64,000 nucleotides of DNA from Zychaea mexicana. Taxonomy: Eukaryota > Mucoromycota > Mucoromycetes > Mucorales > Lichtheimiaceae. The position numbers and the translations under genes are program-made. Below are positions 1 to 64,000 of this stretch, piece by piece. Position 1 is the first letter of the stretch. The number at the start of each line of letters is the position of its first letter. Under the pieces are notes generated by a model that was not told the origin of the DNA, searched no databases, and worked only from the letters and a program-made list of their open reading frames with translations. The stretch lies in contig NW_026516672.1 of assembly GCF_025766255.1 (NCBI RefSeq), positions 434,001 to 498,000 of the forward strand, written 5' to 3'.

Positions 1-324
1 GCAGACAACAACATCACGTTGATGCTTGTTGGTAACAAGTCGGATTTGGCTGAATCGGGGAGACAAGTCAGCGTCGATGCAGCCAAAGAGTACGCTTCCG
101 ACTCGGAAATGCTGTTTTTTGAAACAAGTGCCTTGGATTCAAGCAATGTTGACGTCGCCTTTCGAACTGTGTTTGAGCGGGTCTACGAAGTTGTACCAAA
201 GGCGGTCGCACAAGACGCGGAAGGCGCTGCCGGACCAGGACAGAACACAATCAAGCTGAAGCCGCCTATGTCAGCCGCAGAGGATGCACACAGCGAAAAG
301 TCGCAGGGTGGTGGCTGTTGTTAA
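1..324 (+). CDS. Rab-family small GTPase, C-terminal part (Rab11/Ypt31-like)
   Basis: The gene enters from the left edge; frame 1 is open from base 1 to the TAA at 322-324 and gives 107 residues, the last half of a Rab protein. The guanine-specificity motif NKSD and the later ETSAL motif are both present with normal Rab spacing, and the protein ends in GGGCC, a double cysteine that is normally geranylgeranylated to anchor Rabs to membranes. The stretch after ETSAL (DSSNVDVAF) resembles the Rab11/Ypt31 group, which acts in Golgi exit and recycling endosomes; that subgroup is an inference. The P-loop and switch regions lie outside the window. Confidence 0.9.
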   Translation, partial: ADNNITLMLVGNKSDLAESGRQVSVDAAKEYASDSEMLFFETSALDSSNVDVAFRTVFERVYEVVPKAVAQDAEGAAGPGQNTIKLKPPMSAAEDAHSEKSQGGGCC

Positions 325-1508
325 ATTTGTTGTAATATTGAGTGTATGGGTCTATATTATTCATCCAGTTTGTTTGTGTATATACTACTTCTATTTTTCT
401 TTCCTTCTTTATCCCCTTCAACATTGCATTGAATTGCGACGATGATAGTAGTGGTGGATAAGAAAAGGCATCATTTATCACTTTTTCTCATTCTCCTTTT
501 GTATACCGAGATACTTACTAGATTTCTATTAATCTACTTTATAAAATCATACGATCTTCCTTTCCCTATCTGTTATACTTGGAATAGTTATGGGGTTATT
601 GGTACACTGTATATTGATGGGCAAAGAGCCCCGGAGCCACGGAAGACTTAAGGTTAATCCAACAATGAATGACTGTAGCACGTTGTACAATAATACAGTT
701 CATTTTGTGCACTTCAAGGCAGCGGCATTTCCTGCATACTAATCCGACAAACGATGCTTGACGTAGCATCACGAAACATACTCTTCTTCTCTTTCGTTCA
801 TATATCTACAGTTCTTTTGCCTATAGTTATGAATGAAACGGTGTATATGCTTTTAATACAGGGGTAACAGAACATCAGCGGCCATGTGGATGTCATTTGG
901 CACGTTAGCTGATTGTACACATAGACGCACCCGACGCCTTGGAATAGCTTACCAATATGAGTCATTTTATCCTGTATACTTTTAAAACAATGACCTTAAC
1001 AATGCTGCAAGTTGAGCACCAAGTATCTGATACAACATCTGATATCAACTTGTACAATTATAAGATATGATTAGAATTATGAATCTATACTTTTTCTGTC
1101 AAATTTATAATTTATGATTTAGAACGCTGTCTAATAATTGCTAAGCGATTGATACCGCGATGAAGCGAATTGTTCAAAGCATACTATGCTGTTGATCCTC
1201 CTATTAGTAAGCCATTTCATTTTCGAGGACGACCGCTGGTGTGTCATTTTCAATATGTAGTATATAGGAATCGTTGTGAAATAATGCTTCTTAATCCCAA
1301 AGTCGATCCACGTGCGCAACAATGTTTCAAAAATGGCCCCGGATCGTTAACGTGTGAAAACCATAGTGTTTAAAAATGGAACATTCATGTGGAGAGAAAG
1401 CAAAAGAGACCAAAAAACCAAAGGAGACAGCAAACGACGACAACAGGAAAGAAATAGAGAGGATATAAATGATGTACGGCCAACATACAACAGCTACGGT
1501 GCTTCTTC
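325..1508. other. Intergenic, no gene recognised
   Basis: This AT-rich stretch lies between the tail-to-tail Rab and ATP-grasp-like genes. It must hold both 3' UTRs. Open frames are short, unconserved in look and lack splice partners. I see no RNA gene or clear repeat. Confidence 0.6.
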
Positions 1509-3719
1509 TTAATGCTGATCCATAAAATCTTCCGCATTTGCTTGCTGAATCTCTCGGAGCAAGGCGTCGTCAGGATTCAGACTTCGGAACAATTGATAGT
1601 CGAACCGTCCAGCAGCCATCAGGCGTTCAGACATTTTGTCAATACCGATCACGGCCAAGACTGTCTGGATATAGGCGTCGATAAGATCGTCGACTCCGAT
1701 GCCGAGTTGGTTGAAATCGCGGCGATCCATGAGAATCAAACGTGAGGTATCAGTGGTCCATGAGCCATCCGGAAGTTTGATCGACAAGTTGGTGCCGAGC
1801 ATTTCCCACGTGTTATCTAGTGGATAGAAGCAAAGTTTGTTGTGTTAGTCCCTTCACCTTTCTCTAATCGTCTTTTAAGAACAAACAAAGAAAAAGACAT
1901 GTGAAAGTATCAATGCTAAATGTTATTACCATGCGGATCCAGCTTGGTTGTCAATGGTCGTCGTGCCTTGCGACCATAGATACAAATCGGTCGAAACCCC
2001 TGTTCGCTACCTGGTATATGCAAGTAATTTAAAGTCAAATGATGACAGTAAACACATATATGAGTAAGGATGGGTTGAAAAGAAACAGAGAAAAAAAATT
2101 ACCTGCCACCATCATGCGCAGGTCACTAACAAAGGTGTCGCAATTCTTCTTGTTTGGGATCTATTGGCATGTATAAAAAACGACTGGCAGTTAGCAGCTG
2201 ATTCAAAAAACCATTCGGCAATGATTACAACACTATGCCAAAGGACAATAACGTACTGTGCCAACATGATAGAACTTGCCGGCTCTTGTTACGCTAGACC
2301 AAGAAGCGTTTCCTACTAAGGATTGGACGATAAACTTTTATAGGTAATAGTTAGCACCCATAAAAAGTTTAGTGTATATATTCCAATTTAGAAAACAAAC
2401 CTTGTCATAATGATGATCCTCGCTCAAAAAATGTTTGAGTTCATCATCGTTGGTGATGGTATATACGCCTTGGCCTGCATTGCTGTAGGGAACCTTGAGG
2501 ACAGCGTGGTTGCCCATAGCGCGGATATACAGCGGGATCTCACCACGGGTCACATTGTTGATTGTTTCAGGCGTGCGTACGGACAGGCCAGTATCAACCA
2601 GCTCCGAGTTGTAAAAGTCGTATGCTCTTGAAGCCATCATTTTGTTGCGTCCGCCAGCAAGGCAGGAGATGATTTGGTTCATGACAATCGTCTTGCTCTT
2701 GAGCGGAAATCGATTCCAAGGCTTTTGTGTCAGATAGCGGAAGCATGCGCGGATGGGATGCCAGACTAAAGATTTGAAGTGAAGGGGTTAGCAAGAAAAA
2801 GAGCATGGAAATGTTGTTGGCTAATACTACTACTAGTAAAAAGGCAATTTCCCACTTGCCATTTTTTTCGTCTCGCACGTGCAGCACGCCGTCTTGCCAT
2901 TTGACGTTTGGTGCCGGATCATGATCGTACCATTCTACCAACCAGACATGTTCCTTTGCCACATCTGCCAGGACCGCTGCGTATCCACTCGATTCCATCT
3001 CGTTCTTGTCGTAAATGACGGCCAAGTCGCCAAGTTTCGGATCGGCCTTGGAGAGCTGTTCTCTAAAGGCAGAATCAATCACCATGCGGTACCCGCCATG
3101 TTCGTTGTGCTCGTCTGTTTCAGACAGGATAGGCATGGACTTTTGCCCACTGGGGCACGAGTTGGTCTCGATAACAATCATTTGTCGTTTTCCAGAGGCC
3201 GTTGTGACATTGAACAGATCGGATCCTTATTTCAATGACGAATGAGGCATTTTTCCTTTTAGTTCTCTCTCTTCTTAATCTTTTCTTTTATCACCGAAAA
3301 CTAGCGGGGTGTTTACCTGCCCATTGGAAATACTTGGGTCGGTAGCTAAGGATCTCACGCAGTGTGTCTGCTTGGACGCGTGGATTCAAATGTGTATAGC
3401 GTGCAATGATGCGCTCATTACCCAAGGTTAAGAACGACTGGACCAATGGATGGATCTGTGCGTTTAGAACCCGGGGGTAATAGTGCTGCTCCGACTCAAA
3501 CTCGCCCATCCCCACCCACCGTGCCTTGGTTTTCCGCTCTTGTTCATCTGCTGGGGCAGGAGGAGGAGTTCTTGGGGGCGATATGCCTTGTGCGGGTGGC
3601 TGTGATGGTGCTGGTGGAGGCGGTGTACCAGTTTGTGTAGCCGTTGTTTTTGGAGAAAAAACCTCGGATTTTTCTGGTGGAGGGGAACTGCTTAGAGGAT
3701 TGTTGAGGAAGTCGTTCAT
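1509..3719 (-). CDS. Conserved fungal protein with ATP-grasp-like features
   Basis: Seven exons on the minus strand: 3719-3317, 3225-2860, 2765-2397, 2315-2257, 2160-2103, 2010-1930 and 1816-1509 give 547 residues. The first 100 or so residues are Pro/Ser/Thr-rich and probably disordered. The rest is compact: an IETNSCPSGQKSMP segment follows the second splice, and VLKVPYSNAGQGVY near residues 345-358 looks like the nucleotide-binding lysine and glycine-rich loop of ATP-grasp ligases. That fold assignment is by eye only, and substrate and reaction are unknown. The second intron has a GC donor (GGCAAGT); only that choice keeps frame. The third intron donor (around 2396) is the least certain boundary. 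It is divergent from the F-box gene. Confidence 0.75.
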
Positions 3720-4319
3720 TGTTTGCCTAGGAGTACAGTGTATAAATATAGTAGCTGTTACTATGTAAAAGAGGTGGCAGTGAGAAAGAAAGAAGAGAAG
3801 CAGTGATAGCAGCAAGCAAGCAAGTGAGGATGCAAAGAAGCGTCCTTTTATATATGTGATGTGTCCCATAAATATGGGAGCACGATTGGCTGACATTAAC
3901 CCTGTCTTGCATGGACGAACACTATTAAGCAGACATGCCTGGCCCAGCTGGCCTGCGATTGGATCAGCCCAGACACGTTGTTGCCGACTATGGATGGAAA
4001 AAAGGGTTCAATAATGTCGTTGCATCACTTATTGTCGCTGTAGTTGTTGTCACAATAGCAAAAAATTATTAGCCGGCCCGCACGCACACAGTGCACACCC
4101 AATCCACCCACAGCGCTTTGTCCATCTATGGCCGAACGTGTGACAAACAGAACTTTGTTGAAAACAGCCTTTTTTTACTCTTCTCCACTTGCTCCTTTTT
4201 TCTTTCTTTCTTTCTTTTCCCTTCCTCTGTTCTTCTTTTTCACTTCTTCGCTCACTCCTCCACTCTTCCTCTCACTTGCTCCCACTCTCGCTCACTCTCT
4301 TGCATTTGCTCTATTTTGA
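3720..4319. promoter_or_regulatory. Divergent promoter region between ATP-grasp-like and F-box genes
   Basis: 600 bp separate two start codons that point away from each other. CCAAT-type ATTGG sequences occur near 3883 and 3956. The 150 bp before the F-box start are almost pure pyrimidine on the plus strand, typical of fungal leaders. No coding sequence is recognisable. Confidence 0.5.
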
Positions 4320-5357
4320 ATGTCCCAGCTAACTCGCCTGCCAGAGAACGTGTTGGTACGGATAAGCAACTACCTTCGATTAGACGACCTGGTCACGCTT
4401 CGGAGCGCCGACGCGAGGCTGGAAGAGTTCCTGCACGGACATCCGGAGGTGTGGACTAACAGTCACCTCTTGTTTCCGGCAGACGACTCGACGATTACGG
4501 ACGAGTTTGTGCAGCGCACAGTCCCCAAGATTCCTCGCAGCTATGCCCTGCGAGAGATGCGACTCGTCAACCTGCCGCTTACGTGGGCGGGGCTGCTGTG
4601 GATCTTTGATCACTTTGCACACTCGGTCGATCGGATCTATCTGGCGGCTCCGGAAGCAACGCTCGCCGACCTCGCACGCCACCTGTCGATTTTTGCGGGG
4701 AATCTGGCACTCCTTCAGGACGAGAACAAGATTCCCATTACGTTCCGCCAGTACGCTATCAACCACGCCGAGTACGAAGATACCCTCGCCCAGACAGATT
4801 ACATGGGCCGGAGCACCTTAAGGGGCTTGCGTCGGCATCTAGAAACGCTGAGATTAGATGATCCGCCCTTTGAACGCCTCGCTGAACTCTATGTCGAGAG
4901 CACGGACCATTCGCAGCAGCAGCAACAGCCGCCACCACCAACAGCAGCATCGTCATTTGACACCCACGAGAACAACCCTGTTCATCAAATTTACTTTGTC
5001 GCAGCCTTCCTTGCCGGCGGCCATGAGCTGCTGCGTCCCGGCAATAAGCGGGCACGTGAAGAAGATCAACATCATCACCACCATCACGGTAGCCCTAGCG
5101 ACGCATCTTCGTCGTCATCGTCGTTGCTAAGAAACAGCAAAATCCGTCGTCAGGACAACAGCAGCAGCAGCAACAGCACAGCTACTAACAACAGGGGTAG
5201 TAGCAGTGGCAGCAGCCATCCTGTAACGAATCGCTCATTACCACCACCACCACCGCCGCCGCCAACAACTACAACAGCAACATCTTCATCATCACCATCA
5301 GCGTCATCATCATCCATGCATCATACCCCACCTCAGCCTCGACTTGGATGTATTTAA
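4320..5357 (+). CDS. F-box protein with long low-complexity tail
   Basis: A single exon of 345 residues begins at the ATG at 4320. Residues about 3-45 (LPENVLVRISNYLRLDDLVTL) fit the F-box, the segment that binds Skp1 and ties a substrate receptor to an SCF ubiquitin ligase. Residues about 50-195 are ordered-looking with several leucine-rich stretches, but I see no clear LRR or WD40 repeat. From about residue 198 the protein is low complexity: Gln, Pro, His, Ser, Asn and a run of nine prolines. The substrate is unknown. Purine and pyrimidine runs after the stop look like a 3' UTR. Confidence 0.85.
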   Translation: MSQLTRLPENVLVRISNYLRLDDLVTLRSADARLEEFLHGHPEVWTNSHLLFPADDSTITDEFVQRTVPKIPRSYALREMRLVNLPLTWAGLLWIFDHFAHSVDRIYLAAPEATLADLARHLSIFAGNLALLQDENKIPITFRQYAINHAEYEDTLAQTDYMGRSTLRGLRRHLETLRLDDPPFERLAELYVESTDHSQQQQQPPPPTAASSFDTHENNPVHQIYFVAAFLAGGHELLRPGNKRAREEDQHHHHHHGSPSDASSSSSSLLRNSKIRRQDNSSSSNSTATNNRGSSSGSSHPVTNRSLPPPPPPPPTTTTATSSSSPSASSSSMHHTPPQPRLGCI

Positions 5358-7338
5358 AAAAAAGAGACCACTTTATCTCATTTGTATACCACCTCTCTTT
5401 CTTTGTTTCTTCTTTTTTCAATTGAGCATCACTATTCACTGGTGGTGCTGGATAAATAACGTGCGTGTATATATACTCCACCAAGTAGCACTTTTATACT
5501 CTATATGGTGATGTCGATGATGATCTTGTTTTGATTATGCGCTTTGGAGGAGTATTTTATGCGTGTCTGGTGTAGAAGTGCATGCACCCTGCTCGCGAGT
5601 CCTGGTATCCGTGTGCTTTTGTTGTTGTTCTGTACAAGCCAATGAGCGCCTTCCCCCCCCTTCATTTCAGATTGATTGTTTCCGGGTGTGTCCGGCTCGG
5701 AACGGAAAGAGAGAGTGGGAGAGAACGAGGGGAGGGAACTCCTCCATCACCGTTTAACAAATACAGGTTCTGTGTAGCCGTTCCAATACGTGTGGTTTGA
5801 CATGGACAGTCAGGTCTGGGTGCATCATCATCCTCTCTTTCTTTCCTTTCCTCAACTCCCCCTCCCCCCACAGTCTACCCCCCAAATGCGTAATAGCACC
5901 ACATCCCTTCTTTTTTACCTATTTCAAAACGAGCTAGTGCAAAGCAAAAGAGTCTACATACACACAGAGTTTAGCCTGGATCAAGCCAAAAGATAATAAT
6001 GGAACGGCATCACAGAAGAAGGGGTGTGCTGCATTATATCATGATGACTGCTTATAGCTGAGCACTAGGAAGACGCTAAAATAGTAGCATCGCGCCGCCA
6101 GAGCACCATAGATCCATAGATAGAATGTTCAAAGAAGCAGAACACGGGTGCCGCAGTATTTTATTTGGGAGGCGGGAGGCCGCCCGCGGAGTGGGTGGGG
6201 GGGGGGTGCTTGGGCTGTTAAGTATAAGATAGACAGGGCTCTTTTGTTGGGCCTGAACGGTCTGGGCGAAAAACAGACTCCCTTGTTATATTATAGCTGG
6301 TGGGATCCTGCTTACGATAAACACAGTGAAAGACTGCTGCTGCAAAGCAAATATGCATTTCGCTGCTGTATACAATCCCTCTCTTGATTTGGTATATCCT
6401 ATATACGATTTCGTTCTCGAGTATAGGTTGCAGTAACAGATATCAACATCAACAAAACAAAAAAAAAACAACAACTTTGGATGTCGTGGAACCCGCATGG
6501 ATGGTTAGAGCATTCGACAGTTTTCATCACCATGATCAATCATCACTTGGCAGTAGTACTACGTAGTAGGGCATGGTATTCAAAGACGAAAATGTCATAA
6601 GCTACAGACGAAGTTAGGAGTGGTGGAATGGGAGATGATCAGCTCCAGAAAAACAAAACAGAGCGACTGTTGGGGGAGGGGGTGGTGATGAAGATGATGC
6701 TTCAAATGATTGTGCAGGCATTTGTCGGCAACAACGGAATGGGTCCAGACTGTCGGGTTGTGGCTGCTGTTGTTAAGGACAGTCTGTGTGCCTTGTTTTG
6801 GTGAGGGGGTGGGGGGGGGAGTGAAGCGAGAGGAAGAGGGAGGAGGAAGGATTGGGATCGATAAAGTTGGTATGTGATCCCCCGTGACAAGTGTGGACCA
6901 CGACAAACGATTGACAAGCTCTCTCTCTTGTTCTTCTGCAGATCGCTCCAGAAGATATAAGAAACGTGTACAGCTATAGCTTGCATCCCCCTCCCACCCA
7001 CAAGAGAAAGCGCCTATCTCTCTGGTATCTCACCAAGTACCTCCTCTGTGTATGAATCGCCCCCCCCCAAGAAAGGGCGCACCCTCTTCTGCTGCTGCTG
7101 CCCCTGATTGTATAGGGCTAGGGACGGTGATTCGTGCTGTATTAATGATGCGTGTCTGTGTCTCTACCCACCACACGCACATGTACTGCTATGTGTATTT
7201 ACACATTAAGACGTGTGTTCCAGATGGCAGTTGAAAGAAATTGCCCTTCAGATATATAAATCCTCGCAAAAAAAGGGACCTCCTTTCTCTGTTCTTTACT
7301 ACCCATCACCTTTTTTTTTCTCACTTTCTGTTCTCACC
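5358..7338. other. Intergenic, no gene recognised
   Basis: About 2 kb rich in C/T or A/G homopolymer runs. Open frames here are short and low complexity. Only the promoter of the zinc-knuckle gene at the right end is recognisable. Confidence 0.5.
7253..7260 (+). promoter_or_regulatory. TATA box of the zinc-knuckle gene
   Basis: TATATAAA lies 79 bp before the ATG at 7339 and is followed by a pyrimidine-rich leader ending in CACC. The spacing leaves room for a start site about 30 bp downstream and a short 5' UTR, which argues that the 7339 ATG belongs to a first exon. Confidence 0.55.
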
Positions 7339-7531
7339 ATGCCGCCGATTGCGCCGGTGAATTTAAGCGGTGGCCAATGGTATGTTATTCAATCATGGAC
7401 GCGTTTCCCTCCCTCTTCTACTGTTATCACATACCACATAGCTCATAGCAATACCCTGCCATCTGATTCTTTGTAGTAGATTGTGTGGCAAGTACGGACA
7501 TCCACCAAGAAACTGCCCGCTGCTCAAGTAG
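7339..7531 (+). CDS. 31-residue single CCHC zinc-knuckle protein
   Basis: Two exons, 7339-7379 and 7477-7531, joined across a 97 nt intron with a consensus GTATGT donor and TGTAG acceptor. The joined frame encodes MPPIAPVNLSGGQ followed by CRLCGKYGHPPRNCP and a short basic end, then TAG. That is an exact zinc knuckle, CX2CX4HX4C, with the usual Gly before His and Pro after the last Cys. One cysteine codon is built across the splice junction, so the motif exists only in spliced RNA. CCHC knuckles normally bind single-stranded RNA or DNA; function here is unknown. A TATA box, a Kozak-like CACC and clean splice sites support a complete tiny gene, but an extra exon cannot be ruled out. Confidence 0.7.
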
Positions 7532-8484
7532 AAGGAAGATGGTTGAACCCTCGCCGCACGTCTGTCTCTGAGATACATCTTGGAGTCAACAAAGAGCGAT
7601 TCTACTACGCACAAGGCAACAAAAGAACAATTATTTTGAATTAACATCTTACTACGACACAACACAAACAACAAGCTCCAACAACAGCACTTCAAAAAGA
7701 AAAAGCAATGATGATCATCACACTCTCCTTGTATACGAGATTGACGACGTAGACCGTCATCAATCCTCACCATCTTCTCTATACATACTACTCTCTCTCT
7801 CTCTTTCTCTACATATTGTCTGTTCATTTCATTTTTCACCTGCTACTACTACTACTACTACTAGCACCGACAAACAGCACTCTCCGTCGAGAACAGCTCT
7901 CTCTCATCACACACTATTTTGCAACAACAAAACACATTACCCTAAAAGCTTAGTCAACAGGCTGTGTGGCATTAATCGTACCTATGCATGTGCAAGCACC
8001 CAATTCTTCTATTTCTTCCTTTACAACAACTCTATTTTTTTTTGTATGGCCCTTCTCCTACCCTTAGCTCTTGCTCTCTCTCTCTCTCTCTTACACTTTG
8101 TCAGGCTGACAATTGGACATAAATCAATACCCCTCCCCTTTCATTTATATCATCTTTCTCTCTCTCTCTGTGTAATACTCTCTTCTACTGTATATGATGT
8201 ATACCAAAAACAAAAAGCCATATCACAACGGCGTAAACAAGGTTCAGATGCAACAATATTTTAGTGAATAATGTACAATTTACTCGAGTTTTATTCTCTA
8301 TATTCACGATAATGGTATGGTGGTTGGGGGCCACTATATGTGTTCTGTGTGCGGTTATTTTAGTTCTGACACGTTGCAGACATGAAATTTGGTAGTACTG
8401 CGCGGCCTTTTGAATTATTCCCCATCAGTGTGCCCTTTTTTTTCTTTTAAACATAGTTTCCCTCATCTGCTCAACTCATTCACC
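7532..8484. other. Intergenic, CT-rich; 3' UTR of the zinc-knuckle gene and coatomer promoter
   Basis: Contains several (CT)n and (CTA)n runs. Open frames here are low-complexity Leu/Ser translations of these runs, so I do not call them genes. Confidence 0.5.
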
Positions 8485-11400
8485 ATGCAGATGCTAACAA
8501 AGGTAAAGCTATCAAGTGCATACTTTTCAAATATATCAACTTGGAAAAATAATATGTCAACAATGGCTGAATTATTACTTTTTTTAGTTTGAAAGCAAAA
8601 GTAATAGATGCAAAGGTCTCGCGTTTCACCCTAAGCGACCATGGATCTTGGCCTCCTTGCATAATGGGTGTATTCAGCTCTGGGATTATCGTATGGGAAC
8701 TTTACTTGAACGGTTTGACGAACACGATGGTATAACTCGACCTTCCTCTACTTGTTATATAACCAGGTTTTTTTTTGAAATGGCCCAGAGAAGAGGACAG
8801 CATTTACCAATAAAACACTTGTCATTCTCTCTTTCTCTCCAATCCATCTAGGTCCCGTACGCGGCATCGCGTTCCACCCGACACAACCACTGTTCGTTTC
8901 TGGTGGCGACGACTACAAAATCAAAGTCTGGAACTACAAAACGCGTCGTTGCTTGTTTACATTGAACGGCCACTTGGACTATGTACGAACCGTCGCCTTC
9001 CATCCTGAACACCCGTGGGTTATCTCGGCATCAGACGACCAAACGATCCGTATTTGGAACTGGCAATCGAGAAGCTGTATCGCCATCCTCACCGGCCATA
9101 ATCATTATGTCATGTGTGCGCAGTTTCATCCCAAGAACGACCTGGTTGTATCGGCATCGATGGATCAAACGGTCCGCGTGTGGGATATTTCGGGACTGCG
9201 CAAAAAGAATCAGGCGCCCACGCCAATGAGTTTCGAGGATTCGCTAAATCGTCAGAGTCAGGCTGACTTGTTTGGATCGACGGATGTGATGGTGAAATAT
9301 GTGCTCGAAGGACATGATCATGGTGTGAACTGGGCCTCGTTCCATCCCACGCTGCCTCTTATTGTGTCGGCTGGTGATGATCGTCAAGTGAAGCTTTGGC
9401 GTATGAGTGGTAGGTTGATTGTGTATTTCTAAATATATTTACTGCTGTTGCTTATAATTGATGGTATACCTTCTTCTAATTTTTTAATTAGAAACGAAGG
9501 CTTGGGAAGTGGATAGCTGCCGCGGCCATTACAACAATGTCTCCAGTGCCATCTTTCATCCACGTCAGGAACTCATTTTGTCCGATGGTGAAGACAAATC
9601 GATTCGCGTATGGGACATGACAAAACGCACCTCACTGGCAACTTTCAGAAGAGATCACGACCGTTTCTGGGTTCTCATTGCACATCCTGAACTCAACTTA
9701 TTTGCAGCAGGTTAAGTCTCCCGAAAGAAAAAAATATAATAAGAATACTGATTTTGTAAAGGGAAATTTCTCATCATAAATGCGAATGTCTTTATCTACC
9801 CATCAGGTCACGACAGCGGCTTAATTGTATTCAAACTCGAACGTGAGCGTCCGGCTTATCAAGTGCATCAGAACCAAGTGTTTTATGTCAAGGATAAGAT
9901 CATCCATATCCATGATCTGAGCAGTGGCGCCGACCAAGAAGTCCTCAGCGTTCGCAAGCTGGATTCCCCATATGTCGCTCCGCGTACTTTGTCTTATAAC
10001 CCTGCAGAACGCGCTGTTCTTGTTACCTCGGTAAATACTTTAAGACCAGTACCCGCTACTCCAAAGTACAAAAAAGCCATACGTATAGCAGCAGTAGCAA
10101 TCAGATTATTAAACACTTAACGTATTAGCCCCACGATGGCGGTGTCTACGAACTATACCATTTACCCAAAAACATCTCGGGCAGCCTAAAGGAGCCCTCA
10201 GACGAATCCAAACGCGGTGAGGGCCAAGCTGCCTTGTTTATTGCGCGCAACCGCTTTGCGGTATTCGACAAGGCTGGGCAGCAGGTCCAGATCCGAGATC
10301 TATCCAACAACCCTACCAAGTCATTCAAGACGCCAGGCCAAGTCAATGACATTTTTTATGCAGGCACTGGCGGGCTCTTAATGTCGACACCGACGTCGGT
10401 GATTCTGTATGATATCCAACAGCGACGCGTTTCGGCTGAGCTGCCGGCAACATCCGTCAAATATGTTATCTGGAATGCCGATATGTCCATGGTTGCTTTG
10501 CTCAGCAAGCATTGTAAGTTTGATTACAGTCGAACCGACATTTTTGTTTTTTTGCGGATTATTAAAGTGCACATCGTTTGTTGCAGCAATTACAATTGCC
10601 ACCAAGAATTTGAAGCAAGTCTGCCAAGTACACGAGACGATCCGTATCAAGAGCGGCACATGGGATGACAGCGGAGTGTTCATTTACTGCACATTGAACC
10701 ATATCAAATATGCTCTTCCACAGGGGTAAGATACATTCTTTGTTCCGGTGGGGGTGGGAGAGCAAGAAAGATCAGCGTGAAGAAAAAGGGCCTAGAACTC
10801 ATAAACATACATGTACAGTGATAGTGGCATCATCCGGACGCTCGAGCAGCCGGTCTATTTGACACGTGTCAAGGGCAAGACGCTCTATGCACTGGACCGT
10901 GAGGCTAAGCCGCGCACCATCAAGATTGATCCAACCGAATATCGCTTCAAACTGGCACTCGTTAAAAGACAGTACGAAGAAGTGTTGCATATCATCCGTA
11001 ATTCCAACCTGGTCGGTCAATCCATCATTGCTTACCTGCAAAAGAAAGGCTACCCCGAGGTCAGTAAGCTTGGCATGTTGTGTTGATTGCATGGTGTTGC
11101 ATACAATTCTTCTCTATGTGTAGAAACTCATATAAAGCACTTACTTTTGGGATTTCTAGATTGCATTGCATTTCGTACGCGATCCTCGCACGCGGTTTGA
11201 GCTCGCCTTGGAGTGTGGCAATCTTGATATTGCAGTAGAAACTGCAAAGACGATAGATCAGCCCGATTGCTGGGGCAAACTAGGCTCGGAAGCACTGCGA
11301 CAGGGCAATTTTAAGGTAAAATCATGACTGCCATGTAGGAAACAAAGACAAAGACAAGAAGTTTCTCATAAACGAAAACAAAACAAACAAAAAAAAAAGA

Positions 11401-13197
11401 TTGTGGAAATGGCGTATCAGCGGACCAAGAGCTATGATCGGCTTTCGTTCATGTACCTCGTGACAGGCAACGAAAACAATCTTAAACAAATGCTCAAGAT
11501 TGCCGAGCTTCGTAGCGAGCCCATCTCCAGCTTCCAGAATGCGCTGTATCTCGGGGATGTTGAAGAGCGCGTCCGGTTACTCGAGCAAGTCGGTCAAGGT
11601 AATGCGGGGCCCACCCGTTGATCCGTTCTATAATTGGGATAAACTTGTCTAAATGTGTATGTGCGTGTGTGCATTATTTGTTGTGTAGGCCCGTTGGCGT
11701 ACTTGACAGCCAAATCACATGGTTTAACAGAAAAGGCAGAGGCCATTTTGGCACAGTCTGGCAAGGACGAAAGCCAAGTCCAGCTTCCTAGTGCTGCCTG
11801 TGAATTGCCTGCTATTCCCAAGCCAGTGGTGCAACTGGAAGATCCCAACTGGCCGCTGTTGACTGTATCCAAAAGCTTCTTTGAAGGCGCGTTTGCTGCT
11901 GCTGCCGACACGCCATCTGCAGCAGCAACTGGAGTACCCAGTTTCACATACGATGAAAATGTCGACGAAGGAGCGGGGGATTGGGGCGTGGATGACGATG
12001 ATGACTTGGGTATTCCCGGCTTATCCAGCAAGACACCTGCCGAGGATGATTTGTTTGGCACACCCGAACCAGGACAGGTTGGAGGCGTAGAAGACCAAGA
12101 TGACGAAGAGGGTGGAGGCTGGGATCTGGATGACGATATCAAGGCTGATCTTGACGCCGAGATCAGCCAAGCTGCTGCACAGGCTACGGCTGAATTTGTG
12201 GCACCTACGGCCGGCACTAACGAAGCCGCCATCTGGAGCCAGAACTCGCCGCTGGCTGCCGATCACATTGCTGCCGGCTCCTTTGAAAGTGCCATGCAAG
12301 CCCTCAACCGTCAGATCGGCATTGTCAACTTTGAACCGCTCAAACAACACTTTCTCTCCATCTATCAGGCCTCGCGCATCAGCGTATCGTCTGTGGCTTC
12401 TAACCCTAACCTCTTTGCGCCTATCCGCCGCAATCCCGAAGAATCCAACATTCGGTCCAGTTGCCCCGTGGTCGTGTACAGCTTTGAGAATCTAAAGTCA
12501 AATCAGCTGCAGCAAGGATATCGTCTTTTTACAAGTGGCAAGCTCGTAGCTGCTGGTGCACAGTTCAAGCAGCTGCTCCACTCTGTTCCGTTCACGGTCG
12601 TGGCCAACAGCGAAGAAGCAAGCACGGTCAATGAACTCATTGATGTATGCCGAGAATATATTGTTGGTCTCCAGCTCGAGCAGGAACGTCGTGCTGTCAC
12701 GGGCGGTGCTGGCAAGCGCACGTTGGAGCTGGCGGCATACTTTACGCACTGTCAATTAGACGTTCGACATTCACAGCTGGCGCTTCGCCAGGCTACCAAG
12801 CAAGCATTCAAGCTCAAGAACTTTAACACAGCATCTCAATTCGCACGTCGACTGTTGGAATTAGCACCACCCAAGCCAGTAGCAGATGAGGTCAGTTACT
12901 ACTAATAATAACGACTCTTTTGGAAAAATCGAGACTAACTGGGAAATTTCTCAGGCACGGCAAATCCAAGCAGTGTGCGAGCGCAACCTCAAAGACGAGA
13001 TCGAGCTCAACTATGATCAATACAATCCGTTTGTTGTGTGCGGTATCTCGCTGGAGCCTATCTATCGGGGATCACCCACGGCGACATGTCCCTATTGCCG
13101 CTCATCATTCAAGCCCGAACACGAAGGAAAGCTGTGCACGATCTGTGAGCTGTCGCAGATCGGCGCCAAGGCATCCGGTCTACGCATCATGATCTAA
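8485..13197 (+). CDS. COPA: Coatomer subunit alpha (alpha-COP)
   Basis: Twelve exons: 8485-8502, 8588-8729, 8852-9409, 9492-9710, 9807-10030, 10129-10513, 10587-10725, 10819-11059, 11160-11315, 11400-11598, 11689-12890 and 12955-13197 give 1241 residues, a normal length for alpha-COP. The N-terminal WD40 propeller is strongly conserved ([37 protein letters not shown]), followed by the WD-associated alpha-solenoid and the C-terminal cysteine-bearing domain ending in SGLRIMI. Alpha-COP is part of the COPI coat that returns KKXX cargo from Golgi to ER. The 18 nt first exon has ATGs at 8485 and 8491; many family members start MLTKFE, so 8491 is possible. An acidic, Ala-rich linker lies near residues 640-760. 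Confidence 0.96.
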
Positions 13198-13518
13198 AAG
13201 AAAAACATATAAAAAAGCACCCAAAAAACAAAAAGAAGCAGATTTTTATTTTCTTGATAACACAACAAAAAGGCCATTTTAGTTAGAGGAGTCATTGGAA
13301 GGAGGGGCAGGAGGGGCAAGGGGTGATGACGAGACAAGCGCGCCCAACAAGAGCGGGTCTCGAAATGGAACTTCCACCGATTTCTTCATGATTCCAAACG
13401 AGTGCTTTTTCGTAACTTTATTCGGGTCTAACGGTCGCGATATTTAAGCAAGTCCGGCCGCCCCCTTTCCAACTCTTTTTTTCCCTCTTCTTCTTCTTCT
13501 TCATATATAAGAATCATC
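13198..13518 (+). promoter_or_regulatory. Hsp70 promoter / coatomer alpha 3' end
   Basis: 321 bp separate the coatomer stop from the Hsp70 start. TATTTAAG near 13440 is a reasonable TATA box, about 80 bp before the ATG. The TATATAA at 13504 is too close to the start to serve. I looked for alternating GAA/TTC heat-shock elements and found no clean three-unit array. Confidence 0.45.
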
Positions 13519-16102
<2,584 letters not shown>

Positions 16103-16722
16103 ATCTCCTAGATTCTGCTTGCTTATTTACTTTCCTATTTGCTCAACACCAACAACAACTATAACAACAACAACCATGAAATTCATTAAATATTCCATTT
16201 CGAATTTGTATCAAATTACTCAAGTCAATAGAAAGATAATAAAAAGTAAAGCATACTCATTTGTACATAGCAAAAAAATATTCAGAGTGCTTGTACAATC
16301 TCTTCCTTTTCACTGGGTTGTCGTGGAGATACGGTGGTGGTGCAACTGAGGAAGCGTGTGGTATACGATCGTAAAGGACTTATACAAGAGTCCAGGATGA
16401 ACAATGGGCATTGCTGCACTTTGTTGCTTTTACGAAATCCGTCTTCGACTATTTTTTCTACTCCTATTGTTTACTTATTTAGCAGATCAACAGTAACAAC
16501 TTGTAGAGTGTGCGTTTATCCATCTTGACAAGTGCCGTATGTCCCATATGCGTTAGGGTACACCTGGTGTGCTTTTTGGGTGCCAGTCAATAAATGCTCT
16601 TAGCACAGTTCTTTATATTACATCAAATACTTTTTATCTGGCGTGTTTGTGCTATAGTTTGCTTCGAAAATATTCGCAAATAGTATTACAGTACATTATA
16701 ATCAATTTGTAGTGGCAATTTT
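16103..16722. other. Convergent 3' ends of Hsp70 and APC4
   Basis: AT-rich spacer between two genes transcribed toward each other. Possible polyadenylation signals include AATAAA-like AATAAATGC near 16590. No gene is seen. Confidence 0.55.
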
Positions 16723-19700
16723 TTATTTATCCATAAGAAAAATATATGTTTTTTTGTTGGATCCAACGGCTTCCATGATCCGACGCCGCGGTCTACCGTT
16801 GGATCCAAATACCACATTGGATACTCGTGCGAGCTCCATATGTCGCGCAATAGGTACCTAGAAAATATGTCGCGAGGAGGTAGAAAAGCGTTAGCACGGT
16901 TTTTGTCACATCTTGGATTACAATGACACCCTAATAGTTTACCCTTGCTAGAGTGTCCCCCAAGACTAAAACATCTGTTTTAGGAGTTGTATAGCTGAGA
17001 TCTGGATAGGTAGTGGTAGCTAGGAACGACCGTGCAGCTTAAGAAACATAGGCAAAGTTAATTTATTGTATTCCCACACGCAGGCTGAATGGGAGAGAGA
17101 TAGATATACCGGTAAACTCACCTCGTACAGATTCAATAACTAATCCCAACTCTTGAGAATCCAAAAATTCGATATCATGTATCAGTACATTTTCTAGACG
17201 GCCTGATGCATAGGACACATCGTACGGCTCCTTCAAAGATTTCTTGACGACGGTTACTAATCAACAATTAGTACAGTAACCATCATGCGACAACATATTT
17301 AAATAAGTTGAGGATATACTTACAGATAGTCCCTCGATCATTTTCTCTTGCAAATGCATAAAATTGGATGGCCTAATTTCACAGTCCAAAGGAGATTTTA
17401 GTCTATCATGATATCATTGACGATTGCATATCAATAGCATAGTCAAAGGATGAATTAAATGCGATAATTAAAAAGCGTACCTCTTCTTCAGCTACCCAAG
17501 AAGCAAAGGACCGCGCACTTTTCCTTTGGATTGGTTGGTCTTTAAACTGCACAGTATTTTTTTGTAGTATACTTGTCTGATTACTGATTATACTCGATGG
17601 GCGATCCAGCATAGTATTACACATTTCAGTCAACGTATTAACAAGCTGTAAGAAGCCTGTATGTTTCCAGCGTTCATCTATTAATGCATGTGCAGTATAA
17701 AGGAGGATGAGTATCTTTGCCACCCCATTTTGTCGTCTTCAACTCGACCCAAATGTTTTGTTACTAGTACCTGAGCGTTCAATGCCAGGGTATACAGTGA
17801 AATATTCGGTCAAACCATCTGTTGCAAAGGATTTCTTGATAAAGTTGACTACCAACCATGGATCATAGGCTACAGCATCTGGATGATTTTGATATTCCCC
17901 ACCGTTCTGATCTGCTAACTTTTCAATCACTACAAATATGAAAAAAAAGATTCGTGAAATCGAGGAAAGCGAAGCTTATGTTATTTACTTATCATATATC
18001 GTCAACACTATGTTATAACGACCGAAATAGCAAAAGGAGAATTACTTACTATGTAAAGTCCATTTGATGAATTCGCGAAACTCTAAGCACACCTTATCAA
18101 CAGATATCCGATAAAAGATTAGGCGTTTTAACAATAGTTGGGCTGTATCGATGCACGCATCAATTACACTTGTGTCTAGCAGCTCGGAATAACGCTCTGT
18201 CCTATTAGTGTTAGAATTGAAAAATCAAAATCAGCTTCAGATTATTACCTTCAAACTTTTCCCCTCAAATCTTCACATGAGTAAGTTTACCATAAACTGT
18301 ATCCTCTAAGACGATTCAGACGATGTAAGAGACGAGAACAGGCGGGTTCCAGGTACTCATTTACGAGTCTCTGGAGGTTTCCGTAGCTTTGATGAGAGCG
18401 ACTTTCCCACCGTTTGACTTGCTATCAAAGCATAAAAAACAGAAGCATGATTATTAATTTATGCGATGAAAGGTATTTCTCATCACAATACACATACCTG
18501 ATCCGTCAAATATTGGGTAAAATAAGCATGTACCGGTTCACTTGTGTTCCCTGTTGCAATTAATCCTAGAAGCTCGATTTGCGGCATAGGATCCGTCTCA
18601 CCTATAACCAAGAAAAGGAGTCCCTTTCAGTACAGCAGAATCTATAGCTCTATAACAGTCTCTTAAGATGGAAATATGAATATGAAAGTCCACTTACTAT
18701 TTCGTTCAAGCAAAAGTCGTGATATTTCACCCGAGCTTTGTTCAGCAAGCCTGCGAATTGTTGTATGATGCTTGTTTAATAGGTTTACGCACTGATTGAT
18801 GTATCGTAAAAGGAAATCCACATGTTTTTGTTCCTCTGCAATATTGCATAACTCGTTTCTTTTTGAGAGTAAAATGCTCGAGTCCATAGAAAGCATATCA
18901 CGTTTTTCGGGTGATTTCTGAACAAGCACTTGGATAGTAGATAATGTGGGTCCAGTACAGGTGGAAACCACCGTATGTTCTTTGTTTTTCTATCAGCATT
19001 ATGTGAGTTCTTCTGGTACCTGATCCGGGAGTAGCACGATAGCTACTGAGCATGGTTGTAGTCAACGCTCTTATTACATGCTTTAACTACTTACTGCTTT
19101 GCCGTCAGCTCGAACGCTCATGGTGCCTATGTGGTAAGTACCATTAAGACTGTTGAGCGTTTAACAAAAAATAGCCCTGACGTGGATACAAGAAAAAAGT
19201 ACATGTACGAGGATAGGGAAGAGGGAGAGAGATACAGAGAAACTGAGTTGTTACCTGAGATGTACTCGACCATGATTATCGCCTACAAGTAATAATGTGT
19301 GTTTGTCTTCGGATTCTTTTGAAGGCTGATCAGGAAGTGGAGGCTTCTTTTGCTTCATGAAAGGAGCGAGCGGTCTATATAAAGACGTATGTGTCAGTTC
19401 CCGGCACGCAATAGTGACAGTTGTTATTTTGACACATTACGCTGGTTCGTCTGGTGGTTCCATTTTAAGGGCAGGAATACCATTGGTGAATTCCATCGCT
19501 TTTGGATCAAATCCATACTGTTTTAAAATTGAACAGCATTGTGAGAAATTTGGCTTATAGAGTTTTACAATCTCTTAACACAATGTATAATTTTGTTTGT
19601 TGACCCTCTTACCATCGTATCCACAGGTTTATCTTCTTTCCGAGGAAAATGAGTCCAAGCGAGCGACGTGATCTTTAAGTTTCCGGACCGAGAAGAAGAC

Positions 19701-20200
19701 GACGACTTTGTACTTGTTGACAAAGTTGTTGTTGATGATGATGATGATGACGGTATCGGTGGTAGCGTGTACACGATCCATTTTGGTTGAGCACACGTTG
19801 CGTTTACACGTCGCACAGTGCCATTCGAGAATCCTATAGCAAACTCTTCACCTATTGCATAAAGGCACCTTGCATCAAATAAACATCGTCATACACACAC
19901 TATTAAAATATCGGTGAATAGCCCGCCCCTCCCTTCCCAAAACAGGGACAGCGACAACATACCGTTCGGATTCCATGCCAAAGCAGTAATATCGGCGCCA
20001 TCGGATGCATTCATTTCCCAAATCGGAAACCATCCATCCCTGCACAACGCGATCGTGTTGTCTGCAAAGACAATGGCAGCAAGATCTTGTGTTGGACACC
20101 AAGTGATCTGTTTTGCTTGTTTTTTCAAATTCTTCGAATGAAACATTGGAAACGAGAATTGGGATTGTTCCGAAAACGGTAGTGTGTCGTTAATCTTCAT
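16723..20200 (-). CDS. APC4: Anaphase-promoting complex subunit 4
   Basis: Fifteen exons on the minus strand: 20200-19963, 19851-19613, 19517-19441, 19374-19255, 19149-19095, 18989-18698, 18601-18498, 18421-18291, 18201-18050, 17929-17796, 17714-17481, 17372-17324, 17256-17122, 17037-16943 and 16857-16723 give 729 residues, close to the family's usual length. The N-terminus is a WD40-like blade (ITWCPTQDLAAIVFADN, ADITALAWNPNG) and the middle is the helical APC4 domain (EFIKWTLH, FYAFARENDRGTI). The C-terminal exon has a short basic patch, GRPRRR. APC4 is a scaffold subunit of the ubiquitin ligase that triggers anaphase. The boundary at 17796/17714 is the least certain; it was chosen to keep frame. 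A serine-rich insert lies near residues 120-145. Confidence 0.88.
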
Positions 20201-23200
20201 TATGGGGTTGATGTTCGAGGTTAGGGTGCAGTAGTAGTAGTAGTAGTAGTGTTATCAATAGCAATAGCAGAGAGCGACACGCGAAACGAAGAAAAAGTCG
20301 CAAAACAAAGTGCTACACGCGCATAATTATAAAAAAGGAGGTCCGCGCGACGTATATTACTGGACCAGAACGTTCGCGTTGTGAATAGGCTATTTATCAC
20401 TTCTCTCTTTCTTTTTTGAAGCGGCAAGTTAGTATAAGTCGCTGGCCCTATTCAAAAAAAGCTTGTCATTCTATTTATGCTAATAGGGAAACCTTCAAGA
20501 GATAAGATCCTGTACTGGTTCTGTATACTGTGTTAGCCTTATTAGATTTAGATGATCAAGGTCAAAGAATCTATTTTCTATGTTTGTAGCTTACACAGAC
20601 AATCAAAGAAGAACTTTAAACCGAAACCCTTCGATGGAACATATAAGGAACAGAAGATTGCAGAGTACGAATGCCTGCTGTACAGGCTGGAGGTGAGAAA
20701 TCGTTAAATGCATCATCGGTGCTCGCAGAACGCTCATTTTTGACGCTGCTGGTAACACCACGGTTGTGCTTTTCGGTTTTCGCTTGTTCAGATGCTTTGT
20801 TGAAAAGTTAATAGCGTTCATGGCGTGGAGCGAGTTGTTTATTAGATGGAAAGAGCGGTGGTGATATTGGTGATAACGGCTGTTGCTGTTGCTGATGATC
20901 TTGGGTCAAATGGCCGCAGTTCCAACTCCCGTTTGCAGATGGCTACTTCCAGGAGTCGTCAAAATGAGCATACTGCACGGATCGATACCCGTCTTCCCAC
21001 CATACGTCAATGAAGACCGTAGCAAATTTCTATGTTTCCTGCATTGCTTCCTTTGCCGCCTGAAGGAACAGGTATGCGTTAGATAATATGCTCGGTCTGG
21101 TAACTTGCGTCCCAGCTGTTATGGAATTATATTGCTATAATTACTCTTTTGGATAACTCTTTACTTGCATAAGAGAGGCCCTAATATGCTCGTTCTAAGG
21201 TTGTAGAAGATATGAGCGCCGAGAAGTATCGCTGATATATCGCTTAAACATTCTTATCAATATCAAGCATTACCTAGGACATCAACAATCTAGTTGGTAA
21301 AGTCAAAAACTTGTTCGTCTTTAAACATTCTTTATGGATAATGTCAGCTGTCATTGTAACTAGAATTTCACCGGTTATAAACAACTCAAATCCCGGAGTA
21401 AGTTGCTGGCATAAGTGATTTCAATTGAACCGCTTTCCTATGACATCCACAGTTTCGATATTTATAACTTAATAACTTACCATGGAAGATAATACGCCAT
21501 TTTTTACACTCCACGAGTATGGTACACTACGCGAAGACATCATTTTCGAAAAACAGAATCTTAGAACTTTTTAAATCGATGGCTGGTTGAGGTGATGTTT
21601 GTGCTGATGCATCAATAAGTGCCGCGAATTTTCGTTTTCTGTTCATGGTACACACGAGTGGTACTCGAGAGCAAAGGTGGGATCACTATCGCTACTGCTG
21701 CCGTAATTATGTACATTATGACACTTAATATGTGTAAACCGTAGACATGAGTGCATTCTGTATGTGGTATTTACTGATGCTTAGGCTGAAAACGCTATTA
21801 AACCTATCAACAAAATTATGCATAAATTGCTTCGACACCGTTGTTATACGCGAGCAAGTACTCGAAGTTGTGCATCCAAAAACTAATAGACATTATCGGC
21901 ACTAGCTACTGTAATTAAACTAGGATTAGGGTTACAGATACCTCGGATAGGCCTCGTTACCTACCGATATACTGTTTGTCTTATTATCGGCGCCCTTAAC
22001 AGGTTCACCGTATTGTTTTTATTGCTTTCGACGCCTCCGTCACCGCAATTTTTATCACGACGCAGCCTTCTACGTTTTCTGGATTAATGGTAACAAGCAG
22101 CAAATGTTGGGCAGCGTCACGTCAAGCATACTGTCAGATCAGTTACCGTAGTGTCCCAAAACACTCCCACAATTTCGTTTCGGGTTTCAGTTACGTCGGC
22201 GCTCTTCCGGTGGTGATGTTGGAATAAACGTCACGGCTGATGTGCATACTTACATATGCAAATGCAAGATTTTGTATGCTACTTCTTGGGCTAAAATTCT
22301 TAGAGGTGCTGTAGTGGAAGCTTTACACTCGAGCTATTTGGCTCAAGGACGCATCACTAGCACGCTGTAGCCGGTATATCTACTCGATTGTGTCTACGGT
22401 CAATCTTGCTGATATAAGCGAAACTATATGGGCAACACGAATATGCGCCGAGGATATACTGGATATCGACGTTGGCTAAGTGTAACCGCAAAATTTAGTC
22501 GTTGAAAGCAATGATAAAGATATACCGCCTACTGCGCTGCAAGATGACCTTTTCATTTACGGGTGATGATCGTAACGCTAAGATGTAGTCGCGATATTGA
22601 TGCTATTGATCTCGAGGAACTCATCAAACGATATCTCTAACGGAGGCTGTTGCTCGAATGACTGTAGATACGTGCGTAACCGACGATACGTCTATATCTA
22701 TAAGTCAACAATTTTTTTTTGTATGGCCTGTAGGCTAATTTTATATCGACAAAATATGCAATTATGCATCAGAAATAAGATTGATATATTAATACATCAA
22801 CGTCTGTATCAACCTCTTTATAGCGTCTAATTTCTTTTGCCATGAATTCATCAGCTGTAGAGAGTTGCAGGGTGTGGGTTCACAAAAGGGAACCCATATC
22901 TGTATTTCTGATGTGACCTGTTTTCTTTGCACGTCCGTGTGCGTCGATGCGCCTGTAGAAACACTACATCTTCCATTTCTTGCTCACTTGCGTAGTATCT
23001 TGCAGCAATGTTTATAACACTTCAATAAACCTCCTGTGAATAACTCTACACAGTCGCTTATATTGTTTATAATGATTTAAGCTTGCTCTTGTCCAATGAA
23101 TAGTATGTAAATGACGCAGAAGGCACATGTTTGTTTTCCAGTATTCAAATTCATGCGTTCTTCATCTACTATATGTTTCGTGTGGCCAACCCTACTGCAA

Positions 23201-23947
23201 AGGCTGATGTAAGAGACCGAATATGAAAAATTGGTAAAAGTAAAGTTTCTGCTTGATTTAACTGTTTATTTGATGTTATCCATACTCGTGCATGCTGGAG
23301 ATGCAGCTATAAGGCTGTGATATATTCGACAACATCTGTGATGTGCTTCACGATTTTGAATAGTTAATACGGCTGCACTGTTGGACACTATCTAAAGATT
23401 CGGCAGCTTTAAACCGGACATTTAATGGGCCCGCAGAACATCGATGCATGAATAATTGATTTATTCTTTACTTAGCACAATTAGTGCAGACAGTATGCGA
23501 TGAAGTGGGTAGTTGGATTTCTTGCAGTGCCTCTTTTGCTTTACGCTTCCTCTTTCCATGTCCCTTTTTTTTGTCTTCTCGGCTTACTACATAGAACGTA
23601 CGGGACATGCGGGTTCCACTGGGTGAGGGAGAGGGACGCTTGAAAGACCACTTAACATTTCTTGATACTGCAAAACCGAATATACACTGCATGGTCAATC
23701 CGTATGAGCCGAAACCGAGAAATGTTTTATATCTCCCGGGGCTCTCCTTTTTTTTTTTTTGGCAATAAGAAATGGTACATCTCTGAAGTCAAACTACCAT
23801 GATCGTGCTATAGTCTTTGCAAATTGCAAAATCCTTCAATTGACAATGTGTATTGAGCTCGCACCAATGCAACAGTACCATGATAGGGTTCATCAATACG
23901 GGTAAATCATTTTTATTATATGCACTTCGATACATATTCGCTCCAAC
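20201..23947. other. Gene-poor 3.7 kb stretch, nothing recognised
   Basis: Starts with the APC4 promoter, including a (GTA)n run near 20230. The rest has no ORF above about 80 codons and no domain, RNA gene or terminal repeat that I can recognise. Around 20610-20820 on the minus strand there are short charged coding-like runs in shifted frames, which could be a decayed gene. The base composition and even spread of stops fit old degraded sequence. Confidence 0.5.
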
Positions 23948-24669
23948 TTATTTGGCGACACCGATGACGCCACAAGCCCAGCGATCGCCAGCGTTACCAG
24001 TGGTCTTGGACAATTCGTGACCGCCCAAGCCAAGGTCATCCTCAGCAGCGTGGACAACGACGGTACGGCTAAACGTGCAAAAAAGCAATTAGAGTTTGGC
24101 GCTAAACTTTAAGACAGACAAGATATATTTCCTCAGCTTACCCAATGACAGAGTGGGGGCCAATCAATTTGATTTGGTTATCGGAGATCTTCAAGGTGGC
24201 GTTACCGGAAGCATCAGCAACGACGTTACCCATATCACCAACGTGGCGTTCGTCAGCCTCGGGGGCACCGTGGGTCTTGCCGAAGGGGTTGAAGTGAGAA
24301 CCAGCAGAAGTGCAGCCTACGTTAAAGATATAGTGCGAGGTGATGTGAGCATGCGTGTGAGTGAGAGCGAGTTTCTCCGAAGATATTTTTTTTTCAAAGG
24401 CCGCACAATCACTACTACAACTACCAGGCCGAAGACGCGCGCATCGCGTCATGCCGGGGTGAAAAAGAGAAAATGAGAGTGTCTCCGGGGTGGGGTTGCG
24501 TACCGTTGGTGTTGTCGCCGAATTCGTGGACGTGGAAGCCGTGCTTGCCCTCGGTCAAGCCAGAGACCTTGGCCTCGACGGTGGTGGGGCCGTTCTCAGA
24601 GTCCTGAGAGAAAGTGATGGTGCCAGTGACGGGAGAGTCACCACGGATAACAGCAACAGCCTTGACCAT
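23948..24669 (-). CDS. SOD1: Cu/Zn superoxide dismutase
   Basis: Three exons on the minus strand, 24669-24504, 24316-24142 and 24068-23948, give exactly 153 residues, the standard SOD1 length. All metal ligands are in place: Cu by His46, His48, His63 and His120; Zn by His63, His71, His80 and Asp83. The disulfide pair Cys57-Cys146 and the active-site Arg143 are also present. It converts superoxide to oxygen and hydrogen peroxide in the cytosol. No signal peptide is visible. Codon use is C-biased like Hsp70, suggesting high expression. Confidence 0.97.
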
Positions 24670-25217
24670 TTTGATTATTTTTTTTTGTGTTTGATGAAAA
24701 AGTTGGGGAAAGAAAGCAAGAAAGAATGAAAAAGGGAAAAATGCGTCGTAATGTATGTTTGGCGGCGGCATATTCTGGTGACTTCACCTTTGTAATTACA
24801 TCACCGACTCATCCTCGCCAATCAAACTTGAGCTACATTGCCATTTCAAGCCGAATACTCTCCCGTGAATGAAGAAGCGAAGCATCACACAGACTTAGTA
24901 TCGTATTATGCCACTTTCCGGTAGAAGCGTACTTCATTGTAACATAACACCGAACACACTCGTTTCTTTGTTTGCTTGATCATGGCTTATATTATGATTT
25001 GCGCGATTCCACCGTTCAGGACCCGAGGTGATATACTTTCATTCCACGCAGTTATCAAGACAATATGCTAGTTCTATGCGCATGGTTACTATCACTCCAT
25101 GATTTCCAGGTGATATCAGATAAACGTCGAGCGCTAAGGTTTCTTTTCACAAGATACACGCACGACGCGTCACGGTCTTTTTCTTGCGGCATATGGTATA
25201 CAAGATTTATTTTTACT
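24670..25217. other. SOD1 promoter and rhomboid 3' UTR
   Basis: Both flanking genes are on the minus strand, so this holds the SOD1 upstream region (purine-rich leader next to 24670) and the rhomboid 3' UTR. No gene is seen. Confidence 0.5.
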
Positions 25218-26764
25218 TCAAATATCACACCAGTTGCTAACTGGAATACACGAAAAGTATCTACAATTTGGACAGATCTGCGCGTAGTTGTAGAAAGAGA
25301 GTGGGAGAAAGTAAGTAAAGAGTAAATGCCACGAAAGTTTTTACCATACCTTGGTTGGATCGTAGGCGGAGTAAAACATATACAACATGATGACAAATAC
25401 AACGACGAGCACGGTCAACGCCGCAGCCCGTATCCCCCATGTGATCCATCGACTCGTTGACGCTGCTGGCGACATCAGCAGGAACCCCATGATTATACCT
25501 GTCGCCAATCCGCCTATATATACATATAGTATGCGCAGGCCGCTTCTTTAATGTTTTGCGCTTCTCTCTCGCTTTCCCTTTGCGATACAGAAACTCTTAC
25601 CAACGTGGGCGAAGTTATCAATTCCAGGAAATATCCCAAACACGAACGCGAGTATGATCGAAAGCGACAAACTTGCCAGCCGACGCGTTCGACGTCGGAT
25701 AGTCTTCCAGTTCTTTACTGTTTCCACCATCATAAAGCCTACCAGCCCCATCAATGCTCCAGAACAACCCATCGACGCTAAGTAATATGAACGAACGGAT
25801 TGTCAATATCATGCATGATAAATAACAAAGCAATATTACCTGTTTGGGCTGACGACATGAGCGAACTAAACGCAAAACCCCAGATACCACACACCAAGTA
25901 CAGAAAGCCAAAGGATAGAAAGCCCATGTCGCGCTCAAGAGTAGCACCAACTTGAAAATGAGCCAACAGACACACGACGATGTGGAGAAGGCCTGCATGT
26001 ATAAAAATAGGACTAAGGAGACGGTAGCCTTGGTTACTGCTGCCGCTACCACCACATAATTGTTCCAAGGTGCAGGTTGCATTTTTCGACAAACAAGAGT
26101 CTATCACAGTGCTTGCTTGGTAGTCTGGTAAAGGCCGCATACACGGTGTATACCGTGCACCGGTGTTGATCAGAATCTATATTTATTCAGCATCATCACA
26201 CCACATCAATTGTTCAGCTTTAGGTTCAGCATGTAAACAAATAAAGAAAAGAGAGTAGTGGTAGTATTTAGCGATAGGGCAGAAAAAGCTCAGTTACTCA
26301 ACTGTAAATGAGGGTCCAATCATGGGATTGAATGGTTGCGTTTCTAGCATGCTTCCGGATATATCGTGATGCTTGGCAAGTGCAAACACCATCGTGACGA
26401 TCATTGCGGTGGCCGATAACCATGTAAACCACGGTCGTGAAGTAGGACCCATCATGATGCTTCGTAGTGTGGCCCATTTGCTACCGCCATTATTACTAAT
26501 ATCTCGCAAGTTGCCGTTCGATTCAAGTCGCATGAATCCGTCCCTGCGTTGTACAGAGGTTTCCGATGGAGCCTGCATTTCATGCTCGTGTTGTTCCTCG
26601 ACGTCGTGTAGATCTGTAAAGTTGTGTAATCCATCATTCCCATTGTGTCGTAGAAAACGCCGATGTTCTTCTGGCGGTGGCTGGATCAGCGTTGGTGTAG
26701 AGGAAACCATGGATTCTGCATCATCGTTTATATGCTGCCTATCGTATCGTGCTGCGCTGTCCAT
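25218..26764 (-). CDS. Rhomboid-family intramembrane serine protease
   Basis: Five exons on the minus strand: 26764-26303, 26176-25840, 25777-25601, 25513-25350 and 25277-25218 give 399 residues. A 110-residue hydrophilic cytosolic N-terminus precedes the first membrane helix. The luminal loop (NTGARYTPCM), the HAGLLH stretch, the GCSGA motif with catalytic Ser272 and IDNFAHVGG with catalytic His324 are all present, so the Ser/His dyad is intact. The last exon ends in a cysteine-rich tail, CPNCRYFSCIPVSNWC, that I recognise from fungal rhomboids. Substrates are unknown; the lack of a mitochondrial presequence suggests a secretory-pathway membrane. The first intron donor is a weak GTTGAG. Confidence 0.92.
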
Positions 26765-27739
26765 GACAATAATGACTTGTACCGGTAGACGTGATAATAA
26801 TGTTAGACGCGGTCAGAAAGTAACAGAAGAGAAAAGAAAGAAGAAAAAGGAAAAGGTAAAAAAACAAGGACGCATGCGTCCCCTTGCCCTCTCTCACTTA
26901 TCATATAAACACAACGACTGCGTTTGCTATTTATTGTTGATTGATATAGTTTTCGTTCGTCTTGCATGTCAGTTTGCGCCGAGCACAGCTCTTCCGCGCA
27001 TACTATTTTGGTTACACAGAGAGGAGCTCTTTGTTTTCAAAGTTGGACCAAGCACTCTTGCCTCTTCACCATGTCCTATACTGTATTCTTTCCTTGCTCT
27101 TTCACTAAGTGACAGACATGCAGTACATGTCCAGCTTCAACAAAATGTTGCGTAGCCATTGTTTTGTATATGTATAGTCAGGCCACATTCCATTAAGGGA
27201 TGATGTGAGTTTTGTTTTTTGCTTGCCCTCTTAACTTTTCTTTTGCTAACTATGTTAGTAGCGGCGCAGCATATTCACATAGGAGCAGAAGAACTCCTTT
27301 TTTCCTTTGTGACGATAGAGATTTTATAATTATCTATGTACAAATAAACGAAAATTTAATACGTGCTGTACTGGAATTGGATTTTATACAAACCCGAGCC
27401 TTTTTAATTTTGATGACAACAATATGCCCAAAAAATAAGACCACTACACGGATTAGGAGATCACGAAGTAAACACCAGTGCATTATGTAATTCCAATAAA
27501 AAAATCATGCAACCTAACGCATAGGAAAAGGTTAAATTCTATATTGACTGTTTCTGCATAGGATACGCTATAATGTCACTTGTCTCTTAAGCACTTTTAA
27601 TTATGCAGAGTAGCTCAACATACTCGTATGACTTTTTAACAAACGTATACTGTAATTACGTAATTAATTCCAAGACTATAATGATATGTCTCCATTAAAT
27701 ATTTTACCAAATTATATGACCGATGCTGCTTTTTACTCG
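26765..27739. other. Intergenic, rhomboid promoter and AT-rich DNA
   Basis: A purine-rich stretch directly upstream of the rhomboid start is followed by AT-rich sequence without recognisable genes. Open frames on the plus strand at 26373-27155 run antisense to the rhomboid first exon and its promoter and look like chance. Confidence 0.5.
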
Positions 27740-28942
27740 AGTGGTATTGGAAATCCTATCGTACGCCAGTAACCGATGTATATTTCCAAAACATTAGCTC
27801 AAAATCCAGAGCTTTAGCCAAAGCTGGTGCCATTTGGATCGTCTGTTCCGTCTCCCAAACAAATGTAAACTTGTCATTCCCGTCCATTGTACTGTGCTTT
27901 GCTTCAAAAAACCGATTTGACATCGTTATGCAGAATTATCAAAGAGCTTGATTATTTCATCGATCCATTTAGACGGTGATACGAAGTCAAATTCCATTCC
28001 ACATCTTTTCATGGTATCTTATACTTCGGATCATTTGCCGATGTTGGATTTACAATATGAAAGAGCTCTTGCTTCAGCTAATCCCCAGCAGTATAGTAGC
28101 TTTCACGGCATTGGCCTTGAGTATATTTTCAACGATACTAGCAGAGGCAAAATCCACCGAGCCAGTTGACTCTGTAATTCTTCATGTCGATAATCATATG
28201 CATTTGGGATCCACCAAGCATTAACAATGCTGGATAAGGCTGGTCTGTGCCCGATACAGCGTTCTCTGTGTCGCCGATCACTTGATTTATGCGCTCGACA
28301 ATTCTTGGTCTTGATCAAATAATCAAAGAAATGCTTAACAACGTACTTAACATATGCGTAGCCCATAGGCATGACTATGTTTGGATTATTGGGTGCTGCC
28401 TTCTCAAATTGCGTTCCACGTTCCATCCCGCAGTAAAGCTGACACTAAATATGACATAGACATGCATCGGTTCTCTTTGCAATATGCAAATTTATCAAGT
28501 TGTATCAACCACGGATCATTTCGCGCTCGTAGTGCTCGACAGATTGTCGCATGTCCATGCACCACGCACAATGCTGGACGATTGTTACTTGACTTTTCAG
28601 TTTTGCATAGGTGACTTGGTTCCATCCCAGGCACGGTTCGTCGTTTAGCAGCATTGGTAGCGTTTCAACCTTGGGCGATTTAAAAGATGATACATCAAGC
28701 AGATAGTCGCGAAAAGCATTCATGAGTCGTCCAGACAATTCATCGTTGCTACCACGGATAAAATAGTAGATCTTTTTGACTTGTGGCGAGAGAATACAAT
28801 CACATAGCATAAACAATTCCAGGGAGCCAATTGCGCCAGACAGCATTATCGTCTGCTGCTCATTGTGCGCATTTACCGCATGCTTGCTTAGCAAACGGAA
28901 AATCAGCATCTGCTCGATTAATTCAATCGTTGAGGATGGCAT
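27740..28942 (-). pseudogene. Decayed thioester-reductase (NAD-binding_4) domain of an adenylate-forming reductase
   Basis: Read on the minus strand, several frames in order give pieces of one domain. Around 28860-28800 is a damaged Rossmann loop (SGAIGSLELFMLC, where the family has TGATGSLG). Then come SPQVKKIYYFIRG, WNQVTYAKLKSQVTIVQHC and SVEHYERE; then GYAYVKYVVKHFFDYL with the Tyr-X3-Lys pair near 28350; then INQVIGDTEN, LGGSQMH and finally APALAKAL near 27800. The order matches the reductive-release domain of NRPS-like and aminoadipate-reductase-like enzymes. Frame changes and stops between the pieces, plus the lack of adenylation and carrier domains upstream, mark it as a pseudogene fragment. 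Confidence 0.75.
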
Positions 28943-30088
28943 TTACAGTCGTTATCGTATCTTTCTTTGACCCTTAAAGCAAATCATCAGTCTTATTGTA
29001 TAATTAGATTACTGTATATGAGCACCAGTGGTTTAAACCACTTTACTTACGTAGTAGCGTACATTGAGGGCTGTGGCTATTGCGATAAAAAATGCTTCAA
29101 CGGCATGCATGAAAAGAAGGCTTTTCATATTGCATGACTCCGTGACTGACAGCAAAAAAGTGCTATGTAATAAAAGTAGAAATAATGGCAAGCATAAGCG
29201 TATGCAACGTCCATATTATAGCGTAGTACGCAATGCCATATATAGAGACAGTAAGATGAGAGGACCAGTGAATAGTCAAGGTTGTAGCTAATTTTTAGGA
29301 AGGACAGAGTGAGGCCAGGGGAGTCAAGACGGGCAGGAAGATGATAACGCAGCAAGGTCACCGAAAAAACCATATCCAAGACGAGCACCGTTATAATTAA
29401 AATATCAAACTAAATATCATTTGGTAGGCAGGAAGTGCAAAATGGTAGTTATACCGTGAACGATCACACTGAAACGATCATCGACAAGATTTTGTATCTT
29501 CCATTCAGTCAAAGATCAACATTGTTCCGATATAAGCACTAACTCAAGATCTAGTGCAAAAGAAGTAATGTAAGCACAACGTCAAATTTTGACGGGAGCC
29601 CCATAATATATGCTTTAATGACAGTATAGCTAGCCAAGACGTTCGATCTTGGGCACACATAACTACCATCACTTCCAAAAGACAATTGGCGGTTAACCAT
29701 TATTTAGCAGTTCTTCTTTCTTTCTCCTTGTAATTGCTTCAGTTGATGTTCTTGTGCAATAGGTCACTATCATTACCTTTTGAAAATCCACTTTGGCTGC
29801 TATATATACAGTATGCAAAGTTTGAACACAAAAAAAAAATCCCAAAGTTACACTGGAACTCTAAATATTTGAGTTTTTGCATGACCGGCGGCCACAAGAA
29901 AAGATGTATATTTCGAATGCAAATCGCAGTTATGCTTTCGGAAAAGCAGTTCGTGCACAAAGCACTAAAAGGGGGTGGATTAAGTAGCACAGTAATAAAC
30001 GACTGTGCCAGTCGGGCTAATCCTGATCTCAAAGCGCAGACTAGTTAGTAAGATAGTAGTGTAGTAAGTTTACTATACTACTGGTGTT

Positions 30089-30090
<2 letters not shown>

Positions 30091-30123
<33 letters not shown>
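30091..30123. repeat. (TC)n microsatellite
   Basis: An uninterrupted TC dinucleotide run of about 33 bp in intergenic DNA. Confidence 0.9.
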
Positions 30124-30125
<2 letters not shown>

Positions 30126-30889
30126 ATTTTTTCTGTACACCCCTTCTTGAAACTATATATTTCAGTGTGTAGTAGCATTATAATATAGTATGTACTACGC
30201 CCTACTATATATCATATATTGTTATTGAGTCCCTGAAATTCGAAAATTACCCGGAAGAGAAGAAAAAGATTGCGAACAATCGTTATTTCATTTTGAGGAG
30301 TGGAGGAGAGAACTCTGCTTGTCATTAATATATATTAGTTCCCCTACTTGGTTGATTACTACAGACAATAGCTTAAATAGTTGGCAGTAGCAGCAGTAGC
30401 AGAAGCAGGGATTATGTTCTTCTGCTTGCTTTAATCCTTTCAATAAAAAACAGACCAGATCATCGAGACAATAGCGGATATCTGAGCTTGTTACGGTTCT
30501 TGTTCGCGCGCAAAAAATAAAACGTAACGTAAGAGTATAACTTTAAAAGCTTCTCCTTTTCCCCTCTCCCGTCTTCTTCGATTCGAAGCCTACAAAGACC
30601 GAGGAGAAGGAGCCTGTATTGTAGTATCAACACAGCAGTATTAGTAGGAATAGTGATCTAATAAAGGGCAACGATCCCTTAACTTAGTGGAACTAGAGTC
30701 GCCCACCCATGCCCAAAATCAGAGTAGACATGATACTCCCGCGTCGTCCATAATATATTATCATGCATTACCCGCTACAAGAAAGCCTCCAAGGCTCGAC
30801 ACCATTTCAAGAAACTCCCCAAAAGCGGTTTTTGCTATGGCAACAAGCAACGTTCTGTTGCTGCTGTTGTTGTTATTATCATTAATGGA

Positions 30890-30918
30890 TGCTTGTTGTT
30901 GTTGTTGTTGTTGTTGGG
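30890..30918. repeat. (TTG)n microsatellite
   Basis: A run of TTG/GTT triplets upstream of the phosphatase gene. It creates Gln- or Cys/Val-rich shadow frames that are not genes. Confidence 0.8.
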
Positions 30919-31523
30919 TGGCAGCGCAACCTCCACATTTGGATTCTTGCACGTGATCGGATATTCACTTCACCTTCTTGGTTCCTTGAAATTGAGCGTG
31001 CCCTTGTCTCCAGTTACGAGTTCTACTATACTACTGAACGACTACTATTACAATTCCAGCTTGACACATTTCTTTTTTCTTCCACGGCATTCAAACTCGG
31101 ATAAAGGCAAACCCTCCAATTTGCAACCCTTTCTTACTGCACAATTCTGATTCGACTTGCTATTGTTTCGGCCGATCTCTCAGCAACCAGTTTTTCTTTG
31201 GTGGGAGGCCACAACAACGTTTTTGAAAGCATATAGCCAAGACCAAGAAAACGGTCTTGAACGAGAGAGAGCATAGAAAAGAACGGTTCCTTTTTTTTTT
31301 TTTTACCAAACCTCGTTGTCTTTCTTTTTCAAACAAGCTACTCTTTTTATTATTTCCAATACTACTACTACTACTGCTCTATTGCTATTACTGTTGTCAT
31401 ACCACTTCCCTTTAGTGCCATAATCCTCTTTCTCCCGATTGTTGCTCTTCTTCGTCTACCGAACAACCATTGCTACTTCCTTCTCCTCCTCCTTTCTCTT
31501 TATTCCTGCTTCTTCATATTTTC

Positions 31524-33222
31524 ATGTCACAAACGCAGATTGTCCAACCTCAATCCGGCGAACCACTGTCAAAGACGTCTGCCCAAACTACAACCACTGC
31601 ATCGACCCATCTCACACAAGTGGCTCCTCAGGATTCCGCAAAGACCACTCCCTCCAGAAACAAAGGTAATGCGACAAGAGTTACTTGGAATTTTACTGGA
31701 GATGATTTACTTTTTCTTTTCTTTTCAAATAACGTTGTTGTTTCTCATATTTTGATTTCTTATTGAATATTTCAGCTAAACATGTCGATCCACATTATGT
31801 GAAATCCCCTCTTCCTGGCAGCGGTACCCCGCCAAACGGTAATAGTCGACCTGCGTCGAGAACAGGCTCGTTAAAGGGCCTGAAAGGCAACGGATTTCTG
31901 TCGCTGTTACTGTGTTGCACATTTGGCGCCGGTTCGTTTCTCGATAACAGCGACAAATCGGCTGTATTTTCTCGGCACCGGAAAAAGAATGCAAACAATA
32001 ATCGGCATAGTCGTGCCAGCACCGCTACCGCAAGTACGTCCGGCGAAAAGGCAGCAGCAGCAGTGTCAGTAGCGGCAGCAGCAGTAGCGGCACCAACATC
32101 AACAACGTCCGCCACAAAGTCACCAACATTACCAAAGATCGTTACAAGTCCTACAGACCTTGCCAACGTTGATCCTTCCAGAGCTTCCGCGGATCATCAA
32201 GACAGTCCCGACACTGGGTTCACATCAGCCACGCCACGCTCAATACCTCCCCAATCGCCAGAGGTATGTTTTTTTATTACACTCGTGGATGCTGTCGTAT
32301 GTGTCTTGATTATGTGTCATGATTTTTTTATGTGTGTGCTATGACAAATATAGGGCCAGATCATGTGGCTGCTGCCACCTCTGGCTACGGAGCACACAGG
32401 GCGAAAGTGCCTGGTATTGGATCTGGACGAGACGCTCGTCCACAGTTCATTCAAGGTATGTGTAATGTAGATATGAGTGCAGGAAAAAAGGGAATTGATC
32501 ATTGAAACGTTCGTGTTTGTTTTCTGCTTTAGATTATACCAAATCCAGATTTTATCGTGCCTGTGGAGATTGACAATCAGTATCACAATGTGTACGTGCT
32601 CAAGAGACCTGGTGTCGACGAGTTCATGCGGAAAATGGGTGAGGTCTATGAAATCGTTGTGTTCACTGCAAGCTTATCAAAGGTAAACTAAGTGATGGAA
32701 GATCTTTTTTTAAACAACCACTCCCCTTTTCAGACACCTAACCCCCAAATGAGATACTTCCCCTCCTCTGTTGTCTCAATTACTAACCGGTGGTGATGAT
32801 CATAATGATGATCGCCTTTTCTCTCAGTATGCGGATCCTGTTTTGGACATGCTGGACATACACAAGGTCGTAACACATCGACTTTTCCGTGAATCTTGTT
32901 TCAACCACAAAGGAACCTATGTCAAGGTAAGAGTCTATTATTAACAGCCAAAGGGAAAGAGAGAGGGGTATTTGCTAATGGTGTATTGGATGCTTAGGAC
33001 TTATCACAGCTCGGACGCGACCTGTCACAAACACTCATTCTGGACAATTCGCCGGCGAGCTACATATTCCATACAGCAAACGCAGTCCCGGTGTCGACGT
33101 GGTTCAGCGATCCGCATGATACGGAGTTGACAGACCTGGTTGCATTTCTGGAGGATCTGACTGTGGTGGACGACGTAACACTTGTACTTGACAGCACAAT
33201 CGATCCTGGCTTGCCTACCTGA
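31524..33222 (+). CDS. FCP1-homology (SCP/Psr-type) protein phosphatase
   Basis: Six exons: 31524-31665, 31776-32263, 32354-32455, 32533-32682, 32828-32926 and 32998-33222 give 401 residues. The C-terminal 190 residues are an HAD-type CTD small phosphatase domain: the catalytic [10 protein letters not shown] has nucleophile Asp233 and general acid Asp235, with [20 protein letters not shown] and ILDNSPASY following. The N-terminal 210 residues are Ser/Thr/Ala-rich with a hydrophobic LSLLLCC patch near residue 90. A similar double cysteine in Psr1/SCP proteins is thought to be palmitoylated, so plasma-membrane location is plausible. Yeast Psr1/2 act in salt stress; that role here is inference. 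Confidence 0.92.
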
Positions 33223-34732
33223 TAGCTTTCACCGTCTTTCCCACCCTGTTCGTTGCTCTTCTCTCTATATATAATTACACACTTTATATATATCACCTCG
33301 TCGTTGTTACTGACTGCTGCTCTTCCACCCCCTCTCTGTCTCTGTCTCTGTCTCTTCCTTCCACAACCCAGCCCTTTCCTTTCTTCTTTTTCCAACCGCT
33401 CGTTTTAACGCAATCGCTCACTTAACTTTATCTCCTTTTTCCTTTCCCCCCCTCTTTCCAACCCCCTCCAAAATCATACTTAGCACTCGTTCTTTTATTT
33501 TGCATACTTGGTCTCGTAAAACCACACGCACACAATTTCGCCTTTTCTCTCAAACCCCTTTTTATTTCCAATAAGGCGCCGGAAAACCAAATCTGTTCTT
33601 CTTTTCACACACACGCACACACAAACATCATCCGTATCGTAGTATCCCACCATTTTGTTACTATCTAACTCCTCGTAATCTTCAACCCCCCTTCAATCCT
33701 CTTCAAATTCTTTCTGTACTACATCTGGTCACATCCATCAGTGTTGTTTTCTCTTTTTCTTTTCTTTTATAACCGGCAACTTATATGTTCGAGCTTGTTC
33801 CGCAGAGTGTATCCTTCTATCCCCATTTTACTTACTTTTCTACTTTTTTTGGATCATTTCTTCCCTCTTTATTATACCTTTTTTTTCTTTAAAAAAAGCT
33901 TGCTACGCATGTTTGAGAATCGTAAAAACAACAGCAACGTTCAGTACTTTTTTTAACAGTTGATTGGCGCTGGCAGTCCAAACAGTAGAGTAGTAGTTAT
34001 TGACGTATACCGGGGCAACAAGAGCCTGCATGTGTAGTCAACATCACATGCTCACTGAGAATTACAAGATTGATTTGTTAGTTACATACGTAGTAGTTTC
34101 CTTGTTCCACAATTACAAAATCAAATCAGCTGTCACAAGTAAAACGAGTGTCTCAATAACGTGCAGTTTCGTGGTATCTGACCGATCGTATCATGGCAAC
34201 AATAGTCATAGCAACAAGTGATCTCCATGGCAACCGCCATGGTAGATCATGTATGATTTTGAATGCTGCTGAATCATCTCTGATCTCGCTTATTTCCAGG
34301 TCAGTTTATCTATTTCAAACAGAGCAACCGAGAGACAACTTATGGAAAGGTTTAATCTCTTAAAAAAGATGTGTCAACATATCGGTTTTTTTTGTACCAC
34401 TGTCGATTGTTCCCACCATCCACACCGTTCAACTTGGATTACAAAATGGTCCCTGGACGTCCACCTGCATGTGTGTGGGCCAACTTATCATCGGAACCAC
34501 CCTTTTCCGCAGGTACGGGATAGTGTGTGAATTCTGCGCTATAAGGTTTCTCTCTGAAATCAAGGCTTGACCATGAGGAGCTCTTAAAATCTCCGCTTGA
34601 AGCGAGTAATATTTCTATGTGGGGAAGATTATATAAGAGTCGTTCCTTTTCCACCTCTTTATTTTTCGTACCTTACATTTTCCTCCCATCCTCCCAACTC
34701 TTTTTGTTTAATACCTATCCGATTGTTACATT
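33223..34732. other. Intergenic, CT-rich 3' UTR and lactate-dehydrogenase promoter
   Basis: Pyrimidine-rich to about 33960, then mixed sequence. Near the right end TATATAA at 34630-34636 is a good TATA box about 100 bp before the ATG at 34733. Three RYGGCAAC-like half-sites cluster at 34192-34234. No gene is seen. Confidence 0.5.
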
Positions 34733-36537
34733 ATGAAAACCGTTTCACCCGCTGAAGTTGCCAAGCACAAGTCCAAGAGCGACGTCTGGGTCATTATTCA
34801 CGGCAAAGTATACGATTTGACCAAGTTCCTTCCCGAGCATCCTGGTGGTCAAAAGATCATCATGAAGTACGCTGGTCGTGACGCTACCAGTGCTTTTGAG
34901 CCCATCCATCCTCCAGACATTATTGACCGCTTCTTGTCGCCCGAAGTGTGTATGGGTCAAGTCGATGCTGCCGCTCTGGATGCTGTCGAAAAGGTTGAAA
35001 CCGAAGAGGAAAAGAAGTTACGCATTGCTCGTGAGAACAAGCCCAAGTTGGCTGAAATGTACAACTCTTTTGACTTTGAATGTAAGTTTGCTTTTGTCGT
35101 GAATATCATTGAGCACGCATAAATGAGCAAAAAATTTTAATCTGACGGTAAATGTATAAAATTGTAGCCGTTGCAAAGAACGTCCTTAAGCCTGACGCCT
35201 GGGCATACTACAGCAGTGGCTCAGACGACGAAATCTCGATGCGTGAGAACCACAACGCTTTCCACCGCATCTGGCTCCGTCCCCGTGTCATGGTCGATGT
35301 CGCCAAAATCAACATGAGCACGCAAATGTTGGGCACAAAGGTATCGATGCCGCTGTATATCACCGCCACCGCATTGGGCAAGCTCGGTCATCCTGATGGT
35401 GAAAAGGTCTTGACGCGTGCTGCTGGCAAGCGCGATGTGATTCAAATGATCCCCACCTTGGCTTCGTGCTCTTTTGACGAAATTATCGATGCCCGCACCG
35501 ACAGTCAGACCCAATGGTTGCAGCTTTATGTCAACTCGGACCGCGCAGTGACCAAGAAGTTTGTCGAGCATGCTGAAAATAGAGGCATTAAGGGCCTGTT
35601 CATTACTGCCGATGCTCCGCAACTCGGTAAGTTCTTGTGACTTTAATGGGTCCAGGGCGGAGAATTTCTAAGATTTATTGTTCCGGGTCTGATCTCTGCT
35701 GGGAAAAAAAATTACATCGTAGGTCGTCGCGAGAAAGATATGCGTCAAAAGTATTCGCAAGAAGCTCCGGATGAAATGGATAACGAGACTGTCAACCGTG
35801 ATGAAGGTGCCGCTAGAGCTATCAGCTCTTTCATTGACCCCTCGTTGAACTGGAAGGACGTCGCCTGGTTCAAGTCGATCACCAAGATGCCCATCATCAT
35901 TAAGGGTGTCCAGGTAAGATATTTTCGATTTACAGAGATGGTTGTTTGTCGATTCTAATGATAATCTATGCATTGCGTACCAGACTCCTGAAGATGCCGT
36001 GATGGCGTGGCGCAACGGCTGTGCCGGTGTTGTTCTTTCCAACCACGGTGGTCGCCAGCTCGACTTTGCCCCATCCTCCATTGAAATCTTGCCCGAAGTT
36101 ATCGATGCTTTGAAGCGTGAAGGATGTGATCCCAAGAAGGACTTTGATGTGTACATTGATGGTGGTATTCGACGTGGCAGTGACATTTTCAAGGCCATTG
36201 CATTGGGTGCTAAGGGTTGCGGCATCGGAAGACCATTCCTATTTGCCATGTCTGGCTATGGAGACCAGGGCGTTGAGCGTCTTTTGGAGCTGTATCAGGT
36301 ATGTTTATTCTACTAAAGCGAAGAAAACGTCAAAGTTACTCACGGCAATCTCTCTGCTTACAGAACGAATTGGAAATGTGCATGCGATTGATGGGCGCCC
36401 CCACTATTGCGGATATCACTCCCGAAATGGTCGACATCCGCAACTTGAAGGACCACTTTGTATCCAACCCTACCGATTATCTTGCCAAGCATGCCTACGA
36501 GAAGATGCATCCCCGCGGCAACTTGTCCAAGCTGTAA
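34733..36537 (+). CDS. CYB2: L-lactate dehydrogenase (cytochrome b2), FMN- and heme-dependent
   Basis: Five exons: 34733-35081, 35168-35626, 35723-35913, 35984-36298 and 36364-36537 give 495 residues. Residues 1-80 are a cytochrome b5 domain with both axial heme histidines, His36 in HPGG and His59. The rest is the FMN-dependent alpha-hydroxyacid dehydrogenase barrel: SNHGGRQ has the catalytic base His354 and substrate-binding Arg357, followed by DGGIRRGSDIFKA and GRPFLF. The enzyme oxidises L-lactate to pyruvate and passes electrons through its heme, classically to cytochrome c in the mitochondrial intermembrane space. Yeast Cyb2 has a long bipartite presequence; this frame starts directly with the heme domain, so location may differ unless an upstream exon was missed. 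Confidence 0.93.
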
Positions 36538-37309
36538 ATGATAAATTTTTTTAGATTCCCGTATATCTCTAATATGTGTACATTAGCCCATCTTTTGTTT
36601 GGGTGCCAAATATAAAAATATTTTTTACCATCTCAACAGAGCAAGCTAGCAGTATCTTCTCAACTACAGCGACATGTATGCAGCAGTAAAAAAAATTGTT
36701 GCGATGAAATTTCATTGGACAGGTGTCGCAGGTCTACAGAAAATCAGTCTTCGACATGCAAAACTTGATGTGTTTCGGCAGGCTCGGCGTCAATTTCTGC
36801 CAAAACGAACATCCTAGTAAAAAAAGAGCTCTTGCTTGAGAAAATAGAATGTTTGAGCCACATAATCAGTTTTGATCGTTCCATCGTTTATCACCTAACG
36901 ATACTGCTTTGATAGCTACTATGCAAGCAAGCAGGTTCAGTAGCAAGAAGAAGCGGCTTCGATAAGGCTAAACCGAGTAGATCGAATATTCGTGTTGATC
37001 TGTAGCTCCAATTATTCTTGCACAACATATCTTTTACTCGCTGGTTTTTTAAGAGTGCGCGCAAAAGTGTGGTGGTTTCCAGGAACGGTGGCGAGCCACC
37101 GGATTACTTTTTTTCTTTTTTTCAATCGCCGCGCTGCTGACTGTTACAGCAAGTGGGGCACACTCTGTACTTCCACTCATTCTCTTTCTTTTCAACTTGC
37201 TTAAAACTCGAACGTAGTAATACTCCACCTTCTCCACTCTTTTTTCTTTCTCGCTTGTCTCCCCATTTTTTTGAACCCCCCCTTTTATTCTCTCTCTTCA
37301 CACCTGCAA
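36538..37309. other. Intergenic, promoter of the forkhead gene
   Basis: About 770 bp with the lactate-dehydrogenase 3' UTR on the left and a strongly CT-rich leader immediately before the forkhead start. No gene is seen. Confidence 0.5.
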
Positions 37310-39562
<2,253 letters not shown>

Positions 39563-40854
39563 CCTGCCAATTTCTCCTTATTCTTCACCCCACTCTGACT
39601 CAAAATTGTTACCATCTTTGTGTGCTTTTACGCCATAGAAATAAAAAAAAAAGATCCATTGGTTTGAAATTGGACCACATATTCAGATTGAGCTATGTCA
39701 AAAAAAAATTGACGCCATACTACTGTACCGTGCAAAAATGGATGAGTGGTGAGATGAAAGATTTCCTGCTATATTGTCATTTCAAGCATGAGATGGACGG
39801 TAATATTTTCATATTGAAAACAATAACGTCAATAGAGAAACTGGAGGTTTAGTGAATATGTGAAATTATGCTAAATTTAGCCCGGTGTACTGCTGAATTT
39901 ACGCTACAACCATTTTCGTCTGACTGTTGTTACTGCCAGCACTATCTTTTGAAGTGTAGCGGGCAACTGCCAAGGAAAGCTCGGTTGCCTTTTGTAAAAG
40001 TAATATTAAGCGATCAGTCAGGAGGCCATCGTAACAATTTGGCAGTACTATAGAAAGCCTTGTTCTCTTCTTTTTACCAGTTTAATTGCTTCTGCATCAT
40101 CATGATAGTATCTGCTTTCAAGAATCCTTTGGCTGTTTTACAAAAGATCAAAAGTAATTATACATACACATCTAACTTGGATTGGGTTTTGGTAGCGTAC
40201 TTTTCCAAAAATCTTTTCTGTAGGTACATTTAATTATTGCCACATTTAGTGAGAATGAGAAACGGACAGCTACACTACAAAAGGCTAATTGATGCGAATG
40301 AATGAAAAGTTGCGTGTATCAGTAGCAGTAATGTTGAGAGACAGTAGCATGAGAGATTGGTGGCAAGACCCAACAAGTTGGATTATGTAACTTCCCTAAT
40401 GAGCTTATGTACTGGGCCTTTTATACTGCAAAGAAATCAAGGCAAACATCATTTAGTTTGGGTTGGCGATCTGGTTCGTGTATATGTGAATATGGGGATG
40501 GTCTGTTTGCTTTGCGATACGGTTTTTTATTTTGCCACCAGCAATTTGCAATCATTGTTGGTATAGTCGTGAAGGTAAACCAGCTGTATTGTTTTTGAGA
40601 GCACACATGCGAATGCACAGCCTACGGTTTTCTCGACGCCTCAAGCACAAAAAGGCTCATTTGCAACTACATAACTGCTCCAGAGAAAGCACCAACAAGT
40701 ACCAAGCGCAATGGCAGTAGGAAGATGTAAAAAAAAAGATCGCGTTTATTACAATCGTCACTCGATCTGCCCAATAGTTACAATTACATTATTTAAGAAA
40801 GTACAATAAGAAACCAAGTCTATTTGATGTTGCCTGACAAGTCGACCGACTTTT
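39563..40854. other. Intergenic, no gene recognised
   Basis: AT-rich sequence following the forkhead gene. No conserved-looking frame, RNA gene or repeat is visible until the repeat island begins near 40855. Confidence 0.5.
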
Positions 40855-41574
40855 ATGAATCCTTCGTTCCTCAAGGGAGGTTGCCCTCCCTTGTTCCCCG
40901 CAAGCCTCAGTTCCCGGCAGAACCTACACCTCTCCCTTTCTTGTCCACAAGCCTCAGTTCCCGACGGAACCTACTCCTCCACAGTGCCTACAAATAAAGA
41001 AACATCAAAAAGGTCTGCCAACGGCGGGAATATACGTACCTCGACTTTTATGAATCCTCCGTTCCCAAGGGAGGTTGCCCTCCCTTGTTTTCCGCAAGCC
41101 TCAGTTCCCGTCGGAACCTACTCCTCCACAGTTCCTACAAATAAAAGAAATATGATAGCACAAAGGTCTGTCAGCGGCGAACATATACGTACCTCCACAA
41201 GGGAGGTTGCCCTCCCTTGTTTTCCGCAAGCCTCAGTTCCCGTCGGAACCTACTCCTCCCTTTCTTGTCCGCAAGCCTCAGTTCCCGACAGAACCTACTC
41301 CTCCACAGTTCCTACAAATAAAAGAAATATGATAGCACAAAGGTCTGTCAGCGGCGAACATATACGTACCTCCACAAGGGAGGTTGCCCTCCCTTGTTTT
41401 CCGCAAGCCTCAGTTCCCGTCGGAACCTACTCCTCCCTTTCTTGTCCGCAAGCCTCAGTTCCCGACAGAACCTACTCCTCCACAGTTCCTACAATTAAAA
41501 GAAATAGCACAAAGGTCTGTCAGCGGCGAACATATACGTACCTCTTTGCACACACTCTCGCTTTCAGTTTTTGA
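40855..41574 (+). repeat. Tandem repeat island with hairpin-forming units
   Basis: Four related units carry a perfect hairpin: CAAGGGAGG, loop TTGC, CCTCCCTTG. They sit at 40872-40893, 41066-41087, 41198-41219 and 41375-41396. The hairpins are followed by one or two copies of a GCAAGCCTCAGTTCCCG module, itself able to pair GTTCC with GGAAC. The spacing is 194, 132 and 177 bp; the last two are multiples of three. One plus-strand frame stays open for 239 codons and repeats a PQASVPVGTYSS-like motif. Whether it is translated is unknown; internal AT-rich linkers look noncoding. Confidence 0.85.
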
Positions 41575-41623
41575 GGAAGATAAAAAACCAAGATGAAACT
41601 AAGAATTTTGCAACTGTACAAAA

Positions 41624-41760
41624 GATGAGCAAGAGCCAGTCGTGCACGACTAGCTCCCTTCAACTATGTACACCCACAGGGCCCCTAAATGCACAAAGAT
41701 GAATAAGAGCCAGTCGTGCACGACTAGCTCCCTTCAACTAAGTACACCCACAGGGCCCCT
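41624..41760. repeat. 63 bp direct repeat pair with a 14 bp palindrome
   Basis: Units 41624-41686 and 41698-41760 differ at only a few bases. Each contains the perfect palindrome AGTCGTGCACGACT (41638-41651 and 41712-41725) and ends in GGGCCC followed by CT. An 11 bp linker separates them, and part of the linker plus the unit start recurs once more near 41820. Confidence 0.9.
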
Positions 41761-42043
41761 CGTCCTAGATAAAAAAAAAAAAGAAAGGTAAAAAGTGATA
41801 ATGAAAGAAACACTGCAAATGCACAAAGATGAATATGAAGACTAAAGAAAAGAATAAAGGGCAAAACGCGCAGTCGATTCTTTTTTTTTTATGAGCCCGA
41901 TAAACAAAATGACGGAGCTTAGAAATTTTGTTGTCACTACTGCCCTAAGGAGCCAGTGAACTGCAGCAATGTGAAGAAGTGCCTTGATGATAATTATCGT
42001 TGTAGTCTGACGACTGTCATGCTATGATAGTGTCTTTTTCTTA

Positions 42044-42501
42044 TGGTGCGTATATGTTTGTTTCACTATGCGGCTCCGCTTGCCGTGCTCCGCTCTGATC
42101 CGATCATTGTCGGCGATGGGTCTGTGCGCTTTAATGGAACAAAGAACCGGCGATATAAAAAGAGTATCAAACCTGGGGATCATGATGATTTTTATATGTG
42201 AAGCGTACCCAGCAATACTATTGATACTCGATATCACCTTCTTTTTTTAGCTGACGATCAAGAAACGGCCGCTGCCAATTTCATCAGCGCAATTCATAAC
42301 GGTTTGACAATCTCTTTTATGAAACGTGGGGATCGTGATGATTTTTATAAGTGAAGCTTACCACCTATTCAAGAAGATGCTTGGACTTTGGAGGACCATG
42401 CTGCCATGTCCAGTGACGATAACCCTGTCGCCACTACTAAAGGAGAAAACAACAACAATTATTATACCTCGCCAACAATGCAGCAACAGCATCATCCATA
42501 A
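42044..42501 (+). pseudogene. Coding-like remnants with a duplicated GD-x-DDFY segment
   Basis: From 42044 a frame reads through LAVLRSDPIIVGDGSVRFNG and ends in KPGDHDDFYM followed by TGA. After a T-rich AG at 42249-42250, a second run reads DDQETAAANFISAIHNG and ends in KRGDRDDFYK followed by TGA. It resumes in the same frame as PIQEDAWTLEDHAAMSSDD, an Asn/Gln/His-rich end and TAA at about 42501. A 40 bp imperfect direct repeat (about 42170-42212 and 42323-42365) causes the matching ends. GTGAAG at both TGA positions could be splice donors (second join to TGACGAT near 42410), but the first join does not keep frame. I do not recognise the family. A decayed gene or transposon piece fits best. 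Confidence 0.4.
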
Positions 42502-43839
42502 CGTGTCCATCGCAATAACACGAGCCAAATTTAATTTTATACGTAGACAAAGTTTTTCAATGCACTGGTCTTTTGATTTTGTAGCAATATTTTTATCGTG
42601 TAGAAGCAGGCCCTTCTTTTTTATTATATTTTGGCATACGTCACCGGTTTACATGAATATATATATATATATATATTCTTGTGATGCTTCTCGCCGATCA
42701 ATGCAAATTGCAGTCATAAGTTTTGTATTTGTAAAAAAGGTAGACACAATTTCGAACCTGATATTAACGCAATATGTACAATATTAGGGATTGCATCTGT
42801 TGGAAGTCCCCTCTTCCATAGTTGCTGATGAGGACTTTGAACGCGCGTTTAATAAGTGGGATCTTGTAATACATAGCCTAGTGAGTCATAATATCGACGT
42901 TTTTTTTCAGAGCGTGATGCCCCTCCGTCTTTGCAGCTGCTTCGAGTGCCTGCACTAACTTGCGACCAAACGCCGTTGCACCGAGCTTGTGATAGACTTA
43001 CTTGGTAATCGACTGAGTGTGTCCACACTACTATCATCTTTGGATCAAACTACTGTTAACGTATATATCCGATCGGGTTTCCCTTATCATCATCCCCTAC
43101 ATTTGATACTTTCGCTAGTGTTGATATCAAAAGTAGCGTCAAGCAAATCAAGAATTTTAAAGTGGCTTCGTTAGATTGCATGAAGAATCTCAGTAGTATA
43201 GCTCCATGTAATGTATTTATGTACTCGAGGCTTGGACGCTCACAAAAAAATTATATGGACGTCAACGCATTTCTGGATGTCTTTTAGAATACTGGCTTGC
43301 CGGATACGGATATTGGTGTAGTTTGATATAGTAGTACCGCCAGCGATCATAGAAAGACAAAAGAAGGGAAGGGGGTAAACTGAAATGGCTTTTACTTGAA
43401 ATGTAATAGATAAAAGTTAAGCACAACATTATTATTTTGACTCATCATTAGCAGCACAAAACAATGCGCTTCTAAAAACTTGGCAAGTTTGGCGCCGTTG
43501 AAAGCTATTGTAGATAAGAAACATCAATAACTTGACGGGATAACTTGTTATAATCTTAAGCAGTGATGATACATTCCATATTCAATCTATCTATGAGTAT
43601 TACTGATATACGATTGGTCAAATAAGAAGCGATATAGTTGGATTCATTGAGTAAAATTTCAACTTTTTGCCATGAAATAGATGTTTGCATGGATGACTGT
43701 AAGCTAAAAGTAAATACACAGTGTGCAGGAGGGGGATCGATGAATTTGGCGGGTGATAATCACTAGTTGGCTGAGGAATCTGCATACGAAGTAGTTCTTA
43801 AGTATATAAAAGTAGTAAATAAAAGAGTCATTATGTTTC
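42502..43839. other. Intergenic, mostly nothing recognised
   Basis: AT-rich, with an (AT)n run near 42658-42676. A short coding-like run on the plus strand near 42800-42870 (VADEDFERAFNKWDL) suggests further decayed sequence. The right end holds the RINT1 3' UTR. Confidence 0.45.
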
Positions 43840-46770
43840 TTATTTCAAATCGTCCGACGTTTCAGATTCTGTAGCCGTTTTTAATCTAACAGACATATCC
43901 ATCATCAGTAAATACAAATAGAAGGACAATTTTACTAAATCAACTTACTTTCTCATGTAGTTTTCAGGCTTAGTTACCCATAATCGCCCTTGCTTCCATA
44001 AGCCACATTTGAGATCTCTTTCCAGCCGTTTTAACTCTTCGCCATTTAATCGATTCGGTGCCACGACATTTCGCATATGCCACTCTTCAACCTCGCCGGA
44101 GAGTCTGCGATAGATACCTACAAAATCCGCCTGCGGAAGATTGGAGAAAAGGTAGTTGCAGCATAGACGAAGACTTTGCAGTGGCTGATAAAGTTCCGGC
44201 GATATCTCTTCTTCATGATCGTCCTTGTCCAGTTGCCAGCTTATCGCGTATGACCGTGCGTCCGCAGCCCACTCCTTCATAACTACGCGGATCATGACTT
44301 CTTCCGCTCGTTGGTTGATTTGTTCAAATCCATCCTTGGCAAGCGCCAGGAAAGTCTTATCATGAGGTTCAGGAATACGCAGAAACGCTAAATTTGGATC
44401 CTTTTCTTTTTTGGACGCGATCAATGCTTCAAGCATTCCCATATTGTTTCGTATTCTGTACTGCATATCGAGAAAATGCTGTATAATGATGGGCGTGTTA
44501 GTATACCTTTTGGTTTCAAAAAACGACGAGAATATATATTGATGTTAAAGCTACTTGCATCGTCGACCGCACATTCGTCAATTGCATTGCATATGGTTCG
44601 CGCACTAGCCCACCAACGGCATAATCGCTTTAATGCTGCTATAGCGCCACCATAATCTGCACTGCTCATCACCCCCGTGACAGCATCGGGCAGTGTGCCA
44701 GGAACAGGCACAGATCGTATCAAGCTCAAAGTTTCAAATGAATCCAGGGCAGACGTGAGGCGACATTGAAATTGGTTCAATAATCCGACTTGAATCTCCA
44801 GGAAAAAGTCTAGTTGCTGTTCAAGCTGCGGGACAGATTTGTAGGTTTCTAGTTGTATGCCAAAAGTGAGCGACCTACCCCAATGGAAACTTAGCAGTAT
44901 AGATGTACCTGTAACGCTATTCAACAAATTCATTAACTTGACCGCTATGCGAGTTGGTTTAGATCCGATGTTATTTCCTTTTCCGTTTTCATCTTCTTCA
45001 AGAGGCTCATATGCATTACTGTCCATCGCAATCTCGTCGTAACGTGCCTGAGCAACTGATATTCGTGAACATATTAGAGATCATGAATAAGAGAAAACCA
45101 GCTTATTAATCTCAAATAGGAACCTTACTCACATTTCTTTTCAGCAGTAAACCATGCATTATAAGATTCTGAATCGTCCAAGATAAGGGCAGCCATGCTG
45201 TCACCACTATATGCGTAATCCTCTTGTAACGTTTTATCAAAATCAAGTGCTTCGTGAATTGTGTGACTTAGCCATCGTGGTCTGTGTCGTAGCTTTGGCA
45301 TGCTATGCTTCAGTTTCCGCGACACGTTCTTTAGTAATTCGTGGATGAACAGGTCCTTTGCTGTAAATTCGCTACCAAGAACTTCTTGGACCAGAGGTTG
45401 TACAGTTGTCACGATGAAAGGAATATGTGCAGAAATTGTTGTTTTTACGTGTGTAAAATACCATTCTGGCTGCCATTCAGGGTTAGTATATATATGGTAC
45501 GCGGATCAAGACACAAAGAAGAAATATCAACGTCTTAAATTCTTAAGAGACGAAAGGTATATACACCTTGTCAAGTCGATTCGTTGGTTTTGAGCTTTCA
45601 AAATGGAATCGGAACCGTAGGGAAATAGCATCCAGCATGATAGCGACTGGTAAAGGAGTATCTGTTGCATCCGCATCAGGACTACATCACCATTTCGAGT
45701 TTTAGTATGTCTATCTTATTGACTATGCGAATATGTATACACACCGTTTAAGAAGAGCGAGGTTTTTGAATTGCTTTTCAAAGTTGTCGAGTTTGGTGCG
45801 TACATCCAACCCATATGGTGGTCTCATTGGTGTTGGCCAGCCGAGTTCATCAAGACAAGCCTTGAATTTCCTAGCGTTAGTAGAAAGGTGTACGTGTATC
45901 AGCTAAATTATGTATACAGACATGTAGCATGATAGAAGAAGATAAAATGCTCCTCTTACTTTGATAATACGTCCTTCAAGTCCTGGTACAATAATGTCGC
46001 GCGTTTATGTAAATCCTGAGCAATGTCATTGTCGCTGGTACTCTGTGAACTAAACAGCTGTGCGAATTTTACAAGCTGCTGATATGGTGTGATTGATTTC
46101 TCGGAATCCTGTTCCACATAACGCATCGCTTGATTCCTATCAGTTTCAAAAAAATAATTATGCAATGTCAGTAGTGAGTAGTGAGTTGGATACGCGTATC
46201 ATCCTTCCATCCAACCAAAATAGAGACCCTGTTAAATTCTTACCGAAGATCAGTAGCAACAATAAGTGTTTTGACACACCCTTTTGCTTTGTTAAGACGC
46301 GTAATTTTTTGCTCTACGGACGCAAGTTGTTGTAGCAAAACTGCGCTAGGTCTGGGTTCGTTGTTGCTGGCGCCACGTCCTGCAACCAGTTGTGTATGCA
46401 GCGCTTGGAGTTCTTCTTTTGTTTTCGCCAATTCAGAATGCAGCTCACCAAGTTGGGAATGCTGAGAGCTTGCACTAGCTAATATAGCAGACAGCGTCTT
46501 TTGGGTTTCGTCTTTTGTCGCCTTGAGCTTTTTAATATTTATAAAAAAAAGCTTGAGTAAAACCGAGGTACGGCGAACGACGAGTAAAAGAAAGGTCAAC
46601 TTTCTATCGGAATTTACCTCTTGATCGAGCCGTGTTTGCTGTTCTTTTTTTCTGGCAAGCAATTCCTTCAGTCGTGCATTGTCTAAATCGTTTGATGTTT
46701 GGAAGGAATAGTCGAGAAACGACGCTATTGATCTGTTTTTGTCGTCAGTGTCCATTTCGTGCACGTTCAT
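43840..46770 (-). CDS. RINT1: RINT1/Tip20 family vesicle-tethering protein
   Basis: Ten exons on the minus strand: 46770-46618, 46527-46244, 46136-45960, 45870-45745, 45681-45567, 45469-45133, 45055-44909, 44848-44559, 44478-43949 and 43885-43840 give 734 residues. The N-terminus is coiled coil (about residues 30-130). The conserved core includes KACLDELGWP, FRFHFESSKPTNRLDKPEWY and SHTIHEALDFDKTL, features I recognise from RINT1/Tip20, the Dsl1/NRZ tethering subunit that receives COPI vesicles at the ER. The eighth intron uses a GC donor (GATGCAAGT), the only choice that keeps frame into HFLDMQYRI. The last exon, KTATESETSDDLK, is short and acidic. It is head-to-head with SRP68. Confidence 0.9.
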
Positions 46771-46916
46771 CGTTCAAAAAGAGATTCCAATATTTCTTTC
46801 CCAGTCGCACCTGTACAAATGATATAGGACACGCGGACCTGGAATACACTTACTGTCGCAATCGAGTGCTTCTGTCGCAGACCAAGTTTTGCTTGTTTTA
46901 ATTGTACTTGCACGCC
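46771..46916. promoter_or_regulatory. 146 bp bidirectional promoter of RINT1 and SRP68
   Basis: Two start codons face away from each other with 146 bp between them, so both core promoters and both leaders must fit here. I see no strong TATA box on either strand, which suits a housekeeping bidirectional promoter. Confidence 0.65.
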
Positions 46917-49200
46917 ATGGACGTCGACACGCCTCTGATTAAGCTCGATGGTACGCTAAATTAGTGTTCATGTTTCTATTTATGGTTTTAACTCTAGTAT
47001 GCTCATTTCGGACCTTGTAGTTCTGGAGCTGGTCAACGGTTCGCGCATGACATACGGCTTGCGCCATCAAGATTTCCAGCGATACCGGTAAAGCTCAAAG
47101 GATTCTCGCGTATTTTGTCCTTTATTTTGCTTACTTTGTCTAATAACCAACTAACTTTGCTGGGCGGGTTAAATAGTAAACACTGCACTCATCGCGTTCA
47201 ACGACTTCGACAAATTCTCCATCTGACAAAACCAAACAACAAAAAGACAAATCAACAAAAGGAGTTGCCAGCCAAAATCAGTGATGCTAGATATCTCCAC
47301 TTGTACGTGTTTGAAGTCGAACGAGCTTGGGCCTATGCTATGGATTTGAACCAAGAACTTTCTGCGGATACACGCAAGAGACATCATACCCGAAAGAAAT
47401 TGAAGCGTGCCACACAACATGCAGAAGCTCTATATGAGCTTTGTGAGCAACAAGATGTCGAGGATCGATCTAAGCTCGAGGTCAAGGTGAGCTGGGGATA
47501 AATATAAAGAAGGCTTATAAGAAAAAAGAGACATGATATGTGTATAGATATCCAGGTGGTGGTGGCGATCTATTAGACGTAGTAAACTAATTGTTTCCCT
47601 TCTATTTGTCTCTAGGCGTATGCTGCTGCTATGCGTGGTCATTTATATTTCGAGCTGCAGCAATGGCAAGATGCATTGAATCAATTCGTTTCTGCTAGGT
47701 ATAAATCATTGATATTCGATGCGAGAAGGCTTTACTGTCAAGTAGTCAAAAAGAGAGAAGACTGATTTCAAGGTTGTATTTAAAAATATCAGAACGATCT
47801 ATGAGCATTTTGCCGGTCTCAGCTCGACCACCCACCATGAAGCGCTGTGCTACGCCGCTATCGATGATATTGATCCCAGTATACGTATTTGCGCTTACAA
47901 CCTCCGACTGAACGAAACGTCCATGGCAAGCAACGTGGATGAGCTGGTCAAATCATTGAAACAGTCGGATGCTGCTGGTATTGCATCGCTCGAACAACAG
48001 CTGTCCAAAATCAGCCAGGACGGTGGCAAGGGCAGAGGCGCCGAGTCACTTGCCCAAGTCAGCTGGAGAGATAGACAAGCAGCAATCAAGAATGACAAGG
48101 TGGCAAAGGCTGTCGCAAAAGCTCAAGAAGCCACTCGACAATCTGATTCTACAAAGCATGACGATGATGCATCCACCTCGTTTGATCGTGTGTTGGCGGT
48201 TTGGGCTGAGGCAGAAAAATTGGTAAAAAAGGCATTGAAGGAGGACAAGGAGGCGACGGCCAAGGTGGCATCGTCCAAGTCTGCCAAATCAACAGAGGAG
48301 CTCCAGTTCATCTACTCCTATGTGGCATATAATATGTATGCTCGTTCGATTCAGCGTAATGTGCAATTGGTGGCACAAGGTGATAGTGATGGTGCCCAGC
48401 GCAAACCGCAAGAAAATGTTCGATTGCACGATGACATTTTGAAGGTATACTTTCTGTCGATGTTCAGTTCTGGGTATTATAGTTCCTAAGCTTATGCATT
48501 TCAAAACTTTTGCGGGTTATATAGTATTTGGAGTCAATACGGGAGTTACTTTCGCACGAACAAGAGGGTCAACTCGACTGGGAATTGAATGTTTTGACAC
48601 ATTACTATCGCGGCTGCAGATGTCTGCACGTGGCACAGGCATATGCTGACCTCAACCGTATTGCGGAAGCAGTGGCGCTCTATCGCGTGGCACAGACATA
48701 CATCGCACAAGCTAAGCAACTTCTTCATCAAGGTGACAGCTTTGCCAGCGACTCGGTATTGACAGTATCGGATAAGGACCTGGTGGAATTGGAACAGACG
48801 CTTCGAAACAACGCGTGGAAGACACAGGCTGCTTGGTATTTGAAGCATGGTGGCAACACTGCCGAAAGCGACCTGCAAACTCAAATGGAACAGCTGAACT
48901 TGGACGATGAAAAGAAGGTCAGTAATGATACCTTTTGAAGATGTACAATGATTAACTCCTGCTTATATCTGTGGAAAACTATAGATTCCTCTGCTGGAAC
49001 AGCTGGATGTTTATCCTGCCGCATTAACTGCCGAAGCCCCCAACCTGGTGGAATTCCCTCCACGATTCGAGCCTGCCGTGGGCAAACCCTTCTTCTTTGA
49101 TTTGGCTGCTAATCACATCCAATATCCAAATACTCTCTCCGAACATTCAGAGAAGCCGTCTGGTTTGTTCTCAAAATTCTTTGGCTTTGGTGGAAAATAA
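46917..49200 (+). CDS. SRP68: Signal recognition particle subunit SRP68
   Basis: Seven exons: 46917-46950, 47021-47087, 47177-47486, 47616-47698, 47793-48444, 48525-48917 and 48985-49200 give 584 residues. The N-terminal RNA-binding domain is recognisable (YGLRHQDFQRYRQHC-like start; the local sequence is YGLRHQDFQRYRKHCTHRV), followed by the TPR-like helical middle and a C-terminal Phe/Gly-rich end, SGLFSKFFGFGGK. With SRP72, SRP68 binds the S domain of SRP RNA and is needed for targeting nascent secretory proteins to the ER. A lysine-rich charged stretch near residues 265-330 may be a loop. The length is slightly under the animal protein. Confidence 0.93.
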
Positions 49201-50275
49201 ACTATACACAAAAGTACGCATACACACTTTACAATCTTACCATTTCTTGATTTCCACCATCGTTGTGCGTGTTGTGTGTGATTGGGGAATTGGTTCCATA
49301 GGTCACAGCAACGTACTGTCTTGAAAAAGCCACTTCACTCATACACATTTCAACACAACCTTTTCCGTCAAAGTGTACCACAATTGAAGTGGATTGATAG
49401 CTAATCATGTTTGCTCCCCAGAGATTAATTCCAGAGAAAAAGAGACAAACAAGGTGTGCGTCTAACGTGAACTTTTTTTTTTCACTCACGCTACTTTTTT
49501 TATCATTTTCTTTTAACTTTGTGGAAAGAGAAGGCTAGCAATCAATGCCATCAGAATCAGCAACCGTTGCCGGGCCAAGATTCATCTAGCAAAGGCCATG
49601 CCTGTGATTGGAAAAAATTTGATTTAAATAAATTGCACTGGCGTTACCCAATGCCTATATCAATCCTTACTCATTAATTGAGGCTAAAGAAAAAAACCGA
49701 AGCATCTGCAGCTTCGCCCACTCTTTTATATCTTCGCTGTGTCGGAGATTGATAGAGTACTGCCAGAAACGAGTGTTTCTGGTATACCCCGAGTAACATG
49801 CCTGGTCATGAAAAGACACAGTGTACCCGTGTCTCTTCCACATTTAGAAACTTTGTCAGTATGGATTTAAGAATTGCTTTCAAGAAACATTATGTAATAC
49901 GTTGTTATTTGTACTTGGATTTACAATGTTGCTGTTGTTATGGTATCATACTCGGGCATTGGGTAGCACTTTACCAACAGGGCATTTATGTTTTAAATAC
50001 ACTTTGTCGTTGTATTAGCTTCTCAAATCCACCACACGTCGCGCACAATAATCCTTTGCTAACCCACTTTCAATGAGGTTAGATCCACATTTCAAACACC
50101 TCCATCTCTATTCTACAAGATGTGGCAGGTATCATCAATCAAGAACTTTGGGAGAAAGAAAGAGCGATTCAGGATTCAGCTTTTCTAGGGCAGACATTGA
50201 TCTTTTGGATAGACCCACGATCTCCCTTCATCCTCCTTAGACTGCTCAGGTGATCCGTACTTGAACTTCTACGAA
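49201..50275. other. Intergenic, no gene recognised
   Basis: About 1.1 kb after SRP68. A 92-codon plus-strand frame from 49798 is rich in Cys and aromatic residues but has no recognisable motif or coding bias, so I do not call it. Confidence 0.45.
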
Positions 50276-50467
50276 ATGGCTGTGTATGACCTTTACCGGT
50301 TCTGTTGCGCTATCTTCCTCGTCTTCCTGGCCACTACTGTCGTCATCAACTGTTTGTTTCAACTGATAGCGACGAGGAAGCAACAGCATCTAGAGGCGCC
50401 ACTTCAGCCTTCATTTGATAAACTAGTCTTTCCGAAAAAAAAACCTCCCCGTCAGTGTCCGCAATGA
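50276..50467 (+). CDS. Possible small single-pass membrane protein
   Basis: An ATG at 50276 opens 63 codons. Residues about 9-33 form one hydrophobic helix (FCCAIFLVFLATTVVINCLF), followed by a basic RKQQH boundary and a short tail rich in Lys and Pro ending PKKKPP. The frame is open for about 55 more bases upstream, so the true start or an upstream exon could differ. I recognise no family. The layout of one helix with positive residues on one side is compatible with a small membrane protein, but chance cannot be excluded. Confidence 0.35.
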   Translation: MAVYDLYRFCCAIFLVFLATTVVINCLFQLIATRKQQHLEAPLQPSFDKLVFPKKKPPRQCPQ

Positions 50468-51313
50468 ATGACGCTTTATTGCGCTTACTTTATTAATAAA
50501 CTAATACAAAAGTTGCTTGACGTACATACTTGACTCTGAATCACCAACACTGTCAACTGCAATGGTTGCTCTTCGTGGCGCTATTGATGAAAGCAGCGGC
50601 ACGGATACTATTCTGCAGCTGGATGGGCACTTTCGACCACAAGATTCTCCTGCTGGCATGGTGACAGAAAGCTTGGAAAGAAGCCTGAGTTGTAATATAC
50701 CTTATAGGCGTTGTGTTCTTAAATTATAATACATACCATGGGCACAGGTTTTGGCTATGTCCCAACAGCAGAAAAAGCCTTCAACATCAGCCAACCGTTT
50801 ATGTTATCGGGTTTATGCAAGGTCTATCAATCGCACAACGGAACTCTACGCCACTTTTCAATCCTATGCTCGATAAAGTACAAAGTCTGGGACCATCTGT
50901 TCATGGATATATATCCAATAAAAAAGGTGTAATAATGCATGTTTCCACAGCTACAATGCATTAGTCTCGGCGATAATAGCAGTAATCTTTGCTCCTTCTC
51001 AGGACATCTTGCTCGTTTTCATTTCATCAAGTGTATCCAGCCAATGAAGATCAGATTGGCACCAAGTCTAATAGAAGCAACCCCATCTGATGGCACCATA
51101 GTCCTTGTGTAATGTTTTTTTATATGTGATCGAATTTCTTAGAACCAATAAGAGTGTTTGGGGGTTGGGTTGGGTTGGGTTGGGGGGAGGGCCAAAATAG
51201 AATTTCAAATTAAATAGAGTTCCAGAAAAAGTAAGAGTAATGTATGAATAAGAGAATATATATAGACAGTAAAAGGTTGTACAGTACAAGCCAAGGAAGA
51301 ACGATAAAACACT
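50468..51313. other. Intergenic, no gene recognised
   Basis: Short frames only. A GGGTT repeat (about 51160-51185) lies just before the 3' end of the zinc-finger gene; it is too short and degenerate to be called telomeric. Confidence 0.45.
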
Positions 51314-52315
51314 TCATTTCACGCGGGAACGCGAATACGGTGCCAAGATATTATTGCGTGGGTGGAGGTTCAGCGATGCTGCCGCTGTTGCCTCCTTTTC
51401 TAGTCCGGATGGTCCACCTTCTATTTCCTCCTCCTCCTCCATTTCCTCCATGTCATCAATGAAAACCTCGTTATCATCATCGTCATCGACTGCTGCCCTT
51501 GAATAGGATGCATTTTCTTCCTCTTCCTCTTCCTCTTCCTCTTCCTCTTCTTCCTTTACTATGTCCTGTTCTAGATGGTCTTCTGTGCATCGCTGCTGCT
51601 GCCGCCGTTGTAATTGTTCTTGCTGTAGTTCCTGTTGTAATGGATGCTGCTGCTGCTGCTTTCTTGAAGAATCCATGCTGACCAGAATAGCCGCAGCCTC
51701 CAGCATCTGGACTTGCTGATGCTTGGTCAACAATAATTTGCTCGTCAATCCCCACTGCTCTGAATGCTCCCATCGATGCTTTGACAAGCAGTTGGGGTGT
51801 TTGTACATTTTGCCGCACTCTTCGCAGCGGTGGATGCTTTTTCTGCCGCCGCCATGAGATTCAGACTGTCTACGGTTGCGGATGGTACGTCCGCCTGTGG
51901 CTGCAGCCGCTGCTGTAGAGGCTGGTGAATGGGCCAACGAGTCTGGCCGGGTCGAGTGGCGCCGGTGGTTGAGAGAAGAGGCGATGGGGATAGGCGACGA
52001 GGAGTGTTCGATGGTATAATTTTCTGGCAAGGACGTGGAAAACTGCTGGATAGTCAGCGCGTTGAAATGGGTAGGTAGTGAGTCTCGTCGAGACCCAAAG
52101 CTGCCAGCAATGCTGTTGTTTGCTTCGTAGCTGTAGCTTCCAGCAATGTCGCTAGGCCCTTCATCACTGCTGTATGTTGAAGTGGGTGGTGATGGCAAGT
52201 TGGTCGTTGTGGTTGCTGCTGGTCCTGCTGCTGTGGTCGCCGTTGTCGGAAGAGGAGTAAGCTCGTCCTTTACTAGGTCGGTGTTACGCAGTTGGAATGT
52301 AAGAGAAGAGGACAT
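51314..52315 (-). CDS. Single C2H2 zinc-finger protein with acidic tail
   Basis: One exon of 333 residues from the ATG at 52315. One classical finger is present: Cys164, Cys167, His180 and His184 (C-X2-C-X12-H-X3-H), within HRCEECGKMYKHPNCLSKHR followed by WEH. That conserved context is one I know from a group of fungal single-finger regulators. The N-terminal 140 residues are Ser/Thr/Pro-rich. The C-terminal part has Gln-rich segments and long Glu runs near residues 255-275 and 290-310, typical of a transactivation or chromatin-binding tail. The DNA target is unknown; one finger alone usually needs a partner or flanking basic residues, and NRRQ and GGGRK do precede it. Confidence 0.85.
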   Translation of the reverse strand: MSSSLTFQLRNTDLVKDELTPLPTTATTAAGPAATTTTNLPSPPTSTYSSDEGPSDIAGSYSYEANNSIAGSFGSRRDSLPTHFNALTIQQFSTSLPENYTIEHSSSPIPIASSLNHRRHSTRPDSLAHSPASTAAAAATGGRTIRNRRQSESHGGGRKSIHRCEECGKMYKHPNCLSKHRWEHSEQWGLTSKLLLTKHQQVQMLEAAAILVSMDSSRKQQQQHPLQQELQQEQLQRRQQQRCTEDHLEQDIVKEEEEEEEEEEEEENASYSRAAVDDDDDNEVFIDDMEEMEEEEEIEGGPSGLEKEATAAASLNLHPRNNILAPYSRSRVK

Positions 52316-52709
52316 TGTGTGTGGTTGATAGTGTTGTTGGTGTTGGTGTCAATGGAACGAGGTGTGGTTTCCTTTTTCCTTATTTAAAAAAAGGGTGAGG
52401 ATACTGTGAGAAATAAGATCCACCTTTTTTTTTTTTGCGGAGATTACTATGGCACAGTACGAGCAATCATCAGGAACCAGCCCAGGCAACAGCTGCTGGC
52501 CTATGCGTTGGCCAGGTGGAATGAATGATGTCATGACGACCAATCATCGAAACGTCTCGATCTTTTTTGGATTCGGGATAAACATTCACAGAACAATAAT
52601 GAAGATGTGTTTGTTACTACTATTACTACTACTACTACTACTACTACTGCTACTACTACTGTTATTATTAATATTAAATACTAATATGTAGGATATATCA
52701 GGCCCAGAA
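52316..52709. promoter_or_regulatory. Zinc-finger gene promoter and TMEM135-like 3' end
   Basis: 394 bp containing the upstream region of the zinc-finger gene and a (TAC)n/(CTA)n triplet run at about 52614-52660. No gene is seen. Confidence 0.5.
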
Positions 52710-54418
52710 CTATAATGAAACATGGTCATTCTCCGGTACTGCCTTTGCTTCTTCTTCCTCCTTTTCCTTCATTTCTTCGGCCGGCAATTCGCTTTTGAGT
52801 ATCCATGACAACAACCCTCGAGCTGACGAGCGCACATTGGACTGGTTTTTGAACATGGCACTCAGAATAATCGTTACTGAGCCAGCAAACAAGAGTGTTT
52901 CTGCGCCTTCAGCAGCCACAGGTTCCCACCAACGGCCCTTTTGATAGGGTCCTAGCACCCGCTCGGTCAATGAATACATTGCACGGGGCACCACATACAG
53001 TGCCATTTCACCCCGACGGTGTCTGCTCTCTAGCAAAAGTGACAAGCCGCAGAGCATTGATCCAATAAGCGGAGCTGTGGTATCGTCCAGACGCGTTTGG
53101 TTGATGTTGAGCAACTGGTGGCCTATCCGTGTCCGAGTCAGACATATGGAGTACCATATGATGGTGATAAACGATGCCAGGAATGCCGACGATCGCGTCG
53201 CAGCTTTAAGTATGTGTAACAAGCTCATGCTGGGGTTTTGCATTAAACGTGCTGTACGGAACAGCAAATGAGGTGCAAGATGGACAGCAAAGTATAACTA
53301 TTTGGGATTTCCTCGTCTAATAAGTTAAAAAAAGATAGTCGCTTATTTGCACATTTCGATATGTCTTACCGGGAATATTCTGATGAAGCCTTTAATAAAT
53401 CGGTTCATGGAATATACCTCACATCCGTAAGGCTGGCCTTGATGAACCAATTGACAGGGTATCCGACCTCTCATGGGGTTTCCCATTTCTCTGGGCAATC
53501 CAAGCCCAACCGCATAATCACCGAGTAGGTCCCCCAAACCGGTGTCTTTCTGTGATGATTATGAGATAAGTCTCTCTTTATCGCAATATAGTAAAACTAT
53601 AAAATATACTTACACCGTAGATCCATTCTCTATTACGAATTGCACGCAAAGCCTTGAGCAATCTATCATCCATTTCCGACATTTTGGTGATCCAAAGAGA
53701 ATAGGACCTAATGATGAGAGTATATAGTCATAAATATTAAAGTTGCGAATACCCAGTTGTCGTAGTAGTACCTTGGCAACAATTCCGGTTGATAGAACCA
53801 CGTAAACATGATTTCTGTACAAGCAACCGTAAACACACCAACGCTACCATAATCCAACATCCAAGCCGGCACATTATTCTTTATCATTGGCGCATCATAT
53901 GCTTGATGTGCGAGTACGTCAAGAGCGCGTACAAGTGCAAAGAATGTAAAATCGAGCGTTTTCGTATTCGGAAATGCTCGACGGACAGCCAGCATGCTCG
54001 CTGCTGCAGTTAAAAAGACGGCCGTCTTTCGTCTGATATTGACTTTGGGTTTGAGATGGTGCTGCAACACAAATGTCAAGAAATGATGACCCGTGAATGC
54101 TCCGACCATGATGTATGGGAATCCGTTGCGAGAAAAGCTTTTGTTCAACAAGAGTGGTACATCGCGGATCAGTGTTTTGCGTAGCGGTGCTGAAGCCGCA
54201 AGAAGCGATGACGTTTTTGCAAGCGTGCGGGACATTTGTAAGAGTGCTTTGACGAATACGCCAATGATACCGGGTACGGTCGTGATGGACCATGTCAGTC
54301 CGTAAGCGCGCAAGGCCGTCAACAAGGCAGGTCGTAGCGAGGGTGGTATGCCGGCTTGTTCCATGAGGAGCGGTATTCGACTGGGAGTTTTTTTCATAGT
54401 AGTAGTCGGCGGACCCAT
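52710..54418 (-). CDS. TMEM135-like multi-pass membrane protein
   Basis: Four exons on the minus strand: 54418-53772, 53707-53614, 53549-53370 and 53297-52710 give 502 residues. Several hydrophobic helices are spread across the protein. The conserved segments NIRRKTAVFLTAAASMLAVR, PNTKTLDFTFFALVRALD and LLKALRAIRNREWIYG resemble the TMEM135 family, and NPMRGRIPCQLVHQG carries its conserved Cys-bearing loop. Animal TMEM135 affects peroxisomes and mitochondrial dynamics; the fungal role is unclear. The C-terminal 25 residues are Glu-rich and cytosolic-looking. Alternative: another member of the wider membrane family with the same N-terminal domain. Confidence 0.8.
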
Positions 54419-55493
54419 AGTACTATGGTTATTACTGTTGTTGTTGTTGTTGCGATTTCAACGAAGAAAGAAGAGGAAAAAGGCAGTGCCACATAAACAA
54501 AAGCAGAGAGAAAGGAAGAGGGTGGGCAGCACGAAACACAACTCTGATATGAAAGAGGAACGTCTAAAAGGAGAAACTCTCTATGGCGTTGCGCAAGTTC
54601 ATTGAGCCTATTTACTAACCTATTTCTAGCATAGTTCACGCATACTGTCTCTTTTTCATCGCTGCATGCACTTTCGCCTCTTCGTAAGTAACATTGATCC
54701 AACTGGGAGACACTTTTGGTCGATTGTATCTGCCATGATGTATAACAGTTTTGTAAACTGCTGCTTTCTGCAGATGCCGGCGTTGTTGAACGAGCGGTTT
54801 AGCTGTTTTTTTTTTTTCACGTGAATCTGACAGGAACGTCGTTCCCACATCAGGTACTACCAATCAACTTTGTAACACAGAACTCAGCATCCAGGCTGTC
54901 CAAAGAAAACTGCTGCATGGCAATAAATATGGTGCTGCTGCTGCTGATGATGAATAATAGTATTTGTTGTACCAGTAAAATTCGCAATGCTAACGCCGGG
55001 TCCATTGAACAGTTTAACAACGACGACGGGATGCGTGGGTGCAACGCTATCCATAACAGAGTGGTCTGTGGACATTATTGAACCAGGTTAAGCTTGAAAA
55101 TAAGCTATTCTAAATGGGACAAGCGTGAGGTAATTTAGCAACCGAGCCTTTTCCGCAAAAAGTGAAGATTTTGCATAAACTGAAGGAGGTCAGTATGAAC
55201 CTAGGAAAATGTTACTTGTGTTTCGTCCGATTACCTACTCATGCCTCTGCCACCCAACGCACAGTAGTAGTGCTATAATATGTTCTCGGCACACCACTGG
55301 ATATTTCAGTTATTCGGTTCAATTTTACAACTCATGAGAGTGCTATTTCCATGTCATTCCATGTCGGATAAGGCGCAAAGCATGACATCCAATAACGAAA
55401 ACCGAGGTCTGACTGTACAAGCATCTGAAGAACAGTTTTGGTGTGTGTTATATATACAGCAGGATGTATGTATACAGCACAGTTAATATGGGT
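54419..55493. other. Intergenic, no gene recognised
   Basis: About 1 kb between two minus-strand genes. A (TTG)n run lies next to the TMEM135-like start. Short frames show no recognisable motif. Confidence 0.5.
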
Positions 55494-57451
55494 TTATCTA
55501 AACGGATTATGCGTATTCTGTGTTACGTAAGGAGTACTACTAGAAGATGGAGGAGAGGGAAGTGGATATGGAGCCGGCGGTTGGCTGGGGGGCCGCTGAG
55601 ATGCGCTGTTTGACGACGACGCTGTTGTAAAAGGTGTAAGAGTTCCACCGTTCTCCAACGTTGATGTAGGTGATGGTGGAGGGAGGTGAACGTCAGAAGG
55701 GATGGAAGGGATAGCAGTGATGCTTGCAGCGTTTGCGTCAGGGGGTGATTCGTACATGGGTGGAGGTTGGTCATCGGGTTCATCCACGCCGCCAGCCATG
55801 CCATCAACAGGTTGACCAGAAAGAACACCGTCAGCTATCCGGCGACGCTCGTTTTCTAATGCATTTTGTGTTGAATTAATTGCAACGTCAAGACGCTGCA
55901 GTGCTCCTTCAGTGTAACGTAAGTAGTGGCGTACCCAATGGAGCGAGGTATCAATGTTCTTTTGACAGGTGGCCAACAATGCATAGGTGTGTTGTGCTTT
56001 GGCTATCGAAATCAAGATATTGCCTCGGTGGTTAGACGATGGTTTCTTGGATCGATTTATCGTCCACTTTCTTTACATACCTTTCCATGCAACATCAACA
56101 TAGTTGAAATTCACTTGCATACTCAGTAACAAGTTGTTGGAGACAACATCGAGCAGACCAGGATGAGGTATCTCAGGAAGAATCTGTCGCGCCACATTTA
56201 ACCTTCGTTGAACCTCATATGTTTGCTTCTTGGCACCTACATCATACAGTTCTGTGTAAGATCATCCCGTGGCGATATGCAAGAGATACTTTATATCGCT
56301 TTTTTCTTTTACACCATACCTTCAAGACAAGCTGCCTGGTTTGCATCCATCAAGTTTCCTCCAAACAAGTCAAATGGTACATAGCTTATGCTCGTATTAA
56401 TTAACCGTAATACTTTGTTAATGTCGCGCTTGGCATGACTCAGATTATGATCCGTATCTTTGAATCGATCAAGGTCACGAGCGGCCTAATTGATTTTATA
56501 AGTGTTCATATCAAATGTACAAGAAACACACATGCAGAGAATGGGTACTCGAGGTATCGACTTACCGCAGCCTTTTGATTAATGTAATTTTGCACTTCAG
56601 CTTTGAGTTGCGGTTCGAGCGGATAGCTTGGATTAGTAACAGTGAAAATCTAATCCTGTCAAGGTGAGTATTACTGTTCTCTCCTTTTCTAATTTGTTGA
56701 AACGACTCTTTTCTCCCTCCCATCTGTTTTCCATGATACTCCATACATCGTCTAATAATCGTTTAAATTGATTTCGCGTTTCACGTATATGGTCTGCTTG
56801 GCGTTCGAGTTGTTGTTGCTATATTAAATATAGATTAACGAGGTCAGATGTTTTAAATCATCAAAGCATGCCCATTGTCACACCACCCTTCCACGCTTCC
56901 ATTATCATTTTACGTTATCTGAGAGCACGCCAAGCTCGTTAGACATTTGTTCAATATCGCGTTTACAACGCTGTTCAGATTCAAAAGCTTGTTGGTATCT
57001 TGCTTCCCCTACGGCGGCTTTCTCACGCTTTTTGCCTGTCAGTGTTGCGGCTGCTGATCGTATAGAAAGGTGGCGGATCTTGCGCAAGTCGTCGAACTCC
57101 TTTTTGCTAAAATGCCAGGTAAAAACCGATTGAGCTTCCTACATTGCAATTTACACTTCACCCAGCCAAACCCGATTGATTGCACTTTCATTGCGTTTCA
57201 ATCGGGATGTTCACAGCATTCCCTCCCCTCCTCTCTCTTCTTTGTTTTAAAGCGTCTTTTTGCAGAACTCACGAGTTTTCTGTTAAAGTACCCAGCTCGA
57301 CTTGCTTTGACTTGATTCTCTGTGTCAGGCGATCTCGTTCAGCCAGGCAGCTTTCCAGCCCCATGCTGATGGTGTGCTCTTGTGCGAGCTCGTCACTAAG
57401 TTTCCGGTACAGCGATGCTTGATCTTGAATGCGAGCCGCTAACGATGTCAT
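55494..57451 (-). CDS. Conserved fungal coiled-coil protein of unknown function
   Basis: Seven exons on the minus strand: 57451-57273, 57106-56914, 56818-56747, 56649-56566, 56485-56320, 56251-56081 and 56002-55494 give 457 residues. Residues 1-150 are charged helical coiled coil (MTSLAARIQDQASLYRKLSD; FDDLRKIRHLSIRSAAATLT). A conserved middle has FDLFGGNLMDANQAA and ILPEIPHPGLLDVV. The last 110 residues are Pro/Ser-rich with PPPMYE- and NPFR-type short motifs that could bind WW, SH3 or EH domains. I recognise the same layout from uncharacterised proteins of other fungi; no function is known to me. The third intron donor was chosen at 56746 because the nearer one would leave a 25 nt intron. 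Confidence 0.8.
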
Positions 57452-58796
57452 TAAAAGAAGAGAAGAAAGGTAAAGAAAAGAAGGAAGCAGATAGTAGGGG
57501 AACGCCGATTATGCGCTTAATCATCGAAAAGCGGAATATTTTTAATTACTGCAATTCTAAAAATATAAAAAGTATGGAGGAATGCATACGGTTGCTGTGC
57601 GTCATTCACCCCTGCAGCAACAACGTGGCCAGTGCGATGCTTGATTGTACGCTGTGTAGCTTAGAGTAAGCAGCTTCTCGTCCACTGCTGCATACTATCA
57701 AATCCCATTGTTAGCGTGTATGTAGACCATCAGAGAACAACCAACAACATGCACGCTGCAAGGGTCAATGCACACGTGTGTGGTCGAATACATGGAACAA
57801 GTCTTCTCCTTTTGGTGACGGGAGCCATTCTTAGTCAGCCCCCACATCCCTTCAGCCACACCATTAGTTGGGTGTACGGTGGGTGACACGTGCCTCTTTC
57901 GAAGCACATCCGAAAATATAAAATTAGCAGCTACTCCATCACTCTGTCGTTATTCGGTAATATGATATGGGGTTTCGCTATGTGATCTAGTATATATTGG
58001 GTGTGATGAGGACCAAGTGCAGTACTTGGCTGTTTGGATTCCTTGAGCGGCCTGGCTATAAAATAAGGGGGTTTCTCTCTGTTATATATATATAGCTCGA
58101 ATGATAATGAAGGTAGGAACTCATACAAAAAGTTGCTTGATGCTCTGCAACTCAGGCATTCAAGTGGCGTGACATGACGCCACTTGCGATACAACGTACG
58201 TTGACGGGAGGATGTGTCGGAAAGTACGAGGACAGTCCGTAACAAGGATCATAGATTTTCCGCCTATAACCACGCTTTTTGGGCTTTTGGGACTACCTCT
58301 TTCTAGAATTACCAGAAAAAGGGTGATGCAAGGTATGCGTAATAAAGCCAACGTTTTGTTTAATAGCGCATGACACGTTTGCTCAATCCAATCATGCATT
58401 ACTTCTAAGCTATCTTCGTTTCCTTTGGTGGCTCACGGAGATAGTGGCACGGCCGCTATTTCAACCGATTCCGAACACTTGCTGCTTCCGTCAGCGTCAG
58501 TCAGAAAAGTTTATTACGAAATGAGTCACTTTATTCCCATGTTTGGAGCAAGCAATGGGCTTACCATGTTTCACGGACTTCAAAACCAAGGGTCAACGCA
58601 TTTGTTTGTTATCCCAAAATGGACATTCGTTCGATCGGGTTCCAGACTTCACCCGATTGGTTTGACATCTCATCAAAGATCTTTTTTTCTTATAAAAGAA
58701 AGGGACCCGCTCCCCGTGTTTGATTTGTTAGCCTCTTATCTCTCCTTTCCATTCCCCAACCCTCCCTCTTCTTTTCCAAGAGACAAGTACCCCACT
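57452..58796. other. Intergenic, protoglobin promoter
   Basis: About 1.3 kb between divergent genes. A TATAAAA at about 58692-58698 lies 100 bp before the protoglobin start and is followed by a pyrimidine-rich leader. A 12-13 bp inverted pair, AGTGGCGTGACATGACGCCACT, is seen as AAGTGGCGT / ACGCCACTT around 58155-58180. No gene is recognised. Confidence 0.5.
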
Positions 58797-59620
58797 ATGG
58801 AACATATCGAACGCGAAAAGCTTTATGCTGATGGCGAGTACCGCTTTAAGTATGTCAGCAAGTTCATGGATTTCGGTAAGTTTTACGAGAAAGGAACACC
58901 GCGTTTTGCCCCTCTGTTCAGTTCAATCACTTTATATATACGAGGTCCTTAACTAATTTTACTGTTGACTATGATGGTGTGTTAGGTGCCGATGACATCA
59001 AAGCGATCGAAACCGTTGCTGACAAGATCCGCCCCTTGGTCCCTGTTGTTGTTGATGCCGTCTACCAGAAGCTCTTCACATACGACATCACCAAGCGCCA
59101 TTTCATGCCCAAGAACGAAGGCTTTGAAGGTGCGACCGCGACGTCTTTGGAGGAGCTTACCCTGGACCATCCGCAAATCAAGTTCCGCAAGGATTTTCTA
59201 ACAAAGTACCTGAACAAGCTCTTGTCGGGCCCATACGACGAGCGCATGCTCCGTTATCTCGACTGGGTCGCCAAGATCCATACGGACACACCTCAAAAAA
59301 AGAGCAAGATCAACGTGGACTACATCCATATCAACGCACTTTTGGGCTACGTGGAAACCACCTTGGTCGGAGGCATCCTGTCGCTCAAGTTGCCCGAGGA
59401 TCAAACCTTGGCTGCTCTAGCTGCTTTCAACAAGCTGTTATGGATCCAGAACGACTACTTTGCAAAGTATTATTGCAACCCCGCTACACCATCGATGTCA
59501 TCGTCAGCAGGCTCTAGTAACGGCATTTTCGGTCAATGTGGCTCATATACATCTGCAGGCTTTGGTGTGCTTGTAGGAGGATTGGCGGTTGTGTTGGCGT
59601 TAAAATACAAAATTTTTTAG
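58797..59620 (+). CDS. Protoglobin-domain heme protein with C-terminal membrane anchor
   Basis: Two exons, 58797-58875 and 58986-59620, give 237 residues. Residues about 15-190 match the protoglobin/globin-sensor fold: RFKYVSKFMDFG start, VVVDAVYQKLFTYD, DHPQIKFRKDFLTKYLNKL, and YLDWVAKIHTD with His125 as the probable proximal heme ligand. A Ser/Gly-rich linker (192-213) leads to one hydrophobic helix at about 216-233 (AGFGVLVGGLAVVLAL) and a short KYKIF end, the layout of a tail-anchored protein facing the cytosol. No signalling output domain is attached. Roles in sensing or detoxifying O2, NO or CO are inference from relatives. Confidence 0.88.
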
Positions 59621-60774
59621 ATGATCTTCTGTTTTCCTTTCCGGCTTTGTAAATTTATTTGTATGCCATTTTACATATTCCTTGGCAAAAGCCGAGTGTG
59701 CATACATAACATAACCATGCTTTACTACATTTATTAAACATATTCTTTAATGATAATGGTAACAACCCTTGATATGCTGGTAGGATGGAGTCATCGCGTA
59801 TCTAGTTTTCATTTTGGTTTGTCAATGTCGTGTACAGAAAAAAAATATTTGACCCATGATAACGGGTGACGTTTCTCTATATGTGGCAGTGATTAGCTTA
59901 TCAATGTTCACAAATCAAGTAATACATAAACATTCCAAGCTGGCGACCCGTCTGTAACACATACATGCATACTTTTAATATTCCAATCATCTACATAGTA
60001 CAGTACTGCTGAGGAACACAAGCATCCTACTGGCTAAAGCTTTAGCAAGGAGGTGTGCGTAAGGCTTATCAAGACGTACAGCACTCGTTTTTTTTCTCCC
60101 AAGTCCGTTACATCATACATTCTTTTAGATATGACGAAAGAAAGGAAACAGATAAGGGAAACTATAGAGGATATGAGTGTACACTATATACTTTGTCATT
60201 ACTCACTTGTACTTAAAACATCAGCTCTAAAATGCTCGATTTGTAATGGAAAATAGTGAGGGCGTATCAAAAACATTTATCAAGTTTTACTACTTTAACC
60301 TATCATAGAGTTAGGTTATTGAAATAAGTATGGTTGACAAAAGCGGGGAATCACTGTATAACGTAGTAAGTACAATTTGAGCTGGGGAAAATAGGATGTG
60401 ATGATGTGTTTGGATCTTAAAGAATGAAAATATGATACAAACAGAAATGTGAGAGAAGGCGTTTATTTGATACAAAAGTGAAAGGGAGTACCATATGTTT
60501 TAAAGAAAAAATATTTAACCGGTCTCTGCAAAAAAGATAAAAGAGAAAAAAAACCTTAAGGAACCCAAATTTTGTGTAGTATCAACTTTCACTTCATTAT
60601 TTTTTACTTCTTGGAGTCCACTCTATGATATCTAAAATGCTTGATGTGTTGCAATTGTTATCATCGTATGATACGAGCATATCCAAATGGGTTCACAACG
60701 AGCGCCTTTTCGTCAAACTGATGTATGCAAATTATCTTATTTATTGCCAAGAGACCTAGGTTGCCATACTCAAG
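59621..60774. other. Intergenic, no gene recognised
   Basis: AT-rich. A TTGACAAAAGCGGGGAATCACTGTA stretch near 60335-60360 resembles one end of a small DNA element, but I cannot find its partner end. Confidence 0.4.
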
Positions 60775-60965
60775 TACAGTTGATCCTCGTTAATTACATA
60801 GCGCGCATTCCTAAATTTTGTGTGAAATTAGTGAGGGTTGAAAGTAGGCGAGAACAACTTGTACTAGTAATCCTTGCTATTCTTGTTTGTTTGATAACTC
60901 CAGCAAATTTGGAGATAGCGAAGGTTCAAAGTTAACGGGTTTGAAAGTAAAAGGGGTCGACTGTA
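60775..60965. mobile_element. Possible Tc1/mariner- or pogo-like MITE remnant
   Basis: The left end reads TACAGTTGATCCTCG and the right end, reversed, reads TACAGTCGACCCCTT, so about 11 of the first 13 bases match as terminal inverted repeats, with a TA at each outer end. Internally AGTGAGGGTTGAAAG and GGGTTTGAAAG echo each other. At 191 bp without a coding frame it would be a non-autonomous element. Confidence 0.5.
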
Positions 60966-62330
60966 TGTAGTTCGGTGGTGGAGGCTGTGGAGTGTTCTTA
61001 ACATGTGTGTTTAAAAAATCAATCCTAAAGACGGATGGGTGAAGCGAAAGTTGTTTTTTGATTTATGAATTAATCGTTATACTTTGTACAATGTGATATT
61101 CAATTAACCTATATGCATACAGTACTAGATTACAAACAAGATACTTACAGTAATAAGAGCATAGAAGTCGAATACGGGCAACACGCAAGCAGTGTAATGA
61201 ACTTTAGTTCAGAGGCTCCGTATGTACATTTATCATACACCAGATTCAAAAACAGCTGCCGTAACTCATTTTGGGTCGATTTCTCTATGTACATCCAGTT
61301 AATCAAGGTTATCAAGTGATGACAGTGTGCTGGTGTGCCTTTCTGATATGAAGAGTCTCTATGGCCCTTTGACGGTGCTGTTGTCGCTCATACATTGTAT
61401 TTTAATGCTGCTACTGCTTCTACCCTTGCATAAAAGACTTGCCGCATACACAGATACCATTCAACTCAATATAATGGCACTTCACATTCTAAAAATCTCA
61501 TTTATGATGCGTGATAATAGTACAGAGAGCAAAACATATGCGGATTTATTGTTTTGAAAGGATATACCAAACTGTATGAAAAAAACCAAGGAGCGGCAAA
61601 CATGACCAATGAATCTCTTGAATTTGATGTAAATAGCTTTGAACGCCTAGATAAAGAAAGATCGCCTGTCAGTTTTTGCATTTAAATGTTCGTCTTGACC
61701 TCTTGTATTCGCGATGCTCACGTACCTTTTGTATGTACTGCATCTTGCTTTTGCGATTTGGGTAAATAGCATCCAGAATTGTAAATCACACTGTATATAT
61801 GTCGGTGATTACATCTGTTCATTATTTTGGATCGTAAAGCCGCACTGTATATGCGGCGGCAGCTCCATCCTTTTTTCTTTTTATTTGTTGCTTCCCCTAC
61901 AAGTTCAACACAAAAATAGCGTTAGAAAACCAGTCAACTAGATCTTAAATGTCGTTCAGATAATTCAGAGAATAACTTACCATTTATGATGTATGTTGAA
62001 GGTATGTGATAATGCGATGCATATGTGATTCATGTCAAAGAGATCTTCTTGGTTCATGGTTGCTGCTCCTTCAATTATCCCAGTTTCATGGTATAAATTA
62101 GTTTTATAATTTGCTCGTTGGTTGTATATTGTGTTCCTATTGCTCCGATTGATCCAAGTGTCCAACCCAAGCCAACGATGGGATCCGTGGTTGTGTTTTC
62201 GGTGAGTGGCACCACGAGATCACCGACCCAGACGATATAAACTCGCTGCCTTCACCAGAATAGCACATGCATGCTACACCGGGCCTGTGGGCCATCCTAG
62301 ACGCCCACCCATGGCCTGCAAGGCCATCAT
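60966..62330. other. Intergenic, no gene recognised
   Basis: AT-rich with short frames only; nothing recognisable until the duplicated block beginning near 62331. Confidence 0.45.
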
Positions 62331-62572
62331 CGGCGCCCCAGCAGATGATACTCCAACGCACATGGCAAAGTGTTGCGATGGTAAAACATCGGCACTGACG
62401 TCCATGCTGCATGCATTCCAGCGTATGTCCTGTGTGGTAAGTGCATGAGAGTGGAGAAATTGGCGGTGTCATTTGTGCTGTGTCGTACAGGAAAACGTGA
62501 GGAGTGCGAGGAGAACAATGCGATTTGGATCCTCCCTCCCTCAGTGGAAGGCAGAATCTGGCGTGGTGACTG
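62331..62572 (+). repeat. Inverted duplication, copy A (cysteine-rich coding remnant)
   Basis: About 240 bp matching the reverse complement of 62965-63220. In pieces of more than one frame it reads MAKCCDGKTSA, then LCGKCMRVEKLAVSFVLCR, then REECEENNAIW. A 1 bp difference near 62396 and loss of similarity after 62530 break the frame. Confidence 0.75.
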
Positions 62573-62665
62573 GACTTGAAATGCAATAGCATTGCAATGA
62601 AGATCGTCGGGAAACAGAAGCACCAACAGAGACGCCAACCTCGAGAACCGAATACATCTATGCAT

Positions 62666-62692
62666 GACTAGAATGGCTTGAACATTCTAGTC
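62666..62692. repeat. 10 bp hairpin
   Basis: GACTAGAATG, a 7-base spacer and CATTCTAGTC form a perfect inverted repeat just before the larger hairpin. Confidence 0.8.
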
Positions 62693-62700
62693 AGAAACCC

Positions 62701-62764
62701 CATCCCTTATAACGATCTCTTTTTCCAAGTCGCAGCTAGGAAAAAACAGTCGTTATAAGGGATG
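62701..62764. repeat. 64 bp hairpin element
   Basis: CATCCCTTATAACGA at 62701-62715 is the exact reverse complement of TCGTTATAAGGGATG at 62750-62764. Inside it TTTTTCC (62720-62726) can also pair with GGAAAAA (62739-62745), so the arms fold further. It may be a minimal MITE or a foldback centre between copies A and B. Confidence 0.75.
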
Positions 62765-62964
62765 CATCAAGAGCATCTATCGTTAGTGATTTCTGAATGT
62801 AACACTGATAATAGCACAGACCCACGCGTTTCCTCTTTATACGTCACTTAATAAAAAAGCTTGTACATACCATCTTTGTCGTCAAAGAACTGCCTTGCAT
62901 ATCTCTGCTGTAATTCTGATTCTGCACTACCTACAAGACAGATGATGTTGCATCCTCGAACCCC

Positions 62965-63220
62965 AGATCGCCCACACCAGATCCCATATACCCTTCCACT
63001 GTTCCCCTCGCAGATCCAAGTCGCATTGTTCTCCTCGCACTCCTCACCTTTTCCTGTACGACACAGCACAAAAGGCACCGCCAATTTCTCCACTCTCATG
63101 CACTTACCACACAGTACATGACACACGCTGGAACGCATGCAGCATGGACGTCAGTGTCCGATGTTATACCATCGCAACACTTTGCTATGGGCCTTGGAGT
63201 ATCATCTGCTGGGGCACCGG
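62965..63220 (-). repeat. Inverted duplication, copy B (longer cysteine-rich frame)
   Basis: Minus-strand counterpart of copy A. A frame spanning 63138-62848 stays open for 96 codons: CGKCMRVEKLAVPFVLCR, EECEENNATWICEGN, WCGRSGVRGCNIICLVG, then LQQRYARQFFDDKDG just before a GTATGT donor. Its cysteine spacing looks metal-binding. It may be one exon of a repeated gene or transposon ORF; the family is not recognised. Confidence 0.6.
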
Positions 63221-63222
63221 CG

Positions 63223-64000
63223 CTGCGCCGCACACAGGTCGGCCACCACTGCTCCTATAGAGTTAAAAGGGTCATAAAAGGTTAGGAAACTGTAATGAAA
63301 AGATGATTCAGTACATCGTAGTTTAAAAGAATACATACTTTACCTCCTCAAAACTTCAAAATTGCCTTTGCCACAGTGAAGACGGTTCTCGTCTAAATAG
63401 AATTCATGCAAGCGCTAGCTATTTAGTCGTTGATCAATATACCAAGTAACTGCATCGTGTATCGTATGTCACATACCTTTTTCTGGACATTGAATCCAGT
63501 AAGAAGCGCCCGAAGGCGCTTTGTCAATAAATAAATAGATAAATAAAGCGGTTGGCAAAATCGGTGCGGAAATGGAAGAAGTCTTGGGATGGCGGAGGAC
63601 AACTGGCGGTATAAGCAGGAAGACCTATCAAAATTAGGGAACAAGTCAGTATCCACGATACACGTTATCACGCAATGAACCCCGTAAAATCCAAGTGAAA
63701 GATAACCTTACCAGTATTTATATGAAGGTTTTTTTTTAGTGTTTTGATGTTTTGATGTTTTTTTGGGTGCTTTTGTAATTTTTGTACTGCTTTTTTTAAA
63801 TGCTTTTGTGATGGTTTTTTGCTTTTTTTTCGGGGTTTCTGGTGATTTTCGCGTCGTACGGTACTGCAATAACAAAGAAAGTGAAAAGGAAAGGAAGTCT
63901 TTTTCCACCATAAGAAAGAAAACGATTAGTTAATAACGCGCTTGTGTTAGTTTTGCTACGGTCGATAAAACAACCTCAGTTTACTTACATTCATGGACCG
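63223..64000. other. Intergenic, no gene recognised
   Basis: AT-rich, with T-runs near 63725-63830 that create a lysine-rich minus-strand frame. A small hairpin AAGCGCC-CGAA-GGCGCTT lies near 63506-63523. No gene is supported. Confidence 0.45.

Follow-up and report, generated by a model that had tools for sequence, protein, structure and literature searches.

A conserved family of spliced genes in Zychaea mexicana predicted to encode single-zinc-knuckle microproteins

Zinc knuckles have mostly been described as modules in larger proteins, and a two-exon frame of Zychaea mexicana predicted to encode 31 residues and little more than one CCHC knuckle raises the question of whether a single knuckle can make up a whole gene. 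The window, that is, the whole stretch of 64,000 nt that was analysed, corresponds to C295:434001-498000 in a genome of 50.3 Mb and 305 contigs. Our answer, to which we give a probability of about 0.85, is a gene family with the two-exon gene model described below and with the zinc knuckle as its active part.

The window gene and its relatives in the genome

When the DNA was re-read, the coordinates, splice sites, frame, and knuckle of the original prediction were all present exactly as written, as was the TATA box that it had placed in front of the gene. The features of the window gene are as follows.

7253..7261, forward strand: TATA box TATATAAAT, 86 nt 5' of the ATG (TATA-like sites begin at 7253 and 7255, 86 and 84 nt away)
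7339..7379, forward strand: coding part of exon 1, which begins with the ATG and breaks off two bases into the Cys codon that the intron splits, MPPIAPVNLSGGQ + TG; a related exon 1 is found at four other loci
7380..7476, forward strand: phase-2 intron of 97 nt, GTATGT...TTTGTAG
7463..7467, forward strand: branch-point-like CTGAT, starting 14 nt before the end of the intron
7477..7531, forward strand: exon 2, which finishes Cys14 and continues with RLCGKYGHPPRNCPLLK and TAG; zinc knuckle CX2CX4HX4C

Exon 1 reads ATG CCG CCG ATT GCG CCG GTG AAT TTA AGC GGT GGC CAA TG, and exon 2 reads T AGA TTG TGT GGC AAG TAC GGA CAT CCA CCA AGA AAC TGC CCG CTG CTC AAG TAG. The spliced product, MPPIAPVNLSGGQCRLCGKYGHPPRNCPLLK, has 31 residues and a CX2CX4HX4C knuckle whose ligands are Cys14, Cys17, His22, and Cys27. 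The unspliced frame, which had been said to end at the acceptor TAG without a knuckle, did so after 45 residues. Elsewhere in the window, a forkhead-like frame (named by eye) with a long glutamine run was seen at 38339-39562, and an open frame of repeated units, ALPCFPQASVPVGTYSS...NKRNMIAQRSVSGEHIRTSTREV, which resembles a long tandem repeat, at 40828-41574.

Searched against its own genome, the 31-residue product had a weak match (E 0.055) at C295:619960-620040 on the minus strand. The COPA exon just 3' of the window gene has a second copy at C295:617.2-617.9k, also on the minus strand, with 93% and 87% identity, and because the exon is duplicated there, the weak match sits upstream of COPA2 as the window gene sits upstream of COPA1. 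The two COPA genes are placed as follows.

Window 8485-13197: COPA1 (coatomer alpha), downstream of the window microgene
C295:~618.4k downwards, minus strand: COPA2, on the same contig and in the orientation opposite to COPA1

Read on the minus strand, the second locus (C295b) consisted of ATGCCACCA...GGTGGGCAATG, a 74-nt intron GTAACA...ACAATAG, and then TGCCTGGTGCGGAAAG...CTCAAATAA. Spliced, it encodes MPPTVITIKPLNLEGGQCAWCGKYGHKRPSCPFLK, and its intron interrupts the first Cys codon just where that of the window gene does; this agreement in position and intron made the weak match firm. When 119,655 GT-AG pairs from both strands of 84 kb were scored against the window peptide, the window model scored 163 and C295b came second with 106; the next five pairs (95-87) reuse the window's own exon 2, and the best pair without that exon and after C295b, at 63, uses C295b's own donor. 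By blastn at E<=1, the two microgene stretches did not match. In an alignment of 31 codons, 21 residues were identical, 12 of them through different codons (NG86 pS 0.90, pN 0.23), and the first 114 WD40 codons of COPA gave pS 0.69 and pN 0.015 copy against copy. The two COPA genes thus appear to stem from an old duplication that took the microgene along.

A genome search with the C295b product revealed four further loci, on C20 (E 9.7e-5), C300 (0.0022), C223 (0.0026), and C101 (0.044), each matching from residue 18 or 19, where exon 2 starts. The second exons lie at the following positions.

C295:619957-620011, minus strand: exon 2 of the paralogue C295b
C20:58751-58805, minus strand: exon 2 of the C20 paralogue
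C223:491688-491742, minus strand: exon 2 of the C223 paralogue
C101:275184-275238, plus strand: exon 2 of the C101 paralogue
C300, from base 81, plus strand: exon 2 only, TWCGKYGHGRLACPLLK

An exon 1 with the same split codon was present in the flanks of C20, C223, and C101, whose products are MVYCCFSATSSSFSTQPDPNGLPVNSIRDLDLRGGQ-C-TWCGKYGHRRPVCPLLR, MYPRIPPLDLKGGQ-C-TWCGKYGHQHKVCPYLK, and MACKYHLHSHRFNQAAPNQPLPTHVYSIPPVNVSGHQ-C-TWCGKYGHPMVYCPYLR, respectively; exon 1 of C300 is absent because the contig starts 80 nt before exon 2. Genome searches with the C223, C101, and C20 products found five of the six loci and none that was new. The window copy was absent from the matches of these three products and of the C295b product up to E 10, and its tie to the family consists of the match to C295b (E 0.055) and tblastx matches to C223 and C101. 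Among the six loci, 12 of the 15 pairs matched in tblastx, and the microgene exons were the sole match in ten of the 12; the exceptions were the window and C295b, which also share COPA (8 of 101 segments shown), and C223 and C300, which also share a downstream gene. At 1e-3, tblastx gave no match for window-C20, window-C300, or C295b-C223. The shared COPA and C223/C300 neighbours look as they would after large duplications. The C223/C300 downstream neighbour (L028 8889-9497 on the reverse complement; L027 2609-3622) gave 71% in tblastx over 73 residues (...QYHPEWGVL.EQDFHPL..KHQRDLEN...), and its frame at C300 had no Pfam match at E<=0.01.

Judged by sequence, the window gene is one of six copies, five of them complete and one cut by the contig start. 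The predicted two-exon model with a knuckle completed by splicing was thereby backed by four complete paralogues and a truncated one in the same genome, as was the free-standing nature of the knuckle, and the phase-2 intron position recurred in every copy of this genome having exon 1. The free-standing single knuckle held good, but the gene is one of six and not an isolated oddity. The predicted signals were likewise all present in the window copy, but the CACC-ATG context is not common to the family, and the GTATGT donor occurs in only three of the five complete copies, the others having GTAACA and GTAAGC.

Two other candidates were rejected as members. One (L012), which matched the window peptide at E 0.13, coincides with a zf-CCHC match and has surroundings that are retroelement-like by eye; the other (L021, from Agrobacterium), the sole confirmed locus of 95 stretches, has GQCRLCGK in common and no knuckle. 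None of 22 stretches of viral contigs was related to the family, the exact window-copy pattern was absent from viral and prokaryotic contigs, and Rfam gave one match in 5300-8500, at 17.7 of 70 bits and far under threshold. No longer paralogue with the same domain, as expected for a miP-type microProtein derived from a larger relative, was recognised in protein searches of the genome, which proceed exon by exon and are blind to gene length.

The position of the phase-2 intron is identical in all five complete copies, the first Cys codon being split as TG|T in four and as TG|C in C223, and the introns measure 97, 74, 177, 69, and 109 nt. In each complete copy a single candidate ATG lies 13-37 codons ahead of the split Cys, and an upstream stop closes the frame after 22-71 open codons before the join. 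TATA[AT]A[AT] lies 86-176 nt before the ATG in all five (122-176 nt in the four besides the window copy); as background, it occurs in 376 of 2226 overlapping 250-nt windows. Exon 1 codes for a short tail ending in [LV][DN][LV]xG[GH]Q, with GGQ nearly invariant before the first Cys, and exon 2, 55 nt including the stop, ends with CGKYGHx4CPxL[KR]-stop in all six copies, giving the family signature GGQ-C-T-W-CGKYGH-x4-CP-x-L-[KR]-stop. In the six-row alignment, C17, G18, K19, Y20, G21, H22, C27, P28, and L30 (window numbering) are invariant, and the first Cys is kept in the five rows covering it. The window copy departs most from the family pattern: it reads C-R-L-C, and ahead of the second Cys four of the others have T-W and one has A-W. 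The products of the complete copies have 31-55 residues and an excess of K/R over D/E of +3 or +4, and retention of the intron leaves no knuckle in any of the five.

Gapped identity (introns 0.66-0.88, exon 2 0.68-0.83) was too crude a measure of conservation and was replaced by alignment scores against shuffles. The local-alignment z of exon 2 was 3.1-11.5 in the ten pairs of complete copies, with 0 to 5 of 300 shuffles as high, whereas the introns, less 6 nt at each end, were at the shuffled level in nine of the ten pairs (z -2.0 to 0.3); the tenth pair, window-C101, stood out with z 3.7 and none of 300 shuffles reaching that score, and this likeness counts against the model. The 200 nt 3' of the stop gave z -1.4 to 2.8 between copies. 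Over 26 codons, NG86 gave pS 0.59-1.19 (saturated) and pN 0.19-0.33 in the ten pairs, with 15-19 of 26 residues identical per pair. The similarity of exon 2, the divergence of the introns, the saturation of synonymous sites, and the low pN indicated conservation at the protein level; as far as sequence comparison goes, the family is thus conserved, its frames are intact, and its intron position is shared. We regard it as virtually certain that the window feature is a real protein-coding gene.

Zinc-knuckle assignment and predicted action

The spacing CX2CX4HX4C was found in all five complete copies, and C300 has the other three ligands in register. In Pfam, no cut-off was reached by any of the five complete products. 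The zf-CCHC family (PF00098) was listed for one of the five, the window copy, at 13.3 of 20.8 bits, and not at E<=5 for the four others; zf-CCHC_4 (PF14392) matched four of the five, the best score of 16.2 of 27 bits being under cut-off, and zf-ChsH2 (PF12172) matched three, its 20.7 of 23.2 bits for C20 being the highest Pfam score of any product. Among solved structures, a family profile ranked CCHC knuckles first, namely those of TUT7 (E 6.8e-5), TUT4 (0.0014), and HIV-1 NC (0.005). Since the ligand spacing is kept, knuckle structures are nearest, and the fourth ligand of a ribbon fails, the product likely functions like a zinc knuckle, though it stays short of formal Pfam membership. PMC7599994 describes an isolated 18-residue CCHC peptide that binds Zn and Co and is folded by zinc into a mini-globular knuckle. 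From such peptides and from the ligand pattern, zinc binding by the family is predicted with high confidence.

In the action that we propose, each complete gene, presumably transcribed, would have a TATA promoter, an exon 1 coding for a short tail, and an intron placed between the second and third bases of the codon for the first zinc ligand. Exon 2 would supply the rest of CX2CX4HX4C and stop three residues after the Pro following the last ligand, so that none of the five complete copies would form the metal site unless spliced. With its 31-55 residues, the product would fold around one zinc ion without a partner domain and, as a small basic stand-alone knuckle, would bind single-stranded RNA or dock on an RNP or protein partner. 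Its contact surface would be formed by two conserved elements, the G-K-Y-G loop and the GGQ tail, and by the Trp that is usual at knuckle position 3.

Knuckle positions 2-3, which we take to be Ala27-Tyr28 in MoMuLV NC, are T-W in four of the six copies, A-W in one, and R-L in the window copy. In PMC7599994, MoMuLV NC is described as binding a UCUG linker with its single knuckle, the contacts being Leu21, Ala27, Tyr28, Trp35, and Ala36. Because of these contacts and of the T-W, A-W, or R-L at the matching knuckle positions, we favour, by analogy, a stand-alone, basic, zinc-dependent RNA-binding or RNP-docking microprotein. In RNA-binding knuckles the residue after the His is often a base-stacking hydrophobic, and its replacement in the six copies by P, K, R, Q, P, or G counts against RNA binding. 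We give nucleic-acid binding by the family knuckle about even odds.

A credible alternative, which we hold to be somewhat less probable than not, is a protein-protein docking element, that is, a tiny adaptor subunit that would seat its basic knuckle and GGQ tail in a groove of a larger protein of an RNP or of membrane traffic. It would suit the variation at the base-stacking positions (knuckle position 2 and the residue after the His) and the conservation of the G-K-Y-G loop, of the Pro that follows the final Cys, and of the near-invariant GGQ, which lie partly outside the metal site, and there is precedent in the TRAMP/Air proteins, which use knuckles in protein contacts. However, five of the six copies have Trp at position 3, where the single knuckle of MoMuLV has its RNA-contacting aromatic, and the net charge is positive in all five complete copies.

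Within the favoured RNA-binding or RNP-docking reading, a bolder and rather unlikely version is that these single-knuckle microproteins form an old, overlooked fungal family, multicopy since large duplications, whose members bind RNA in trans and on their own. If this were true, then, with the first zinc ligand interrupted by the intron in all complete copies, regulated splicing would turn the metal site strictly on or off, and the protein itself might sense this on its own pre-mRNA. The window copy also has a tandem TAG|TAG acceptor, and use of the distal site would, as read from the DNA, give a TGA stop at the join; the other complete copies have TGC, TAC, CAC, and TAC after the acceptor, and since the tandem acceptor is not common to the family, it was dropped as a proposed switch.

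It is improbable that the product is a shortened rubredoxin-like zinc ribbon related to zf-ChsH2 instead of a classical zinc knuckle. We retained the ribbon as a low rival because zf-ChsH2, which shares the CX2CG start and the CP that follows, matched three of the five products and gave the top Pfam score (C20, 20.7 bits), although this too was under cut-off. Ribbons of this kind use two CX2C ligand pairs, whereas the second pair is incomplete here (CPxL in all six copies) and an invariant His stands at knuckle spacing instead. The profile search of solved structures put CCHC knuckles first, and a DUF35 chain appeared only in a two-sequence search (E 0.83). The ribbon was rejected because its fourth ligand is missing.

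Other explanations of the locus

That the two exons belong to a larger gene with further exons upstream or downstream has little probability. A plausible GTATGT...CTGCAG pair was seen by eye upstream, near 6868-6941, but the stop after CPxL[KR] has the same position in all six copies, a stop closes the frame ahead of the join in each of the five complete copies, and no 30 codons from the upstream gene frame to COPA had a coding score above 0.20, which is below the CDS mean of 0.30, except for 0.70 in a segment overlapping the end of the upstream gene frame. The common stop and the closed frames led us to reject a larger gene. The original prediction had named joining to large upstream exons as an outcome that would speak against it; with a single candidate ATG and a frame closed upstream in each complete copy, such joining was unsupported, and an upstream non-coding exon may still be compatible with closed coding frames. 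The intron-like sequence at 6868-6941 reads GTATGT...GATTGAC...TTCTTCTGCAG, with flanks that by eye are without convincing coding exons. The upstream neighbour frame (4320-5357, 345 aa) is F-box-like by eye; its first 190 residues had no Pfam match at E<=0.01, and its first 187 residues matched only themselves in the genome.

We give an equally small chance to an origin from the Gag nucleocapsid of a retroelement, whether as a remnant or as a domesticated piece. Gag typically carries CCHC knuckles, and the genome has 59 zf-CCHC matches (150 of 175 candidates scored), many of them in long frames, but no family member is among the 59. The DNA of 7200-7700 matched only itself in the genome, a spliceosomal intron is common to unlinked copies, TATA boxes are present, and by eye no gag or protease frame lies beside the window copy, which is followed downstream by COPA. 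A Gag remnant was rejected because of the single copy in the DNA search, the intron, and the TATA boxes. Slighter still is the case for a spliced upstream ORF in a long COPA leader that would regulate COPA instead of acting as a protein, for although the microgene lies head-to-tail upstream of both COPA copies, with stop-to-ATG distances of ~0.95 and 1.58 kb, there is no COPA likeness in the 6 to 9.5 kb around the C20, C223, C101, and C300 copies, each complete copy has its own TATA box, and the peptide is conserved at unlinked loci. It was the occurrence of copies unlinked to COPA that led to its rejection.

Both strands of the window contain 284 GTATGT...YAG pairs of 50-250 nt, and a CX2CX4HX4C motif spans the join in one of them, the window gene. 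Widening the donor to GTR gave 19,466 pairs (the 284 included) and no further join-spanning motif, and no unspliced motif was present in the six frames of the window. None of 60 order-1 Markov resamples of the window produced the motif across a join with a GTATGT donor, and the unspliced motif had a mean of 0.2. The decisive support for the window gene is nevertheless its paralogues with the same intron position, not this chance statistic. The codon log-likelihood per codon of the window gene was -0.26, compared with means of 0.30 for CDS and -0.33 for non-coding sequence (CDS reference of 2144 codons from 11 window stretches), and a value as low occurred in 3.6% of CDS pieces; its CAI was 0.61, with 5.9% of CDS pieces as low. 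The codon usage of these 31 codons resembles that of non-coding sequence and lends the gene no support; the Cys-rich composition and perhaps low expression may explain it. A chance ORF with an accidental spliced model would accord with this codon usage, with the Pfam cut-offs not being reached, and with the thought that scanning very many windows might yield one such join, but it is negligible in probability and was rejected because of the four complete paralogues, in which the split codon recurs, the protein is conserved, the introns have diverged, and synonymous sites are saturated.

Comparison with known systems

A protein-database search with the window copy, the most divergent member and the only one used, found no homologue. 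Among the best 120 of 298 matches in a control search of the same database with the COPA exon were Linnemannia COPA at 82% and unnamed entries at 96% and, with 74% of the query covered, at 98%, which indicated that fungal proteins are represented in the database. The genomics of the family covers its own genome alone, searched with single products, and conservation was shown among paralogues. In the literature, within a scope that left most subscription papers outside, we found no conserved whole-gene single-knuckle family with a ligand-splitting intron. The fold itself is known, and the novelty would lie in this kind of family. Such genes fall into a blind spot of annotation, with split short exons, 31-55 residues, scores under Pfam cut-offs, and plain codon usage, and are recognised only via their paralogues and shared intron position. 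The family signature is directly searchable in other fungal genomes and transcriptomes.

The products share with zf-CCHC and zf-CCHC_4 the CX2CX4HX4C spacing, the CG..GH core, and the Pro after the last Cys; they differ in scoring under the curated cut-offs and in having a lone knuckle in 31-55 residues, a conserved tail of their own, and a ligand-splitting intron. TUT7 and TUT4 are the best profile matches among solved structures and share C..CGK.GH...CP, but their knuckles lie inside chains of ~1500 residues and the match is confined to the knuckle pattern. CNBP and Gis2 are cellular proteins made essentially of CCHC knuckles, several in tandem; the present products are likewise made essentially of a CCHC knuckle, but with one per product in all five complete copies. 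A CNBP/Gis2-like multi-knuckle gene (L001, C2:238156-238531), with its knuckles spread over several frames by eye, was also observed. Among fungi, a survey of seven CCHC genes has reportedly been made in Ustilaginoidea virens (PMC8619310).

MoMuLV NC, which is cut from Gag by protease, resembles the family in having one CCHC knuckle in a small basic protein with an aromatic at position 3, whereas the family consists of cellular spliced genes without a Trp after the His. The single knuckle of MoMuLV NC binds single-stranded RNA (PMC7599994). Very small one-domain zinc-finger proteins are present in Haloferax volcanii, according to PMC6562870; these microproteins are alike in size and in their single zinc-finger domain, but they are archaeal and no homology is claimed. 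The family offers a minimal natural system in which to ask what one knuckle does in the cell.
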